Shown in pieces: positions 1-64,000 of a stretch of 64,000 nucleotides of DNA. The notes under the pieces are model-generated. The model saw nothing but the letters and a program-made list of their open reading frames with translations. It ran no database searches and was not told where the DNA came from. How positions within the stretch are numbered: position 1 is the first letter of the stretch; every line of letters starts with the position of its first letter. Source of the DNA: Eudoraea adriatica DSM 19308 (GTDB lineage Bacteria > Bacteroidota > Bacteroidia > Flavobacteriales > Flavobacteriaceae); contig NZ_KB907552.1 of the NCBI RefSeq assembly GCF_000382125.1, positions 57,456-121,455 on the forward strand. The letters run 5' to 3'. A program made the translations under genes and the position numbers.

Positions 1-40
1 CGGGATTAGCTGCGCTCTTCCCTAAAAGGCTCCGCCTTGA

Positions 41-102
41 AAGTAAAAACCCCAAACTTACAAATTCAAGCAAGCTTGATTTGCCGTTTGGGATTTTTAC
101 TT
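41..102 (-). terminator. Hairpin downstream of tRNA-Arg, candidate terminator
   Basis: Two 17-nt arms (41-57 and 86-102) are complementary with a single mismatch (AAGTAAAAACCCCAAAC against GTTTGGGATTTTTACTT) around a 28-nt loop. Read on the minus strand it lies just after the tRNA and its 3' arm contains a U run, so termination of the tRNA transcript is plausible. The U run is inside the stem, so the call is tentative. A smaller hairpin AAGGC-TCC-GCCTT sits at 26-38. Confidence 0.4.
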
Positions 103-107
103 ATTCG

Positions 108-181
108 TGACCCCGGAGGGATTCAAACCCCCAACCCTCAGAGCCGAAATCTGATGCGCTATTCAGTTGCGCCACGGGGCC
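108..181 (-). tRNA. tRNA-Arg (anticodon TCG)
   Basis: On the minus strand a 74-nt cloverleaf is visible. The acceptor stem GGCCCCG pairs with CGGGGTC (one G-U pair) followed by discriminator A. The anticodon arm TCAGA-TTTCGGC-TCTGA gives anticodon TCG, which reads the Arg codon CGA. The T arm contains the typical GGTTTGAATCC core. The terminal CCA is not encoded, so it must be added after transcription. Confidence 0.93.
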
Positions 182-232
182 TTTTGCTAATATAATTACT
201 GACTCTTTTGTATAGCAACTACCGGTATTGGT

Positions 233-556
233 TTAGCGAGCGCAATTTACGCAAAAAGAGCTACTCGGCGCTAATAAAATTCGTTCAATTGGTATTTTCT
301 TTTTACAATTTGGACAGATTCCAAAATCGCTGGCGCCCAATTTCTCCAGGTTTTGCTTTAATCCGGACAGTCTTTCTCTGGCTTTTACCAAAGCTGCATC
401 CATAACCCCTTTGTTGTTGATAGCATCCATCCTCGATACTCTGCCAATAGCATTATCAGGAGAAATTGGTTGAGACAACTCTTCGTATTGCCGGATCTTT
501 TTCTCAGTCCTGGCTATATCTGATTCGAAGCGTTCACGAATTTTTTGAACATTCAT
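233..556 (-). CDS. TraR/DksA-type C4 zinc-finger protein
   Basis: A 107-residue protein with a charged, probably coiled-coil N-terminal half (MNVQKIRERFESDIARTEKK) and a C-terminal C4 zinc finger CPNC-x19-CVNC. This arrangement resembles the TraR/DksA family, which acts on RNA polymerase; no acidic coiled-coil tip matching true DksA is evident, so the cellular role is unknown. The open frame extends 17 codons further upstream to 607, but that start would lie inside yqeY. The Met at 556, 8 nt after the yqeY stop, is the better start and puts the two genes in one transcript. Confidence 0.75.
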   Translation of the reverse strand: MNVQKIRERFESDIARTEKKIRQYEELSQPISPDNAIGRVSRMDAINNKGVMDAALVKARERLSGLKQNLEKLGASDFGICPNCKKKIPIERILLAPSSSFCVNCAR

Positions 557-563
557 TCCAAAG

Positions 564-1013
564 CTAGGTAAGTTTGGCACGAACAATACCGGAAATTGTT
601 TTCCCATCTGCCTGGCCGGCTAATTGCTTAGATACCATCCCCATTACTTTACCCATATCTTTCATGCCACTGGCGCCAGTACTTTCAATAATCTGTACAA
701 CAACTTTTTCTATCTCATCCTCACTTAATTGAGCCGGTAAAAATTTTTCAATTACTGCTACCTGCGCCAATTCGGGTTCTGCAAGATCCTCTCTTCCCTG
801 TTCCTTAAAAATAACCGCACTGTCTTTACGCTGTTTTACAAGCTTTTGTATTAATTTAATTTCTTCAGCATCGGACATTTCACTACCGGCTCCCTTTTCT
901 GTTTGCGCAAGTAATAAAGCAGATTTTATTGCCCTTAAGGACTCCAGAGCTACTGTATCTTTAGCCTTCATTGCGGCTTTAATTTCTTCCATCACTTGAT
1001 TCTGTAAGCTCAT
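564..1013 (-). CDS. yqeY: GatB/YqeY domain protein
   Basis: A 149-residue protein matching the YqeY family over its whole length (MSLQNQVMEEIKAAMKAKD at the start, LRAIKSALL near residues 26-34). The fold is shared with the tail of the GatB subunit of tRNA amidotransferase, where it contacts tRNA. The function of the free-standing protein is not established. It lies 40 nt after the ftsZ terminator hairpin and is followed at once by the zinc-finger gene, so the two are likely co-transcribed. Confidence 0.88.
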   Translation of the reverse strand: MSLQNQVMEEIKAAMKAKDTVALESLRAIKSALLLAQTEKGAGSEMSDAEEIKLIQKLVKQRKDSAVIFKEQGREDLAEPELAQVAVIEKFLPAQLSEDEIEKVVVQIIESTGASGMKDMGKVMGMVSKQLAGQADGKTISGIVRAKLT

Positions 1014-1053
1014 ATTTCTTAGGATTTTAGAAACGACAAGATAAAAAAATAAA

Positions 1054-1078
1054 CCCGAAAAAGTAATGACTTTTCGGG
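1054..1078 (-). terminator. Intrinsic terminator after ftsZ
   Basis: CCCGAAAA (1054-1061) pairs with TTTTCGGG (1071-1078) over a 9-nt loop. On the minus strand the hairpin is followed by TTTATTTTTTT. It follows the ftsZ stop codon by about 40 nt and closes the dcw cluster. The yqeY start lies only 40 nt beyond and no clear promoter is visible in between, so some readthrough is likely. Confidence 0.8.
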
Positions 1079-1115
1079 CCTATTCTATGTTTGGGCACAT
1101 TAGCGCATAATCTGA

Positions 1116-3026
1116 CTAATCCACATTATCATGTAAAAAGGAGTTGTTAGAACGCAATTGAATTTCATCATTGCTATCTTCACTTAAAGTAGTTCTGGAG
1201 ACTTTACCTTCTTTGGGGTTTTCATTTAAATCTATCCCCTGGCGTTTATAAGCAGGTTCCTTTTCAATTTCATCAATATTATTTACGCTATTCTTGAACT
1301 TGTAGTTAAAATCCTTTAGTTTTCTCCTTCGCTCATCAGCCCTTTCTCTCAGTATTTCTTCTATTGGAGTATTCATTGGATCTCTGTCCTTGGTATCAAC
1401 TTCATCTTTCGCGGCAACGGTCTTTCTCTCAAAAACCAATTCATCCTCTACCAATTTAGGTTCAAATTCCTCTGCTTTGGACTTTGCACCCGTTAATTTA
1501 TTTTCCAGTTCCATATAGTCATCAAGACTATAGCGTGTTTCCCCTTCTTTGTTGTATTCCAAAACAGGAATTACCTCTATATGTTCATTAACATCCAGAT
1601 CATTTATGTTTTCATCCAGGCTGAAGGTAATTACATTTTCATTTTCTTCTTCCGCAGAATCGGTCAATGGCATATCAAATCGCAGTGCTATCTGCTCCTT
1701 GTCATCAACTTTTCCGGATAACTCTTCAGGGTCTATTACTTCAATGTCCTCCAGGGTTTTTTTAGAATCAATGATTATAAAATCTTCCTCCGAAACTTCT
1801 TCTGCTATTACCTCTTCGTAAAACACGTTAAAGTTTCTGATATAGTTGGTTGTCGGAATAAGATCTATGGTATCTTCTGTCTCCAAAGAGTGTTTTATTA
1901 CGGGCTCAAGTATTTCCTCTTCCTCTTCTTCTTCCAATTTGTACACAACATTTTCATCACTCAAATCCCGCTCTGCTTTTTGCTCATCTTCAAGAGTATG
2001 TATTATTTTCTTGGTTTCAGTATTGACAATTTCATCTTGTTGGTCAATATTAAAACCGGTGGCAATTACGGTAACAGCTATTGCCTCACCCAGGTTTTCA
2101 TCTTCACCCACACCCATAATAATATTGGCGCCATGACCTGCCTCAATTTGAATATGATCATTAATTTCCCCTATTTCATCAATGGTAATCTCCTGGGATC
2201 CAGAAACAATAAGCAATAAAACATTTTTAGCTCCTGTAATCTTATTATCATTCAATAAGGGAGAATCCAGTGCCTTCATTATAGCTTCCTGTGCTCTGGC
2301 TGAACCCGATGACATGGAAGAACCCATAATAGCGGTACCACTATTTGAAAGAACTGTTTTGGCGTCACGTAAGTCAATATTCTGAGTATAATGGTGGGTA
2401 ATTACCTCAGCAATTCCCCTTGCCGCCGTTGCAAGCACTTCATCTGCTTTTGAAAAACCAGCTTTAAAACCCAAATTCCCATAAACCTCCCTTAATTTAT
2501 TATTATTGATTACAATCAAAGAGTCTACATTAGAGCGAAGTTTTTCAATACCAATTTGAGCCTGCTGGCATCTCATTTTACCTTCAAACTGAAATGGCAT
2601 AGTAACAATCCCCACAGTTAGGACATCCATTTCTTTAGCTTGTTTAGCGATAACCGGAGCTGCCCCGGTACCAGTTCCACCACCCATACCGGCTGTGATG
2701 AAAATCATTTTAGTGGTATTATCAAGCATTCGCTTAATTTCCTCCATGCTTTCAAGGGCTGCTTGCTCCCCTACTTCAGGATTGGCACCTGCTCCGAGTC
2801 CTTCTGTAAGAGAAACACCTAATTGTATTTTATTGGGGACAGGGCTATTTTGCAAAGCCTGCGAATCCGTATTGCAAATCACAAAATCTACTCCATTTAT
2901 TCCTGCCTGGAACATGTGATTTATAGCATTACTTCCGCCTCCTCCAACGCCAATTACTTTAATTACATTACTTTGATTTTTTGGTAAATCAAAGGCTATA
3001 TTTTCAAATTCGGTATTCTTGCTCAT
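1116..3026 (-). CDS. ftsZ: Cell division GTPase FtsZ, with long acidic C-terminal tail
   Basis: FtsZ polymerises in a GTP-dependent way into the Z ring at the division site. The tubulin signature GMGGGTGTG is at residues 113-121, and the N-terminal GVGGGGSNAI nucleotide loop is at about 26-35. The globular core ends near residue 330. It is followed by roughly 300 residues rich in Glu and Asp, including a run EEEEEEE, and the protein ends in SFLHDNVD. At 636 residues it is far longer than the usual 350-400. Such long linkers are known in Bacteroidetes FtsZ. It is the last gene of the dcw cluster, 40 nt after ftsA, and is followed by a terminator. Confidence 0.97.
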   Translation of the reverse strand: MSKNTEFENIAFDLPKNQSNVIKVIGVGGGGSNAINHMFQAGINGVDFVICNTDSQALQNSPVPNKIQLGVSLTEGLGAGANPEVGEQAALESMEEIKRMLDNTTKMIFITAGMGGGTGTGAAPVIAKQAKEMDVLTVGIVTMPFQFEGKMRCQQAQIGIEKLRSNVDSLIVINNNKLREVYGNLGFKAGFSKADEVLATAARGIAEVITHHYTQNIDLRDAKTVLSNSGTAIMGSSMSSGSARAQEAIMKALDSPLLNDNKITGAKNVLLLIVSGSQEITIDEIGEINDHIQIEAGHGANIIMGVGEDENLGEAIAVTVIATGFNIDQQDEIVNTETKKIIHTLEDEQKAERDLSDENVVYKLEEEEEEEILEPVIKHSLETEDTIDLIPTTNYIRNFNVFYEEVIAEEVSEEDFIIIDSKKTLEDIEVIDPEELSGKVDDKEQIALRFDMPLTDSAEEENENVITFSLDENINDLDVNEHIEVIPVLEYNKEGETRYSLDDYMELENKLTGAKSKAEEFEPKLVEDELVFERKTVAAKDEVDTKDRDPMNTPIEEILRERADERRRKLKDFNYKFKNSVNNIDEIEKEPAYKRQGIDLNENPKEGKVSRTTLSEDSNDEIQLRSNNSFLHDNVD

Positions 3027-3066
3027 GTTTTCTGTGTTACTTGTTATTAGGTGCTACTATTTAGGT

Positions 3067-4389
3067 TTACTCTGCGTTATCTAAAAAATCTTTAAGTTTC
3101 TCTGACCAAACGTCAAATACAGATTTTCTTTCCCCCTTTGACTTTTCGGTTTTTCTTCCCTCGGGATGGCCCTCTAAAACTAATTCTTCCTCTTTCTTAT
3201 CTTCTTCCTGATAAATAAGGTTTTTTTCTTTATTCTCTATGGCATTCATCAACAATCCTACAGCGGTTGCATACAGGGGGCTGGCAATTTCCTGATCGGA
3301 ATCCCCGGCTAAATGCTCATTAGGATATCCAATTCTGGTATCCATACCAGTGATATATTCTACCAGCTGCTTTAAGTGTTTTAACTGGCTCCCTCCCCCG
3401 GTTAAAACAATACCGGCGATCAATTTTTTCTTTTGCTCCTCGTGACCGTAATTTTTGATTTCCACATAAACCTGCTCAACAATCTCTACTACCCTCGCAT
3501 GTATGATTTTGGAAAGATTTTTAAGGGTGATTTCTTTGGGTTCTCTTCCTCGCAATCCAGGTATTGAGACAATTTCGTTGTCTTTATTTTCCCCCGGCCA
3601 TGCAGAACCAAATTTCATTTTAAGAAGTTCTGCCTGTTTCTCAATTATGGAACAGCCTTCTTTAATGTCTTCGGTTATAACGTTACCGCCAAAAGGAATT
3701 ACTGCCGTATGTCTGATAATCCCGTCTTTAAAAATAGCAAGGTCTGTTGTCCCGCCTCCAATATCAATTAAGGCAACTCCTGCTTCTTTTTCTTCCTGGC
3801 TAAGAACTGCATCTGAAGATGCCAGGGGTTCTAAAGTAATATTACCCAGGTCCAGTCCTGCACTTTTAATACACCTGCCAATATTTTTAATAGATGAAAC
3901 CTGACCAACAACCACATGGAAATTAGCTTCTAGCCTGCCGCCGTACATCCCTATTGGCAGCTTTATTTCTGCCTGACCATCTACCTTATATTCCTGAGGC
4001 AATACATGTATGATCTCCTCTCCTGGCAACATGACCAGTTTATATACCTGGTTACATAGTTTATCCAGATCGTCTTCATTGATTACTTCTTCAGAATTAG
4101 CCCTCGTTATGTAATCGCTATGCTGAAGGCTCCTGATATGCTGTCCGGCAATTCCAACAACCACGGAACCAATTTTTAATCCGGAATCGGCCTCCGCCTG
4201 CTCAACAGCCTGCTGAATAGACTTTATGGTTTGTGTTATGTTATTCACCACACCCCGATGTACACCTAGGCTTTTAGATCTGCCTATGCCTAACACCTCA
4301 ATCTTGCCATACTCGTTTTCCTTTCCAATTATGGCAACAATTTTTGTAGTACCTATGTCTAACCCAACTGAATAATTGCTATTTTCCAT
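3067..4389 (-). CDS. ftsA: Cell division protein FtsA
   Basis: A 440-residue actin-like ATPase that tethers FtsZ to the membrane. Visible features are the actin-fold phosphate loops VGLDIGTTKIVAIIG (near residue 8) and ALIDIGGGTTDLAIF (near 207), and the adenosine-binding GIVLTGGGSQLKHL. A charged linker of about 45 residues leads to a C-terminal amphipathic stretch (SVFDVWSEKLKDFLDNAE) that fits the membrane-targeting helix. It lies between ftsQ (6 nt gap) and ftsZ. Confidence 0.96.
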   Translation of the reverse strand: MENSNYSVGLDIGTTKIVAIIGKENEYGKIEVLGIGRSKSLGVHRGVVNNITQTIKSIQQAVEQAEADSGLKIGSVVVGIAGQHIRSLQHSDYITRANSEEVINEDDLDKLCNQVYKLVMLPGEEIIHVLPQEYKVDGQAEIKLPIGMYGGRLEANFHVVVGQVSSIKNIGRCIKSAGLDLGNITLEPLASSDAVLSQEEKEAGVALIDIGGGTTDLAIFKDGIIRHTAVIPFGGNVITEDIKEGCSIIEKQAELLKMKFGSAWPGENKDNEIVSIPGLRGREPKEITLKNLSKIIHARVVEIVEQVYVEIKNYGHEEQKKKLIAGIVLTGGGSQLKHLKQLVEYITGMDTRIGYPNEHLAGDSDQEIASPLYATAVGLLMNAIENKEKNLIYQEEDKKEEELVLEGHPEGRKTEKSKGERKSVFDVWSEKLKDFLDNAE

Positions 4390-4395
4390 ACTAAT

Positions 4396-5115
4396 TTAAA
4401 TTTTGGTGCACACTACTTGATTATTAAATTCTAAACTTACTATATTATAGTTTTCCAATGTTTTGTCTTTGGCAGCTTTAGTGTAAAAAGCTTTGAAATT
4501 ATTGAACTTCTGCTCCAATTTATCCACATCACCTAAATTCACAACAAAGTTTTCCATGCGGAATTTTAACTGATAATTATCCTCATGTTCAATATGAATT
4601 CCGATAACATTTTTTCTTAAAAAGTCGTCCTTGTTTATGTACTCCAATATCACATAAACGTCTTCCAAACTTTTTCCAGTGATATTGCCCGTAATGATCG
4701 GCACCCTTGCAGAGTGATTTCTGGATAATGGCATATTTTTACCCTCCTCATCCAGGTAAAATTTTGTCTTTCCCTCTACACGTCCGATTGGCTGCCTTTG
4801 TAAAATTTTTGATGTAAGCTCACCATCTATAGTAAGATAAACTTGGGCACTTTTTACCATTTCATTGGTCTCAATGACCTTTTCTATAGTATCCAAATCT
4901 AATTTTTCTTTGGGCACGTTTTTAATGATTCCATAATTTTGTATTAACAATTTATTAACCATTGATTTTGTGAGGTAGAGATTGTTCTCACCAATGAATT
5001 TTACTGAAATCTCCTGTACACCTCTCGAATCGCTTCTATGACCTGAAAATGCATAAAGACCTGTGATACAAATTATTAAACAAATAAATTTGATGTAATT
5101 CCAATTAATTTTCAT
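4396..5115 (-). CDS. ftsQ: Cell division protein FtsQ
   Basis: A 239-residue bitopic membrane protein of the divisome. A single N-terminal membrane segment (IKFICLIICITGLYAFSG, about residues 7-24) precedes a periplasmic part with a POTRA-like region (ISVKFIGENNLYLTKSMVNKLL). The open frame extends 17 codons upstream, but the Met at 5115 fits better: it overlaps the murC stop by 11 nt and places the membrane segment at the N-terminus. Sequence conservation in this family is low, so the call leans on architecture and on its position between murC and ftsA. Confidence 0.88.
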   Translation of the reverse strand: MKINWNYIKFICLIICITGLYAFSGHRSDSRGVQEISVKFIGENNLYLTKSMVNKLLIQNYGIIKNVPKEKLDLDTIEKVIETNEMVKSAQVYLTIDGELTSKILQRQPIGRVEGKTKFYLDEEGKNMPLSRNHSARVPIITGNITGKSLEDVYVILEYINKDDFLRKNVIGIHIEHEDNYQLKFRMENFVVNLGDVDKLEQKFNNFKAFYTKAAKDKTLENYNIVSLEFNNQVVCTKI

Positions 5116-6457
5116 ATTCAAGTTCTTGTTGTATTTTTGATATATCCAATCCAATATCTCCAGCACCCATAGTAACCAAAACCTCCGGTTTTTGCCTTTT
5201 AATCTCGGCTATCAGATCAGCTTTTTGCATTAATTTTTTATTCGGATTCTTTATTTTAGCCATTAACCATTCAGAATTCACTCCTTCAATAGGTTTTTCT
5301 CTCGCCGGATAGATATCCAATAATAAAACGCTATCAAATTGTGAAAGACTCAGAGCGAAATCTTCAGCGAAATCCCTTGTTCTTGAAAATAGATGCGGCT
5401 GGAAAACTACCAGTGTTTTCTTATTAGTGTGCATCTCTGAGACGGCATCATATACGGCATTTATTTCTGTTGGATGGTGTGCATAGTCATCTATAAAAAC
5501 AAAGTCTGCATTTTTAATCCTGTATGAAAATCTCCGCTGCACTCCCTTAAAGGTTTCTAAAGCTTTGACAAGCAGATTAGGTGGGGGTCCAATCTGTATT
5601 GCCATTGCAAAGGCAACTAAACCGTTAAGCAAGTTGTGCTTTCCGGGTTTGTTAAACTTAACACCTTTAAGGGTAGTGTCCGGAGTTTCCAAATCAAATA
5701 TGTAGGCGCCATGTATTATTCTTAAATTTCTAATGCAATAATCCGAATCATCATCTATACCATAGGTTATTCCCTCCAAAGGCAAGCCCTTTCTAATAAA
5801 TAGCTTCCCACCGGGTTTTAGTTTGTCAACAAATTCCCTGAAAGATTTTCTTAGTTCATTGCTGTCACCATAAATATCCAAATGATCAGCATCCATAGAA
5901 GTAATACAGGCAATGTCCGGAGATAACCGTAAGAATGAGCGATCGTATTCATCGGCTTCCACAACAGAATATTCACTGCCCCCAAACCAAAAATTACTAT
6001 TAAAGTCTTCAGAAATACCTCCCAGAAACGCTGTAACCGGGGTGCCTGTTTCTCTTAATAAATGTGCCAGAATACTGCTTGTGGTTGTTTTACCGTGTGT
6101 TCCGGCTACTGCAAAACAAAAAGTATCTCGTGTAATAATGCCCAATACTTCTGATCGTTTTTTTATTTGAAAACCCCTGGAAGCAAAATAATTGTATTCT
6201 ATCAGGTCGTCAGGAATTGCCGGTGTATAGACAATGAGCGTACTTTCTTTATTTTTGTATACCGTGGGAATTTCAGATATATCATCTTTATAATGAATCG
6301 GAATACCTAAAACAGTAAGCTCTCGGGTTAATGGAGTCTCCGTTTTGTCATATCCTGCCACATTCTTTTCTAGCAGTTTAAAGTATCTCGCAAGAGCAGA
6401 CATACCAATACCTCCAATACCGATAAAATAAATGTTATGTATGTCTTTTAGCGTCAT
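5105..6457 (-). CDS. murC: UDP-N-acetylmuramate-L-alanine ligase MurC
   Basis: A cytoplasmic ATP-dependent ligase that adds L-Ala to UDP-MurNAc. The N-terminal IYFIGIGGIGMSALARYF is the UDP-binding loop, AGTHGKTTTSS (about residues 117-127) is the ATP P-loop, and FIDDYAHHPTEI is the conserved Mur ligase motif. The length of 450 residues is normal. It starts 1 nt after murG ends and overlaps ftsQ. Confidence 0.97.
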   Translation of the reverse strand: MTLKDIHNIYFIGIGGIGMSALARYFKLLEKNVAGYDKTETPLTRELTVLGIPIHYKDDISEIPTVYKNKESTLIVYTPAIPDDLIEYNYFASRGFQIKKRSEVLGIITRDTFCFAVAGTHGKTTTSSILAHLLRETGTPVTAFLGGISEDFNSNFWFGGSEYSVVEADEYDRSFLRLSPDIACITSMDADHLDIYGDSNELRKSFREFVDKLKPGGKLFIRKGLPLEGITYGIDDDSDYCIRNLRIIHGAYIFDLETPDTTLKGVKFNKPGKHNLLNGLVAFAMAIQIGPPPNLLVKALETFKGVQRRFSYRIKNADFVFIDDYAHHPTEINAVYDAVSEMHTNKKTLVVFQPHLFSRTRDFAEDFALSLSQFDSVLLLDIYPAREKPIEGVNSEWLMAKIKNPNKKLMQKADLIAEIKRQKPEVLVTMGAGDIGLDISKIQQELEYEN

Positions 6458-6458
6458 A

Positions 6459-7550
6459 TTAACTTTTCAGTAAATGTTCTATTTCATCTACTATATTCTT
6501 TGTGGCGTCAGGCAGTGCCAGCGCCTTTATATTTTCACTTAATAATTTCTTATGCTCCTCCGATTCATTCAGATTTGAAAAAACTTCTTCAAATTTGTCC
6601 GCCAGGTCTTTTTCTTCTACCATCAGTGCCGCTTGTTTTAAAACCAGACTCTTGGCATTTTTGGTTTGATGGTCTTCTGCAACATTTGGCGACGGGATAA
6701 ATAGTACCGGTTTACCTACAATACATAATTCAGAAACCGAACTCGCCCCGGCTCTTGAAATTATGACGTCTGCTGCTGAATAGGCAAAATTCATTTTGTA
6801 TAAAAAATCATAGACTTTTACATCAGCTGAGTGATATTTTTTATATTCCTCATAGTATACACTGCCGCATTGCCAAATAAGCTGAATTCCTAACTTTGAA
6901 AAGAAACCCAGTTCCTTTTCTATCAGTTCATTTATTCTTCTTGCACCCAAACTACCCCCTAGGACAAGCAACGTAATTTTTTCTGGATTCAAACCAAAAA
7001 ACTCATAAGCCTCATTGGCATGCTTTATGGGATCTATCAGATCTGCTCTTACAGGATTCCCTGTTTTCACTATTTTATCTTCCGGAAAAAACCTTCCCAT
7101 ATCGTCATATGCAACACAAATTTTAGCTGCTTTTTTAGCCAATAGTTTATTGGTTATACCGGCATATGAATTCTGCTCCTGCAGTACGCAGGGAATTCCT
7201 TTTCTTGAGGCCATTTTTAATACAGGGCCACTTGCAAATCCTCCTGTGCCTATTACCACGCTGGGTTTAAACTTCGCTACTATTTTTCCTGCACTTATCA
7301 AACTACTTATTAGTTTAAATGGGAACATTAAATTTTTTAATGTCAATTTTCTTTGTATGCCACTAATCCATAAACCTTTTATCTTATATCCTGCCCTGGG
7401 CACTTTTTCCATTTCCATTCTGTCCTTTGCTCCTACAAATAAAAATGCCGCATCCGGATATCTTAATTTTAACTCATCTGCAATTGCTATTGCGGGATAA
7501 ATATGACCTCCTGTTCCACCACCGGATAATATAAACCTATAGTTGTCCAC
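6459..7550 (-). CDS. murG: UDP-GlcNAc:lipid I transferase MurG
   Basis: A 363-residue GT28-family glycosyltransferase that converts lipid I to lipid II on the inner face of the membrane. The N-terminal [20 protein letters not shown] loop and the [14 protein letters not shown] and [13 protein letters not shown] motifs of the UDP-GlcNAc site are present. It overlaps the end of ftsW by 14 nt. Confidence 0.97.
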
Positions 7551-8736
7551 TTAGTATTTCCAATGGGTTAGCATCATCTATATCAGATTTTTTAATATCA
7601 ACAGCTTTAAATTTTCTACTCGCACTCAACACAATTCCAATTGCCAGACAAGTCATCCAAATAGATGTTCCTCCGCTACTTATAAGCGGTAAAGTCTGTC
7701 CTGTTACAGGAAATAATTCTACCGCAACTGCCATGTTAATAAGTGCCTGAAATACAATGGGTAAACCAACACCAACCACCAATAATTTGCCAAATACCGT
7801 CTCGTTTGAATTTGCCACCACCACAATTCTGAATAGCAAAAGCATATAAAAGAACATTAGCACAAACCCTCCAACCAGGCCGTACTCTTCAATAATAATT
7901 GCATAGATAAAATCTGAGGAACTCTGAGGCAGGAAATTTTTCATAACACTTTTACCTGCTCCGTTTCCTATAATCCCACCGCTGGCAATTGCAATTTTTG
8001 CTTTTTCTATCTGATAATCAGCCTCCGTATCGGCAGGATCCCAAAAGCTTACAACTCTATTTGTCCAGGTATCGACCCTGTTTGGAAAAAGATCCGGATA
8101 AGCTTTTGCCGTAAGAATAAAAATGCTAAGCACTAGCAGACCTGTGCCTACTATTCCCGAAAGATACTTTAGCGGATACCCCCCTAAAAAACAGAGTGTG
8201 AGTACCATAAAAAACAAAATGGCAGCAGTAGAGAAGTTGGCTGGTAAAATTAAAATTGTAACAATAAAAACAGGAAGCCACAAGGGGACCAGACTTTCAC
8301 TGAAAGTGATTATTTTATCTTTGATTTTGGTAAGGTATCTCGCCACATAGATCATAAGTACCACCGCTGCAAGATTTGAGGTCTGAAAAGTAATTCCGAC
8401 CAATGGAAGGCGTATCCATCTACTCGCATTTGCCCCATCTATTGTAGTACCCTGGGCCAACGTATATATCAATAAGACCAAAACAACGGGCAAGGCAATA
8501 AGAGATAGGCCCTTAAAAAAATGCGTAGGGATTCTATGGACACCATAGATTATACCAAATCCTAAAAATAATAGCATTCCATGTTTAACCAAATGGCCGA
8601 TTGTTGTACCATTTCCTACTACATAAACCAAATTACTACTGGCGCTGTAAACAGGTAAAAATGAAAAAAGAGCCAGTAGGGCAACTACACCCCAAATGGC
8701 TTTATCTCCTTTTATATTTCCAAAAAACCTGGACAT
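7537..8736 (-). CDS. ftsW: Septal peptidoglycan polymerase FtsW (SEDS family)
   Basis: A 399-residue polytopic membrane protein with about ten hydrophobic segments. It carries SEDS-family signatures: [23 protein letters not shown] in the large extracytoplasmic loop and [18 protein letters not shown] near the C-terminus. SEDS proteins polymerise glycan from lipid II together with a class B PBP, here FtsI from the same cluster. FtsW rather than RodA is inferred from its dcw location between murD and murG. Confidence 0.94.
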
Positions 8737-8738
8737 TT

Positions 8739-10073
8739 TTATAAGTTTTTTATCGCTTCTTTAAATTGATTTCCCCTGTCTTCATAATTTTTAAAAAGAT
8801 CAAAACTGGCACAGGCAGGTGATAGCAAAACAGTATCTCCCCTTTCTGCGATTTTATAGGCCACTTTCACAGCTTCGCTCATTGCATATGTTTCTACAAT
8901 CAGATCTACTACATTGCCAAAAGCGTATTTAATTTTGGAATTATCCATTCCCAGACAAATTATGGCCTTTACTTTTTCCCTTACTAAGGGCATGAGCGCT
9001 TTATAATCATTCCCTTTATCTATCCCGCCAGCAATCCATACAACAGGAGTGCTCATACTTTCCAAGGCATAGTAGGTTGCATTTACATTGGTAGCTTTAG
9101 AATCGTTAATGTATTGGACATGATGAATTTTTAAGACCTTTTCCAGGCGGTGCGCAGCTCCTTGAAAATTCTGAATACTTTCGCGGATAGTATCCTTTCT
9201 AATACCAACCAACTTTGCAACTGTTGATGCCGCCATTGTATTTTTAAGGTTATGTAAACCTTCTAATGCCAAAGAATCTGCTTCCATTTCAAGTGTATTA
9301 TTATCTGTTCTAATTAATATTTTGTCATTCTCTAACCATGCCCCTTCACCAAGTTTATTAATTATACTAAAGGGCAATAATTTTGATTTAATCGGGTTAT
9401 TCTCCAGCCAGCTTTTGATTACCTTATCATCGTAATCATAAATCAATCTGTCCTGGGCACTATGGTTTTGCACAATCCTGAATTTCGAAGACACATAGTT
9501 TTCAAAAGAATGCTCATACCTGTCTAAATGGTCCGGGGTAATGTTTGTTATTACCGCTATCCCCGGTTTAAAATCAACTATTCCATCTAACTGAAAACTG
9601 CTTATTTCCAGCACATAGTAATCGTAGTCTTTTTCCGCTACCATTTTGGCAAAACTATCTCCAATATTACCTGCCATTCCCACGTTTAAGCCTCCCTCTT
9701 TTAATATGTGATACGTAAGCATTGTGGTAGTGGTCTTTCCATTACTGCCTGTAATTCCTATTATTTTTGCATTCGTGTATTTAGCTGCAAACTCAATCTC
9801 GGAAATAACCGGAATACCTTTGGCAATAAGCTTTTTAACGAGTGTTGCTGTATCCGGAATACCAGGACTTTTCATAACCACATCCGCATTGAGAATTTTG
9901 TCTTCTGAATGTCGTTGTTCCTCCCAATCAATCTCAAAATGTTCAAGAACGTTCTTATATTTTTTTTTAATCTTACCCCTATCCGAGACAAATACCCGGT
10001 AATTCTTTTTTTTTGCCAGAATAGCTGTTCCTACCCCGCTTTCACCAGCTCCGAGCACAACCATTAATTTCAT
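8739..10073 (-). CDS. murD: UDP-MurNAc-L-Ala:D-glutamate ligase MurD
   Basis: Adds D-Glu to UDP-MurNAc-L-Ala. From the Met at 10073 the protein is 444 residues. VVLGAGESGVGTAILA is the N-terminal Rossmann loop and GITGSNGKTTTTML is the P-loop; YINDSKATNVNATYYAL and WIAGGIDKGNDY are typical MurD motifs. The frame is open for 19 codons further upstream, but the Met at 10073 overlaps the mraY stop in a TAATG junction, which suggests translational coupling. Confidence 0.96.
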   Translation of the reverse strand: MKLMVVLGAGESGVGTAILAKKKNYRVFVSDRGKIKKKYKNVLEHFEIDWEEQRHSEDKILNADVVMKSPGIPDTATLVKKLIAKGIPVISEIEFAAKYTNAKIIGITGSNGKTTTTMLTYHILKEGGLNVGMAGNIGDSFAKMVAEKDYDYYVLEISSFQLDGIVDFKPGIAVITNITPDHLDRYEHSFENYVSSKFRIVQNHSAQDRLIYDYDDKVIKSWLENNPIKSKLLPFSIINKLGEGAWLENDKILIRTDNNTLEMEADSLALEGLHNLKNTMAASTVAKLVGIRKDTIRESIQNFQGAAHRLEKVLKIHHVQYINDSKATNVNATYYALESMSTPVVWIAGGIDKGNDYKALMPLVREKVKAIICLGMDNSKIKYAFGNVVDLIVETYAMSEAVKVAYKIAERGDTVLLSPACASFDLFKNYEDRGNQFKEAIKNL

Positions 10074-11293
10074 TATCTCACTTTGAGTGTCACAATTGTA
10101 ATTATGGCCAATAGTATTCCTATAATCCAAAACCTCGTGACTATTTTACTTTCGTGATACCCCTTTTTTTGATAATGGTGGTGCAAGGGTGCCATTAAAA
10201 AAATACGTTTTCCTTCTCCTGATCTATTTTTCGTGTATTTGAAATAACCTACTTGCAACATCACTGATATGGATTCGGCAAAGAAAATTCCGCAAAGAAT
10301 AGGGATCAATAATTCTTTTCTTACAATTAATGCAATTACTGCGATGACACCACCTATTGTAAGGCTTCCGGTATCGCCCATAAATACCTGAGCAGGAAAT
10401 GCATTGTACCATAAAAACCCTACCAGGGAACCCACAAAAGCCGCTATGAACACCAATAGCTCACCAGCCCTGGGTATGTACATGATATCCAGATATTCGG
10501 AAAAAATGATATTACCCGATACCCATGCGAAAATTCCAAGGGTAAGTACTATTATGGCAGACGAACCGGCCGCCAGACCATCAATACCATCCGTAAGGTT
10601 TGCTCCATTCGAAACCGCAGTAACAATTAAGATTACAATTGGTATAAAAATCAGCCATGCATACGATACTGCATTCTCGCCTAACCAGGAGATCAGATTA
10701 CTATAATCCAATTCATTATTCTTAAAAAACGGAACAGTGGTCATTGTAGATTTAATATCCTCTCCTGTAATCTTTTCTACCATATATTGTTCCGTGATTA
10801 TAGTATTGGTCCTTTCCCGCATAGTGACTTCCGGATGGAAGTATAGGGTTGCACCAACTATTAAACCAAGCACAACCTGACCGATCACTTTAAACCTTCC
10901 TTTAAGTCCCTTTTTATTCTTTTTAAATATTTTGATATAGTCATCTACAAATCCAATAATACCCATCCATATAATCGTGACTATCAATAAAATGACATAA
11001 ATATTCATTATATCGGCAAATAATAAGACGGGGATCAGGGTGGACATTATAATTATTAAACCACCCATTGTTGGCGTACCGGTTTTCTGCTTTTGCCCCT
11101 CGAGTCCCAGATCCCGGATAGTTTCCCCTATTTGCTTTTGTTTTAGAAAAAGAATAATTCGCTTGCCATATACTGTTGCCAATAGTAAAGAAAGAAGAAC
11201 TGCCATTGCTGCCCTGAACGTCTGAAACTGGAACAGACCTGCCCCGGGAAGCTGGTATTGTTTTTCTAGATATTCAAACAGATAATAGAGCAT
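10073..11293 (-). CDS. mraY: Phospho-MurNAc-pentapeptide transferase MraY
   Basis: Makes lipid I by moving phospho-MurNAc-pentapeptide to undecaprenyl phosphate. It has about ten membrane segments and the conserved GFVDDYIKI (Asp pair), [10 protein letters not shown] and [12 protein letters not shown] motifs. A hydrophilic insertion near residues 160-200 carries no recognised motif. Length is 406 residues, compared with about 360 in E. coli, as is common in Bacteroidetes. Confidence 0.97.
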
Positions 11294-11313
11294 ATTACGT
11301 TATCTATTTCTTG

Positions 11314-12777
11314 TTACTTATTTAAACCGGTTAGCACTTCTTTTACAATTTTAAAATCATCAAAATCGGTTCGTTCACCATTTGTTTCCTGATAGGTTTC
11401 GTGACCCTTACCGGCGACCAGAATAATATCATTAGGAACCGCAAGCTGACAAGCAGTTTTTATAGCCTGATTTCGATTTTCAATTGATAATACTTTGTTG
11501 ACATTCTGCGGTTCAACCCCAGATTCCATCTCTTCAATTATAATTAGTGGCGGTTCAGATCGTGGGTTATCAGAAGTAAAAATTACCTTATTGCTCATTG
11601 CTGAAGCGATATGACCCATTACCGGACGCTTAGACCTGTCACGATCACCACCACACCCCACTACGGTGATGACGTTTTCATTTCCAGTCCTCAATGCATT
11701 GATTGTCTCAAGTACATTTTTTAACGCGTCCGGCGTATGGGCATAATCAACAATAGCCGTTATTCTTTCTTTAGATATAAAATACTGAAACCTTCCGTCT
11801 ACATTTTCCAATTCACTTAACAACCTGAGGGTTTCAAGTTTTTCCAATCCCAACAAGTCTGCGGTGGCATATATTGCCAGGATATTGTATGCATTAAAAT
11901 GACCTATTAACCGTGTCCATAGCTCATTATCATCAATTTTTAACAACTGACCATTAAACTGATTTTCCAAAATCTGGGCCCTGTAATCAGCATAACTTTT
12001 CAAGGCATAAGTGTATTTTTTTGCTTTGGTGTTTTGCAGCATCACAAGCCCGTTTTTATCATCGATATTTGTTAAGGCAAATGCTCTTTTAGGTAAATCG
12101 TCAAATAATTTCTTTTTTGTATCCCTGTATTCGGCAAATGTTTTGTGATAATCCAGGTGGTCATGTGATAAATTGGTAAATATTGCTCCCTCAAACACCA
12201 GGCCTTCTGTCCTTTTTTGATGAATACCATGGGAACTTACTTCCATAAAACAAAATTCAACGCCTGCCTCATTCATCAAAGCGAGATAATGATTAATAGT
12301 CATAGCATCCGGAGTGGTATGGGTGGCGGGAAATTCTTTATTATCGACCATTATTCTGATGGTCGACAACAGGCCCACTTTATATCCTGCCTTTTTAAAC
12401 AACTGATACAACAAACTGCTAACCGTAGTCTTGCCGTTTGTTCCGGTAACACCTACAAGCTTCAGGTTTTTGGATGGATTATCATAGAAATTCGATGCCA
12501 TAATAGCAAGGGCCTGGTTGGCATCAGGAACTTCCACATAAGTTATATCATTGACCAAATCTCCGGGAAGATCTTCACATACAATGGAATTAGCTCCGGC
12601 TTCTATGGCTTTATCAATATATTTATGCCCATCGGTTAAAGTACCCTTGATGGCTACAAAAACATTACCCTCAGCCACGTTTCTGGAATCAAAACAAATA
12701 GTATTTACTAATACCCCGGTTGATCCGCTCACAGCAGTAAGACTAACACCATACAATATGTCCTTCAGGGGCTTCAT
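11314..12777 (-). CDS. murE: UDP-MurNAc-tripeptide synthetase MurE
   Basis: Adds the third stem-peptide residue to UDP-MurNAc-dipeptide. The P-loop VTGTNGKTTVSSLLY, the HTTPDAMTI substrate loop and the DYAHTPDAL motif are clear. The specificity motif reads TSDNPRSEPP; DNPR is the form associated with meso-diaminopimelate. Length is 487 residues. Its start overlaps the end of ftsI by 4 nt. Confidence 0.97.
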   Translation of the reverse strand: MKPLKDILYGVSLTAVSGSTGVLVNTICFDSRNVAEGNVFVAIKGTLTDGHKYIDKAIEAGANSIVCEDLPGDLVNDITYVEVPDANQALAIMASNFYDNPSKNLKLVGVTGTNGKTTVSSLLYQLFKKAGYKVGLLSTIRIMVDNKEFPATHTTPDAMTINHYLALMNEAGVEFCFMEVSSHGIHQKRTEGLVFEGAIFTNLSHDHLDYHKTFAEYRDTKKKLFDDLPKRAFALTNIDDKNGLVMLQNTKAKKYTYALKSYADYRAQILENQFNGQLLKIDDNELWTRLIGHFNAYNILAIYATADLLGLEKLETLRLLSELENVDGRFQYFISKERITAIVDYAHTPDALKNVLETINALRTGNENVITVVGCGGDRDRSKRPVMGHIASAMSNKVIFTSDNPRSEPPLIIIEEMESGVEPQNVNKVLSIENRNQAIKTACQLAVPNDIILVAGKGHETYQETNGERTDFDDFKIVKEVLTGLNK

Positions 12778-14780
12778 GAAAGTTCCAATATTATTTTCTT
12801 TACTTTTTTTAGATCTGTTCCCTTGGAAATTGATTGTTTTTTTACCTTTCCATTTCCTTTTACTTCTACCTCCAGGCCCATGTTTTCAAGGATAGAAATT
12901 GCATCCATTCCGCTCATGCCTTTCACATCGGGCATTTGATTGTAATTTTTTTGCGCGACTGTATAGTAGCTTTGAAAACTTGCCTCTAAATCATCGTTTG
13001 AAGGTTCCAGATTTTCTATTTCGTCAATCAATGGGTTGTTGGCATAAATCTTTCTGGCGATGGATTTAAATACAGGCCCGGAGACATCAGCCCCATAGTA
13101 GCCCACGCTTTTATCTGGTTCATGGATCACTACTATGCAGGAGTACTTTGGTTCATCTGCAGGGAAATAACCTGCAAATGTTGATATATATCTCAATTTA
13201 TCAGGGTCGCGTGCGACATAGTTTTTTTGAGCTGTACCTGTCTTGCCGGCCATTGAAAAGTTTGGGGAATATAGACGATGTCCGGTTCCATGTTCTTTTT
13301 CCACCACATTCTTCAATAAGTCTTTTACCTGTTTTGCTGTCTCCTTTGAGCAAATAGCCCCATTAATGACTTCTTTATCAAACGTATAAATGGTTTTGTT
13401 CCATTCCTTAACCTCTTTTATTAATCTGGGGCGAACTAATTGGCCATCATTTGCTATGGCATTGTAAAAGGCAAGGGTCTGCAGCGGTGTTAAGGAAACT
13501 TCATAGCCGTGAGACATCCAGGCGAGGGAAATACCAGACCATCCCTTGTCGCCGGGATATCTGATTACGGGCTTTCCTTCTCCTTTTATGGGCATCCCAA
13601 GTTCCTGATGAAGCCCCATAGACATAAGTCGATCTACATAAACAGATGGTTCTTCTTTATAACTGTTATGAATCATTTTTGCGAAAGCTGTATTTGAAGA
13701 AACTTCAAATGCCTTTGCCATAGATATTTTTCCGTAACCTCCATGTTTTGAATCTCTGACAGTTCTATCGTAAATTCTCCAACGTCCTTTTTCAGTATCA
13801 ATAACAGTGCTTGTGTCTATCTTTTGATCTTCCAGGGCGGCGACCAGGGACATTAATTTAAAGGTAGATCCAGGTTCATGAGATTCGCCAATTGCATAAT
13901 TCAATCTTTCGTAATATTTACCATCTTCCGTCCTTCCAAGATTAGAAATTGCTTTTACTTCCCCTGTTTTAGTTTCCATAACGATCACACATCCATGATC
14001 TGCTTTATACTTTTCCAATTGAGTCAGTAGTCCATGATGTGCAATATCCTGAATATTGATATCGATGGTCGAAACCACATCATACCCGTCTTTAGGTTCT
14101 ACAATATTGTCCAGGCCAATTGGCTTCCATTGCCCTTTTGCAATCTTCTGCTTTAGTCTCTTCCCTTCTATTCCTCTTAAATAATTACCAAAGGCACCCT
14201 CAAGACCTACCCTGGTCACATAGCCATTTTCATCAAATTTTTCATATCCCACACTTCTTTCCGCTATTTTTCCCAAAGGATGTTCTCTCACGGTTTTTTG
14301 TTCTGCAATAAAACCACCCCTGTTTGGTCCTTTATTAAAAAGTGGAAATTCCTTTACCTGCATATAATCTGAATAGTCAAGATTCCTGGCCACTAAAGCG
14401 TATCTGTTTTTATTGCCTTTTGCTTTTCTTAGTATTTGCTCATAATGGGCGGAAGGTTTCCCAAACAGGTTTGACAAGGCATCACACAAAGGCTGTATTT
14501 CCTCCTCAAAATCTGAATTTTTTACGGTAACCGCATCAAAACGTATTGTATATCTGGAGACTGATGTGGCTAACAAACTACCGTCATCTGAATAGAGATT
14601 TCCCCTGTTTGGCGCAATTGTAAAAAGCCTTTCTGTACGTTGAAGGGCCATCTCCTTGTACTTATTACCATGCACCATTTGAATACTGACGAGTTTTACT
14701 GCCACTGCAAGTGCAAAAACAAACAGACACGCTGAAACTATATAAAGTCTGGTAAGTATTTTTTTTTCTGTGATCGCCAC
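12774..14780 (-). CDS. ftsI: Class B penicillin-binding protein FtsI/PBP3 with PASTA tail
   Basis: The septal peptidoglycan transpeptidase, 668 residues. There is one N-terminal membrane segment (about 11-31), a pedestal domain, then the transpeptidase motifs STFK (nucleophile Ser305, Lys308), SSN (361-363) and KTGT (513-516). The final 60 residues form one PASTA-like domain (PDVKGMSGMDAISILENMGL), which is found in Bacteroidetes and Gram-positive proteins but not in E. coli FtsI. It sits between ftsL and murE. Confidence 0.96.
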   Translation of the reverse strand: MAITEKKILTRLYIVSACLFVFALAVAVKLVSIQMVHGNKYKEMALQRTERLFTIAPNRGNLYSDDGSLLATSVSRYTIRFDAVTVKNSDFEEEIQPLCDALSNLFGKPSAHYEQILRKAKGNKNRYALVARNLDYSDYMQVKEFPLFNKGPNRGGFIAEQKTVREHPLGKIAERSVGYEKFDENGYVTRVGLEGAFGNYLRGIEGKRLKQKIAKGQWKPIGLDNIVEPKDGYDVVSTIDINIQDIAHHGLLTQLEKYKADHGCVIVMETKTGEVKAISNLGRTEDGKYYERLNYAIGESHEPGSTFKLMSLVAALEDQKIDTSTVIDTEKGRWRIYDRTVRDSKHGGYGKISMAKAFEVSSNTAFAKMIHNSYKEEPSVYVDRLMSMGLHQELGMPIKGEGKPVIRYPGDKGWSGISLAWMSHGYEVSLTPLQTLAFYNAIANDGQLVRPRLIKEVKEWNKTIYTFDKEVINGAICSKETAKQVKDLLKNVVEKEHGTGHRLYSPNFSMAGKTGTAQKNYVARDPDKLRYISTFAGYFPADEPKYSCIVVIHEPDKSVGYYGADVSGPVFKSIARKIYANNPLIDEIENLEPSNDDLEASFQSYYTVAQKNYNQMPDVKGMSGMDAISILENMGLEVEVKGNGKVKKQSISKGTDLKKVKKIILELS

Positions 14781-14783
14781 TTA

Positions 14784-15101
14784 TTATTTATTAGTTTTTA
14801 CCTTAATTTTTTTTGGTGGTGCTTCAGAAGGAAAAAGACCTTCGTCCTTCACATAGTCCGTAACTGTTGATTCTAATTTCAATCGTTGCACATCTGAACG
14901 CATATCAACGAATTCGTTCTTTAATTCTTTAACCTCTTCATTTAATGCAGCAACCTGATGTACTTTTTTGTCTGCACTGTGAGAACTTGCAATCATTATA
15001 GTAGCCAAACCGGAAGCAAAAATTATAAAAAGCCAATTTTTCGGAGCATCACCACTCACCAGGAACTTGCCTTTTAAAATATCTATGATTCCCTTTCTCA
15101 T
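14784..15101 (-). CDS. ftsL: FtsL-like divisome protein
   Basis: A 105-residue bitopic protein: a short cytoplasmic N-terminus, one membrane segment (WLFIIFASGLATIMIASS, about 23-40) and a helical stretch with coiled-coil character (VAALNEEVKELKNEFVDMRSDVQRLKLE). Sequence alone would not identify it. The architecture plus its place between rsmH and ftsI is the normal site of ftsL. Confidence 0.82.
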   Translation of the reverse strand: MRKGIIDILKGKFLVSGDAPKNWLFIIFASGLATIMIASSHSADKKVHQVAALNEEVKELKNEFVDMRSDVQRLKLESTVTDYVKDEGLFPSEAPPKKIKVKTNK

Positions 15102-15135
15102 GTGTTTTGTATTGTTTTTAATCTAAATCCAAAAT

Positions 15136-16041
15136 TTATATTCGTTCTGCTATTCGCAATCTTGCACTGCGTGCTCTGCTATTCCTGGCTATTTCGTCGG
15201 CTGAAGGAACTATTAATTTGCCTACCTTCTTAAAGGGCACATTAATATTTCCGTAAAAATCCTTTTCTGCTTCACCTGAAAAACTACCTGCCCGAATGAA
15301 TCTTTTAACAAGTCTGTCCTCCAAAGAGTGATAGCTGATTAAACTTAACCTTCCGCCTTTATCCATTATCTCCGGAGTTTGTAACAAAAATTCTTCTATT
15401 GCCACTAATTCCTGATTTACTTCAATGCGTATTGCCTGATATATCTGTGCCAAAATCTTGTTTTCCCTGAACTTCGGCAGAAAATCCTTAAGTACCATTT
15501 TTAAGTCGGTCGTTGTTTTTACAGGTGATTTTTCCCGTTGCGCAACAATTGTTTTAGCCATTGCATCTGCTCGTCGTAAATCGCCATATCGGAACAATAC
15601 ATTCCTTAGATCATCATAGGTATATGAATTAACCACTTCATAGGCGCTCTTTTTATTTCTGGAGCTCATCCTCATATCCAGGTCAGCATCAAAACGGGTT
15701 GAAAAACCTCGTTCAGCCTTATCGAACTGATGCGAAGAAACCCCGAAGTCTGCCAAGATTCCATTTACTTTCCTAATGCCATAGAACTTCAAAAACTGCT
15801 TTATATATCTAAAATTTTCATTGATCAGGGTAAACCTGTCATCAGCTATCGTATTTTTTAAAGCTTCCTCATCCTGATCAAATGCAAACAAAGCGCCTTC
15901 ATTACCCAATCTTCTTAAAATCTCCCTGGAATGCCCACCCCCACCAAAGGTTACATCTACATAAATTCCATTCTCCAATATGTTGAGCCCGTCAACAGAT
16001 TCTTTTAATAAAACAGGGTTATGATAGTTCGTCTCCATCAT
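15136..16041 (-). CDS. rsmH: 16S rRNA m4C1402 methyltransferase RsmH
   Basis: A 301-residue SAM-dependent methyltransferase. VDVTFGGGGHSREIL is the SAM-binding loop, GILADFGVSSHQFD the catalytic-site motif, and ISYHSLEDRLVKRFI is a family hallmark. There are two adjacent Met codons at the start. The gene begins inside the last 23 nt of mraZ, so the two are translationally coupled. Confidence 0.96.
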   Translation of the reverse strand: MMETNYHNPVLLKESVDGLNILENGIYVDVTFGGGGHSREILRRLGNEGALFAFDQDEEALKNTIADDRFTLINENFRYIKQFLKFYGIRKVNGILADFGVSSHQFDKAERGFSTRFDADLDMRMSSRNKKSAYEVVNSYTYDDLRNVLFRYGDLRRADAMAKTIVAQREKSPVKTTTDLKMVLKDFLPKFRENKILAQIYQAIRIEVNQELVAIEEFLLQTPEIMDKGGRLSLISYHSLEDRLVKRFIRAGSFSGEAEKDFYGNINVPFKKVGKLIVPSADEIARNSRARSARLRIAERI

Positions 16042-16483
16042 CTCCCATTACCTCTTCCGCTAATTCCGCAAAATTTTCTGCGGTTTCATCAATTACTTTT
16101 TCATAACTCTTCTTATCCCAAATTTCAATAATGTTTATAGCCGAACTCAAAACCACTTCTTTGCTAATTCCTGCAATGGAAACGAGGTTTTTGGGTATAA
16201 GCAATCTACCTGTCCCATCTATTTCCAAGGGTTTCACCCCGGCTGAAAACCGCCTGATAAAATCATTGTTCTTCTTCTTGAACCTGTTCTTTTTATTCAT
16301 TTTTTCCATTAACAGATTCCATTCATCCATAGGGTACAATTCAAGACAAGGTTGAAATACGGAGCGTTTAATGACAAAGCCCTTGTTTAGAACAGGGGCC
16401 ATCTGATTTTTTAGAGTAACGGGTATCATTATCCGTCCTTTGGCATCAGCTTTACAATCATATGTTCCTATAAAACTTATCAC
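16019..16483 (-). CDS. mraZ: Transcriptional regulator MraZ
   Basis: The first gene of the dcw cluster, 154 residues, with two MraZ/AbrB-like repeats (N-terminal GTYDCKADAKGRIMIPVTLK; second SAGVKPLEIDGTGRLLIPKNL) carrying the DxxGR motif. MraZ proteins form ring oligomers that bind short GTGG-type repeats upstream of their own gene and usually repress the cluster. Three such repeats lie 47-73 nt upstream. Confidence 0.95.
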   Translation of the reverse strand: MISFIGTYDCKADAKGRIMIPVTLKNQMAPVLNKGFVIKRSVFQPCLELYPMDEWNLLMEKMNKKNRFKKKNNDFIRRFSAGVKPLEIDGTGRLLIPKNLVSIAGISKEVVLSSAINIIEIWDKKSYEKVIDETAENFAELAEEVMGDDGDELS

Positions 16484-16512
16484 TTAAATCGGCTGGTTTT
16501 CTAATATAAACT

Positions 16513-16520
16513 CAAATATA
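16513..16520 (-). promoter_or_regulatory. Bacteroidetes -7 element of the dcw/mraZ promoter
   Basis: TATATTTG on the minus strand is a perfect TAnnTTTG element, 29 nt before the mraZ start codon. No TTG is seen at the ideal -33 spacing; that region is occupied by the GTGGTAA boxes. Confidence 0.65.
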
Positions 16521-16529
16521 TAGAAATTA

Positions 16530-16556
16530 TTACCACAATTTACCACAATTTACCAC
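16530..16556 (-). promoter_or_regulatory. Three MraZ-binding-type GTGGTAA direct repeats
   Basis: GTGGTAA occurs three times on the minus strand (16550-16556, 16540-16546, 16530-16536) at an exact 10-bp spacing, separated by ATT. MraZ is known to bind tandem GTGG-type repeats. The boxes lie immediately upstream of the -7 element, over the expected -33 region, which suits repression by MraZ of its own operon. Confidence 0.8.
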
Positions 16557-16718
16557 TTTGTTGATAAAAAATTCTGAAAAAAATGAGAAGTGTACTGCAA
16601 AGTCCGGCCATTTTAAAAAGTTTCAAAAATTGCGGAAGGACTTTATTTCTAAATAAAACATTGGTATTGTAAAGGTATCCTCTTTTTTCGAAAAGCATAG
16701 GTATTATGCGGAAATGCC

Positions 16719-16726
16719 TATATTTG
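16719..16726 (+). promoter_or_regulatory. -7 element for the alpha/beta hydrolase gene
   Basis: TATATTTG lies 27 nt upstream of the ATG at 16753 and is a perfect match to TAnnTTTG. No clear -33 TTG is seen. A GCATA-GGTAT-TATGC inverted repeat just upstream (16695-16709) might be an operator. Confidence 0.5.
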
Positions 16727-16752
16727 CCCACTGAAGACAGAAGCAGCATTTA

Positions 16753-17517
16753 ATGGAAGAGCACATTAAAAAAGAAGGTAAATATAAGTTTATTGAGATA
16801 GGAGAAGGAACTCCTATGATTATTCTTCACGGTCTTATGGGAGGGCTCAGTAATTTTCATGGTGTAACGGATTATTTTCCCAAGAAGGGCTACAAAGTCT
16901 TAATTCCTGAATTACCAATCTACTCTTTGCCATTATTAAAAACCAATGTAAAAAACTTTGCAAGATTCCTTGAAAAATTTATTGAGCACAAAGGTTTAAA
17001 AGATGTAATATTATTAGGAAATTCACTTGGAGGTCATGTAGGTTTATTACATACAAAGCTTTATCCAAAAATGGTTAAAGCTCTTGTTATTACCGGTAGT
17101 TCCGGACTCTACGAAAGTGCCATGGGCGATGGTTATCCCAAGCGAGGCGATTATGAATTCATTAAAAAGAAGGCGCAGGATGTATTTTATGATCCTGAAG
17201 TTGCTACCGATGAAATTGTTGACGAAGTCTTTGCTACGGTAAATGACAGAAGCAAATTAGTAAAGACACTGGCTATAGCCAAAAGTGCAATAAGGCATAA
17301 TATGTCGAAGGATTTACCAAAAATGAAGACCCCAACTTGTATTATTTGGGGTGAAAATGATTCGGTAACACCACCGAATGTTGCCCGGGAATTTCACGAA
17401 TTACTACCGGATTCAGATCTCTTCTGGATAAAAAAGTGCGGTCATGCCCCTATGATGGAACATCCAGACGAATTCAATGTCATTCTGGATCAATGGTTGC
17501 AAAAACGCAAATTCTAA
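16753..17517 (+). CDS. Alpha/beta-fold hydrolase
   Basis: A 254-residue single-domain hydrolase with a complete catalytic triad: nucleophile Ser91 in GNSLGG, Asp203 in GENDSVTPP and His231 in [17 protein letters not shown] near residue 26 supplies the oxyanion loop. There is no signal peptide, so it is cytoplasmic. The natural substrate cannot be told from sequence. It is transcribed away from mraZ and is followed by engB after 13 nt. Confidence 0.88.
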
Positions 17518-17530
17518 TACACTTTATATC

Positions 17531-18142
17531 ATGAAGATAAAGTCTGCCGACTTTTTAATGAGCAACTCAAGTGTAGAGAAGTGCCCCAACCAGCCTTTGC
17601 CGGAATATGCCTTTATAGGGAGGTCTAATGTTGGAAAATCTTCCCTTATAAATATGCTAACCGCTCGCAAAAGCCTTGCGAAAACATCAGGAAGACCGGG
17701 TAAAACCCAACTTATCAATCATTTTAAAATAAATGACCAATGGTTCCTGGTAGACCTTCCCGGATATGGATATGCCCGTGTATCTAAAAGGGATAAAAAA
17801 ACATTTCAGAAATATATCACCGATTACTTCCTTAAAAGAGAACAATTGGTTTGTGCGTTTTTATTAATTGATATAAGACACGAAGCCCAGAAAATAGATC
17901 TTGAATTTATGCAATGGATGGGTGAAAATGGTGTTCCGTTTTCTATAATATTTACCAAAGCAGATAAACTGAAGCCCGGAGCGATCGAAAGAAATGTCAA
18001 AAACTACCTGGATCAACTCCTTTCAGGAGTCTGGGAAGAAGTCCCAAAACATTTTATTACTTCTTCGTCAAATGGCATGGGCAGGGAAGAGGTTTTAGAC
18101 TATATCGGGGAAATAAATGAAAGTTTCTTTGAGAGAATATAA
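17531..18142 (+). CDS. engB: Ribosome biogenesis GTPase EngB/YsxC
   Basis: A 203-residue TRAFAC GTPase needed for 50S assembly. G1 is [13 protein letters not shown]3 is VDLPGYGYA and G4 is FTKADKL. The frame is open upstream to 17477, inside the hydrolase gene, but EngB proteins begin as here with MKIKSADF, so the Met at 17531 is chosen. Confidence 0.95.
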
Positions 18143-18152
18143 AGCAGCTACC

Positions 18153-18542
18153 CTAGACTTCAATTTCCTTACCCCTCTTATTGATCAAATCAATTAAGGC
18201 TTCCATATTTTCCAGTTCATTGAGTTCTGTAGCAGAAACAAATACCTGTAGTTGGTCATTTATCGCTATCAGAACAATTGGAAACTCGAATTTATGTCCA
18301 AATTTAGAAGCGTACTGTTTTTTAAATTCATCCTTATATAAAAACTCCATGCCCCATTTTTTTTCTTCCCGGAATTTCCTCCATGCTTTTCTCTCTTTAA
18401 ACACTCCAAAGGTCAAATCACAGAGATTACACTGATACGTATTCGGGCTCAATGCTTTATGAGCAGCATCTAAAAGAGCATTTCTCAATCCTGAATTGGC
18501 ATTATAAATAAAAATTAGCCGGGCCTCCTGATGGTTTTCCAT
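18153..18542 (-). CDS. Conserved hypothetical protein, 129 aa
   Basis: Not assigned to a family with confidence. The 129-residue sequence is soluble, with no signal peptide or membrane segment. It contains a CNLC pair (near residues 38-41) in YQCNLCDLTFGVF, then a basic segment (KERKAWRKFREEKK) and an acidic tail. It is convergent with engB (10 nt gap) and divergent from the PhoD-like gene. Confidence 0.6.
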   Translation of the reverse strand: MENHQEARLIFIYNANSGLRNALLDAAHKALSPNTYQCNLCDLTFGVFKERKAWRKFREEKKWGMEFLYKDEFKKQYASKFGHKFEFPIVLIAINDQLQVFVSATELNELENMEALIDLINKRGKEIEV

Positions 18543-18649
18543 AAATAAATTTATACATTTAATAAGTACTGAAAATGCTCTTTACAACTTATTTCTCAGA
18601 CAGTTAAAATACTCAATCCTTACAAATTATATCTTAAATCAACTCTTCT

Positions 18650-20266
18650 ATGTGTAAACTTATAAAATGTTGTCTGCTATTGTTTATCCTGCAATTCCAT
18701 TCAGGCTATGCTCAGGCTCAAGCGACTCCACTTTCCTCCCCATTTAAAAATATAGATACTCTAGCTACCAATGACTGGTGGAACAGAGCTCCTAATGAAA
18801 TTATCAATCTTAAAGTAAACAGAGATAGTGTTGTAGCTTTCGGACTTTATACCGTGCATGCCAATGTCCTTAAATTAACTGCTCAACTTTATCCCCTTTA
18901 TCCCAATGAGACCAGGACAATTAGTTTGGCTTTATACAAAGATGGAAAATGGAACACGGTTCAAAAACAAAATGTAAATGAATTAGGCTGGTCTGCACTT
19001 TTCAGGATAGAAAACTGGGACTATTCAGAAGATACCAAATACAGAATAAATCACGGCGAGGGAGCCTATTTTGAAGGAACAATCCGTAAAAATCCAGATT
19101 ATAAGAATGAAATAGTAATGGCCGCGCTTTCATGTAATTCAAACAAGGACCGGGGGTTGAGGGAAAATTATGTAAGGAATATAAATTACCAGGATCCGGA
19201 TATCCTGTTTTTTGCCGGCGACCAGTCCTATGATCATACGGAGCATACGGCCGCCTGGCTAAAATTCGGACTTCAATTCAGGGAAACTTTCAGAAACAGG
19301 CCCTGTATTACCATTCCTGATGACCACGATATTGGGCAGGGCAACCTTTGGGGAGAAAATGGTAAATTATCTACAGCCGAAGGAAGCAGCGATGGTGGGT
19401 ATAGGTATCACCCCGAATATGTAAAAATGGTGGAGAGGTGCCAAACCGGTCATCTTCCCGATCCTTATGACCCAACCCCTATTGAACAAGGTATTGGTGT
19501 ATACTACACGAATCTTATTTTGGGCGGTATCGATTTTGCCATACTTGAAGACCGAAAATTCAAATCGGGACCAGAAGGGAAGATTCCTCAGCAAGGTCCG
19601 CGACCAGATCACATCAGGAATCCCGACTACAATCCGAAGTCCATCGATTTGCAGGGTCTGACTTTACTGGGCGAAAGACAACTTAACTTTTTAAAAGACT
19701 GGGGGGCTACAAAATCTGAGGCCATGAAAGTGGTTTTATCACAAACCGGATTTTGTGGAGGTGCCCATATCCATGGATCCATGGATAACAGATTACATGC
19801 AGATCTGGATTCCAATGGCTGGCCACAAAGTGGCAGAAACAAAGCATTAGCGCTGATAAAAAATGCAAATGCGGTTCATATAGCAGGAGACCAACACCTT
19901 GCTACTGTTATTCAACATGGAATACAGGACTATGGAGATGGACCATGGGCGTTTGTAGTTCCTGCAATAGTAAATGACTATTACAGCAGGTGGTGGTGGC
20001 CGGAAGATGAAAAAGCGGGGGCAAATCCGAATAAGAATACTGCACTACCCTGGACTGGTGATTATTTAGATGGTTTTGGAAATAAGATAAGTATGATGGC
20101 CTATGTAAATCCTGAAAGTCCATCGAGTGGAGCAGGCTACGGCCTTATCAGATTTAACAAAAAAGAGAAGAATATAACCTTTGAATGCTGGCCAAGAAAT
20201 ACTGATGTTACCAAAGCTGAGGCAGCGCAATTTGAAGGATGGCCAATTACCATAACCGTGGATTAA
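18650..20266 (+). CDS. Secreted PhoD-like metallophosphatase
   Basis: A 538-residue protein with an N-terminal signal peptide (LIKCCLLLFILQFHSGYAQA). The metallophosphoesterase metal motifs are LFFAGDQSYDH, IPDDHDIGQGN (the NHD-like motif is DDHD here) and VHIAGDQHLATVIQHG. It belongs to the alkaline phosphatase D/PhoD-like group, probably acting in the periplasm or outside the cell. The substrate is unknown; a phosphodiester is likely. Its stop overlaps the end of convergent gldC by 4 nt. Confidence 0.82.
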   Translation: MCKLIKCCLLLFILQFHSGYAQAQATPLSSPFKNIDTLATNDWWNRAPNEIINLKVNRDSVVAFGLYTVHANVLKLTAQLYPLYPNETRTISLALYKDGKWNTVQKQNVNELGWSALFRIENWDYSEDTKYRINHGEGAYFEGTIRKNPDYKNEIVMAALSCNSNKDRGLRENYVRNINYQDPDILFFAGDQSYDHTEHTAAWLKFGLQFRETFRNRPCITIPDDHDIGQGNLWGENGKLSTAEGSSDGGYRYHPEYVKMVERCQTGHLPDPYDPTPIEQGIGVYYTNLILGGIDFAILEDRKFKSGPEGKIPQQGPRPDHIRNPDYNPKSIDLQGLTLLGERQLNFLKDWGATKSEAMKVVLSQTGFCGGAHIHGSMDNRLHADLDSNGWPQSGRNKALALIKNANAVHIAGDQHLATVIQHGIQDYGDGPWAFVVPAIVNDYYSRWWWPEDEKAGANPNKNTALPWTGDYLDGFGNKISMMAYVNPESPSSGAGYGLIRFNKKEKNITFECWPRNTDVTKAEAAQFEGWPITITVD

Positions 20267-20601
20267 TCCTTTTTTAATTCGAGCTTCTCTGCGAAATAAT
20301 CGCAAAAATCCTTCATCGTTGAGGTCATTTTTTCGTCCTGGGTAGCTTTCATAAAAGTATCGGACATTGCCATCAGGGTTTGATGAAAGAAAACTTTCAT
20401 TTCATCCACAGGCATATCTTTGGTCCACAAGTCTATTTTTAAGGACTCCTGCTTCTTACTGTCCCACACCGACAATAACATAGCTTTAGCCTCTTCGTTT
20501 ACAATCCCGCCGTCTTCTGCGGACCAGGTAAGTTCTTCAGGAACGCGATTTTCATCCAGGCCAACTTTAAGTGTTATTTGTGAAGTATGTAATTTTCCCA
20601 T
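20263..20601 (-). CDS. gldC: Gliding motility protein GldC
   Basis: A 112-residue soluble protein (MGKLHTSQITLKVGLDENRVPEELTWSAEDGG) matching GldC, which supports gliding motility in Flavobacterium. It lies 3 nt downstream of gldB, as in F. johnsoniae. The biochemical role is not known. Confidence 0.9.
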   Translation of the reverse strand: MGKLHTSQITLKVGLDENRVPEELTWSAEDGGIVNEEAKAMLLSVWDSKKQESLKIDLWTKDMPVDEMKVFFHQTLMAMSDTFMKATQDEKMTSTMKDFCDYFAEKLELKKD

Positions 20602-20604
20602 GAT

Positions 20605-21567
20605 CTATTTTTTCGGTTTGTAATTTGACTTTTTAAAAATCTCTTCGGCAGATAATTCGAATAATTGATTCAGTTCCACTTCATTGTTATTCATAAAAGC
20701 CCTTACTATTTGCCATCCCATATAGCGACCCAGCCTACCCGGAGATTCATTATCCAGTTCCAGCCTGAATTTTGAAAACGGGGCAGGATCCAAAAACCTG
20801 GGAACCAACATATTGTCGGTACTGTAGAGTATTTCCTGTTCTATGAAATAACGCCAAATCTGTTCTTCATTGGCCTGTGCCCATTCCAATTCCTCGGTTG
20901 TATATACGATTTTCTGAGCATCTGTGGCCAGAGGCATCAACATATCTTTCAGATATAATTCTTTCCCATAATATATCATCTGTGCTAAAAATGTGCGGTC
21001 AGAAGGAAAACGGAGCCTGGTTTTATTAAAAGCACTTGCAACATCACTTATCAAATAATCTTTATCAAGTCCGGCTGCAATATATTGTTCTATTCCACCA
21101 TAGAACCTGTGATCTTTACCAAGATAATTATCCAGGCCAATTAGTAATAGTGTATCCGCCAAAATTACCCGGTTGGAATAATCTACATCAGAAATAACCG
21201 TAATTACCTTTGGCACTTTATAATTGGGGAAATAATACAGAATATGCTTAAACAAAAGTTCCAGATCTGCCGTTTCCCTGGCAAAATCTGGAAATTCCTC
21301 ATTAACTTCACTTAATAATTCCTTCTGTAACGTATCATTCAGTTTGGCAATCCAGACACTATCGGAATACTTTTTGGGAAAAAGATAAGGAAATTCATTC
21401 TTTAGTAAAGGTATGTCTCCAGGTTTTGCTTCAGCAAATTGTTTGTCAAATCGGATCACAGCAAGATTTATCCGGATCTTTGAAACATCTTCAGATACTC
21501 CTGTCTCATTTTTACAGGAATAGAACCCGAAAAGAATAAATAAAACAACAAAAAATCTTGTTTTCAT
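20605..21567 (-). CDS. gldB: Gliding motility lipoprotein GldB
   Basis: A lipoprotein of about 320 residues. From the Met at 21567 the N-terminus MKTRFFVVLFILFGFYSCKN is a signal peptide with the lipidated Cys at position 18. Five extra codons upstream are open (start 21582) but would place MPLLY before the signal peptide. GldB is required for gliding and for the type IX secretion-linked motor complex in Flavobacterium. It forms an operon with gldC. Confidence 0.9.
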   Translation of the reverse strand: MKTRFFVVLFILFGFYSCKNETGVSEDVSKIRINLAVIRFDKQFAEAKPGDIPLLKNEFPYLFPKKYSDSVWIAKLNDTLQKELLSEVNEEFPDFARETADLELLFKHILYYFPNYKVPKVITVISDVDYSNRVILADTLLLIGLDNYLGKDHRFYGGIEQYIAAGLDKDYLISDVASAFNKTRLRFPSDRTFLAQMIYYGKELYLKDMLMPLATDAQKIVYTTEELEWAQANEEQIWRYFIEQEILYSTDNMLVPRFLDPAPFSKFRLELDNESPGRLGRYMGWQIVRAFMNNNEVELNQLFELSAEEIFKKSNYKPKK

Positions 21568-21597
21568 ATAAAGTAATGGCACTTCAGTTTTATTATT

Positions 21598-21611
21598 AAG
21601 CCTGCAGGCTT
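21598..21611. repeat. 14-bp perfect palindrome in the gldB/nadE divergent region
   Basis: AAGCCTGCAGGCTT is self-complementary over 14 bp. It lies 31 nt upstream of the gldB start and about 38 nt upstream of nadE, a position that would suit an operator. No known regulator is associated with it here. Confidence 0.4.
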
Positions 21612-21658
21612 TATTTTTATCGCAACAAAGTTAATATTTCCACATAATAATGTACCCT

Positions 21659-22447
21659 ATGCAAACAGAAAAGGTAATAGATCATATTGTAAACTGGTTA
21701 AGAACATATGCCACCCAGGCAAAAATCAATGGTTTCGTTATAGGTGTATCGGGTGGAATAGACTCTGCTGTTACTTCAACCTTATGCGCAAAAACCGGTT
21801 TTGACTTATTATGCATCGAAATGCCAATTCATCAAGGGGCAAATCAGGTGACACGAGCATCTAACCATATTGCCTGGTTACAGCAGAATTTTGATAATGT
21901 ATCCAGACAACCTGTAAATCTCACTCCGGTATTTGATAACCTGGTTGCGGCACTGCCGGCAGTTGATAATGAAGAAGACAGATTTATGTCTTTGGCTAAT
22001 ACCCGTGCAAGACTGCGAATGACAACACTCTATTATTTTGCCGCATTGAAGAATTATCTGGTTGCAGGGACAGGTAATAAGGTAGAGGATTTTGGAATTG
22101 GTTTCTACACCAAATATGGTGATGGTGGGGTTGACCTCAGTCCTATTGCCGATTTGCTTAAAACTGAGGTCTATGAAGTAGCTGAATATTTGGGTATTAA
22201 TGAAGAAATTATTATTGCTCCTCCTACAGATGGTTTGTGGGGAGACTCAAGAACAGATGAGGATCAGATTGGGGCCTCTTATCCTGAGTTGGAATGGGCT
22301 ATGGAAATGAATAATAAAGGAAAGCAAGCCGATGATTTCAGTGGAAGAGAAAAAGAAGTCTTTCTTATCTTTAAAAGATACAACACCATGAATCAACATA
22401 AGATGCTTCCCATACCTGTTTGTGAAATTCCTGACAACCTAAAATAA
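21659..22447 (+). CDS. nadE: NAD synthetase NadE, ammonia-dependent
   Basis: Converts nicotinic acid adenine dinucleotide to NAD using ATP and ammonia. The protein is about 262 residues, with the PP-loop GVSGGIDSAVTS (near residue 27), the VAGTGNKVEDFGIGFYTKYGDGGVDLSPI substrate region (part shown) and PTDGLWGDSRTDEDQIG. No glutaminase domain is present. Two Met codons are possible (21650 and 21659); the second gives the usual MQTEKVIDHI start. Confidence 0.94.
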   Translation: MQTEKVIDHIVNWLRTYATQAKINGFVIGVSGGIDSAVTSTLCAKTGFDLLCIEMPIHQGANQVTRASNHIAWLQQNFDNVSRQPVNLTPVFDNLVAALPAVDNEEDRFMSLANTRARLRMTTLYYFAALKNYLVAGTGNKVEDFGIGFYTKYGDGGVDLSPIADLLKTEVYEVAEYLGINEEIIIAPPTDGLWGDSRTDEDQIGASYPELEWAMEMNNKGKQADDFSGREKEVFLIFKRYNTMNQHKMLPIPVCEIPDNLK

Positions 22448-22556
22448 CATCTTGACTAAGAATCAGTTAATTAAGACGAATATTAACTGCATTTTTCCCA
22501 ATTATTGATAAAAAAAGTACACTTTTGTTTAAGTAATTAGATTATTTAACCTTACA

Positions 22557-22584
22557 TTGCATGTCAGTATTTTTAGACATGCAA
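22557..22584 (+). promoter_or_regulatory. 9-bp stem-loop in the 5' leader of the LuxR-type regulator
   Basis: TTGCATGTC (22557-22565) and GACATGCAA (22576-22584) are exact inverted repeats around a 10-nt AT-rich loop, 30 nt upstream of the ATG at 22615. A near-consensus -7 element (CACTTTTG, 22520-22527) lies upstream, so the stem would be in the mRNA leader. Alternatively it is a DNA operator. Confidence 0.5.
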
Positions 22585-22614
22585 TAGTTTTAAAATCTAC
22601 AAAAACCAATCAAA

Positions 22615-23244
22615 ATGATAAAAGTTTTAATTGCAGATAGTCATCCAATAGTCAGAATGGGAATAAAGAATGTTTTAAATTCTGCATCCGGTTTTGAAGT
22701 TATTGGTGATGTTGCCACTACTACTGAACTTTTTACAAAATTAGAGACCTTAGATCCGGAAGTAATTATACTGGAAATGGACATTCCGGAAATAAATGGA
22801 ATAGCAACTTTGAGAAAACTTAAACAAGAATATCCGGAGTTAAGGGTATTAATTTATAGTGGTCAGTCTGAAGACGTATATGCACTTAGCACTATTAGGG
22901 CAGGGGCGTTCGGCTATCTTTCAAAAACTGCGGACCTGGATTACATAATTACTGCCGTTAGAAAAGTAAGTGAAGGCAATATGTTTATTACTAATGAATT
23001 AGCACAAAGGCTGGCGTTCGATGAAGGCACTCAAAAACCGCGTAGGTTTTTTAGAAAATTGTCTACCAGAGAAGTCGAGGTTCTAAAGCTTCTGGCCAGT
23101 GGAAAGCGAAATAAAGAAGTTGCCTTAGGTTTAAATTTAAATGAAAAAACCGTTAGTACCTATAAAGCACGTTTAATGAAGAAATTAAATGTTGATAATC
23201 TTGTAGATTTGCTTCAACAAGCGAAGGCGCTGGAATTGTATTAA
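22615..23244 (+). CDS. LuxR-type response regulator with atypical receiver
   Basis: A 209-residue NarL/FixJ-type regulator with an N-terminal receiver (about 1-115) and a C-terminal LuxR helix-turn-helix (LSTREVEVLKLLASGKRNKEVA, with NEKTVSTYKARLMKKL as recognition helix). The residue aligning with the phosphorylated Asp is Glu54 (IILEMDIPEING), and the acidic pair is reduced to Asp8-Ser9; the conserved Lys104 and the Ser83-type switch region remain. No kinase gene is adjacent. It may work without phosphorylation or with Glu acting as a phosphate mimic. It is followed by its own terminator. Confidence 0.88.
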   Translation: MIKVLIADSHPIVRMGIKNVLNSASGFEVIGDVATTTELFTKLETLDPEVIILEMDIPEINGIATLRKLKQEYPELRVLIYSGQSEDVYALSTIRAGAFGYLSKTADLDYIITAVRKVSEGNMFITNELAQRLAFDEGTQKPRRFFRKLSTREVEVLKLLASGKRNKEVALGLNLNEKTVSTYKARLMKKLNVDNLVDLLQQAKALELY

Positions 23245-23267
23245 GCTCAGATCAAGAAATAGTACTA

Positions 23268-23294
23268 ACCCTGACCAATGTGTCGGGGTTTTTT
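23268..23294 (+). terminator. Intrinsic terminator after the LuxR-type gene
   Basis: ACCCTGAC (23268-23275) pairs with GTCGGGGT (23282-23289) over 8 bp including one G-U pair, and is followed by a run of T to 23294. It lies 24 nt after the stop codon. Confidence 0.85.
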
Positions 23295-23335
23295 ATACTC
23301 CTTAGGTGTAAATTGAAATAAGTTGCCTGCAGATT

Positions 23336-25315
23336 TCAGGAAAGAACCCTATTCAACTTCTTGTTTAAGAGTTTATTTAATTGAAGGTAATTCATTATCT
23401 CTTCCAAAGTCTCCTGGTGATCATCATTACTATCCTCCGTATTCTCCTGCAGGGAGGTGATCCGTTTTTTAATCAGAAAGCATCTTAAAGTTAAAATTGT
23501 TTCACTTACTAACTGAGAAATACTTTTTTCTTTGTCTTTTGGGTAGATGTCCTTTCTCTCCCAGTGATGCAGCTCATATTTTTCTTCCTCCATTAGTATG
23601 GACGAGATTTGAGATACCATTTCCTGATCTAGCTCAGTCATAAAGGCAGATATGGAAAAATCTTCTTTTTCATTCAAGCCTTCTATTAATTTGTAATAGA
23701 TGTTTCTGAATTTGTCATGGGTAAGTTCTATCTCATCTTCCTGAAGGTCCAAATACACCTTTTCATATACCTTTGCTTCCATATTTTCCGGCTCCAGCAC
23801 AAGATCCCCTGACTCATTTTCTTTTAAAATCAGGTCTTCAAATTCCTGAAGTTCATTCCCGTATAGCAGAAGCATTTCTATTATCTTCTTTTCCAACTCA
23901 TATTGCACATCCAGTTTCTCCTCTCTCTGGCTATGCTTAACCACCTCAAATGCTTTTTGTTGCTGTCTGGCAATTGTAGCCGCATCTGTTTGTTCTTTCC
24001 TTCCAATCTGTGCAAGGGTATTAAACAAAACATCTTCTGAGATATTCATTATATGAGCACATTCCTGAATATAGATTTCACGTTTTATCCTATCGGGAAT
24101 TTTAGAGATGCTGTTTACGATTTCACGTATAGTATCGGCCTTTTTTATTGGGTCATTCGCAGCATCCTCAGCCAGTAATGATGTTTTAAACTGTATAAAA
24201 TCCTTGGCATTCTCTTTAAGGTAAAGCGTAATCTCCTCCAGTTCATTTTTCCTGGCAAAACTATCGGGGTCTTCTCCTTCGGGAAAGGTGCACACTTTTA
24301 CATTCATTCCCTGCTCGAGAATAAGATCAATCCCTCTCAATGACGCTCTCAATCCTGCTGCATCGCCGTCGAATAAAACTGTAATGTTTTTAGTTAACCT
24401 ATTTATTAATCGGATTTGCTCTGATGTAAGGGCCGTACCACTGGAAGAAACCACATTATGTATTCCTCTTTGATAAAGTTGGATTACATCTGTATAGCCT
24501 TCTACCAAATAACAATTATCTTCCCTGGCAATCGCCTGCTTTGCATAATAGATACCATATAGCACTTTGCTTTTATGATATATTTCGCTTTCGGGGGAAT
24601 TTAAATATTTAGCAGCTTTTTTTTCATTGGAAAGTATCCTGCCTCCAAAACCCAAAACACGGCCACTCATAGAATGGATAGGAAACATCACTCTACCCTT
24701 AAATCTGTCAAATTTTTTAGAGACTCCGGGGTTGTTATTGTCTTCCTTAACAATTGTAAGTCCTGTCTTCTGCAAAAATTCCAGTTGATACCCTTCTTCA
24801 AGAGCAGAATTGGTAAATGCATCCCATTGGTCCAGGCTATAGCCCAGCCCAAATTTTTTGATGATCTCATCTGTAAACCCCCTTTCCCTGAAATAAGTAA
24901 GGCCAATAGCCTTACCCATTTCCTTCTCCCAAAGGGTATTTTTAAAATACTCCTTTGCATATTCAGATACCAGGTACATGCTTTCACGTTCGTCCGCCTG
25001 GGCTTTTTGTTCATCTGTACGCTCCGTTTCTTCAATTTCTATATTGTATTTCCTGGCCAGGTATTTAATAGCTTCGGGGTAGGTAAAATGTTCATGCTCC
25101 ATAAGGAATGCCACAACATTGCCCCCTTTGCCACTGCTAAAGTCCTTCCATATTTGTTTTACAGGCGATACCATAAAACTTGGGGTTCGTTCATCAGTAA
25201 AAGGACTCAAACCCTTAAAATTAGAGCCAGATTTCTTTAGTTGCACAAAATCCCCAATTACCTCCTCCAGGCGCGCGGTTTCATAAACTTGATCTATTGT
25301 GAATTTTGAAATCAA
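23336..25315 (-). CDS. dnaG: DNA primase DnaG lacking zinc ligands
   Basis: A 659-residue primase that makes RNA primers for replication. The CHC2-type N-terminal domain, the TOPRIM core (CYLVEGYTDVIQLYQRG, then VLFDGDAAG with the DxD-type acidic site) and a C-terminal helicase-interaction region are present. The four zinc ligands of the N-terminal domain are all replaced: the CPFH position reads SPFT (37-40) and the CFGC position reads DFSS (58-61). The flanking ERTPSF and GKGGN are kept, so the fold is probably retained without zinc. This appears to be a lineage trait. Confidence 0.95.
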   Translation of the reverse strand: MISKFTIDQVYETARLEEVIGDFVQLKKSGSNFKGLSPFTDERTPSFMVSPVKQIWKDFSSGKGGNVVAFLMEHEHFTYPEAIKYLARKYNIEIEETERTDEQKAQADERESMYLVSEYAKEYFKNTLWEKEMGKAIGLTYFRERGFTDEIIKKFGLGYSLDQWDAFTNSALEEGYQLEFLQKTGLTIVKEDNNNPGVSKKFDRFKGRVMFPIHSMSGRVLGFGGRILSNEKKAAKYLNSPESEIYHKSKVLYGIYYAKQAIAREDNCYLVEGYTDVIQLYQRGIHNVVSSSGTALTSEQIRLINRLTKNITVLFDGDAAGLRASLRGIDLILEQGMNVKVCTFPEGEDPDSFARKNELEEITLYLKENAKDFIQFKTSLLAEDAANDPIKKADTIREIVNSISKIPDRIKREIYIQECAHIMNISEDVLFNTLAQIGRKEQTDAATIARQQQKAFEVVKHSQREEKLDVQYELEKKIIEMLLLYGNELQEFEDLILKENESGDLVLEPENMEAKVYEKVYLDLQEDEIELTHDKFRNIYYKLIEGLNEKEDFSISAFMTELDQEMVSQISSILMEEEKYELHHWERKDIYPKDKEKSISQLVSETILTLRCFLIKKRITSLQENTEDSNDDHQETLEEIMNYLQLNKLLNKKLNRVLS

Positions 25316-25430
25316 TGTGTTAAATATTTACCTTGTAAAAATAAGAAAATTGAATACTTTAAATTACAGTATTTTTAGAATTCAAACCGTTTGGAAATGA
25401 TTAATTTTCTTTGGAAAAATAACAAATTTT

Positions 25431-25670
25431 ATGATGATATTATTCTTTGGAATCAGGCCCGGAAAAACAATAAGCATAGACTTGAAACAGCTAAAGTGTC
25501 CTCATTGTAATCAGAATGATACACTTACCGGCGAAAGTACCCCTAATTTTTTTCATTTATTCTGGATTCCGATTTTTCGTGTAACAACAACTCAGGCAGT
25601 ACATTGCAGTCATTGCAAAAAAGTGTATTACAAAGAGGAATTTACAAAAGAAATGAAAGCTGCTTTTTAG
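25431..25670 (+). CDS. Small zinc-ribbon protein
   Basis: A 79-residue protein with two CxxC knuckles, CPHC (near 24-27) and CSHC (near 59-62), separated by a hydrophobic stretch NFFHLFWIPIFRV that could sit on or in the membrane. It resembles zinc-ribbon_15 type proteins of unknown function. The start may be either of the first two Met codons. A -7-like TTTCTTTG (25406-25413) lies 18 nt upstream. Confidence 0.72.
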   Translation: MMILFFGIRPGKTISIDLKQLKCPHCNQNDTLTGESTPNFFHLFWIPIFRVTTTQAVHCSHCKKVYYKEEFTKEMKAAF

Positions 25671-25767
25671 CGATAAATTACAAAGCAATGCCAAATAACA
25701 GCTTTCAAACATAAAATTTAACCTGAACTAACCCAAAAAAAAATGGGATTTCTAGTTTTTAAATCCT

Positions 25768-26850
25768 TCAAATAGCGAAGCGAAGACCAAAAGATATATT
25801 GCGTTGTTCGTCAGAAGGACTCTTAAAAATAGGATTAAGATCGTATTTAACATAGACGGAGAAGCAATTGACTCCCATATAACCACTAAGGCCATATATA
25901 AAAGGACTACTGTTTAACCCCCCCTTTATTTTTGTCTTTCTGTTAGATCCGTCCTGATCGTATTTTAGCTTTTGCCGGGTTCCCATATTAAGACCTCCAT
26001 ATGCCCCTACCCCTATTCTAAATTGATCTTTTAATGAATACCTAATCCTATTCTCAGATCTGGTAGTTTTAAAGGGTCCGAATTCAAAATGAATTGGAAA
26101 TACCAGATTATCCATTCTTAACTTCGACTTACTTAAAGGGTATTCAAATGGAGCCTGTACAGTTTTTCCTTCGTCATCCACTACATAGTACAGGTTATCC
26201 TGTGATTTTAAGCCATTAAATTGAAAGGAAAATCCATAATGGAACCGCATAAAATTAGTATTATTAAAAACTCTTGTTCGCCAGGTCCAGCCTATTTCAA
26301 AAAATCTGCTACCCCAAACCTTATAGGGCGTATCATTAAGAGACTGGCCCTTAATAATAGCATTATTCAATCCAAAAGCAAAAACCAGGTCTGAATAGGT
26401 TCTGCGATCATATTTTGCCTTATCCGTAAAAATATCCCATTCTTCATCATCTATTTTTATCCAAACATCGTCATCTATTTTTATGGACACCCCAGTCTCC
26501 TCCTCCCTGTCAATGGTACTGTCATCTTCTCCTAAATCATCGTCCTTATTTCGTTCTAACAGGGCAATCTTATTATCAATTATAGCAAGTCTGTTCTCAA
26601 TATTCAATGCGCGCCTCCTGGCCGCATCTTCCTTTAGTTCAGTTGCCTCTTCGGCATTAATGCTTCCTCTCTCCAATCGTTTATCAATGACTTCTACTTC
26701 ATCTTTTAATGCTTCTTTTTCCTCTTGTGTGATTTTTTCTTTCTGTTCTTTCAGATCTTGTATCTTGTCTTTGTAATTGTCCTGTGCCACCACGGAATTG
26801 GTTATAATAGCAATTAAAACAAATACTAAATAGGTACTGATTGTTTTCAT
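25768..26850 (-). CDS. Secreted coiled-coil/beta-barrel protein of unknown function
   Basis: A 360-residue protein with a signal peptide (ISTYLVFVLIAIITNSVVAQ). A Lys/Glu-rich coiled-coil region (about 22-105) is followed by alternating hydrophobic strands ending in NISFGLRFAI, which looks like an outer-membrane beta-barrel C-terminus. It follows the sigma/anti-sigma pair in the same direction and may be part of that stress system. No specific family is recognised. Confidence 0.65.
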   Translation of the reverse strand: MKTISTYLVFVLIAIITNSVVAQDNYKDKIQDLKEQKEKITQEEKEALKDEVEVIDKRLERGSINAEEATELKEDAARRRALNIENRLAIIDNKIALLERNKDDDLGEDDSTIDREEETGVSIKIDDDVWIKIDDEEWDIFTDKAKYDRRTYSDLVFAFGLNNAIIKGQSLNDTPYKVWGSRFFEIGWTWRTRVFNNTNFMRFHYGFSFQFNGLKSQDNLYYVVDDEGKTVQAPFEYPLSKSKLRMDNLVFPIHFEFGPFKTTRSENRIRYSLKDQFRIGVGAYGGLNMGTRQKLKYDQDGSNRKTKIKGGLNSSPFIYGLSGYMGVNCFSVYVKYDLNPIFKSPSDEQRNISFGLRFAI

Positions 26851-26939
26851 TTTGATTTATTTTTAATGATTGATGAATAAACTCCATACAGATTCCTGAA
26901 AATCCGATAAAGATATTTTAGAATCGCTGGTTTATAAGA

Positions 26940-27683
26940 TTAATTATTACGATCCGCAACTGCTGTTCTGACTTTGTTGTATCCTGACTTAAGTTTCTGG
27001 AGAATCTTATCCCGGAATGACTGATCTAATTCATCTTCCACCTGTGCAAGCAGCGCTTCCGGATTAACAGAATTATCAGAATTATTGCGTTTTTCTGTTA
27101 AAATATCTTCCTCCGCCATTTCTAAAAGGAAATCTACTTCTTTATCTGTAAGTTCTTCGTTGTTCTCTTCATGGACAGAAACAATAGTTATTACCTCTTC
27201 TGTTTTTATATCAACTAATGCATTCGGATCTTCTGGTACCTCATTTCGGTTACCACCGGCATTTACCAATAGAGTTTCTTCAACTATTACCATTTTCTTT
27301 TTGGGTTCTTTTTTAGCAACTTCAGATGATTCTGCATCATCTGCTTTAAAGGAATCTTTAACTTCTATCATTGAGCTTTCTTCTTCGGCAAGAGGCACTT
27401 TAGTAAGTTGTTCTTTTTCAATATCAGCAACAGAGGTTGAAGGTTGAGGAACAATTTGCATCTCCTGATTTAAATCTGCATCATCAGCTGTATAGTAAAG
27501 TACGGATAGCAGCAATACTCCTATAAAACCAGCCGCAATCGCAAACCTGAAATATCCGTTATTCTTTGGTTTGGTATCCTGACCAATCTGTCCTTTAATT
27601 TTATGCCAGGCAGCTTCTGAAGGTTTAATTTCAGTTTCCTTTAAGGTCTTCTTAATATGATCTTCAAATTTAGTGGGTTCCAT
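26940..27683 (-). CDS. Probable anti-sigma factor, single-pass membrane protein
   Basis: A 247-residue protein: a cytoplasmic N-terminus of about 43 residues (FEDHIKKTLKETEIKPSEAAWHKIKGQI), one membrane segment (FAIAAGFIGVLLLSVLYY, about 47-64) and an acidic, low-complexity periplasmic part. It overlaps the sigma factor gene by 14 nt and follows it. This layout is typical of Bacteroidetes anti-sigma factors. No zinc-binding ZAS motif is seen, so the function is inferred from context. Confidence 0.65.
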   Translation of the reverse strand: MEPTKFEDHIKKTLKETEIKPSEAAWHKIKGQIGQDTKPKNNGYFRFAIAAGFIGVLLLSVLYYTADDADLNQEMQIVPQPSTSVADIEKEQLTKVPLAEEESSMIEVKDSFKADDAESSEVAKKEPKKKMVIVEETLLVNAGGNRNEVPEDPNALVDIKTEEVITIVSVHEENNEELTDKEVDFLLEMAEEDILTEKRNNSDNSVNPEALLAQVEDELDQSFRDKILQKLKSGYNKVRTAVADRNN

Positions 27684-28242
27684 AGCCGAGTATACTTTGT
27701 TCTTTTAACTTATCCTGCAATAATCTCCTGGCTTTAAACAGTTGGGATTTTGATGTCCCTTCCGTAATGTCAAGCATTTCTGCAATTTCTGAGTGCTTAT
27801 ATCCCTCTACCACATAAAGCACAAATACCATTTTATAACCCTCGGGCAATTCGTCTATGAGCTTCTGAATATATTCAATATCCATAGGAGAAGAAATGGT
27901 AATCTGGTTTGGCGAGTTGTACTCATAAACCTCATCATCGAAGACTACAAATTGTTTTTTTCTAAGATAGGTGATGGCTTCTCTAACCATAATTTGTCTG
28001 ATCCAACCTTCAAAACTTCCTTCATGTTTAAATGAATTTAGATTTTTAAAGACTTTTACAAATCCATTGATCATCACATCTTCTGCATATTGAAGATCCC
28101 TGATATAGCGCCTGCACACTCCAAGCATCTTAGGTGAAAACTTCTCATATATAGCTCTTTGTGCATTCGGATGGCCTGAAATTGCTTTCCTTATCAGCAC
28201 TTTTTCATTATTGTAAAAAGAAATAATTTTCAAGCGTTTCAT
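27670..28242 (-). CDS. ECF-type RNA polymerase sigma factor
   Basis: A 190-residue sigma-70 family protein. Region 2 spans about 20-90 (YAEDVMINGFVKVFKNLNSF, then EGWIRQIMVREAITYLRK) and region 4 about 130-185 (LPEGYKMVFVLYVVEGYKHSEIAEMLDITEGTSKSQLFKARRLLQ, part of which is the helix-turn-helix). There is no region 1 or 3. It is co-transcribed with the membrane protein downstream, its likely anti-sigma factor. The leader contains a tandem CCCGAAA repeat on the plus strand. Confidence 0.9.
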   Translation of the reverse strand: MKRLKIISFYNNEKVLIRKAISGHPNAQRAIYEKFSPKMLGVCRRYIRDLQYAEDVMINGFVKVFKNLNSFKHEGSFEGWIRQIMVREAITYLRKKQFVVFDDEVYEYNSPNQITISSPMDIEYIQKLIDELPEGYKMVFVLYVVEGYKHSEIAEMLDITEGTSKSQLFKARRLLQDKLKEQSILGYGTH

Positions 28243-28348
28243 TTTAGTCTTCTATAGATATAGACGATTTGGGAATAAAAAACGTTGCCCGAAACCCGAA
28301 ATTATGGAGAATTAATTCATAACAATTTGTAAATGCGGTGATTAGAAA

Positions 28349-29326
28349 TTATATTTTTCTTTCCACCACATAATTTACCATAAGTCTAAGAGCATCTTTA
28401 TATTCAGAATCCGGGTAGGTACTTAAAAGTTTCAGAGCTTTATCCTTAAATTCATTCATTTTGGTTTCTGCATAAGAAAGGCCACCCTTTGCCTTTACCA
28501 GGGCAATTACTTCTTTGACACGGGACTTGTCCTTATTGTAATTTTTTACAGAATTAATAAGCCACTTTTTCTCTTTGGGGGAACTGTTGTTAAGTACATA
28601 TATTAAAGGCAGGGTCATTTTTTGCTCCTTAATATCAATTCCTGTAGGTTTACCAATTTTTTCCGCACCATAATCGAAAAGGTCATCTTTTATCTGAAAT
28701 GCCATCCCGCAAAACTCTCCAAACTTGCGGAAAGTTTCAACATCCTGGCTATCCGGCTTCACAGAACACGCCCCAAGACTGCAACATGCTGCTATCAGGG
28801 TTGCTGTTTTCTGTCTGATTATTTCATAATATACTTCTTCAGTAATATCTAATCTTCTGGCTTTATCTATTTGAAGTAATTCTCCTTCACTAATTTCCCT
28901 TATCGCTACCGAAATAATTTTAAGTAAATCAAAATCTTCATACTCTACAGACAGTAACATGCCTTTGGAAAGCAAATAATCTCCAACCAGGACTGCGATT
29001 TTATTTTTCCACAGTGCATTTATGGAGAAAAATCCCCTGCGCTTGTAACTATCATCAACCACATCATCATGCACCAGAGAAGCCGTATGTATTAATTCTA
29101 TCACAGATGCTCCACGATAAGTCCTTTCATTAACTTGCCCGTTATTAACCAGTTTAGCGGTCAGAAAAACAAACATTGGTCTCATTTGTTTTCCCTTCCG
29201 GTTTACTATATAATACGTGATCCTGTTAAGAAGAGCCACTTTAGTGGACATGGAGTCACGGAACTTTTTTTCGAAAAGTTCCATTTCTTCATTGATCGGT
29301 TCTGTTATTTGCGCGACAATTTTCAA
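28349..29326 (-). CDS. Long-chain trans-polyprenyl diphosphate synthase
   Basis: A 325-residue head-to-tail prenyltransferase. The first Asp-rich motif is in LVHDDVVDDS and the second is QIKDDLFDYG. GKQMRPMFVFLTAKL near residue 45 is the family KxxRP region. It probably makes the side chain of menaquinone; chain length cannot be read securely from sequence. It is a single gene, with rlmN upstream on the same strand. Confidence 0.9.
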   Translation of the reverse strand: MKIVAQITEPINEEMELFEKKFRDSMSTKVALLNRITYYIVNRKGKQMRPMFVFLTAKLVNNGQVNERTYRGASVIELIHTASLVHDDVVDDSYKRRGFFSINALWKNKIAVLVGDYLLSKGMLLSVEYEDFDLLKIISVAIREISEGELLQIDKARRLDITEEVYYEIIRQKTATLIAACCSLGACSVKPDSQDVETFRKFGEFCGMAFQIKDDLFDYGAEKIGKPTGIDIKEQKMTLPLIYVLNNSSPKEKKWLINSVKNYNKDKSRVKEVIALVKAKGGLSYAETKMNEFKDKALKLLSTYPDSEYKDALRLMVNYVVERKI

Positions 29327-29484
29327 AAGAATTCATTTTACCAATGATGAACGATAAATTTAGGGAAAATAAGTAGGGGAATGAAGTGAGTATAAAGAAA
29401 TAAGAAATTCATTCTGATCCTTTATTCAATTAAGTTTTTCCTACACGACAAACTCTTTAGAATTAAAAGAAATTGTGATTTTAA

Positions 29485-30528
29485 CTATAAAGATTTGTTG
29501 GCTAATTGTCCGCAAGCTGCATCGATATCTTTGCCTCTTGACCTTCGAACTGTAACTATTATTCGATTTTTTTCAAGTGCCTCTACATATTTATCTATGG
29601 CTTCATTAGATGCCTGTTTAAAGCTGGAATCATCTATCGGATTATACTCTATCAGATTTACCTTTGAAGGTGCAAATCTACAAAACGCCAAGAGTGCTTT
29701 AATGTCCTTATCCCTATCATTAATACCTTCCCATACAACGTACTCGTAGGTAATCCTGCTTTTTGTTTTTGAATACCAGTATATCAAAGAATCTCTCAAC
29801 TCTTTTAAATTAAAGGTAGCATTGAAAGGCATAATAGATGTGCGTACTTCCTCGATGGCAGAATGAAGAGAAACAGCAAGTTTAAATTTAACTTCGTCAT
29901 CCGCAAGCTTCCTTATCATCTTTGGAACGCCCGAAGTAGAAACAGTAATTCTTTTTGGAGACATCCCAAGTCCTTCGGGAGAAGTTATCTTTTCTATTGC
30001 CTTTAAAACATTATTGTAATTCATTAGTGGCTCACCCATACCCATAAAAACAATATTACTCAAAGGCCTGTTAAAATAGAGTTCACTTTCATTATTGATT
30101 GCCACCACCTGATCATAAATCTCATCCGGATTAAGATTGCGCATTCTTTTTAATCTTGCCGTAGCACAAAATTTGCAATCCAAACTGCAGCCTACCTGGC
30201 TGGAGACACATGCGGTGGTTCTTTCTTTTGACGGGATAAGAACTGACTCTACAACCAATCCATCATGTAAACGAACGGCATTCTTTATTGTGCCATCAGA
30301 ACTTTTCTGTAATTGATCAACTTTTATATGATTGATCACAAATTGTTCTTCCAGTTTTTTACGTGTTTCCTTGGAGATATTGGTCATATCATCAAATGAA
30401 TGCGCGGATTTCTGCCACAGCCATTCATAAACCTGGGACCCCCGGAAAGCCTCCTCGCCACGACTTTTAAAAAACTCCCGAAGTTGCTCTTTGGTAAGGG
30501 CTCTGATATCTTTTTTCTTTGAAACCAT
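29485..30528 (-). CDS. rlmN: 23S rRNA/tRNA adenine-C2 methyltransferase RlmN
   Basis: A 347-residue radical SAM enzyme that methylates C2 of A2503 in 23S rRNA and A37 in some tRNAs. The CxxxCxxC cluster motif is in GCSLDCKFCATA. GMGEPLMNY is the SAM GGE-type motif, and the C-terminal DIDAACGQL supplies the mechanistic Cys. Its start codon is only 15 nt after the U tract of an intrinsic terminator. Confidence 0.95.
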   Translation of the reverse strand: MVSKKKDIRALTKEQLREFFKSRGEEAFRGSQVYEWLWQKSAHSFDDMTNISKETRKKLEEQFVINHIKVDQLQKSSDGTIKNAVRLHDGLVVESVLIPSKERTTACVSSQVGCSLDCKFCATARLKRMRNLNPDEIYDQVVAINNESELYFNRPLSNIVFMGMGEPLMNYNNVLKAIEKITSPEGLGMSPKRITVSTSGVPKMIRKLADDEVKFKLAVSLHSAIEEVRTSIMPFNATFNLKELRDSLIYWYSKTKSRITYEYVVWEGINDRDKDIKALLAFCRFAPSKVNLIEYNPIDDSSFKQASNEAIDKYVEALEKNRIIVTVRRSRGKDIDAACGQLANKSL

Positions 30529-30543
30529 TTTTTAATTAAAAAA

Positions 30544-30584
30544 AATCCTGCCAGTCCTATTATAAAACAGGTAATGGCAGGATT
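30544..30584 (-). terminator. Strong terminator between queA and rlmN
   Basis: AATCCTGCCA (30544-30553) and TGGCAGGATT (30575-30584) form a 10-bp stem, followed on the minus strand by a U8 tract. It lies 22 nt after the queA stop and only 15 nt before the rlmN ATG. There is no room for a normal rlmN promoter after it, so rlmN needs readthrough or a promoter overlapping the hairpin. Confidence 0.85.
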
Positions 30585-30606
30585 CTTTATTTAAATAATA
30601 CATTAT

Positions 30607-31656
30607 TTATATGATGAGCATAGCGTCACCGTATGAGTAAAATTTATACCCTTCAAGTATTGCTTCTTTGTATGCCCTTTTCATTAGGTCATGACCCATA
30701 AATGCCGAAACCATCATTAAGAGGGTAGACTTTGGCAGATGAAAATTGGTTACCATAGCATTGGCTATACTAAAATCATAAGGCGGGAATACAAATTTAT
30801 TTGTCCAGCCATCATACGTATTCAGAGTATGTTCAGAGGAAACAGCACTTTCCAGACCTCTCATTGCGGTTGTTCCAACAGCACAAATTCTTTTCTTCTT
30901 AAGTTTAGCTGAATTAACAATCTCTGTAGCTTTCTCATCAATCACCAATTCTTCACTATCCATTTTATGCTTGGAAAGATCTTCCACTTCTACAGGGTTA
31001 AAAGTGCCCAGACCTACATGAAGTGTAAGTTCGGCAAACTGAACTCCCTTTATTTCCAGACGTTTTAGTAAATGTTTGGAAAAATGCAGTCCGGCCGTAG
31101 GTGCTGCAACAGCTCCTTCGTGTTTTGCATATATGGTTTGGTAGCGAGACTCATCTTCTGGCTCAACTTCTCTTTTAATATATTTTGGCAGAGGCGTCTC
31201 ACCTAATTCTCTTAATTTTCTTCTAAAGTCGGTATAAGATCCGTCATAAAGAAATCGTAGTGTCCTTCCTCGTGAAGTGGTATTGTCAATGACTTCAGCT
31301 ACCAAATTTTCATCGTCTCCAAAGTAAAGTTTATTACCTATTCTGATCTTTCTGGCAGGATCTACCAGAACATCCCATAACCTTTGTTCTTCATTTAGCT
31401 CACGAAGTAAAAATACTTCTATCCTTGCTCCGGTTTTTTCTTTATTACCATATAATCTTGCCGGGAATACTTTGGTATTGTTAAGAACCATTACATCACC
31501 TTCATCAAAATAATCAATAAGATCCTTGAACATTTTATGTTCAATTTTACCAGTATCTTTATGAACTACCATTAATTTGGATTCGTCCCTGTGTTCTGCC
31601 GGATATTCGGCCATCAGTTCTTTTGGCAATTCAAAACTAAAGTGTGATAATTTCAT
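30607..31656 (-). CDS. queA: S-adenosylmethionine:tRNA ribosyltransferase-isomerase QueA
   Basis: Transfers the ribosyl group of SAM to preQ1-modified tRNA to make epoxyqueuosine. The 349-residue protein shows the typical N-terminus [23 protein letters not shown], the [10 protein letters not shown] motif, [11 protein letters not shown] and the C-terminal [10 protein letters not shown]. It has its own promoter. Confidence 0.96.
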
Positions 31657-31688
31657 ATGTGAATTTTAATTCGCCTTTTTAGCGGCTG

Positions 31689-31720
31689 CAAATATACAAT
31701 CCTGAAGTAGGGCTTGTCAA
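31689..31720 (-). promoter_or_regulatory. queA promoter (TTG-N21-TATATTTG)
   Basis: On the minus strand TTG (31720-31718) and a perfect -7 element TATATTTG (31696-31689) are separated by 21 nt, close to the Bacteroidetes consensus spacing. The start codon is 32 nt downstream. This is one of the best-formed promoters in the window. Confidence 0.75.
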
Positions 31721-31742
31721 GTAAAAACGCTATTAAATAGCC

Positions 31743-32972
31743 TTAGAGAGCTTTAATCTTAAATCCAAGTTGCTCCAGATCTTCCCAAAAATCCGGATAT
31801 GATTTGGTAACTACCTCCGCATCGTTTATTACTATTGCTATTTTTAAAGCCATTGGTGCGAATGCCATAGCCATTCTATGATCATTGTAAGTATCAATTG
31901 CAGCGCCGGAAGTTATAGTATTGGAAGATTCCAAAGTTAATGTGTTATTAGTAACGACAATCTTAGCCCCCAGTTTGGAAAGCTCATTTTTTAATGCAAC
32001 CAGTCTATCCGTTTCCTTTATTTTTAAGGTGTGTAATCCAGTTAAGAGGCATCCAATTCCTAATCCAAAACATGTTACTGCGATGGTCTGTGCCAGATCA
32101 GGAGCATTGGCAAGGTCGCATTCAATAGCATCCTGCTCTTGGGGACCAGCCTTAAACAGAACAATGCTATCTTCCTTAAATTCAGTATCAACGCCAAAAA
32201 GTTTATAAATTTCTATCAGGATGCTATCGCCTTGCAAGCTATCCCGCCTATAGGAAGACAAACTAATTTTAGTACCTATTTCACTTAAAGCCGCAATACT
32301 GTAAAAATAGGAAGCAGAACTCCAATCAGATTCAACAGTTAAGGTTAATTCACCTATAGATTTTTTTGGAAGCACCCTTACTACATTACCCTCAAAAGAA
32401 CTATTTACTCCTATTTGCTTTAGGAGGCCCAGCGTCATTTTAATATAAGGAATCGAGGTAATTTTCCCCAATAGTTCTAATTCAAGTCCCTTTTCTAAAC
32501 CCGGGGCAACTAACAATAGAGCAGAGATATATTGACTACTGACATCGGCGGGAAGGCTTACTTTAGATTCAGTGAGATTTTGTCCCCTTATTCTCAATGG
32601 CGGAAAGCCTTCATTTTCCAAATAATCAATTTCCGCGCCTAGATTTTTCAATGCATTCACCAGTATTTTAATAGGTCGTTCCTGCATTCGGCTTGAACCG
32701 GTAAGAATAACATTTGCTCCTTCCCGGGAAGCAAAAAATGCAGTTAAAAAACGCATTGCTGTGCCTGCGTGGTGAATATCAACCTTTCCTTCTTGTAGAC
32801 TAATTCCCCGCTTCATTACAGCAGCATCGTCAGAATTAGACAGGTTTTTAATTGTAATTCCAGGGTAGAGTGCCTTTAACAATAATAGCCTGTTGGATTC
32901 ACTCTTGGAACCTGTAATCTTAATATGTGCGTTCAGGAGTTTATCAGATGGACCTAAGAGACGTAATTTCAA
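31743..32972 (-). CDS. aroA: 3-phosphoshikimate 1-carboxyvinyltransferase (EPSP synthase)
   Basis: The 409-residue shikimate-pathway enzyme that joins PEP to shikimate-3-phosphate. ITGSKSESNRLLLLKAL near residue 20 is the substrate loop with the active-site Lys, HAGTAMRFLTAFFA matches the GNAGTAxR motif, and ETDRLVALKNEL and DTYNDHRMAMAFAP are the C-terminal motifs. It follows the mazG-like gene by 36 nt and lies away from the pheA operon. Confidence 0.95.
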   Translation of the reverse strand: MKLRLLGPSDKLLNAHIKITGSKSESNRLLLLKALYPGITIKNLSNSDDAAVMKRGISLQEGKVDIHHAGTAMRFLTAFFASREGANVILTGSSRMQERPIKILVNALKNLGAEIDYLENEGFPPLRIRGQNLTESKVSLPADVSSQYISALLLVAPGLEKGLELELLGKITSIPYIKMTLGLLKQIGVNSSFEGNVVRVLPKKSIGELTLTVESDWSSASYFYSIAALSEIGTKISLSSYRRDSLQGDSILIEIYKLFGVDTEFKEDSIVLFKAGPQEQDAIECDLANAPDLAQTIAVTCFGLGIGCLLTGLHTLKIKETDRLVALKNELSKLGAKIVVTNNTLTLESSNTITSGAAIDTYNDHRMAMAFAPMALKIAIVINDAEVVTKSYPDFWEDLEQLGFKIKAL

Positions 32973-33008
32973 ATTAGTGCTGTTTTAAAACCGAATGCAA
33001 AGATACTA

Positions 33009-33335
33009 TTATTTCAGTTTTTTGTTGTTCTGATGCCTGTCATGGTCTCGTTTAGCCTTAATATCGAGTTTTCGGTCAAAGGCTTTCTGAAGATCAATAC
33101 CCGTCTGGTTTGCCAGACATAGAACAACGAAAAGAACATCGGCCAATTCCTCTCCAAGATCCTTTTCCTTATCAGATTCCTTTTCACTTTGTTCCCCGTA
33201 CCTACGGGCAATAATACGAGCCACTTCCCCTACTTCTTCTGTGAGCTGGGCCATATTTGTTAATTCATTAAAATAGCGGACGCCATGATCTTTTATCCAA
33301 TTGTCAACTGCTAATTGTGCATCTTCAATTTTCAT
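33009..33335 (-). CDS. MazG-like nucleotide pyrophosphohydrolase
   Basis: A 108-residue all-alpha NTP pyrophosphatase of the MazG/dUTPase superfamily. The metal site is EEVGEVARIIARR followed by EELADVLFVVLCLA, giving the ExxE...ExxD pattern. The exact nucleotide substrate is not known. Its start overlaps dtd by 4 nt. Confidence 0.85.
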   Translation of the reverse strand: MKIEDAQLAVDNWIKDHGVRYFNELTNMAQLTEEVGEVARIIARRYGEQSEKESDKEKDLGEELADVLFVVLCLANQTGIDLQKAFDRKLDIKAKRDHDRHQNNKKLK

Positions 33336-33787
33336 AAGTCTTTATTTTTTGTATCAATAATTATCGTAACCGGACCATCATTTACCATGGCTACTTTCAT
33401 ATCGGCGCCAAAAATACCGGTGCCTATCTTTTTACCCAAATCGATTTCCATCTGACGAACAAAAGTTTCATAAAGTGGAATGGCGATATCTTGTTTTGCC
33501 GCTCTAATATAGGAGGGCCTGTTTCCTTTTTTAGTTGCGGCATGCAATGTAAACTGACTTACCACAATTGCATCTCCGCTGGTTTCCGCTAAAGATAGAT
33601 TCATAACCCCATTTGGGTCATTAAAAATTCTAAGGTTAACTATTTTCTTTGAGAGCCATTCAATATCATCCATGGAATCAGAATCCTCAATACCTAAAAG
33701 TACCATTACACCAAATCCAATTTTGGAGATGGTTTTGTCATTTACGACAACGCTCGCAGATGATACTCTTTGAATTACTGCCCTCAT
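33332..33787 (-). CDS. dtd: D-aminoacyl-tRNA deacylase Dtd
   Basis: A 151-residue enzyme that hydrolyses D-aminoacyl-tRNA. The family motifs SQFTLHA and NDGPVTIIID (GPVT in the cross-dimer active site) are present, and MRAVIQRVSSASV is the classic N-terminus. It overlaps rsgA upstream and the mazG-like gene downstream by 4 nt each, so it is translationally coupled. Confidence 0.95.
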   Translation of the reverse strand: MRAVIQRVSSASVVVNDKTISKIGFGVMVLLGIEDSDSMDDIEWLSKKIVNLRIFNDPNGVMNLSLAETSGDAIVVSQFTLHAATKKGNRPSYIRAAKQDIAIPLYETFVRQMEIDLGKKIGTGIFGADMKVAMVNDGPVTIIIDTKNKDL

Positions 33788-34734
33788 AATTCTTCGTAAT
33801 TATCCATTCTATAAGTGTCTTCAACCCCTGTTACAATCTGCACATAACTCCGATAGCGACTCAAGGAAATTTCATCATTTTCCAATGCAGCTTTTACCGC
33901 ACATTTAGGCTCATCTAAATGGAGGCAGTTGTTAAATTTACAATCACCCTTCAATTTAAAAATTTCCGGAAAATAATCTCCGATTTCATCCTTGTCCATA
34001 TCAACTATTCCAAAGCCCTTAATCCCCGGAGTATCAATAATTCTTGCTCCGAAATTTAAGTCATACATCTCAGCAAAAGTGGTAGTATGTTGACCCTGCA
34101 GGTGTTGGTCAGAAATTTCCGTAGTCTTTAAATTTAACTCGGGTGCTATGAAATTAATAAGCGTGGATTTACCCACACCAGAATGCCCTGCAAACATACT
34201 CGTATGATCTTTCATTAAGTCCCTTACCTTTTCCACATTCTTTCCTGTTTTTGCTGAAATCTCAATACATGTATAGCCTATTTTACTGTATAAAGCGGCC
34301 AAATACCTTACTTCGGCCAGCTCTTTATCATCGTACATATCTATTTTATTGAAAAGAAGTACCGTTTTTATATCATAGGCTTCAGAAGTTACCAGAAAAC
34401 GATCAATAAAAATAGAATAGGTTTTTGGATTCTTTAGCGTAACCAATAGAAAAACCTGATCAATATTAGCCGCTATGATATGCGTTTGCTTGGAGAGTTT
34501 AACTGATTTTCTGATTATATAATTCTTCCTGTCTTCGATTTGGGAAATAACCCCGTTAATCTCGTCACCAATCTTCTCCACTTCAAATACCACAACATCG
34601 CCAACGGCAATTGGATTGGTGCTTTTAATTCCTTTAATACGGAACTTTCCCTTTATACGGCATTCATAACTATCTCCCTCTTCCGTTTTTACGGTATACC
34701 AACTGCCGGTAGACTTGTAAACAATTCCAAGCAT
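33784..34734 (-). CDS. rsgA: Ribosome small subunit GTPase RsgA
   Basis: A 316-residue circularly permuted GTPase acting in 30S maturation. An N-terminal OB fold precedes G4 (LLFNKIDMYD), then G1 (AGHSGVGKSTLIN) and G3 (DTPGIKGFG). The C-terminal zinc motif is CKFNNCLHLDEPKC. It is first in the rsgA-dtd-mazG-aroA run. Confidence 0.95.
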   Translation of the reverse strand: MLGIVYKSTGSWYTVKTEEGDSYECRIKGKFRIKGIKSTNPIAVGDVVVFEVEKIGDEINGVISQIEDRKNYIIRKSVKLSKQTHIIAANIDQVFLLVTLKNPKTYSIFIDRFLVTSEAYDIKTVLLFNKIDMYDDKELAEVRYLAALYSKIGYTCIEISAKTGKNVEKVRDLMKDHTSMFAGHSGVGKSTLINFIAPELNLKTTEISDQHLQGQHTTTFAEMYDLNFGARIIDTPGIKGFGIVDMDKDEIGDYFPEIFKLKGDCKFNNCLHLDEPKCAVKAALENDEISLSRYRSYVQIVTGVEDTYRMDNYEEL

Positions 34735-34739
34735 AATTG

Positions 34740-34757
34740 TTTGTATTTCAATACAAA
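34740..34757. repeat. Palindrome TTTGTATT-TC-AATACAAA upstream of rsgA
   Basis: Exact 8-bp arms around 2 nt, located immediately before the rsgA start codon and overlapping its likely leader. It could be an operator or a short hairpin in the rsgA mRNA. No known regulator is attached to it. Confidence 0.4.
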
Positions 34758-34785
34758 GAAACGATAATACTTTAATTTGGAACGG

Positions 34786-34793
34786 TATATTTG
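34786..34793 (+). promoter_or_regulatory. -7 element ahead of the degraded small gene
   Basis: TATATTTG is a perfect TAnnTTTG match 40 nt upstream of the ATG at 34834. The -33 TTG is not clear. It suggests that the pseudogene once had, or still has, a promoter. Confidence 0.45.
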
Positions 34794-34833
34794 GTCAGGA
34801 AAGTCCTAAAAAAAGCAATCAAAACGACAAAGT

Positions 34834-35135
34834 ATGAAAAAAAGTAATTTTTATTGCTTTCCTAATTCTAACTGCAACTGTAGAAGTAAATGCATAACAA
34901 TTTAAAGTAACATCCGGTGTTGAATCTATTATACCTAATGGTGTAGCAAGCTTGCGGATTGTATATACCATGGAAGAAAAAGCCTTTAAAGATATATCTC
35001 CACCCAAACGGATGAAGTCAATACAAGAAAAAGATCAGACCATGGTGAGATTCGTGTTAAAAATTATGAGGAAGTTAAACTCCTTAATTTTATAATATTG
35101 GCGGGAAATAGTTTGAAACTAATCAATAACAACAA
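34834..35135 (+). pseudogene. Degraded gene for a small secreted protein
   Basis: After ATG and a run of seven A residues (34837-34843) the intact frame is shifted. Reading from GTA at 34844 gives a good signal peptide, VIFIAFLILTATVEVNA, which stops at TAA (34895-34897) where CAA (Gln) would be expected. The same frame then continues QFKVTSGVESIIPNG and TMEEKAFKDISP to about 35065, and after another one-base shift as NYEEVKLLNFIILAGNSLK. Three lesions in one reading frame, with preserved protein-like sequence, indicate a recently broken gene of about 95 codons. The family is not recognised. Confidence 0.7.
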
Positions 35136-35161
35136 AAAAACCCGGCGTTTGCCGGGTTTTT
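35136..35161. terminator. Bidirectional intrinsic terminator
   Basis: AAAAACCCGGC (35136-35146) and GCCGGGTTTTT (35151-35161) form an 11-bp stem with loop GTTT. A and T runs flank both sides, so it can end the GIN-domain gene on the minus strand (stop at 35177) and the broken gene on the plus strand. Confidence 0.92.
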
Positions 35162-35176
35162 AAATTACCTAAGAAA

Positions 35177-35851
35177 TTAGTTCTTAAAAACTATTCTTCC
35201 ACCTGCTAAAGTTGTTTTATTTACTTCTTTTGGGTTCCCATAAACATAGACATCACCTCCTGCTTTAACGTTGATTTCCAACTTATCTGAAGCGTATAGC
35301 TCTGCTTCTCCTCCAGCCGATATTTTCACACTTGCTACTTCTGTCAACAATTCCCTGCCTTCAAAAACTCCGCCGGTATTCAAAACAATTATTTGATTTT
35401 TTGCCAATCCGGATGCCTCAATTATACCTCCTGTGACCGCTTTCATCTCCACATCTTTTACATCCATTCCAATTTTGATATGTGCTCCTTCCTGGGCCCT
35501 TATCTCTATATTTTCCTTTTCTACAAGTTCATTACAAACAATTTTAGCTCCTTCATTTCCATCAATAATCCGAAGATCTGTATAATAAACTTCAACAAAT
35601 GTGTCTTCACCCTGAAACTTTTCATCCAGTTCCATGCGTAATTTTAAAACTCCATTTTTATTTACGAATTTGATATCGTAAACGTTATGGCCCTTAATGA
35701 CTATCCGATTCATATCAGACTTAATAAGGTTTACTTCTATTAAGTCATAAACTTTTATCTCCTGAAAGTCGCCTACCTCTTTCTCAAGCATGCTTTGAGA
35801 AAAGGAATTAAGAGTAACCAGCATTATGCAAAGTGTTATCAGTGTTTTCAT
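35177..35851 (-). CDS. Secreted GIN-domain (DUF2807) protein
   Basis: A 224-residue protein with a signal peptide (LITLCIMLVTLNSFSQS) followed by a repetitive beta-helix-like domain of the head GIN/DUF2807 type (EVGDFQEIKVYDLIEVNLIKSD, later GGEAELYASDKLEINVKAGGDVYVYG). Such proteins are common in Bacteroidetes envelopes; their function is unknown. It is distinct from the lipoprotein paralogue at 41.2-42.0 kb. Confidence 0.82.
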   Translation of the reverse strand: MKTLITLCIMLVTLNSFSQSMLEKEVGDFQEIKVYDLIEVNLIKSDMNRIVIKGHNVYDIKFVNKNGVLKLRMELDEKFQGEDTFVEVYYTDLRIIDGNEGAKIVCNELVEKENIEIRAQEGAHIKIGMDVKDVEMKAVTGGIIEASGLAKNQIIVLNTGGVFEGRELLTEVASVKISAGGEAELYASDKLEINVKAGGDVYVYGNPKEVNKTTLAGGRIVFKN

Positions 35852-35948
35852 ATTTATTTGTGTTACACGTTTTTTTAAAGATTATGGTGTTACCATTTTG
35901 TTACACTTTCAGGCAGTTATATTTTAAGATTTCCCCTAGAAAAAACAT

Positions 35949-37046
35949 TTATTTCTTTAAGGCTTCTGCATTAATAATTTTCTCCTGATGATTTATTGAC
36001 TCCTGGTGAATAGCTTTAAACATTCGCAACACAAATTCTTCACTCAATCCTTTAGATTCGCCTTCCAGGATCATTTTACCCAATATTTCGTTCCAACGGT
36101 TGGTCTGAAGGACGGCTACATTGCGCTGTCTTTTTAATTCACCAATCCCATCAGAAACTTTCATTCTTTTACCAAGGGTGTCTATAAGCTGATTGTCAAT
36201 AATATCAATTTGGGTACGGAGATTGCTAATTTTTTGGCTGTATTCAGCCTCCTCATCCGTTTCCTTTCTAATCTTTAAGTCTTCCATAATTTGCACTAAT
36301 CTTTTCGGAGTTACCTGTTGCGCGGCATCGCTCCAGGCGTTATCCGGATCATGATGTGTTTCAATCATTAATCCATCAAAATTCAGATCCAGGGCAGTTT
36401 GTGATATATCGAAGATCATTTCCCTGTTCCCACTAATATGTGAGGGATCATTAATCAAAGGCAGGTCTGGAAATTTAGTTTGCAATTCAATTGCCATTTG
36501 CCATTCCGGTATATTCCGATATTTGGTTTTCTCATAGGTCGAAAACCCACGATGTATAACACCCAGCTTTGTAATATTAGCCTTTGACAATCGTTCAACT
36601 GCCCCCAGCCATAAAGAAAGATCAGGGTTTACGGGGTTTTTAATAAGGATAATTTTGTCCGTTCCTTCCAAAGCATCGGCAATTTCCTGAACGATAAAAG
36701 GGCTTACGGTAGATCGGGCACCTATCCAAAGCAAATCCACGTCGTGTTCCAATGCCAGATCTACATGATTTTTGTTTGCGACTTCGGTGGCCGTCTTAAG
36801 GCCAGTTTCTTCTTTTACCTTTTTTAACCAATTAAGGCCTATTGCTCCGACTCCTTCGAAGTTACCCGGTCTGGTCCTCGGTTTCCAAATGCCGGCCCGA
36901 TAGTAGTTTACATCTGTATCTTTAAGCTCATGAGCTATACCTAACACCTGACCTTCAGTTTCTGCGCTGCATGGCCCTGCAATTACCAAAGGATGTGATA
37001 ATTTCATATCATCTAGCCATGATCTTAACTTTTTTGAATTCTCCAT
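35949..37046 (-). CDS. DAHP synthase (type I beta)-chorismate mutase fusion
   Basis: A 365-residue two-domain enzyme. Residues 1-260 match the type I beta DAHP synthase fold (VIAGPCSAETEGQVL, YYRAGIWKPRTRPGNFEGVG, INDPSHISGNR), the first step of the shikimate pathway. Residues about 270-355 match an AroQ chorismate mutase (ISNLRTQIDIIDNQLIDTLGKRMKVSDGIGELK, in part). It is the last gene of the pheA operon, 2 nt after tyrA. Confidence 0.93.
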   Translation of the reverse strand: MENSKKLRSWLDDMKLSHPLVIAGPCSAETEGQVLGIAHELKDTDVNYYRAGIWKPRTRPGNFEGVGAIGLNWLKKVKEETGLKTATEVANKNHVDLALEHDVDLLWIGARSTVSPFIVQEIADALEGTDKIILIKNPVNPDLSLWLGAVERLSKANITKLGVIHRGFSTYEKTKYRNIPEWQMAIELQTKFPDLPLINDPSHISGNREMIFDISQTALDLNFDGLMIETHHDPDNAWSDAAQQVTPKRLVQIMEDLKIRKETDEEAEYSQKISNLRTQIDIIDNQLIDTLGKRMKVSDGIGELKRQRNVAVLQTNRWNEILGKMILEGESKGLSEEFVLRMFKAIHQESINHQEKIINAEALKK

Positions 37047-37048
37047 TA

Positions 37049-37912
37049 TTATCTGTCTTTATTTTGTGGTATTCCTTTTAATATTAATTTTATCTTGTTG
37101 GTATTGTCCATTTCATTATATATGCCTTCAAAATTATTGGCGATTAGCTTTTGTTTAAAAGCTTCCAGATTTTGAATATATTCATCCAAAGTTTCCACCA
37201 CATTTTCTTTATTTTGCTGGAAAATAGGGGTCCACATAGCCGGTGAGCTTTTTGCTAATCTCACTGTACTTTCAAAACCACTTCCTGCCATATCAAAAAT
37301 GTCGCGCTCATTTTTTTCTTTTTCAATTACCGTTTTACCTAGCATAAAAGAACTTATATGTGACAGGTGGGAAACGTAGGCAATATGCCGGTCATGCGCT
37401 TCGGGATTCATATATCTTATTCTCATGCCCAGTCTACTAAAAATACTCAATGCCCTTTCCTGGAGCTTAAATGCTGTTTTCTCTACTTCACAGATTATAT
37501 TTGTTTTACCTGCAAACAATTCCGTGACAGCAGCAGAAGGACCGGAAAATTCGGTTCCGGCAATAGGATGACAAGCCAGAAAATTTCTTCTTTTGGGATG
37601 ATCTGCAATTATACTGCAAATTTCTGACTTTGTTGACCCGGCATCTATCACCAATGAATCATCACCAATGCGGTCTAACAATTTTGGAAGTTCCTTTACA
37701 ATGGCATCGACCGGGATACTAACTATAACAATATCAGCTTCTGAAAATTCCTTGGAGCCGGCAATACCGTCAATAATACCAAGGCTAATAGCCTCTTCAA
37801 GATGAGCTTCACTTGCATCCATCCCAAAGATCGATGCTTCCGGATACTTGCATCTCAGGTCCTTTGCCATTGAGCCCCCGATTAATCCTGTACCTACTAT
37901 TATTGCGTTCAT
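37049..37912 (-). CDS. tyrA: Prephenate dehydrogenase TyrA
   Basis: A 287-residue NAD(P)-dependent enzyme for the tyrosine branch. IVGTGLIGGSMAKDL is the Rossmann loop, VIDAGSTKSEIC and ACHPIAGTEFSGPSAA are family motifs with the catalytic His in HPIAGTE. There is no fused chorismate mutase, which is instead fused to DAHP synthase downstream. It is third in the operon. Confidence 0.93.
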   Translation of the reverse strand: MNAIIVGTGLIGGSMAKDLRCKYPEASIFGMDASEAHLEEAISLGIIDGIAGSKEFSEADIVIVSIPVDAIVKELPKLLDRIGDDSLVIDAGSTKSEICSIIADHPKRRNFLACHPIAGTEFSGPSAAVTELFAGKTNIICEVEKTAFKLQERALSIFSRLGMRIRYMNPEAHDRHIAYVSHLSHISSFMLGKTVIEKEKNERDIFDMAGSGFESTVRLAKSSPAMWTPIFQQNKENVVETLDEYIQNLEAFKQKLIANNFEGIYNEMDNTNKIKLILKGIPQNKDR

Positions 37913-37921
37913 CTTTCCAAC

Positions 37922-39067
37922 TTAAAATCTGTCTATCGCTTCCTTTATCTTTGCTTCTGTTACGCAAAGTGAAAATCTGATGTATCCCTCCCCATTGCTC
38001 CCAAAAATAGTCCCTGGTGCAACGAAAATATTTTTATCCTGTAATATTCTATCAATAAAATCTTCTGAGTGCAGTGATCCTTTTGGCAATTTAGCCCAAA
38101 CGAACATACCAACGGTATTAGAATCATAGGTACATTGCAATTTATCTGCCAACTGAAACATTAACTTTCTCCTGGCTTTATATGTACTATCTAATTGATC
38201 AAACCAGTCCTTCCCACTTTTTAGTGCTTCGATTGCCCCTTTCTGAATTCCATAGAACATTCCGGAATCCATATTGCTTTTTACTTTTAAAATTGCAGTT
38301 AAATTCTCCTCACTTCCCAAAACCATTCCAACTCTCCACCCTGCCATATTGAAGGTTTTACTGAGAGAATTAAGTTCTATAGCTATATCCTTGGCTCCTT
38401 TTACGCTTAAAATACTTAACGGATTATTACTTAAAACAAAGCTGTAAGGGTTGTCATTTATTAATAAGATATTTTGCTCTTTTGCAAAAGCCACCAATGC
38501 CTGAAATTGAGAAGAACTGGCCTTAGCCCCTGTGGGCATATGCGGGTAACTAACCCACATTAGTTTTACACCGGACAAATCTTGCTGCCTCAGGCTTTCT
38601 AAATCTGGAAACCAACCATTATCAGCTGCCAAATCATATTGCTTTGGCACAGCTCCTACCAGTTTTGTGACTGATGTATAGGTGGGATAGCCGGGATTTG
38701 GAATTAATACCTCATCTCCTTCGTTCAAAAAAGCCATACTAATATGCATAATACCTTCTTTGGAACCCATAAGTGGTAATACCTCATTCGAGGGATCTAC
38801 ATCCACATCAAATTTTTCTTTATAAAACTTAGCTATTGTTTCCCTTAGCTCAGGGAGTCCCTGATAACTTTGGTATTGATGCGCTCCGGCATGTCCTACC
38901 GATTCCCGGAAGGAATTAATTACGGCTTCAGATGGCGGGAGATCGGGGCTGCCTATGCCAATATTAATTATTGGTTTTCCGGCAGCAGCCATGGCTCTGA
39001 CTTCCCGCAATTTTTTCGAGAAATAATACTCCTCTATAGATCTTAAGCGATCAGCAGTTTGTATCAT
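37922..39067 (-). CDS. Class I aminotransferase, probably aromatic or prephenate
   Basis: A 381-residue fold-type I PLP enzyme. The PLP Lys is in SLSKTFNMAGWRVG, with NPGYPTY and LINDNPYSFV in the cofactor pocket. Overall it resembles the LL-diaminopimelate/aspartate aminotransferase group. Its place between pheA and tyrA points to transamination of phenylpyruvate, hydroxyphenylpyruvate or prephenate; the exact substrate is not settled. Its start overlaps pheA by 4 nt. Confidence 0.86.
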   Translation of the reverse strand: MIQTADRLRSIEEYYFSKKLREVRAMAAAGKPIINIGIGSPDLPPSEAVINSFRESVGHAGAHQYQSYQGLPELRETIAKFYKEKFDVDVDPSNEVLPLMGSKEGIMHISMAFLNEGDEVLIPNPGYPTYTSVTKLVGAVPKQYDLAADNGWFPDLESLRQQDLSGVKLMWVSYPHMPTGAKASSSQFQALVAFAKEQNILLINDNPYSFVLSNNPLSILSVKGAKDIAIELNSLSKTFNMAGWRVGMVLGSEENLTAILKVKSNMDSGMFYGIQKGAIEALKSGKDWFDQLDSTYKARRKLMFQLADKLQCTYDSNTVGMFVWAKLPKGSLHSEDFIDRILQDKNIFVAPGTIFGSNGEGYIRFSLCVTEAKIKEAIDRF

Positions 39068-39891
39068 ATTCGGCCATTTTTATATTCCCCCAAAACCTTA
39101 AAATCTTCGGACATTATATTCAATAATGATTTCGCTTTGGCAAAATGATTATACTCCTCAAAAGTTATGTCCACAAAAAATGCATATTTCCAAGGTGTTT
39201 CAATAATTGGCAACGATTGAATTTTTGTCAAATTCAAGTTGCAATCACTCATAACATTTAATACAGTGGCAAGACTCCCTCTCTTATGATCTGTAATAAA
39301 GCGAATGGAAGCCTTGTTAATCTCTTCTTTTGAAATTTCTTTATTCTTTGTCTTTACGATTATAAATCTTGTTGAATTATTCTTTATAGTTTGAATTTCG
39401 GGCTCAATAATTTTTAAATCGTACAGATCTGCAGCTACAGCAGGAGCAATTGCGGCTATTCCTTTTAATTGGTTTTCCTGAATTTGTTTTGCTGTTTCTG
39501 CCGTATCAAAATCTTCAACCATTTTTATATGGGGCTGGGATTTCAAATACTCCCTGCATTGTAACAAAGCCATGGGATGCGAACGCACTTCCCTGATATC
39601 TGACAATTCCTGTCCATTCAGAACCATTAGATTGTGATGGATATTCAAATAATATTCACCTATAATGTGCAAATTATTCTGATATACCAGAGCGTAATTG
39701 GGAATTATAGATCCGGCTATTGAATTTTCAATGGCCATTACACCTTTATCCGCGGAATTATTAAGCAACTTGTCTACCAAAGCATGAAATGTCAGGCATT
39801 CCACTAAATCTATATCATCACCAAAGTAATCCAAAGCTACCTGATGGTGATTAGACCCTTTAATTCCTTGTATCGCTATTTTCAAACCCAT
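39064..39891 (-). CDS. pheA: Prephenate dehydratase PheA with divergent ACT domain
   Basis: Converts prephenate to phenylpyruvate. The 275-residue protein has a catalytic part (about 1-185) with the TRF motif at 174-176 and the AIENSIAGSI motif near 53-62, then an ACT domain (about 195-270). The usual ESRP phenylalanine-binding motif reads QSLP at 225-228 and the GALV motif reads GSLA at 205-208. Feedback inhibition may therefore be weak or different. It is the first structural gene of the operon and lies just after the attenuator. Confidence 0.94.
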   Translation of the reverse strand: MGLKIAIQGIKGSNHHQVALDYFGDDIDLVECLTFHALVDKLLNNSADKGVMAIENSIAGSIIPNYALVYQNNLHIIGEYYLNIHHNLMVLNGQELSDIREVRSHPMALLQCREYLKSQPHIKMVEDFDTAETAKQIQENQLKGIAAIAPAVAADLYDLKIIEPEIQTIKNNSTRFIIVKTKNKEISKEEINKASIRFITDHKRGSLATVLNVMSDCNLNLTKIQSLPIIETPWKYAFFVDITFEEYNHFAKAKSLLNIMSEDFKVLGEYKNGRI

Positions 39892-39908
39892 ATGGTTAAG
39901 TTACCCTC

Positions 39909-39934
39909 AAAAAAAAATCCCGTATTTCACGGGA
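39909..39934 (-). terminator. Attenuator terminator upstream of pheA
   Basis: On the minus strand TCCCGT (39934-39929) pairs with ACGGGA (39923-39918) around a 5-nt loop, followed by nine U residues (39917-39909). This is a compact intrinsic terminator located after the leader peptide and 17 nt before the pheA start codon. Confidence 0.88.
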
Positions 39935-39962
39935 CCTTATTTGATATATTGTTCACAATATT

Positions 39963-40034
39963 CTAAAACAGTCCCGTACTTCTTTTAAAAAAGAAATAAA
40001 AATAGGTTCCGTTCCAAAAATAATTGCGAGTCAT
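39963..40034 (-). CDS. pheL: Phe/Tyr-rich leader peptide of the pheA attenuator
   Basis: A 23-codon ORF beginning MTRNYFW and ending STGLF with a TAG stop. It has 6 Phe, 3 Tyr and 1 Trp, with the run YFYFFF at codons 11-16. It is too short for ordinary gene calls. Aromatic residues at 10 of 23 positions, placed directly before overlapping antiterminator and terminator arms, indicate a regulatory leader that senses charged tRNA-Phe and perhaps tRNA-Tyr. It is functionally equivalent to enterobacterial pheL but shows no obvious sequence relation to it. Confidence 0.82.
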   Translation of the reverse strand: MTRNYFWNGTYFYFFFKRSTGLF

Positions 40035-40184
40035 TTTTCTATAATTCTGTGGCTAAGGTAAATATTAAATTTAAATATCGATGTTTATAAATATATTTTT
40101 TTGAATATTTATAGTAAGCCCTATTTCTTTGCGGATATTTTTTGGAATGTAAATTTTTTTTGAGAATTTATCATTCCTTTAAAT

Positions 40185-40200
40185 TGCATAGTACTGTGCA
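40185..40200. repeat. Near-palindrome between the pheA operon and gldA
   Basis: TGCATAGTACTGTGCA is a 16-bp inverted repeat with one mismatched pair, about 150 nt upstream of the leader ORF and about 90 nt upstream of gldA. The rest of 40035-40267 is very AT-rich with no clear gene. No convincing pheA promoter could be picked; TATATTTA at about 40089-40096 is a one-mismatch -7 candidate. Confidence 0.35.
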
Positions 40201-40267
40201 TCGCTATATTTTTCGTTGTATCATTTAAAATTATGCGAGCGAAATTCCAGCTTAATCCTTCAATTGT

Positions 40268-40275
40268 TACTTTTG
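40268..40275 (+). promoter_or_regulatory. -7 element of the gldA promoter
   Basis: TACTTTTG matches TAnnTTTG and lies 16 nt upstream of the gldA ATG, which would give a very short leader. No TTG is present at the ideal -33 spacing. Confidence 0.45.
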
Positions 40276-40291
40276 TTTAAATTTTTACCAC

Positions 40292-41197
40292 ATGTCTTTA
40301 AAGGTCATAAATATCTCTAAGAGTTTTGGGTCACAAAAAGCACTGAATAATGTGTCTTTTGAGATAAAGAAAGGGGAGATTGTGGGTTTCTTGGGGCCAA
40401 ATGGTGCAGGGAAGTCCACTATGATGAAGATTCTTACTACCTACAGCAAAGCAGACACTGGCGAAGCTTTTGTTAATGGGTTTAACGTGCTCGCGAAGCC
40501 AAAAGAAGTACAAAAATGCATAGGATATCTACCGGAGCATAACCCGCTCTACAAAGACATGTATGTAAAGGAATATCTGGCTTTTAATGCCGAGGTTTAC
40601 AAAATATCCAAAAATAGAATTGACCAGGTAATTGTACAAACCGGATTAAGCGCTGAAGCCCATAAAAAAATTGGCGCTTTATCGAAAGGATATCAGCAGC
40701 GCGTAGGTCTTGCTGCAGCTCTGTTGCATGACCCCGAAGTACTTATTTTAGACGAACCCACAACAGGCCTGGATCCTAATCAGCTTATTGAAATAAGAAA
40801 GCTTATAAAGCAAATTGGCAAAAAAAAGACTATCCTGCTATCAACTCATATAATGAAAGAAGTTGAAGCTGTTTGCGATAGGGTACTGATTATTAATAAC
40901 GGAACTTTAGTGGCAGATAAAAAGCTTGCCGATCTAAGGGAGGAGAATGATCAGATAATAGAAGTTGAATTTGATTATCGTGTGGAAGAGGCATTCCTGG
41001 AAAGGCTACCCAATGTTACCAAGGTGGTCAACACCGGAGGATTCCTATATGAAATTACTTTTGGCACTACTAAAGATATGCGGCCGGTTGTTTTTGATTT
41101 TGCCCATGACAATAAACTCAAAACGCTGCAGCTCAGCAGAAAGAATAAAAATCTGGAAGTATTGTTCACAGAATTAACCGGCAACTCAACAAGCTAA
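40292..41197 (+). CDS. gldA: Gliding motility ABC transporter ATPase GldA
   Basis: A 301-residue ABC ATP-binding protein: Walker A GPNGAGKSTMMK (near 36-47), signature LSKGYQQRVGLA, Walker B VLILDEPTTGLDP and the switch His in LLSTHIMKE. The match is to GldA, which in Flavobacterium works with the permease components GldF and GldG; these are not in the window. Other ABC-2 type exporters share this architecture, so the GldA name rests on family resemblance and host. Its stop overlaps the convergent GIN lipoprotein gene by 4 nt. Confidence 0.85.
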   Translation: MSLKVINISKSFGSQKALNNVSFEIKKGEIVGFLGPNGAGKSTMMKILTTYSKADTGEAFVNGFNVLAKPKEVQKCIGYLPEHNPLYKDMYVKEYLAFNAEVYKISKNRIDQVIVQTGLSAEAHKKIGALSKGYQQRVGLAAALLHDPEVLILDEPTTGLDPNQLIEIRKLIKQIGKKKTILLSTHIMKEVEAVCDRVLIINNGTLVADKKLADLREENDQIIEVEFDYRVEEAFLERLPNVTKVVNTGGFLYEITFGTTKDMRPVVFDFAHDNKLKTLQLSRKNKNLEVLFTELTGNSTS

Positions 41198-41967
41198 TCG
41201 TTAAAAATTAATTTTCCTTTATATAGTTCTTCAACTTCCACTATCTCCGGACGATTATAACTCTGCACATCGCCGGTTCCTCTTATAGTACCCGTCAATG
41301 ACTCCCGGGGATTAATGAGTACATCATTGCTGCCTCTGTGATTAAGCGTTATATTTTGTACTATTAACGAAGCGGCCTCAACTCTGGAATCTCCCGCTGC
41401 AACTACCACGCTGAAATTTTCTGAACTACCGTTTAACTTAAAATAGGCAATTCCATTAACAACAATATTTACATCCTGCGATGCCAGCTGAAGGTCGAAC
41501 TCACCATCTGTTGTAAGATTTTCGGGATCATTAAAACTCTCAGAAACAAGCGTAATCCGGGGGTAGGTTAAAACCCCGTCACTGACGGTCGAAAAGCCGG
41601 TATTACTTCTGATTTCTGTAATATTCGGTGCGGTAACATAAAATGTAGTAAGACCATAGGGTCTGAAAAAGTTACAATTATTGGTATCGGTCAGTAAAAG
41701 TCTTCCGTCCCTGACTTCCGCATTTACTTCGTTGCGCAAAAATTCCCCGGTTTCAACCTCCACCGATATTGTGCTCCCTTCTTTTAGGACCAATTTAGTA
41801 TTTTCATTCACTGTTATTTTTGTAAAATTCTCTACCGGGATCACATCTCTAATAATAGTACCCGTATTTTGAAAACAGTCGGGTGCAGCATCGCCATTAC
41901 AGCTAATCAAAAGAATGAGTCCGACAGAACTTAATACTAACCTAAAATTAATGATCAAATACTTCAT
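41194..41967 (-). CDS. GIN-domain (DUF2807) lipoprotein
   Basis: A 257-residue protein with a lipoprotein signal (VLSSVGLILLISCNG, lipidated Cys near 23) and a head GIN domain (VENFTKITVNENTKLVLKEG, then LTLNHRGSNDVLINP-like repeats). The role is unknown. It lies 29 nt after the PagL-like gene, so the two may be co-transcribed. Confidence 0.82.
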   Translation of the reverse strand: MKYLIINFRLVLSSVGLILLISCNGDAAPDCFQNTGTIIRDVIPVENFTKITVNENTKLVLKEGSTISVEVETGEFLRNEVNAEVRDGRLLLTDTNNCNFFRPYGLTTFYVTAPNITEIRSNTGFSTVSDGVLTYPRITLVSESFNDPENLTTDGEFDLQLASQDVNIVVNGIAYFKLNGSSENFSVVVAAGDSRVEAASLIVQNITLNHRGSNDVLINPRESLTGTIRGTGDVQSYNRPEIVEVEELYKGKLIFND

Positions 41968-41996
41968 GCCTTTAACTAATTTATTGTCCGGAACAA

Positions 41997-43097
41997 TTAT
42001 AAACGAATTCCAAGTCCAAACTCTACAGCCTCGGCGGCAGCCCCATGTGATTTTAAAGTAACTGCCCCAAATAACTTTTTACCAAAATAATATTTTAAGC
42101 CAATTCTATTATACAATCTTCCTTCAAAATCAAAAGGATAGTAAAGATAATAACCCAGTTGAGCGATAGCGCTTAATTTAGAAATATAGAGTTCATATCC
42201 CAGAAACATTCCTACACGTTTATAATCTGTATCCGGATCCACATTCAACTCCGGGAAAGAAATAGATTGAAAACGTATCAATTCTTTCAAAAAATTTGAA
42301 AAAAACACTTCTGCTCCGAGCTGTATTCCACTTTTCCTGGATAATCGCTTGTCTGCATAGGCAGAGAAAATATAAAACGGAAACTGGCCCGAGTTAATTA
42401 CATCACTTTCATTTATTCCGGATCTGAAAACCAGATTAGCCTTTAGCGGTTGTGTAATCTTTTTCTTTTCAAACTTCTTCAAATAGACAACTTCTTCATT
42501 TCCGTTTAAATCGTAAACAAGTCCTGCATTAAAAGCAAATGTATTGGTAGAAGTATTCGGGGCTTTTACATTTGCATTGGAATAATGAATGATAGATATT
42601 CCAGCTTTAATGCCCAAACCCTTAAATAATTGTTCCTTATGATAATTGAGCATCATAAAAGTAGAACTCATAATATGCGATCCATAGGCATTACCTCTGA
42701 AATTTTCATTCTTATCATATGGGTTGGTGTTATAGGCTAAGCCCTGACCAATTCGGAACTGCATGTTTCGCTTAAAGAAATAAAAATTATAATGTGCGTA
42801 TAAACTATAATTCTTCCCCAGGACAGCATCATTCATGTCCTGATAAACAAAGGAGATTCCGGTATCCGGATAGTTATATTCCTGATGCCATTCTTTGGAT
42901 CCAAAATTCTTTTTATTAAACCCCAGAATAACTCCGGCAGGATGCGCATTGATTAAATGCGAAATATCGGTATTATGAAGCATAATGGAACCATAAAAAG
43001 GATTGGCGTCTATGGTAAAACTTTTCGGTGTTTCCTCTTTTTGTGAAAAACACGATAGACAGCTAAGTAGGCATACATAAAAAAATCTGGTGTCCAT
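41997..43097 (-). CDS. PagL-like lipid A deacylase/acyloxyacyl hydrolase
   Basis: A 366-residue outer-membrane protein with a signal peptide (FFYVCLLSCLSCFSQ) and a predicted beta-barrel ending in GLGIRL. IIHYSNANVKAPNTSTN closely resembles the PagL active-site region HxSNAxxxxPN, where His and Ser are catalytic. PagL removes the 3-O acyl chain from lipid A. The length is about twice that of PagL, so there is extra barrel or accessory sequence. Confidence 0.78.
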   Translation of the reverse strand: MDTRFFYVCLLSCLSCFSQKEETPKSFTIDANPFYGSIMLHNTDISHLINAHPAGVILGFNKKNFGSKEWHQEYNYPDTGISFVYQDMNDAVLGKNYSLYAHYNFYFFKRNMQFRIGQGLAYNTNPYDKNENFRGNAYGSHIMSSTFMMLNYHKEQLFKGLGIKAGISIIHYSNANVKAPNTSTNTFAFNAGLVYDLNGNEEVVYLKKFEKKKITQPLKANLVFRSGINESDVINSGQFPFYIFSAYADKRLSRKSGIQLGAEVFFSNFLKELIRFQSISFPELNVDPDTDYKRVGMFLGYELYISKLSAIAQLGYYLYYPFDFEGRLYNRIGLKYYFGKKLFGAVTLKSHGAAAEAVEFGLGIRL

Positions 43098-43265
43098 TGG
43101 GTGTAAAAATAGGAAATATTACCAGTTAATAACTCTGAATTTTGAGGGTTGTATTCAGCTAAGCAGGGGAAAGCAATTTTTTGCAAATATTAAAATTCAA
43201 TCTAATGATCTTTTAATGAAGTTATATCGAATCACAGATTTCACATTATAAAATTCAATGCTTAA

Positions 43266-44219
43266 TTAAAATATTGCCTCTGCTATGGCCTTAATATTAT
43301 CCGATTTGCCCATGGAATAGTAATGCAAGACCGGGACTCCGGCTGCTTTTAATTCTTTTGACTGCAGTATCGCCCATTCAATCCCGATTTGTCTTACTTC
43401 TTTATTGTTCTTGCAGGACTCTACAGCATCAATCAAATCCTGAGGGAGGTCGATTCTGAATACCTGAGGCAACAATTGCAAATGCCTTTTGACCGCAATG
43501 GGTTTTATTCCGGGAATTATGGGAACCGTAATACCCATATCCCTGGCCGCTTTTACAAAATCAAAATACTTTTTATTGTCAAAAAACATTTGGGTTACCA
43601 CGTAATGAGCCCCAAGTTCAATTTTTTTCTTAAGCCATTTTAAGTCTGTTTGTAAAGAAGGTGCCTCCATGTGCTTTTCGGGATAACCGGCTATGCCAAT
43701 ACAAAAATCTGCACAATAGTCCGTTTCCACGACTTCATGTAAATACTGCCCGCAATTTAGGTTATGTATCTGCTCTACAAGTTCTGATGCGTATACGTGT
43801 CCCCCTTTGGAAGGTTCAAAATACTTTTCCTCTTTCATGGCATCTCCACGCAGGGCCATGATATTATCTATCCCCAGATAATGACAGTCAACCAGTAAAT
43901 ATTCTGTTTCTTCTTTGGTAAACCCTCCACAAAGCACATGTGGAATAGTGTCTACATTATACTTATGCTTTATTGAAGCACAAATCCCGACAGTACCTGG
44001 CCTCATGCGCGTAAGTTTTTTATCTAAAAGTCCGTTTTTATCTATATAAATATACTCCTCTCTGGAAGTAGTAACATCTATAAAGGGTGGTTTGAATTCC
44101 ATTAAAGGATCTATATTATCATATAATTCCTTTATGTGTCTGCCTTTAACAGGTGGAATGATTTCAAAAGAGAAAAGTGTATTCCCCATAGCCTTTTCTA
44201 TATGTTCGGTAACTTTCAT
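43266..44219 (-). CDS. metF: 5,10-methylenetetrahydrofolate reductase MetF
   Basis: A 317-residue FAD enzyme that makes 5-methyl-THF, the methyl donor for MetH. FSFEIIPPVKGRH at the N-terminus, GIDNIMALRGDAM and VTQMFFDNKKYFDFV are MetF motifs, and the catalytic Glu lies in SFEIIPP. It is third in the metH1-metH2-metF transcript behind a SAM-I riboswitch, 91 nt after metH2. Confidence 0.95.
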   Translation of the reverse strand: MKVTEHIEKAMGNTLFSFEIIPPVKGRHIKELYDNIDPLMEFKPPFIDVTTSREEYIYIDKNGLLDKKLTRMRPGTVGICASIKHKYNVDTIPHVLCGGFTKEETEYLLVDCHYLGIDNIMALRGDAMKEEKYFEPSKGGHVYASELVEQIHNLNCGQYLHEVVETDYCADFCIGIAGYPEKHMEAPSLQTDLKWLKKKIELGAHYVVTQMFFDNKKYFDFVKAARDMGITVPIIPGIKPIAVKRHLQLLPQVFRIDLPQDLIDAVESCKNNKEVRQIGIEWAILQSKELKAAGVPVLHYYSMGKSDNIKAIAEAIF

Positions 44220-44310
44220 TTATACTTACTACTTGTCAATATTTTTATTCTTCGAATTTTTTGAGACTGCCAGACAATTATGCCAATTCAAATCCATCAG
44301 GGTTTTTCAT

Positions 44311-47079
44311 TTATTCCTCAGCCATATTTGGGGCAAGCCATTTCCTGGCGCTAATCAATTCGGTATCTTTCCTTCGGGCATAATCAATAATCTGGTCCTC
44401 TGTTATCTTTCCCAATCCAAAATACCTTGCTTGTGGATGTGCAAAATAATAACCACTCACACTGGCCGCAGGAAACATGGCCAGGCTTTCCGTCAATTTA
44501 ACTCCTATCCTCTTTTGTACGTCTAGTAATTCCCAGATGGTCAATTTTTCGGTATGATCCGGACAAGCCGGGTAGCCCGGTGCCGGTCTAATTCCTCTGT
44601 ACTTTTCTTCTATCAAATTCTCATTGGTGAGTTGTTCCTTATTTGCATATCCCCAATATGTAGTTCGCACCTCTTTATGTAAATACTCCGCAAAAGCTTC
44701 CGCGAGTCTGTCGGATAACGCCTTGATCATTATGGCATTGTAATCATCAAGGTTTTTTTCATAAGCTGCTGCCAATTCACTGGTACCAAAACCAGCTGTT
44801 ACGCAAAAACAGCCAATATAATCCTGAATTCCCGTTCCCTTTGGAGCAATGAAATCTGCAAGGGCAATATTTGGAACACCTTGTCTTTTTTTGGATTGCT
44901 GACGCAGGGTCCTAAAAATATATTTTTCATTATCCTGTTTCTCAACAAGGGTATCTGTATTCTCAAGATGTGTTACCACCTCTATATCGTCATCATTGAT
45001 AGTATTGGCCTGAAAGAGTCCGAAAACCGCTTTTGCCGTCAATAATTTCTGCTCGAATATCTTTTTCAGCATTGCCTGTGCATCCTTATATAACTCGGAA
45101 GCCTGCTCCCCCACGATTTCATCCTTTAAAATATTCGGGTATTTTCCATGCAAGTCCCAACTTCGGAAAAAAGGTGTCCAATCTATAAATTCCTCTAAAA
45201 GCTGAAGATCCATATCATCAATTACCTCTATCCCCAATCTTTCAGGCTTCTTAATATCAGAAACACTCCAGTCTATAGGAAACTTATTCTTTCTTGCATC
45301 TTTAAGGCTTAGGTATTCTTTCTGTTTCCCTCGATTTATGAATTTCTCCCTGAAAGAAGAATAGTCGGTTTTGACCAAAGCCTTATAATCATCCGAAGTA
45401 TCTTTCTGCAATAGATCACCCAGGACTGTAACAGCCCTGGAGGCATCATTTACATGAACAACAGAGGCACTATACTGAGGATCGATCTTTACCGCAGTAT
45501 GCGCTTTACTGGTCGTTGCCCCGCCTATTAACAAAGGTATTTTAAACCCCAGACGTTCCATTTCTTTGGCCAGATGAACCATTTCATCCAAAGACGGGGT
45601 GATTAGTCCGCTCAACCCTATTATATCTACCTGTTCTTCTGTGGCTTTTTGAATTATTTTTTCAGGGGGTACCATTACTCCCAAATCTATGATTTCATAA
45701 TTATTACAAGCCAGTACCACACTTACAATATTCTTACCTATATCATGCACATCCCCTTTAACTGTAGCCATTAAGACTTTTCCTGCAGACTGCGGCACAT
45801 TGTCTTTATCTTCCTCAATAAATGGCAATAAATGGGCAACCGCTTTTTTCATAACCCTTGCAGACTTAACTACCTGCGGAAGAAACATTTTTCCACTACC
45901 GAAAAGATCCCCTACTACATTCATGCCTTTCATTAAATGACCTTCAATGACCTCAATTGGCTTAGTAACTGCCAATCTTGCTTCTTCCACATCGGATACA
46001 ATATATTGATCTATTCCTTTTACCAAAGCCCGCGTAATTCTTTCCTGTAGTGGTTCTTTACGCCAGGAATCATCTGCTTTCTTATCCTTGGTCTTACCGA
46101 CAACTGTTTCAGCAAACTCAAGAAGCCTTTCCGTAGCATCATCCCTTCTGTTTAAAATGACATCTTCCACCCTTTCCAGCAAATCTTTTGGAATATCATC
46201 ATAGACTTCAAGGATAGCGGGATTTACGATTCCCATATTCATCCCGGCCTGTATGGCATGATACAAGAAAACCGAATGCATGGCCTCACGAACCGGTGTA
46301 TTCCCCCTAAACGAAAAAGAAACATTGCTCACTCCCCCACTCACACTGCTATGTGGAAGGTTTTTACGAACCCAGGCGGTAGCTTCAATAAAATCTACAG
46401 AATTCCTTTCATGTTCCTCCATTCCCGTTGCAACAGGAAAAATATTAAGATCAAAAATGATATCCTCCGGAGGGAAATTTACACGATTTACCAATATATC
46501 ATAGGACCGTTTGGCTATTTCAATGCGCCTCTCATAATTATCTGCCTGCCCTTTTTCGTCAAAAGCCATTATAATTACAGCTGCTCCATAAAGACGAATT
46601 AATTTGGCCTGACGGATAAATTCTTCTTCTCCTTCCTTTAAACTGATTGAATTAACTACGCACTTACCTTGAATTAGCTGTAATCCGGCCTCAATAATCT
46701 CCCATTTAGAGCTATCTATCATAATGGGAACACGGGCTATGTCTGGCTCTGCCATCACTAAATTCAAAAACCTGATCATGGCTTGTTTTCCATCAATCAG
46801 GCCATCGTCCATATTTATATCAATAATCTGGGCGCCACCTTCTACCTGATGCCTGGCTATTTCGAGGGCTTCCTCATATTGCTCTTCTTTAATTAGTCTT
46901 AGAAACCTTCTTGATCCGGCAACATTTGTTCTTTCCCCTACATTTATGAAATTACTTTCAGGAGTGATAACAAGTGGCTCAAGACCTGCGAGTTTGAGGA
47001 ATCTTGGTTTTGCAATGGCATCAATATCATCCTCCTGCCCTTTTACAGAATTCATTTGTATGTTGGTTGCATTTTTCAT
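44311..47079 (-). CDS. metH: Methionine synthase, folate/B12/activation domains (MetH part 2)
   Basis: A 922-residue protein covering the C-terminal three modules of cobalamin-dependent MetH. They are a pterin-binding barrel (about 40-320; [14 protein letters not shown]), the cap and B12 domain (about 350-590; DVHDIGKNI contains the cobalt-ligand His, with [13 protein letters not shown]) and the AdoMet reactivation domain (about 600-920; [17 protein letters not shown]). The homocysteine domain is encoded by the adjacent upstream gene with a 3-nt gap, so the two proteins must act together. Confidence 0.95.
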
Positions 47080-47082
47080 TTA

Positions 47083-48102
47083 TTAAAATTGAACCCCTTT
47101 TAATTCAGAAAATGTAAATTTTCTGGGTTTATATCCCTTTGTCAATTCAGCAATAGCTTTTATATGTTCAGGTGTTGATCCGCAGCATCCACCAATTATA
47201 TTCACCAGACTTTTGTCAAGATATTCTTTTATCTGAATTGCCATCTGTTCCGGTGTCTGATCATAGTCCCCAAAAGCGTTAGGCAGGCCTGCATTGGGAT
47301 GTGCCGAAATCGCAGCTTCTGTTCGATCTGAAATAGCGTCTAAATGAGGCACCAGTTGCTTTGCTCCCAGGGCACAATTAAAACCTACAGACAATAGAGG
47401 AATATGACCAATTGATATTAAAAAAGCTTCAGCGGTCTGTCCTGATAATGTGCGCCCCGAGGCATCAGTAATGGTTCCGCTGACCATAACCGGTGTTTGA
47501 ATATTTCGTAACTGTTTTACCTCTTCAATTGCGAATAGTGCAGCTTTAGCATTAAGAGTGTCAAAAACAGTTTCTACCATGAGAATATCCACACCTCCAT
47601 CTATAAGTGCCTCTACCTGCTGTTTGTAAGCTAATCGCAATGTCTCAAATGAAACCGCCCTGAAACCCGGATCATTTACATCGGGTGACATACTTGCCGT
47701 TTTATTTGTTGGCCCAATACTTCCCACCACAAACCTTGGTTTATTTGGTTCCTTTTCCGTAAATTCTCTGGCTACCCGCTTTGCTATTCTGGCAGACTCA
47801 TAATTAAGTTCATATACCAAATCTTCCATATGATAATCCGCCATGGCAATAGAAGTGCTGGAAAATGTATTCGTCTCCACTATATCGGCTCCTGCCTCAA
47901 AATATTTGGCATGAACTTCGGCTATAGCTGCAGGCTGGGTTAGTGTCAGTAAGTCATTATTACCCTGCAATGGATAAGGCCAATCTTTAAAACGATTCCC
48001 CCTAAAGTCTGACTCAGTAAATTTATAGCGTTGAAGCATTGTACCCATTGCGCCATCCAGTATCATAATCCGTTCCTTCAGTATATTCTTTATCTTCTTC
48101 AT
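47083..48102 (-). CDS. Methionine synthase, homocysteine-binding domain (MetH part 1)
   Basis: A protein of about 339 residues (from the Met at 48102) forming the homocysteine methyltransferase barrel of Met[13 protein letters not shown] is the N-terminal hallmark, [16 protein letters not shown] carries the first zinc Cys and [15 protein letters not shown] the Cys pair. The frame is open to 48141, but [17 protein letters not shown] is the normal MetH start. It is first in the transcript controlled by the SAM-I riboswitch. Confidence 0.94.
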
Positions 48103-48243
48103 ATGTTTCCGTTCTATAAGAATTCCATTTTTAAACTTCAAGATATGAACTACCTAACCATTATAACCTAATAACAGTATGATCAATATCTGCTTGTTGG
48201 ATATAGCTATCGGGCTATACTACAATATTATCAAGAAAAATAT

Positions 48244-48264
48244 GTAAAGACAAATAACCTTTAC
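48244..48264 (-). terminator. Possible expression-platform hairpin of the metH SAM-I riboswitch
   Basis: On the minus strand GTAAAG and CTTTAC (48264-48259 and 48249-48244) form a weak 6-bp stem followed by ATATTTTT. The loop contains GTTATTT, which can also pair with the P1 3' strand (A)GATAAC at 48276-48270. The two pairings are mutually exclusive, as an S-box platform needs. The stem is weak, so this is tentative. Confidence 0.45.
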
Positions 48265-48269
48265 TCTGT

Positions 48270-48387
48270 GTTATCTAGCCCTAGTTGCACTATAAAAGAA
48301 GCCTAGTGGTAGAATGTAGCACCTTCTTTAAAGTTAAAGGGTTGCTAAGGTTTCAACGGGTCTAGTCCCTCCTCCTTTCTTGATAAC
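48270..48387 (-). promoter_or_regulatory. SAM-I (S-box) riboswitch upstream of metH1-metH2-metF
   Basis: Minus-strand aptamer of 118 nt. P1 is GTTATC (48387-48382) with GATAAC (48275-48270). The S-box landmarks follow in order: ATCAAGAAAGGAGGAGGGAC, GACCCGTTGAAACCTTAGCA and AAGGTGCTACATTC. These match the conserved core (AAGAGAGGxGGAGGGA, GAAxCCxxGCAACC, AGGTGCTAA). It should lower expression of the methionine synthase genes when S-adenosylmethionine is plentiful. Confidence 0.95.
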
Positions 48388-48413
48388 ATTGTCAATGTTG
48401 TAATGAACAGATA

Positions 48414-48444
48414 CAAAGAAACGCCACATGCCATTTAAAAACAA
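48414..48444 (-). promoter_or_regulatory. Promoter of the metH riboswitch transcript
   Basis: On the minus strand TTG (48444-48442), a 20-nt spacer and TTTCTTTG (48421-48414) form a near-consensus Bacteroidetes promoter (TAnnTTTG with one change). Transcription would start about 20 nt before the aptamer. The rest of the gap up to 48540 holds only a GCTTGC/GCAAGC hairpin (48464-48487) after the siroheme gene. Confidence 0.6.
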
Positions 48445-48540
48445 GTAAAATGTGCTTTTTTTGGCTTGCCTACAATTATAAGCAAGCTCATCTTTAGGAG
48501 TCAAGTCTTATTTGATAATTAGAATTTTACAGAAACAAAA

Positions 48541-49125
48541 TTAATCTTCCGTATTGGTAATCAGTGTTTCTGTTACTTCGTTCATTGCACTAACCTTCTG
48601 TTCAAAATCTCCTTTTATTGTTTTTCGATATGCATTCAGATTCTGGACCATCCTGCTGATATCTTCGGGTATAACATCTTCAAAAAATTGCCTCAGTCTC
48701 TTGGCAGTTGTAGGGGACTTGCCATCGGTAGATATGGCTATTTTTACATTACCCTTGGTGACAATTCCTCCCATATAAAAATCACAGTAAGGAGGGTTAT
48801 CTGCAACATTCACCAGTTTGTTTATACTTCTGCAGTCATAATATACCTTCATATTTACTTCGGGTTGGTCAGTTGTAGCAATAACCAGGTGTTTCCCCGA
48901 CAGAAAATCGGCATTATAAACCGATTTAATAAGCGCAACATTAAAACTCCTGGCCAGATCAAGCGTATTTTTCCTAAACAAGGGGGATACCATGGTAATT
49001 TTGGCATCCGGACTGGATTTAGTTAAAAAGGACAATTTTTCTTCCGCTACATTGCCCCCTCCAACTATCAATATATGAAGTGAATTTGTCTTAAGAAAAA
49101 CAGGATATAAATTATTCCTTTCCAT
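48541..49125 (-). CDS. Precorrin-2 dehydrogenase/sirohydrochlorin ferrochelatase (siroheme synthase)
   Basis: A 194-residue protein equal to the N-terminal half of CysG (Met8p-like). LIVGGGNVAEEKLSFL is the NAD loop, followed by the NVADNPPYCDFYMGGIVTKGN and ISTDGKSPTTAKRLRQ segments. It finishes siroheme from precorrin-2. Its ATG overlaps the cobA stop in a TAATG junction. Confidence 0.92.
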   Translation of the reverse strand: MERNNLYPVFLKTNSLHILIVGGGNVAEEKLSFLTKSSPDAKITMVSPLFRKNTLDLARSFNVALIKSVYNADFLSGKHLVIATTDQPEVNMKVYYDCRSINKLVNVADNPPYCDFYMGGIVTKGNVKIAISTDGKSPTTAKRLRQFFEDVIPEDISRMVQNLNAYRKTIKGDFEQKVSAMNEVTETLITNTED

Positions 49126-49889
49126 TATTCTGTGATTTGTAATTCATACTGGCGGCCAATCTGAATAATCTGGTTTCGCTGTTTTACCACTTCTCCTATA
49201 ATAATAATAGCCGGGTTAGCTAATTTTTGTTTATTAACTATGCTTTGGATCGTATTAATGGTTCCAACGCCAACCCGCTCGTCTTCTTTTGTGCCATTTT
49301 GAATAATTGCAACGGGAGTATTTGACTTGTTCTCCTTAATAAATAGTTCTACTATGGCTGAGAGTTTTGACATGCCCATTAAAATGACTACTGTGGCATT
49401 TGATTTAGCAGCGAGTTGAATATCTGAAGAGAGCTTATGTTCTTTAGTTGTTCCTGTAATTACCCAGAAACTTTCTGCGGCGCCTCGCTTGGTAACCGGG
49501 ATATTCTGAGATGCCGGAACCGAAATGCATGATGATATACCAGGTACTATTGCTACTTCAAGCCCATATTCCGCTGCATAGGCCATTTCCTCTGCGCCAC
49601 GGCCAAAAACGAAAGGGTCACCTCCCTTTAATCGTACCACATGACCTTTAAGTTGTGCTCTTTGCACAATTAATTCATTGATTTGATCCTGATGAAAGGC
49701 ATAACAGCCTTTTCGTTTGCCAACAAAAATATGCTCTGCTTTATCAGCATAATCCAATAATGCTATATCTACAAGGGCATCATAAAGAACCACATCTGCC
49801 TCCTGCAAAGCTTTAATTGCTTTTAGTGTAATGAGTTCCAAATCTCCGGGACCTGCACCGACAACTGTTAACTTTGGGCTTCTAGGCAT
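49125..49889 (-). CDS. cobA: Uroporphyrinogen-III C-methyltransferase
   Basis: A 254-residue SAM-dependent enzyme that makes precorrin-2. VGAGPGDLELITLKA, VRLKGGDPFVFGRGAEE and VVILMGMSKLSAI are standard motifs. With the neighbouring dehydrogenase/ferrochelatase it forms a split CysG that supplies siroheme to the sulfite reductase immediately upstream, which it overlaps by 8 nt. Confidence 0.95.
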   Translation of the reverse strand: MPRSPKLTVVGAGPGDLELITLKAIKALQEADVVLYDALVDIALLDYADKAEHIFVGKRKGCYAFHQDQINELIVQRAQLKGHVVRLKGGDPFVFGRGAEEMAYAAEYGLEVAIVPGISSCISVPASQNIPVTKRGAAESFWVITGTTKEHKLSSDIQLAAKSNATVVILMGMSKLSAIVELFIKENKSNTPVAIIQNGTKEDERVGVGTINTIQSIVNKQKLANPAIIIIGEVVKQRNQIIQIGRQYELQITE

Positions 49890-51972
49890 GTATCAGCTCA
49901 TTTTTTCTATAGGCTTCCACCTTTTCTAAAAATTCCTCAGCCTTAGCAAGGTAGTTTTTAGCAAAGGTCCCATCAGGTTCATTCTTGTTCAATTGTAAAA
50001 CCAAATCTTCGAAGGAACAGTTTAGTACTATTCTGCTGTTTGCAACAAAATAGGTGTCGAAGTCCTTTATTATGCTGTTATGCGTATTTGTCTTGGTTTT
50101 TTCGGAAGTTAAAAGTGCCTTGGCCGTATTTACCATAGAAGAATAAGAATAATAAATACTTGCAGCCCATTTTTGTTTCACAATAGCCTCTTTGGCGTTA
50201 TGTATCTTTTCATCACTTTCATATAACAATGTAGCAACTAAATCTATTACCACGCCGGCGCACTCTCCTATTCCTATTGCCTTCTGATAGCGCTGATTAC
50301 TTCCCCAATCCAAATAATCCTCAGGAGCTAAATTATCAATATCTGCAAGTGGCTTAAGAAGTTCGTAAAAATAATACTCCCCTTTCCCGGCATAATAAGA
50401 TTCATAGGAGGCCCCTTTGCCATTGGCCTCAAAATCATCTAATATCTGTCTAAGGGCTTCTGGCCCTCTTTTACTCGGAATCTTAATTACCTTATCGGCA
50501 AATAAGCCCCGCCCATCTCCTAAATTACCACCTCCAAGCAACACCTGCAATGCAGGTGCAACCAACTTTTCCTTAGTTCTTACAGACATGCCCTGAAAAC
50601 CAATATTGGCCATGGAATGCTGACCACAAGCATTCATACAACCACTAATTTTAATGACTACATCTGCATTATTTGCATATTGCGGATATTCTTCCTTTAT
50701 AACACGCTCTAATTCTGAAGCTATTCCCGTACTGCTTGCAATTCCAAGGTTACAGGTATCCGTCCCCGGACATGCGGTAATGTCTATTGCCTTATTATAT
50801 CCTGCATCTGCAAATCCAAGTTTTTTAAGTTCGGCGTAGAAATAAGGAATCAAGGATTCCTTTACATAGGGAACGAGTATATTCTGTCTCAATGTTAAAC
50901 GAATTTCACCTGCAGCATACCTTTCCACCAAGTCTGCGAGCAATCGGGCCTTGTCTGTATAAAAATCTCCTAACATTACTTTTATTCCAATAGCTACATA
51001 ACCGGATTGTTTTTGTGCAACCAGATTGGTGGTTTTCCACTGTTCAAAGGCTTCAGTATCTTCAATAGCAACCTGATGAACCTGCCCATCTGAAACAACA
51101 ACTTTGGGATAAGAACTTACATCAATGGGGTACTGCTTAAAAGGAACCGCTTTCTTTTCTGCAATTAATAATTCTCTAAAGGCTTCCAGTCCTAAATCTT
51201 TTAATAAAAACTTCAGTCTGGCTTTGGCCCGGCTCTTTCTTTCACCATATCTGTCGAAAACACGAACAACAGTTTCCATCATAGGAATTATTTCATGGGT
51301 TGGAAGAAAAGAAAACAGTTCATCTGCATGACGAGGTTGCGATCCAAGACCTCCTCCCAGCATTACTTTAAAACCTTTAATCCCGTCTTGTATTTTAGCT
51401 ATAAAACCAAGGTCGTGCATATAGGATAGTCCTGTATCTGCATCACTACAGGAAAAGGAAACCTTGAACTTACGGCCCATCTCCTGGCCTATGGGATTTC
51501 TTAAGAAATACTCGAAAACAGCCTGAGCATAAGGTGATACATCGAATGGTTCATCCTCATCTATTCCGGCGGTTTCGCTAGCCGTTACATTCCTTACGGT
51601 ATTGCCACAAGCTTCTCTAAGTGTAACTTTATCTTTTTCGAGTTGTGCCCAAAGTTCAGGAGTGCGTTCAAGGTCTACATAATGAATCTGGATGTCCTGT
51701 CGTGTAGTAATATGCAATCTTCCTGTTGAATACTCATCGGCAACATCTGAAATCCTGCGAAGTTGCCCTGAGCTTACTTTTCCATACGGTAATTTTATGC
51801 GAATCATTTGAACGCCGGGCTGCCGTTGGCCATAAACACCTCGCGCCAGGCGAAGACTCCGGAATTTTTCTTCATTCATAGAACCACCTCTGAACTCCCT
51901 GATTTTTTTCTCCAGTTCAATGATGTCTTTTTCTACTATCGGGTTTTCTATTTCGGTCCTAAAACTTTGCAT
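49882..51972 (-). CDS. Siroheme nitrite/sulfite reductase with extra C-terminal domain
   Basis: A 696-residue hemoprotein. Residues 1-540 carry the two-repeat ferredoxin-type nitrite/sulfite reductase fold; the [4Fe-4S]-siroheme ligands are Cys401 and Cys407 (ACPGTDTC) and Cys445 and Cys449 (SGCMNACG). Location beside cysH and siroheme genes favours sulfite reduction. About 145 extra residues (550-696) are helical and resemble a HEPN-like domain (VVIDLVATLLYESDEKIHNA, KWAASIYYSYSSMVNTAKALL). What this domain does here is unknown. Confidence 0.88.
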   Translation of the reverse strand: MQSFRTEIENPIVEKDIIELEKKIREFRGGSMNEEKFRSLRLARGVYGQRQPGVQMIRIKLPYGKVSSGQLRRISDVADEYSTGRLHITTRQDIQIHYVDLERTPELWAQLEKDKVTLREACGNTVRNVTASETAGIDEDEPFDVSPYAQAVFEYFLRNPIGQEMGRKFKVSFSCSDADTGLSYMHDLGFIAKIQDGIKGFKVMLGGGLGSQPRHADELFSFLPTHEIIPMMETVVRVFDRYGERKSRAKARLKFLLKDLGLEAFRELLIAEKKAVPFKQYPIDVSSYPKVVVSDGQVHQVAIEDTEAFEQWKTTNLVAQKQSGYVAIGIKVMLGDFYTDKARLLADLVERYAAGEIRLTLRQNILVPYVKESLIPYFYAELKKLGFADAGYNKAIDITACPGTDTCNLGIASSTGIASELERVIKEEYPQYANNADVVIKISGCMNACGQHSMANIGFQGMSVRTKEKLVAPALQVLLGGGNLGDGRGLFADKVIKIPSKRGPEALRQILDDFEANGKGASYESYYAGKGEYYFYELLKPLADIDNLAPEDYLDWGSNQRYQKAIGIGECAGVVIDLVATLLYESDEKIHNAKEAIVKQKWAASIYYSYSSMVNTAKALLTSEKTKTNTHNSIIKDFDTYFVANSRIVLNCSFEDLVLQLNKNEPDGTFAKNYLAKAEEFLEKVEAYRKNELIHA

Positions 51973-52078
51973 GATATTTAATATCCATCTTTCCTATATA
52001 TTTAATAGATTTTATTTCAATAAATGACACTGAATTTAGTTTAAAATACTTCTTATACCGGTAAATTAATTTTTTACC

Positions 52079-52702
52079 CTAAGTGTGTAAACCGCACTCC
52101 CGGTTTTCCAAAACTTTAGTCGGGTCAAAATAATTGTGTTCATTAGGAAGTCCCCGCTCATTTAAATAGGCGTCCAGGCGTGTATCATTCCAATGATAAA
52201 AAGGACTTACTTTCAATACCCCTGCTTCACTTAAACTTAAGATGTTTAATGTATCTCTCAAAGCAGTCTGTCCTTTTCTTAGGTTTGTAAACCAGACATC
52301 GGGCTTGTATTCAGCCATTGCTCTTCTGAAAGGCTCCAATTTTACTTGTTCTGTAAATTCTTTGTGCCTGGGGTCATCAATATCCGGTATTCCCATTACA
52401 GCATCTCTATGGGCGGTGGTCTGCCTGGGAACGAACAGTTTTATATTTAACTTTAAGCCAGAAATTAATTCTTCTGCATGTTTATACGTATTGGGCGTAT
52501 TGTATCCGGTATCACACCATATAACGGGAATATCCGATTTAACCTCTGTAACAGCATTTAATATGGCTACTTCATATGGTCTGAAATTCGTAGTAACTAC
52601 AGATTTAGAACCATATAGAATAGCCCACGAAATTATCTCTTCGGGAGGTATCCCTCTAAAGTGATTATTCAGGTGTTCTATATCCTGCGCAGACAAACTC
52701 AT
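52079..52702 (-). CDS. cysH: Phosphoadenylyl-sulfate reductase CysH
   Basis: A 207-residue member of the PAPS reductase family that makes sulfite. VIWCDTGYNTPNTY and the C-terminal catalytic motif ECGLHT are present. The extra CC...CxxC cysteines of iron-sulfur APS reductases are absent, which points to PAPS as substrate. It follows the DUF2061 gene by 23 nt. No cysD, cysN or cysC gene is adjacent, although ATP sulfurylase genes often lie at this position. Confidence 0.9.
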   Translation of the reverse strand: MSLSAQDIEHLNNHFRGIPPEEIISWAILYGSKSVVTTNFRPYEVAILNAVTEVKSDIPVIWCDTGYNTPNTYKHAEELISGLKLNIKLFVPRQTTAHRDAVMGIPDIDDPRHKEFTEQVKLEPFRRAMAEYKPDVWFTNLRKGQTALRDTLNILSLSEAGVLKVSPFYHWNDTRLDAYLNERGLPNEHNYFDPTKVLENRECGLHT

Positions 52703-52725
52703 ATCTTATTTGTTTTAAGTTAAAA

Positions 52726-52989
52726 TTATCTCCCACATTTAATACTGTTCCACATTCGCTCATGTAAAAAATACAATACCATCTTAGTTACAAGTTCTAC
52801 CATTCCAATGGAAAAGGCCAGCGTAAGTGCTCCTGTAATAATCCATGATATTACTATTGTATCCAATGTTCCGATGACACGCCAGCTCAAGGACTTGACA
52901 ACGCTCCTCTTAGGTTGTTCAGAAACTCTATCTGTCTTATAAGTGCTATTCGTTGTTGCCTTTTGTAGCAATAACTGATCTGCAATCAT
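52726..52989 (-). CDS. DUF2061 small membrane protein
   Basis: An 87-residue protein with the DUF2061 pattern SVVKSLSWRVIGTLDTIVISWIITG (in part) and two likely membrane segments (about 38-58 and 62-80). It ends HERMWNSIKCGR. Its function is unknown. Being first in the cysH transcript suggests a role in sulfate uptake or assimilation, an inference from context only. Confidence 0.82.
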   Translation of the reverse strand: MIADQLLLQKATTNSTYKTDRVSEQPKRSVVKSLSWRVIGTLDTIVISWIITGALTLAFSIGMVELVTKMVLYFLHERMWNSIKCGR

Positions 52990-53026
52990 TGTGTTTATTT
53001 TTATCCTATCGGTTTTATAGAGTAAT

Positions 53027-53034
53027 CAAAAATA
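53027..53034 (-). promoter_or_regulatory. -7 element for the DUF2061-cysH operon
   Basis: TATTTTTG on the minus strand matches TAnnTTTG, 38 nt upstream of the start codon at 52989. There is no TTG at the ideal -33 distance. Confidence 0.45.
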
Positions 53035-53119
53035 AAATAATAATTCATAGTGAGACGTTAAAATTATATAAATATTATGTTTAGCCTATAGTTTTAGTAG
53101 ATTAATTAAAAATCCACAC

Positions 53120-53136
53120 AATCATTACGAATGATT
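53120..53136. repeat. Inverted repeat AATCATT-ACG-AATGATT upstream of the cysH operon
   Basis: Exact 7-bp arms around 3 nt, located between the rrf2 stop and the -7 element of the DUF2061-cysH operon. It could be an activator site for that operon or a weak hairpin after rrf2. It differs from the palindrome in front of rrf2. Confidence 0.4.
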
Positions 53137-53166
53137 CATTAGTATGAAGCGGATATTGAAGATATT

Positions 53167-53580
53167 TTATTCGGATATCAGATCGGCAAGTGTATTATTC
53201 CTGTAAACTTCCAGAACGCTGTCACGCACCTGAAGCATTAATTTGTGCACAGCGCATTTATTTTCATCCGGACAGTCATCGCACTTTTCATAAAAGTTAA
53301 GGCTTACACAGGGTACCATAGCAATTGGACCTTCCAGTACTCGAATAACGGTTGTCATGGGAATTTCACCAGGGTCTTTCAGCAAATAATAGCCTCCCCC
53401 TTTTCCTTTTTTGGATCCTAAAAATCCTGTATTGCGCAAAGTGAGTAAAATACTTTCCAAAAATTTTTGAGATATATTCTCGTGACTGGCAATTTCAGAA
53501 ATCTGTACCGGCTCTCCTTTACTTTGAGATGCCAGATAAGTCAAGGCTTTTAATCCGTATTTCGTCTTTTTAGAAAGCAT
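53167..53580 (-). CDS. Rrf2-family transcriptional regulator
   Basis: A 137-residue winged-helix protein (MLSKKTKYGLKALTYLA; KKGKGGGYYLLKDP is the wing). Four cysteines (91, 100, 103 and 109) and His112 in the C-terminal half could hold an iron-sulfur cluster as in IscR. Its position between the metZ and cysH genes suggests a CymR/IscR-like role in sulfur assimilation. A 20-bp palindrome lies 16 nt upstream of its start. Confidence 0.9.
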   Translation of the reverse strand: MLSKKTKYGLKALTYLASQSKGEPVQISEIASHENISQKFLESILLTLRNTGFLGSKKGKGGGYYLLKDPGEIPMTTVIRVLEGPIAMVPCVSLNFYEKCDDCPDENKCAVHKLMLQVRDSVLEVYRNNTLADLISE

Positions 53581-53596
53581 TATGCGAAGATAGTCA

Positions 53597-53616
53597 AAAT
53601 AGGAATATTCCTATTT
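53597..53616. promoter_or_regulatory. Perfect 20-bp palindrome upstream of rrf2, candidate operator
   Basis: AAATAGGAAT followed directly by ATTCCTATTT is fully self-complementary. It sits in the 37-nt gap between the metZ stop and the rrf2 start and overlaps a -7-like CTATTTTG. Placement and symmetry fit autoregulation by the dimeric Rrf2 protein. Confidence 0.65.
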
Positions 53617-53617
53617 C

Positions 53618-54790
53618 TCATATCCTGTCCAGGGCCTGGCTAATGTCATTAATAATATCTTCTGCATGCTCCAAACCAACTGATATCCTAACCATTCCAT
53701 CCGTAATACCACATTCCAATCTTTCTTCTTCTGACAACTTACTGTGTGTTGTGGATGCAGGATGGGTAACAATGCTTCGGGTATCTCCCAAATTAGCGGA
53801 CAGGGATAACATACTAATAGAATCAAAAAATTTCTTCCCTGCTCTGCGTCCGCCTTTTACCTCGAATGCGACTACACAACCGCCGGCCTTCATTTGTTTC
53901 TTAGCAAGCTTGTATTGAGGGTGTGATCTAAGAAATGGATATTTTACCCAATTAACACTTTTATTGCCTTCCAAAAATCGGGCTACTTTAAGCGCATTTT
54001 CACAATGCCTGTCTACTCTTACACCCAGAGTTTCAAGACTTTTGGATAGAACCCACGCATTAAATGGAGAAAGCGCAGGGCCCGTAATTCTGGAATACCG
54101 ATAAATCTGATCTATTAAAGCCGCTTTACCTACCGTAATGCCGGCCAACACCCTACCCTGCCCGTCCATGAGTTTTGTGCCTGAATGAATTACCAGGTCT
54201 GCACCAAATTTTATGGGTTGTTGAAGATAAGGAGACGCAAAACAATTATCTACGATCATTATAAGCTTATGCTTTTTTGAAAACCTCCCAAGTGCCCCGA
54301 GGTCCAGGATATCTACCCCCGGATTTGTAGGTGATTCAGCGAAGATTATTTTCGTTTTTGGTGTGATTAATTTTTCCAAATTATCTAAATCCCCAATCTT
54401 AAAATAGCTATGGCTAATATTCCATTTTGGAAAAACCTGAGTGAAAAGGCTATGGGTTGAACCAAAAATACTGCGTGCTGAAACAATATGATCGCCGCTA
54501 TTCAACAAAGCGGCAAAAGTAGAAAAAACGGCCGACATTCCTGAGGAGAATGCAAACCCATCCTCTGCGCCTTCCATTTTACATACCTTTTCTATAAATT
54601 CTGATGAATTAGGATTGGAATATCTCGAATAAATATTTCGGTCCTTTTCTTCCGCAAAGGAAGCCCTCATATCTTCGCTATCTTCAAAAATAAAACTAGA
54701 AGTCAGGTATATAGGGCTGGAATGCTCCAAAAACTTTGATCGTTCTAATTGCGTGCGAATCGCCTCAGTTTCAAATTTTTTTTTCTTCAT
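53618..54790 (-). CDS. metZ: Trans-sulfuration PLP enzyme, O-acyl-homoserine sulfhydrylase (MetZ-like)
   Basis: A 390-residue member of the Cys/Met metabolism PLP family. The PLP Lys is in VIHSGTKLMDGQGR; SSGMSAVFSTF and NPGVDILDL are cofactor and substrate loops. Its best fit is O-succinyl/O-acetylhomoserine sulfhydrylase; cystathionine gamma-synthase is possible. It is third in the metY-metX/thrA-metZ operon and ends 37 nt before rrf2. Confidence 0.86.
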   Translation of the reverse strand: MKKKKFETEAIRTQLERSKFLEHSSPIYLTSSFIFEDSEDMRASFAEEKDRNIYSRYSNPNSSEFIEKVCKMEGAEDGFAFSSGMSAVFSTFAALLNSGDHIVSARSIFGSTHSLFTQVFPKWNISHSYFKIGDLDNLEKLITPKTKIIFAESPTNPGVDILDLGALGRFSKKHKLIMIVDNCFASPYLQQPIKFGADLVIHSGTKLMDGQGRVLAGITVGKAALIDQIYRYSRITGPALSPFNAWVLSKSLETLGVRVDRHCENALKVARFLEGNKSVNWVKYPFLRSHPQYKLAKKQMKAGGCVVAFEVKGGRRAGKKFFDSISMLSLSANLGDTRSIVTHPASTTHSKLSEEERLECGITDGMVRISVGLEHAEDIINDISQALDRI

Positions 54791-54822
54791 CTTTATATTT
54801 AACCGGGGTTATTCCTTTATTA

Positions 54823-57800
54823 CTATATTTTTTCAGCAATACGTAAAATATCCCCAAAAACACCCCGTGCTGTTACAGCGGCACCAGCACCGGCTCCCTG
54901 AATTACCAAAGGATGTTCACCATACGATTCCGTATAAATCTCAATAATGGAATCTGAACCTTTAACCTGACCCAAGGCACTCTCCTTAGGGACAGATACC
55001 AATTTCACTTCCAGATTGCCCTTTTCCTTTTGCAAATCACCATATAAATCGCCAACATAACGGAGTACATGATCTGGTTCCTGCTTGTTCTTAATTTTAC
55101 TAAAAAAATCATCCAGCACTTCAAGTTCATTTAAAAATTCCTTTACACTCCCCTTTCGAAGGGGTGCCGGTATAAGATTTTGAATCAAGATATCCTCAAA
55201 TTCATTTTCAAGTTCCAGTTCACGGGCCAATATCAGCAACTTTCTACCTACATCATTCCCGGATAAATCTTCTCTTGGATCGGGTTCAGTATAACCATTT
55301 GAAATGGCCTTTATCAAAATTTCCGAAAAGGAAGTATCCTTTTCAGAAAAAGTATTGAAAATATAGCTCAAAGAACCTGAAAAAACACCTTTAATGCGGG
55401 TAATATTTTCACCTGAGAGATGCAAAAGCTTAATTGTATCTATTAAAGGTAAGCCGGCACCAACATTGGTTTCATATAGATATTGTTTTTGTTTTTTTGC
55501 CAACTCCTCCCTTATCAATCTGTAAAAATCAAATCCCAGGGTATTCGCAATTTTATTTGAAGAGACCAGATCAAATCCATTATCGATAAAATCAAAGTAA
55601 TTGACCACAAAATCCCGGCTTGCCGTATTGTCTATAGCTATTAAATTTTCAAGATGATGTATTCTGGCATACTTAAAAATATCATCAATCGTATAGGGTA
55701 TGCCATTATCATTAATTTCCTCCTCCCATTTTTTAGAAATCCCTTTTTTGTTTAAAAGCAAATTTTTAGAATTCGCGAGAGCAAACACATTAAGATTGAT
55801 CCCTTTTCTTTCCTCAATACCCTTCCTGGAATCTAAAATCTGATTTACTAACGTACCTCCCACATTCCCATGCCCAAAAATGGCCAGGTTAATTTTTTTG
55901 CTAATGCCAAAAATTTGACCGTGCATTACATTAAGTGCTTTATGCAGGTCAGATTTCTTAACCACCAGGCTCACATTTTTCCCTGATATGGTATTATTAA
56001 ATAAAAGGGGTACTATTTGATTCTTGATAAGGGCATTGTATGGTTTGTGAAAAGAACTAAGATCCTGACCCACTATAGAAATGACTGAAACGTCGTCTAC
56101 AATAGTTATTGTATTGATATCACGCGATTGAAAATCGCTTTCAAATTCCGTTTCCAGGGCTCTTTTTGCCAAATGGGCCTTTTTTGAGTTCACAACTAAT
56201 CCAATTCCTCTTTCAGAAGAACCCTGGGAGATGATGCTTACGCTTATGTTATTAAGGCTAAGAGTCCTGAAAATACGAGCATCAATTCCTACCTTCCCTA
56301 ATAAGCCTCTCCCTTCAAGATTAATCAAGGCTTCATCTTCAATAGCGGATAATGATTTTATTCCTGCTTTGCTGGATTTAGCACTAATAAGTGTGCCATC
56401 ATTGTCATTGTTAAAAGTATTGAGTATCCTCAGCGGAATATTCTTTTCAATTAAGGGTATAATAGTCTTTGCATGCAAAATGGTTGCGCCAAAATTGGCA
56501 AGTTCATTTGCCTCACTATATGACAATTGTTCTATTCTTTGGGCTTCAGGCACAAATTCCGGGTTTGCCGTGAATATACCATCTACATGTGTATAATTTT
56601 GCAATTCTTCGGCGTCCAGAAAATTTGCAATGAGCGAAGCCGTATAATTGCTGCCATTACGCCCTAAGGTTGTAGTTTCATCTGCTTCAGTAGAGGCTAT
56701 AAAACCGGTTATCAATGGCACCACATCCGATTTTAATTTTGAAAATTCATGGATTACATTTTCCCGTGAAACATCTTCCAGCAATTTTGCGTCTCCATAA
56801 GAATCGTCCGTTTTTATCAGTCGGCGAGTATCAAGTAGTTTTGCATTGATACCTTTCCCAATTAGTAATTTTGTAATTAACTTACCCGATATCAGCTCGC
56901 CATAAGCCAGGACCTGGTCTTTTATTTTAGGGCTATAATCCCCAAGCAAAGTAACTCCTTCAAATAATTTAACCAATTCCAGGAATTCTTCTGAAAGACT
57001 GATATTTTTAAAAGTGTGTTTTTGATATCTTTCAAAATCTTCAAAATCTTTCCTGTAATCCAGACCCTTTGCAGCTTTATCCAATATTGACTCCAATTGA
57101 TCCGTAGCCTTTTCCCGTGCGGATAAAACCACGGCAATATTTTCTCCATTTTTGACTTTGTCAGATACAATATCCAACACCCTTTCCAATCCTTCTCCGT
57201 TAGAAAGGGACTTACCCCCAAATTTTAAAATTTTTATTCTCTGAGATTTGCCGTTGGTATCAAAAACGCCTTTGAGCAGTTGTTGCATTTGTTCAAATTC
57301 AATCAAAAATGCATCATGCCCGTGCAATGACTGTATTTCACCATAGGTAACATTACTTTTGGCCTGAGCCAACTGTTTAAAGGTATCCTTATTCTCATTC
57401 GCTGTAAAAAAAAGGTCAGAATCCACACCTATAATGTGAATATTGGTTTTACTGTTTTGAAGGTTATTAAATGCCGTTTCTCCATCTCTGGTAATATCAA
57501 TGGTTTTTAATAACTGGTTGGCTAATTTATACGCTGAAAGTTGAAACCTTTCATTCAATTTTTTTCCATGATGCGTTAGCCAGCTTTCAACATTAAATAC
57601 CTGTAATTCTTCATTCGTGCTTCTTTGAAACCTTGCTTTAAAAGACTGTGGCGTTCTGTAACACAGCATTGCATGCATCCTTGCATCGTGAACCGGTTGC
57701 TTTGAATTTACCAGAAATTGTTCCTGAATCTGACAATTGGCAATAAGCCAATCTGTTGACTTCCAATCCGCAGCCACAGGGATCAAGTGTTCTGTAAGCC

Positions 57801-58227
57801 CGGGATTTATTGCAGCCATTTCCCAAGCTATACCACCTCCCAAAGATCCTCCGATAAGGGCATATAAACGATCTATACTAAGTTCTTTCAATCCCAGCAG
57901 AAATATCCTTGCGATATCACCTGCCACAAAATCTTTATAATTGTCCACCACAAAACCGTCATATCCGTTTCCGGGTATATTGAAGGCCAAAACCGTATAT
58001 TTTGCAGTGTCTATGCATTTGCCATCTCCAATCAATGAGGCCCACCAGCCATCTTCTCCGGCTACATTTGAATTTCCCGTAAGGGCATGATTTACCACAA
58101 CAATAGGTGCTGAATGTAAATCTTTGCCAAAAAGCTGATAGGACAACTCAATATCCTGAACAACACCCCCAATGGCTTTATACTGCAGAATTTCTATTTT
58201 TTGAAGAGTTGTATTCAATTTTTTCAT
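54823..58227 (-). CDS. Fusion of homoserine acyltransferase-like domain, aspartokinase and homoserine dehydrogenase
   Basis: A 1134-residue protein with three enzyme modules. Residues 1-320 are an alpha/beta hydrolase of the MetX type, with nucleophile Ser128 (GGSLGGG), Asp269 (VDSD) and His304 (HGHDAF). Residues about 330-780 are an aspartokinase (KFGGKSLSNG; LGRNGSNYTASL) with ACT repeats (SIISQGSSERG). Residues about 790-1134 are homoserine dehydrogenase (LAIFGHGNVGGTLV; YETNVGAGLPLIDTI; SGSLSYIFNTF). It could take aspartate to homoserine and then activate it with an acyl group, feeding MetY and MetZ encoded on either side. Confidence 0.93.
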   Translation of the reverse strand: MKKLNTTLQKIEILQYKAIGGVVQDIELSYQLFGKDLHSAPIVVVNHALTGNSNVAGEDGWWASLIGDGKCIDTAKYTVLAFNIPGNGYDGFVVDNYKDFVAGDIARIFLLGLKELSIDRLYALIGGSLGGGIAWEMAAINPGLTEHLIPVAADWKSTDWLIANCQIQEQFLVNSKQPVHDARMHAMLCYRTPQSFKARFQRSTNEELQVFNVESWLTHHGKKLNERFQLSAYKLANQLLKTIDITRDGETAFNNLQNSKTNIHIIGVDSDLFFTANENKDTFKQLAQAKSNVTYGEIQSLHGHDAFLIEFEQMQQLLKGVFDTNGKSQRIKILKFGGKSLSNGEGLERVLDIVSDKVKNGENIAVVLSAREKATDQLESILDKAAKGLDYRKDFEDFERYQKHTFKNISLSEEFLELVKLFEGVTLLGDYSPKIKDQVLAYGELISGKLITKLLIGKGINAKLLDTRRLIKTDDSYGDAKLLEDVSRENVIHEFSKLKSDVVPLITGFIASTEADETTTLGRNGSNYTASLIANFLDAEELQNYTHVDGIFTANPEFVPEAQRIEQLSYSEANELANFGATILHAKTIIPLIEKNIPLRILNTFNNDNDGTLISAKSSKAGIKSLSAIEDEALINLEGRGLLGKVGIDARIFRTLSLNNISVSIISQGSSERGIGLVVNSKKAHLAKRALETEFESDFQSRDINTITIVDDVSVISIVGQDLSSFHKPYNALIKNQIVPLLFNNTISGKNVSLVVKKSDLHKALNVMHGQIFGISKKINLAIFGHGNVGGTLVNQILDSRKGIEERKGINLNVFALANSKNLLLNKKGISKKWEEEINDNGIPYTIDDIFKYARIHHLENLIAIDNTASRDFVVNYFDFIDNGFDLVSSNKIANTLGFDFYRLIREELAKKQKQYLYETNVGAGLPLIDTIKLLHLSGENITRIKGVFSGSLSYIFNTFSEKDTSFSEILIKAISNGYTEPDPREDLSGNDVGRKLLILARELELENEFEDILIQNLIPAPLRKGSVKEFLNELEVLDDFFSKIKNKQEPDHVLRYVGDLYGDLQKEKGNLEVKLVSVPKESALGQVKGSDSIIEIYTESYGEHPLVIQGAGAGAAVTARGVFGDILRIAEKI

Positions 58228-58314
58228 CCAGGTAATGTCATTAAAACTGAGCGGATGCGATTCTAATACTTATTGAATGCTCTCTACTCAGCTTATATCA
58301 GTATTGTGTTATGG

Positions 58315-59607
58315 CTATGCCAGAACAGATTTATCAATTGTGGCAAAAGCTTGTTCCAAATCGGCTTTAAGGTCATCCAGATTTTCCAATCCAACAGATA
58401 AACGTATCAGGTCTTTTGTTACTCCAGTAGATTCCTGCGCTTCATCATCCAATTGCTGATGCGTGGTACTTGCCGGATGAATTATTAAAGATTTGGTGTC
58501 ACCAATATTGGCCAATAAGGAAAAGATTTGGGTTCCGTCGGCTATTTTCTTTGCAGAATCATATCCCCCTTTAACACCAAACGTTATTAAGCCGCTTTGG
58601 CCTTTTGGCAAGTAAGCCTCGGCCTCGGCAAAATATTTACTACTTTTTAAACCCGGATAATTTACCCAGGTAACTTCATCCCTGCTATCCAGCCATTCTG
58701 CCAGATCAAGCGCGTTTTCACTATGTTTTTTCATACGCACTTCCAGAGTTTCCAGGCCCTGGATTATTTGAAATGCATTAAAAGGGCTCAAACATGCGCC
58801 ATGATCCCTTAAGCCTTCAATACGCACTTTAGCAATAAAGGCAGCGGGGCCCAGTGCATCATGATAAACCAAACCATGATATCCTGCTGAAGGTTCCGTA
58901 AATTCGGGAAATTTCCCGTTTGCCCAATCAAAGGTTCCGGCATCTATTACAGCCCCTCCCAATGCGGTGCCATTGCCATTGATATATTTGGTAAGAGAAT
59001 GTATTACGATATTGGCCCCATGCTCAATAGGGTTTAACAAGGCGGGTGTTGCTACTGTATTATCCACAATAAATGGAATTTTAGCAGCCTTTGCTTCTGC
59101 CGAGATAGCTTTTAGGTCAAGAACATCCAGCTTTGGGTTCCCCAACGACTCCACAAAAATAGCCCTTGTATTCTCCTTTACAGCCTTCCCAAAATTAGAA
59201 GGGTCTGAGGGGTCTACAAATGTTGTTGTAATCCCAAATCGGGGAAGGGTAACACTCAACAAATTATAAGTACCCCCATAAAGGCTATTGGAAGCTACAA
59301 TATGATCTCCGGATTTCAACAGAACCAATAAGGCTGTATTAATAGCTCCGGTTCCGGACGAAGTAACTACGGAGGCAATACCTCCTTCCAGGGCAGCAAG
59401 TCTTTGCTCCAAAATATCATTCGTGGGATTATTAATCCTGCTGTAAATATTTCCAAACTCAGCTAAAGAAAATAAATTAGCCGCATGTTCAGAATCATTA
59501 AAAACATAGGCGGTACTTTGATAAATAGGTACTGCCCGTGTCCCGGCATTTAAAGTTGTGTCGTGGCCGGCGTGTAGGGCATTAGTTGAAAATTTGTGTT
59601 CACTCAT
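58315..59607 (-). CDS. metY: O-acetylhomoserine sulfhydrylase MetY
   Basis: A 430-residue PLP enzyme of the Cys/Met family that makes homocysteine from O-acetylhomoserine and sulfide. ALHAGHDTTLNAGTRAVPIYQ is the typical MetY N-terminus, the PLP Lys is in IHSLTKYINGNG, and SSGTGAINTALLVLL binds the cofactor. It is first in the operon, behind a SAM-I riboswitch. Confidence 0.94.
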   Translation of the reverse strand: MSEHKFSTNALHAGHDTTLNAGTRAVPIYQSTAYVFNDSEHAANLFSLAEFGNIYSRINNPTNDILEQRLAALEGGIASVVTSSGTGAINTALLVLLKSGDHIVASNSLYGGTYNLLSVTLPRFGITTTFVDPSDPSNFGKAVKENTRAIFVESLGNPKLDVLDLKAISAEAKAAKIPFIVDNTVATPALLNPIEHGANIVIHSLTKYINGNGTALGGAVIDAGTFDWANGKFPEFTEPSAGYHGLVYHDALGPAAFIAKVRIEGLRDHGACLSPFNAFQIIQGLETLEVRMKKHSENALDLAEWLDSRDEVTWVNYPGLKSSKYFAEAEAYLPKGQSGLITFGVKGGYDSAKKIADGTQIFSLLANIGDTKSLIIHPASTTHQQLDDEAQESTGVTKDLIRLSVGLENLDDLKADLEQAFATIDKSVLA

Positions 59608-59790
59608 GATGTTTGTTTCTTTGTATTCAAAAAGAATACTGGTTCCTAATAGAAATTGTTTTCAAAACGATTTTTAAATCATTTTTGTTCATATAAATCA
59701 GCACAATCCAACCCTAAGTGCTACACTGAGCGGTTCGGAAATATTAAAATGTTATAAAGAAAGACGAATTACCAGGTGTAATTCTTGATT

Positions 59791-59898
59791 GTTATCTGTC
59801 ACATTTTTACTGTGATAGAATTTAGCACCTTCTTTGCGTTTGAAACAAAGGGTTGCTAAGGTTTCAAAGGGTCTATTCCCTCCACCTTTCTTGATAAC
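59791..59898 (-). promoter_or_regulatory. SAM-I (S-box) riboswitch upstream of metY-metX/thrA-metZ
   Basis: Minus-strand aptamer of 108 nt. P1 is GTTATC (59898-59893) with GATAAC (59796-59791). Core motifs ATCAAGAAAGGTGGAGGGAA, GACCCTTTGAAACCTTAGCA and GAAGGTGCTAAATTC match the S-box consensus. About 180 nt of AT-rich leader separates it from the metY start. No strong terminator is visible there; a GTATTC-TTTTT-GAATAC hairpin about 20 nt before the ATG suggests control of translation. Confidence 0.95.
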
Positions 59899-59928
59899 TT
59901 TTCAACAAGTGATTGAACTTACTAAAAG

Positions 59929-59936
59929 CAAATATA
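59929..59936 (-). promoter_or_regulatory. -7 element of the metY riboswitch transcript
   Basis: TATATTTG is a perfect TAnnTTTG match on the minus strand, about 30 nt upstream of the aptamer, in the gap after metK. No TTG is found at the ideal -33 spacing. Confidence 0.6.
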
Positions 59937-59976
59937 AGTACGGATTAACTGATATTCCTAGTATTTGTGCAAAAAT

Positions 59977-61233
59977 TTACAAATTGAATGCTGATTTTAC
60001 CTTATCCACCATATTCAATTTCTCCCATGTAAATAACTCCACTGTTTTTTCAACTCTCCCATTATAAGGCGATTCAAATACTTTTGACACTATTCTTGGT
60101 TCCTTCCCAAAATGTCCGTAAGCCGCTGTTTCCAGATAAATAGGATTTCTTAACTTAAGTCGGTCTTCAATATCATAAGGCCTCATTTTAAATAGTTCCG
60201 CTACTTTCCTGGCTATTTCACCATCACTTAAAGCCACTTTTGAAGTTCCATAAGTATCTACAAAAATAGAAGTAGGCTCTGCCAATCCAATTGCATAACT
60301 TACCTGTACTAATATTTCATCAGCAACTCCTGCTGCAACCAGATTTTTTGCCGCATGTCTTGCTGCATAAGCGGCGCTCCGGTCTACTTTGCTAGGATCC
60401 TTTCCACTGAAAGCGCCTCCACCGTGGGCACCTTTTCCTCCATAGGTATCCACAATAATTTTTCTTCCGGTTAAACCCGTATCTCCATGAGGTCCACCAA
60501 TAACAAATTTACCGGTAGGATTAATATGGTAAGTAATCTTATCATTAAACAAGGCCTGGGTACTCGGTGGCAATTTTGCTATAACTCTCGGCAATAAAAT
60601 GGTAATGAGGTCTTCTTTGATTTTTGACAGCATTTTATCATCATCCTTGTCAAACTCATCATGTTGGGTAGATATTACTATGGTATCAATCCGAACAGGT
60701 TTATTATCATCCGAATACATAATTGTAACCTGTGCTTTAGCGTCAGGTCTTAAATAAATTATATCTTTATTTTCTCTTCTTAACAGCGATAGCTCCTCCA
60801 GTATTCGATGCGAAATATCCAATGCCATTGGCATATAATTTTCACTTTCGTTAGTTGCATAGCCGAACATCATGCCCTGATCGCCTGCACCTTGATCTTC
60901 CTTTTTTTCGCGTTCAACTCCCTGATTTATATCCTTAGACTGCTCGTGTATCAATGATATGACTCCACATGAATCACCACTGAACTGATATTCGCCTTTG
61001 GTATAACCAATTTTATTAATAACATCTCGTGATATTTGTTGAAGATCTACATAGGTATGGCTTTTTACTTCACCTGCCAAAATTACCTGACCCGTCGTTA
61101 CCAGGGTTTCACAGGCTACCTTACTTTCTGAATCAAAGGCTAAAAAATTATCTAATAATGCATCACTAATCTGATCGGCAATCTTATCCGGATGTCCTTC
61201 ACTAACAGATTCTGAAGTAAACAAATAGGCCAT
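59977..61233 (-). CDS. metK: S-adenosylmethionine synthetase MetK
   Basis: A 418-residue enzyme that makes SAM from methionine and ATP. FTSESVSEGHPDKIADQISD at the N-terminus, GAGDQGMMFGYA and GGGAFSGKDPSKVDRSAAY are diagnostic. It is slightly longer than the usual 385-400. Its leader carries a SAM-II-like riboswitch, so the product probably represses its own synthesis. Confidence 0.97.
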   Translation of the reverse strand: MAYLFTSESVSEGHPDKIADQISDALLDNFLAFDSESKVACETLVTTGQVILAGEVKSHTYVDLQQISRDVINKIGYTKGEYQFSGDSCGVISLIHEQSKDINQGVEREKKEDQGAGDQGMMFGYATNESENYMPMALDISHRILEELSLLRRENKDIIYLRPDAKAQVTIMYSDDNKPVRIDTIVISTQHDEFDKDDDKMLSKIKEDLITILLPRVIAKLPPSTQALFNDKITYHINPTGKFVIGGPHGDTGLTGRKIIVDTYGGKGAHGGGAFSGKDPSKVDRSAAYAARHAAKNLVAAGVADEILVQVSYAIGLAEPTSIFVDTYGTSKVALSDGEIARKVAELFKMRPYDIEDRLKLRNPIYLETAAYGHFGKEPRIVSKVFESPYNGRVEKTVELFTWEKLNMVDKVKSAFNL

Positions 61234-61259
61234 AGAAATTTCTTTTTAGCATTAAAATT

Positions 61260-61267
61260 GATTTGAC
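61260..61267 (-). promoter_or_regulatory. Exact 8-nt complement of the SAM-II core in the metK leader
   Basis: GTCAAATC on the minus strand, 26 nt before the metK start codon, is the exact complement of GATTTGAC (61403-61396) in the conserved core of the aptamer. Pairing between them would destroy ligand binding, so this is a candidate switching arm. Confidence 0.5.
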
Positions 61268-61308
61268 GTATGCTGGAAAAGTAGTTTACAACTCAGATTG
61301 ATCTGTAG

Positions 61309-61413
61309 AAACTGCTTTAGCATTTTTTCTTGTGCAGGATCTTAAGGATTGTAACCGATCCACTAAAATATAATCTGCATAAGAGGTTGCAATCAGTCAA
61401 ATCCCTCCTCTTA
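61309..61413 (-). promoter_or_regulatory. SAM-II-like riboswitch upstream of metK
   Basis: P1 is TAAGAGG (61413-61407) with CCTCTTA (61386-61380). The loop carries GATTTGACTGATTGCAA, and the 3' part TGCTAAAGCAG is at 61322-61312. These match the SAM-II pattern GATTTxA...TTGCA...GCTAAA with its pseudoknot. Compared with short alphaproteobacterial SAM-II RNAs there is an insertion of about 50 nt that folds as a hairpin (TGCAG/CTGCA closing, GGAT/ATCC inside). It is unrelated to the SAM-I elements nearby. Confidence 0.83.
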
Positions 61414-61425
61414 ATTTAATGTTAA

Positions 61426-61433
61426 CAAAAATA
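61426..61433 (-). promoter_or_regulatory. -7 element of the metK riboswitch transcript
   Basis: TATTTTTG on the minus strand matches TAnnTTTG, 13 nt before the first P1 base of the SAM-II-like aptamer, so the RNA would begin almost at the aptamer. The remainder of 61434-61573 is AT-rich with no further feature recognised. Confidence 0.55.
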
Positions 61434-61573
61434 CATAATTGCCAATGAAATAAAAAATTTTTAAAATATAATTAACTAAAGTATTTCAACAACTATTTTT
61501 TCTCTTCCAGCAGATACTTTGTATATTGTGTTCCTCTTATATTTAAGATACCAACCTTAAATTAAAACACTTT

Positions 61574-62188
61574 ATGCATATTGCTGTAGCTGGAAATATA
61601 GGAGCCGGAAAAACTACCCTCACCCGGCTTTTAGCGAAACATTACAGATGGGAGGCTCATTTTGAAGATGTAGTAGACAATCCTTATTTAGATGATTTTT
61701 ACAATCAGATGGAACGTTGGAGTTTTAATCTTCAGATCTATTTCCTCAATAGCAGATACAGGCAAATATTAAAGATCCGCGAATCAGGAAAAAATATAAT
61801 TCAGGACAGGACCATTTACGAAGATGCCCACATCTTTGCCCCTAATTTGCACGCGATGGGCCTTATGACTAACAGGGATTTTGGCAACTACACCAGTCTT
61901 TTTGAATTAATGGAAAGCCTAGTACAACCGCCAGATCTGCTGATCTACCTTAGAAGTTCTATCCCCAATTTGGTAAATCAAATTCACAAGCGAGGCCGCG
62001 ATTATGAAAATTCTATTTCCATAGACTATTTAAGTCGGCTGAACGAACGATATGAAGCCTGGGCCCATGGTTATGAAAAAGGCAACTTATTGGTTATTGA
62101 TGTGGATCAATTGGATTTTGTTGACAATCCGGAACATCTCGGTGAAGTTATAAATAAGATAGACGCCGAAATACATGGACTCTTTTAG
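61574..62188 (+). CDS. Deoxynucleoside kinase
   Basis: A 204-residue P-loop kinase of the dCK/dGK family that phosphorylates deoxynucleosides for salvage. VAGNIGAGKTTLTRLL is the P-loop, IQDRTIYEDAHIFA is the substrate motif and RGRDYENSI the lid. Which deoxynucleoside it prefers is not clear. It is divergent from metK and ends at a bidirectional terminator. Confidence 0.9.
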   Translation: MHIAVAGNIGAGKTTLTRLLAKHYRWEAHFEDVVDNPYLDDFYNQMERWSFNLQIYFLNSRYRQILKIRESGKNIIQDRTIYEDAHIFAPNLHAMGLMTNRDFGNYTSLFELMESLVQPPDLLIYLRSSIPNLVNQIHKRGRDYENSISIDYLSRLNERYEAWAHGYEKGNLLVIDVDQLDFVDNPEHLGEVINKIDAEIHGLF

Positions 62189-62200
62189 AGGTTACCAGCA

Positions 62201-62231
62201 AAAAATCCCCGTGGTTCGCCCGGGGATTTTT
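62201..62231. terminator. Bidirectional terminator between dNK and hppA
   Basis: AAAAATCCCCG (62201-62211) and CGGGGATTTTT (62221-62231) form an 11-bp stem with a 9-nt loop and flanking A and T runs. It lies between two convergent genes and serves both. Confidence 0.93.
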
Positions 62232-62256
62232 TTTTGAAGCTTGGAAATAACAATTA

Positions 62257-64000
62257 CTATTCCTCCGTAACTTCTTTTACCTGCTTTTCTATGCGGATTT
62301 TTGAATTAGAATCGACTTCATCTAATGCTTCTATCTGCTTTTTTACTTCTTCTTCACTGCCTTCAAAAATAAGTTCACGACTATTCTCCGCGCCATTTTC
62401 CATAGTGGTTATCGTTACAACGGCTTTTACAAGATCCTTATCGTTCTTTTTCATCTCCACCTGTATCTCTTTCTTGACTTCCACCTTACTATTTGTAGCA
62501 TTATACGCAGTTAAGGTATCTGAAGAAATGGCGATACTTGGCGCTATCACCAAGGCTACAACAGACATAAGCTTTAAAAGTATGTTCAATGAAGGCCCAG
62601 AGGTATCCTTAAAAGGATCTCCAACGGTATCTCCTACCACAGCTGCTTTATGTGCGTCCGTGCCTTTACCGCCGTCTGCTTCAATCATTTTTTTGGCATT
62701 ATCCCATGCGCCACCCGCATTCGATTGAAATATTGCCATAAGCACGCCACAGGTAGTAACCCCGGCTAAAAGTCCTCCGAGCATTTCTGCACCTCCTATA
62801 AAGCCAACTGCAACAGGTACAGCAATTGCCAATAATCCCGGCAATACCATTTCTTTAATGGAAGCTTTTGTAGATATATCTACACATTTGTCATATTCCG
62901 CAACTCCGTCTGCAGCATCAAATATTTTTCTGTCCTCTGGCGTTGCTTTGGACATATCAGAATCATACTTTCTCATGACTTCCAATGCAGCATGCAATTC
63001 CGGAATATCCCTGAACTGTCTGCGAACTTCTTCGATCATAGCCATAGCGGCCCGGCCCACTGCATTCATAGATAAGGCAGAGAACACAAATGGAAGCATA
63101 CCTCCTACTAATAAACCAGCCATAATATCAGGTCTTGACACGTCTATCGCAGTAACATTAGCTACTTTCATAAAGGCTGCAAACAATGCTAAAGCTGTCA
63201 ATGCAGCAGAGGCAATGGCAAATCCTTTTCCTATTGCTGCTGTAGTATTACCTACGGCATCTAATTTATCTGTACGCTCACGAACCTCTTTGGGCAATTC
63301 AGCCATTTCTGCAATTCCCCCGGCATTATCGGAAATAGGACCGTAAGCATCCACTGCCAATTGAATCCCGGTATTTGCAAGCATTCCAACGGCAGCTATT
63401 GCAATCCCGTATAAACCTGCAAAATGGTGTGAAACCAAAATAGCCCCTGCTATTAAAATAATAGGAACTGCAGTAGACATCATTCCAACACCTAAACCTG
63501 CAATAATATTTGTAGCAGCCCCTGTACTGGATTGCCGCACTATTGAACTAACTGGTTTAGTTCCTGTACCTGTATAGTACTCCGTTATTTTACCAACCCC
63601 AAAACCAGCTATTAAACCGGCTAAGGTAGCCCAGAAAACACCAATTGCCCCAAAAGGCAATCCGTCAATAGTTTCAGGCAACATAGACGTAATTATAAAA
63701 TAGGATGCAATTATCATTAAAAACCCAGATCCGAATTCGCCTAAGTTTAAGGCCTTATGAGGGCTTCCCCCATCCTTTACCTTAACGAAGAAAGTGCCAA
63801 TAATTGACATTACAATACCTACAGCAGCTAATACCAATGGTAAATATACTGCTCCCAGACCACCGAATTCCGGCGTAAAGATAAATGCACCTAAGACCAT
63901 GGTACCTATAATGGAACCAACAAAAGATTCAAATAAATCGGCTCCCATACCTGCAACATCCCCTACATTATCTCCTACATTATCTGCAATAGTTGCGGGA
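62257..64000 (-). CDS. hppA: Membrane ion-pumping pyrophosphatase HppA (5' end outside the window)
   Basis: The C-terminal 580 or so codons of an integral-membrane pyrophosphatase; the frame runs off the window edge. At the edge it reads [25 protein letters not shown], in part, the diphosphate-site motif. [10 protein letters not shown] carries Ala and Gly at the positions that are Lys and Thr in K+-independent enzymes, so it should need K+. The Glu in DLFES matches the position used by Na+-pumping types, so Na+ transport is possible. About 85 charged residues ([17 protein letters not shown] onward) extend beyond the last membrane helix, unlike the usual short C-terminus. Confidence 0.94.

Follow-up and report, generated by a model that had tools for sequence, protein, structure and literature searches.

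Upstream of pheA in Eudoraea adriatica DSM 19308, a short reading frame crowded with aromatic codons is followed by a terminator-like hairpin, which raises the question of whether the two act together to tie transcription of the aromatic amino acid operon to the supply of phenylalanine and tyrosine. Judged from the sequence of the locus and of its relatives, the leader is very probably a ribosome-mediated transcription attenuator that uses Phe and Tyr codons to serve this operon. The window, by which we mean the whole 64,000-nucleotide stretch of DNA that was analysed, carries the operon on its minus strand: pheA, prephenate dehydratase (39064-39891; PF00800, E 5e-59, with an ACT domain match below Pfam's cut-off); a class I/II aminotransferase (37922-39067; PF00155); tyrA, prephenate dehydrogenase (37049-37912; PF02153 and PF20463); and a DAHP synthase fused to chorismate mutase (35949-37046; PF00793 and PF01817, chorismate mutase II). 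Pfam confirms the gene families that a preliminary description of the locus had assigned to these four genes. The neighbour upstream of the leader, an ABC transporter ATPase identified by family search (40292-41197), is divergent and lies on the plus strand.

Anatomy of the leader and a proposed switch

The leader ORF (39963-40034; this and all following leader features are on the minus strand) reads MTRNYFWNGTYFYFFFKRSTGLF in 23 codons followed by TAG. Ten of the 23 codons are aromatic (Y5, F6, W7, Y11, F12, Y13, F14, F15, F16 and F23), and the main control codons, 11-16 (YFYFFF; 39987-40004), are recognised in the sequence and in the alignment of leaders. Codons 20-22 contain segment 2, ACGGGACU (39970-39977), a putative antiterminator strand supported by sequence, shuffles and covariation. 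Its partner, segment 3, GGUCCCGU (39929-39936; sequence and covariation), may pair either with segment 2 or with segment 4 (39916-39923; covariation and terminator scan), the 3' arm of the terminator. The U9 tract of the terminator (39917-39909; sequence and terminator scan) lies 17 nt before the pheA ATG (39891). ACGGGAC (39977-39971) and GTCCCGT (39935-39929) are exact reverse complements of each other, with one G-U pair in addition. The reading frame with its aromatic run, the exact complement and the U9 terminator had all been described beforehand and are confirmed in the sequence.

The whole leader folds with a z-score of -4.83, and none of 200 shuffles is equally stable. A complement to the terminator arm as good as that in the leader occurs in 2 of 200 dinucleotide shuffles, and the region holds two terminator-like sites (one per strand, from one hairpin) against 0.3 expected. 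Searched with a covariance model of the leader, its own genome gives a single strong site (E 2e-21), the next having an E-value of 0.04. In the minimum-energy fold, codons 6-9 (segment 1, 40019-40009) pair with a stretch (39971-39961) that takes in the end of segment 2 as well as the stop codon, an assignment that covariation also supports. Seven further pairs of the window leader (40023-40029 with 39953-39959) show no conservation in relatives. The preliminary description also placed a small AT-rich hairpin between segments 2 and 3. It is present in the sequence (39961-39946), but its energy is no better than that of shuffles, 32% of which are as stable. As a conserved unit this hairpin was rejected, as it reaches p 0.05 by energy in 10 of 143 loci, which is about chance.

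A probable -7 box, TACCTTAG (40053-40060), begins 26 nt before the leader ATG; we take it to fit the Bacteroidota -7 promoter type TAnnTTTG. The motif TAnnTT[TA]G is found 11-48 nt upstream of the leader start at 95 of 142 loci against 10.7 expected from shuffles, and its commonest position, -26 (45 loci), is that of the window leader. A TTG stands 13-26 nt further upstream of the box in 59 of these 95 loci and a TTTG in 43; no TTTG was seen at that distance in the window. A sigma-70 type scan around the leader returned nothing above chance.

These elements suggest the following scheme. RNA polymerase would start about 15 nt before the leader ATG, judging from the promoter-like box, with a ribosome following. 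When Phe- or Tyr-tRNA is short, the ribosome would stall within codons 5-16 and leave segment 2 free to pair with segment 3, permitting readthrough into pheA, the aminotransferase, tyrA and the DAHP synthase/chorismate mutase gene. When charged tRNA is plentiful, a ribosome that has moved past codon 16 would cover segment 2 and the 3:4 terminator would form. Should the leader remain untranslated, 1:2 could take the end of segment 2 and the terminator would be favoured. What can be read from the sequences themselves is the ORF, the promoter-like box, the spacing and the three helices with their conservation and joint changes; the transcript ends, the ribosome stalling and the response to Phe and Tyr would follow from the scheme.

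Conservation and joint change of the pairing segments

pheA was detected in 45 of 60 relatives. Thirty of those loci, together with the best 80 of 577 candidates in named records, form a set of 110 that leans to close relatives and contains the L011 and L013 leaders a second time, as L041 and L065. A blind scan for a terminator preceded by an ORF 14-35 codons long, in which some stretch of seven residues has five or more aromatic ones, finds an aromatic leader and terminator before pheA at 106 of 109 loci, missing L020, L024 and L028 and leaving out L066, which comes without upstream DNA. Among 60 chosen distant pheA loci the same scan finds both elements at 37. Control gene starts match in 6 of 566 cases, of which five are hits on the pheA leader itself, entered at an internal Met; with those five removed, 1 of 561 controls remains. 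The scan rule had been relaxed after Flavobacterium leaders were seen just under a stricter limit, and the earlier scan, with a stricter aromatic fraction and a shorter range, gave 82 of 109 loci, 36 of 60 distant loci and 1 of 566 controls.

Tallied by kinship labels over L001-L030 and L117-L176 together, leader and terminator occur at 41 of 43 loci of the same family, 3 of 8 from other families of the order, 17 of 23 from other families of the class (f17 5/5, f18 5/5, f19 3/5, f22 3/6, f23 1/2) and 3 of 16 from the rest of the phylum. The 13 misses within the class are of several kinds. Four loci (L139, L142, L143, L155) have an aromatic ORF and no terminator by the scan rule, L028 has a terminator with a weaker ORF, L154 has the terminator alone, and seven (L020, L024, L117-L119, L150, L156) have neither leader nor terminator. 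L020 and L024 are same-family genomes whose pheA is without leader or terminator by the scan, and the DNA upstream of pheA in L020 contains repeated AT-rich units bearing ATCCCGCC...GGCGGGAT hairpins.

Three loci from the same phylum but outside the class (L125, L127, L134) combine a class-like PheA (E 1e-93 to 1e-91) with an aromatic leader, whereas the other 13 sampled phylum genomes outside the class have a more divergent PheA and no leader match. Given this distribution, it is possible that the operon was transferred together with its leader. A fourth genome outside the class, G190, also has a class-like PheA. In addition, a metagenome bin labelled Rhizobium sp. (L102) contains a pheA resembling that of Flavobacterium, preceded by a leader of the same kind, and is probably mislabelled or mixed.

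Joint change was assessed on 54 close-group leaders, an alignment chosen on the position of segment 2 and so biased toward structure. In the antiterminator (2:3) 96.8% of cells are paired and four of seven pairs have changed on both sides; in the terminator (3:4) the figures are 100% and three of seven. For each helix the pairing or covariation score is reached by none of 500 shuffles. By the count of further pair types the terminator shows no excess over shuffles in these 54 leaders (500 of 500). For 1:2, 83.5% of cells are paired, against at most 50.6% when the strands are slid by 1-3 columns, and both sides have changed in 23 cells, where shuffles give 12.9 (sd 2.6) and none of 500 reaches the observed count. 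Two weaker measures give 6 pairs changed on both sides against 4.4 (reached by 56 of 500 shuffles) and 18 further pair types against 15.7 (reached by 36 of 500). The longer 1:2 partner was picked once the fold of a single member had been seen, and was then tested; over 143 loci, 78 pass the 5% level against dinucleotide shuffles and 48 against synonymous recoding. A first test of segment 1, confined to a narrow region around segment 2, was for that reason weak (30 of 143 loci). The leader thus appears to have the enteric 1:2, 2:3 and 3:4 anatomy, with covariation support for 1:2 in the close group. The preliminary description had considered the leader simpler than the enteric version, with no clear pause hairpin. 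That view fails in the close group given the support for 1:2 in the 54 leaders, though RNAalifold, run on the same leaders, predicted neither 2:3 nor 1:2 but the terminator, together with a small helix within the coding sequence.

Between lineages, segments 2, 3 and 4 vary as a set, for example CGGGAC/GTCCCG/CGGGAC, CGAGAC/GTCTCG/CGAGAC, AGGATT/AATCCT/AGGATT and GCCGGG/CCCGGC/GCCGGG. GAGCGGGA is one of several further segment 2 variants, found outside the close group with segments 3 and 4 that match it. As segment 2 is defined as the best complement in each locus, shuffles subjected to the same choice are the fair measure, and segment 2 exceeds 95% of its shuffles in 81 of 143 loci, against an expectation of about 7. 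When segment 3 is swapped between loci, the own partner ranks in the top 5% in 42 of 143 loci and for 20 of 57 distinct segments. The relatives therefore combine conserved aromatic codons with compensatory changes in both pairings, the outcome that the preliminary description had named in advance as support for the attenuation logic at its core.

Ribosome position and competing explanations

Counted from the first base of the last control codon, segment 2 lies 10-14 nt away in 125 of 143 loci, whereas the position of the stop codon varies. This spacing is a raw count to which many related loci contribute and in which the control codon was required to lie 5' of segment 2. Segment 2 ends between -17 and +14 of the stop codon in 134 of 143 loci, and in the other 9 the chosen segment 2 ends at least 18 nt before it. 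In seven leaders (L092, L096, L100, L103, L106, L110, L082) length differences of 2 nt or point changes place the stop before or on segment 2. Two further Flavobacterium leaders, L084 and L088, likewise have the stop before or on segment 2 with the RNA pairing kept. Because the stop codon shifts and segment 2 is retained, the peptide tail is not the conserved part, and the Flavobacterium stop-shift leaders represent a natural experiment that sets peptide tail against RNA. The last five control positions are aromatic in 117-125 of 125 distinct leaders, with F and Y interchanging; as the scan selects aromatic runs, these figures describe the set and are not independent proof.

A ribosome was modelled at each codon by masking the RNA to 12 nt past the first A-site base, an assumed footprint, and folding the rest at 25 C. 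For the window leader the predicted probability of the terminator is at most 0.25 with the A-site at codons 4-15, 0.41 at codon 16 and 0.80 at codon 17; it is 0.91 from codon 18 to the stop and also 0.91 when the leader is untranslated. In this model, antitermination in the window leader would yield to termination at the last control codon. Before segment 4 has been made, the predicted probability of the antiterminator is 0.98 at codons 10-15 but also 0.91 in the untranslated leader, where the model prefers 2:3 to 1:2; for 1:2 to prevail, it would have to form first, or 3:4 would have to be able to form. The equilibrium model is not general: stall and stop differ by more than 0.3 in 51 of 142 loci, and within the close group in 14 of 53, and no switch is obtained with the His and Trp leaders of the same genome.

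An alternative to termination is translation attenuation, where the leader and hairpins would gate access to the pheA start codon. The terminator hairpin does end 23 nt from the pheA start, but at the window locus it is followed by nine T and, among the loci listed, the distance from hairpin to pheA ranges over 8-235 nt, which fits termination better than the masking of a start codon. A T-rich tail is required by the scan, so its presence at the other loci is no evidence. We regard translation attenuation as unlikely.

A somewhat less probable idea still is that a riboswitch or a T-box type tRNA-binding leader senses the signal directly, the ORF being an accident of AT-rich DNA. The leader is indeed structured, and TTT and TAT codons are common in such DNA. 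However, an Rfam search over the leader finds no family at or above cut-off, leader and terminator seldom occur together at control starts from these genomes, and in the Eudoraea genome the leaders of the His and Trp operons have codons for His and Trp instead. The regions concerned (L111 and L112) show that hisG is preceded by a His leader, MRNKNTHHHFYTCTQAR and a stop codon (HHH), and trpE by a Trp leader, MNFGIVNTWWWNILRLMS and a stop codon (WWW), each with a terminator-like hairpin. This match between leader codons and pathway argues against AT-rich DNA as the source of the F and Y richness at pheA. Upstream of ilvD in the same genome no clear leader was seen by eye. Least probable of all is the view that the hairpin simply terminates a gene further upstream, or that the spacer is unregulated, and that the ORF arose by chance. 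Such a view might draw on the 51 of 566 control starts that have a terminator-like hairpin within 260 nt (at least five of them the pheA terminator itself), but the adjoining upstream gene is divergent and leader and terminator coincide at 1 of 561 controls.

Known leaders and prior reports

As a probable ribosome-mediated attenuator, the leader invites comparison with the enterobacterial pheL-pheA attenuator, whose mechanism in E. coli is the textbook case. Both have an aromatic-codon leader peptide, 1:2, 2:3 and 3:4 helices and an intrinsic terminator before pheA (RF01859, Phe_leader). Unlike in pheL-pheA, segment 2 occupies the final sense codons here, the control codons include Tyr, and the leader heads a four-gene Phe/Tyr operon. 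A search of the window leader up to E 10 does not list RF01859 (cut-off 55 bits), and of the relatives tried a few give sub-threshold matches, the best being L126 with 39.3 bits. Bacteroid-trp (RF01692), described in Rfam as a tryptophan peptide leader, belongs to the same phylum as the pheA leader and differs in having Trp codons and a trp operon. The trpE leader of the same genome matches it with 68.2 bits (cut-off 49), and it is not listed among the Rfam matches of the window pheA leader. Within this Trp leader, GTCGTGA has its complement, TCACGAC, in the loop and 3' arm of the terminator, a layout unlike that of the pheA leader. The His leader has no Rfam match up to E 1.

Two other families were considered and set aside. 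The trpB motif (RF04312) scores 21.4 bits on the window leader against a cut-off of 59 (E 0.87) and was taken as chance. BTnc231 (RF04180), a B. thetaiotaomicron RNA validated by Northern blot according to the available part of PMC7366714, matches the L126 pheA leader weakly (28.2 bits against 80.4) and was dropped. A search of 149 class genomes finds BTnc231 matches in nine, one of them above cut-off; no aromatic-run leader ORF was seen at these nine loci, and the sole downstream same-strand ORF of at least 120 amino acids (L190) is unlike PheA.

Lopatovskaya et al. reportedly published work in 2010 that may cover Bacteroidetes. Searches of open-access literature listed no experimental study of a pheA attenuator in Bacteroidota. 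The preliminary description knew of no characterised case in Flavobacteriaceae, a statement that has to be amended. For F. psychrophilum, the accessible portion of a 2021 study notes clues to leader-peptide attenuation before amino-acid operons, and it counts pheA and hisG among conserved 5' elements found in other genera and lacking Rfam hits, the pheA element being structured (PMC9723704). It stands before the same gene, and in the same bacterial family, as the leader here; unlike the present analysis, that portion gives no leader sequence, pairings or mechanism for it. The Flavobacterium leaders found here occupy the same place upstream of pheA, a comparison by position alone. The trpE leader, as Bacteroid-trp, is also a known element, and neither case is experimental. 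Elsewhere, B. thetaiotaomicron sORFs are called 'reminiscent of leader peptides' in the portion of PMC7366714 available, Bacteroid-trp appears in a table in the part of PMC2864571 seen, and in PMC8305728, which deals with his genes across the superphylum, the word 'leader' does not occur and attenuation comes up in one general passage. The terms Bacteroidetes, Bacteroides and Flavobacteri are absent from PMC2965389. Novelty is limited, as the attenuator is ordinary in kind, well conserved and already half-announced in print. What is added is the three-helix anatomy, the presence in five more families of the class and a proposed mechanism for a pheA 5' element reported without one; the leader is a candidate new RNA family.

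Bacteroidota appear to initiate translation mostly without Shine-Dalgarno pairing. Ribosome-mediated attenuation depends on a ribosome that follows RNA polymerase closely. The probable attenuators of several Bacteroidia families, with control codons 10-14 nt from segment 2 in 125 of 143 loci, offer a ready test of coupling in the phylum. Uncoupled 'runaway' transcription could be fairly widespread in bacteria, as the part of PMC7858274 available suggests. We see an evenly balanced case for a complete Phe/Tyr attenuator being an old feature of Bacteroidia, kept across families as pairing sequences and stop codon drift; if so, transcription and translation would be tightly coupled at these leaders in Bacteroidota.

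The 64 kb window also contains two SAM-I riboswitches and one SAM-II (48268-48389, 59789-59900 and 61307-61416, all on the minus strand). By position, the SAM-II element precedes a metK-like gene (59977-61233, named from its translation read by eye), and the SAM-I elements precede a methionine synthase pair (47083-48141 and 44311-47079) and a gene like those of Cys/Met-metabolism PLP enzymes (58315-59607), these names likewise coming from the translations.
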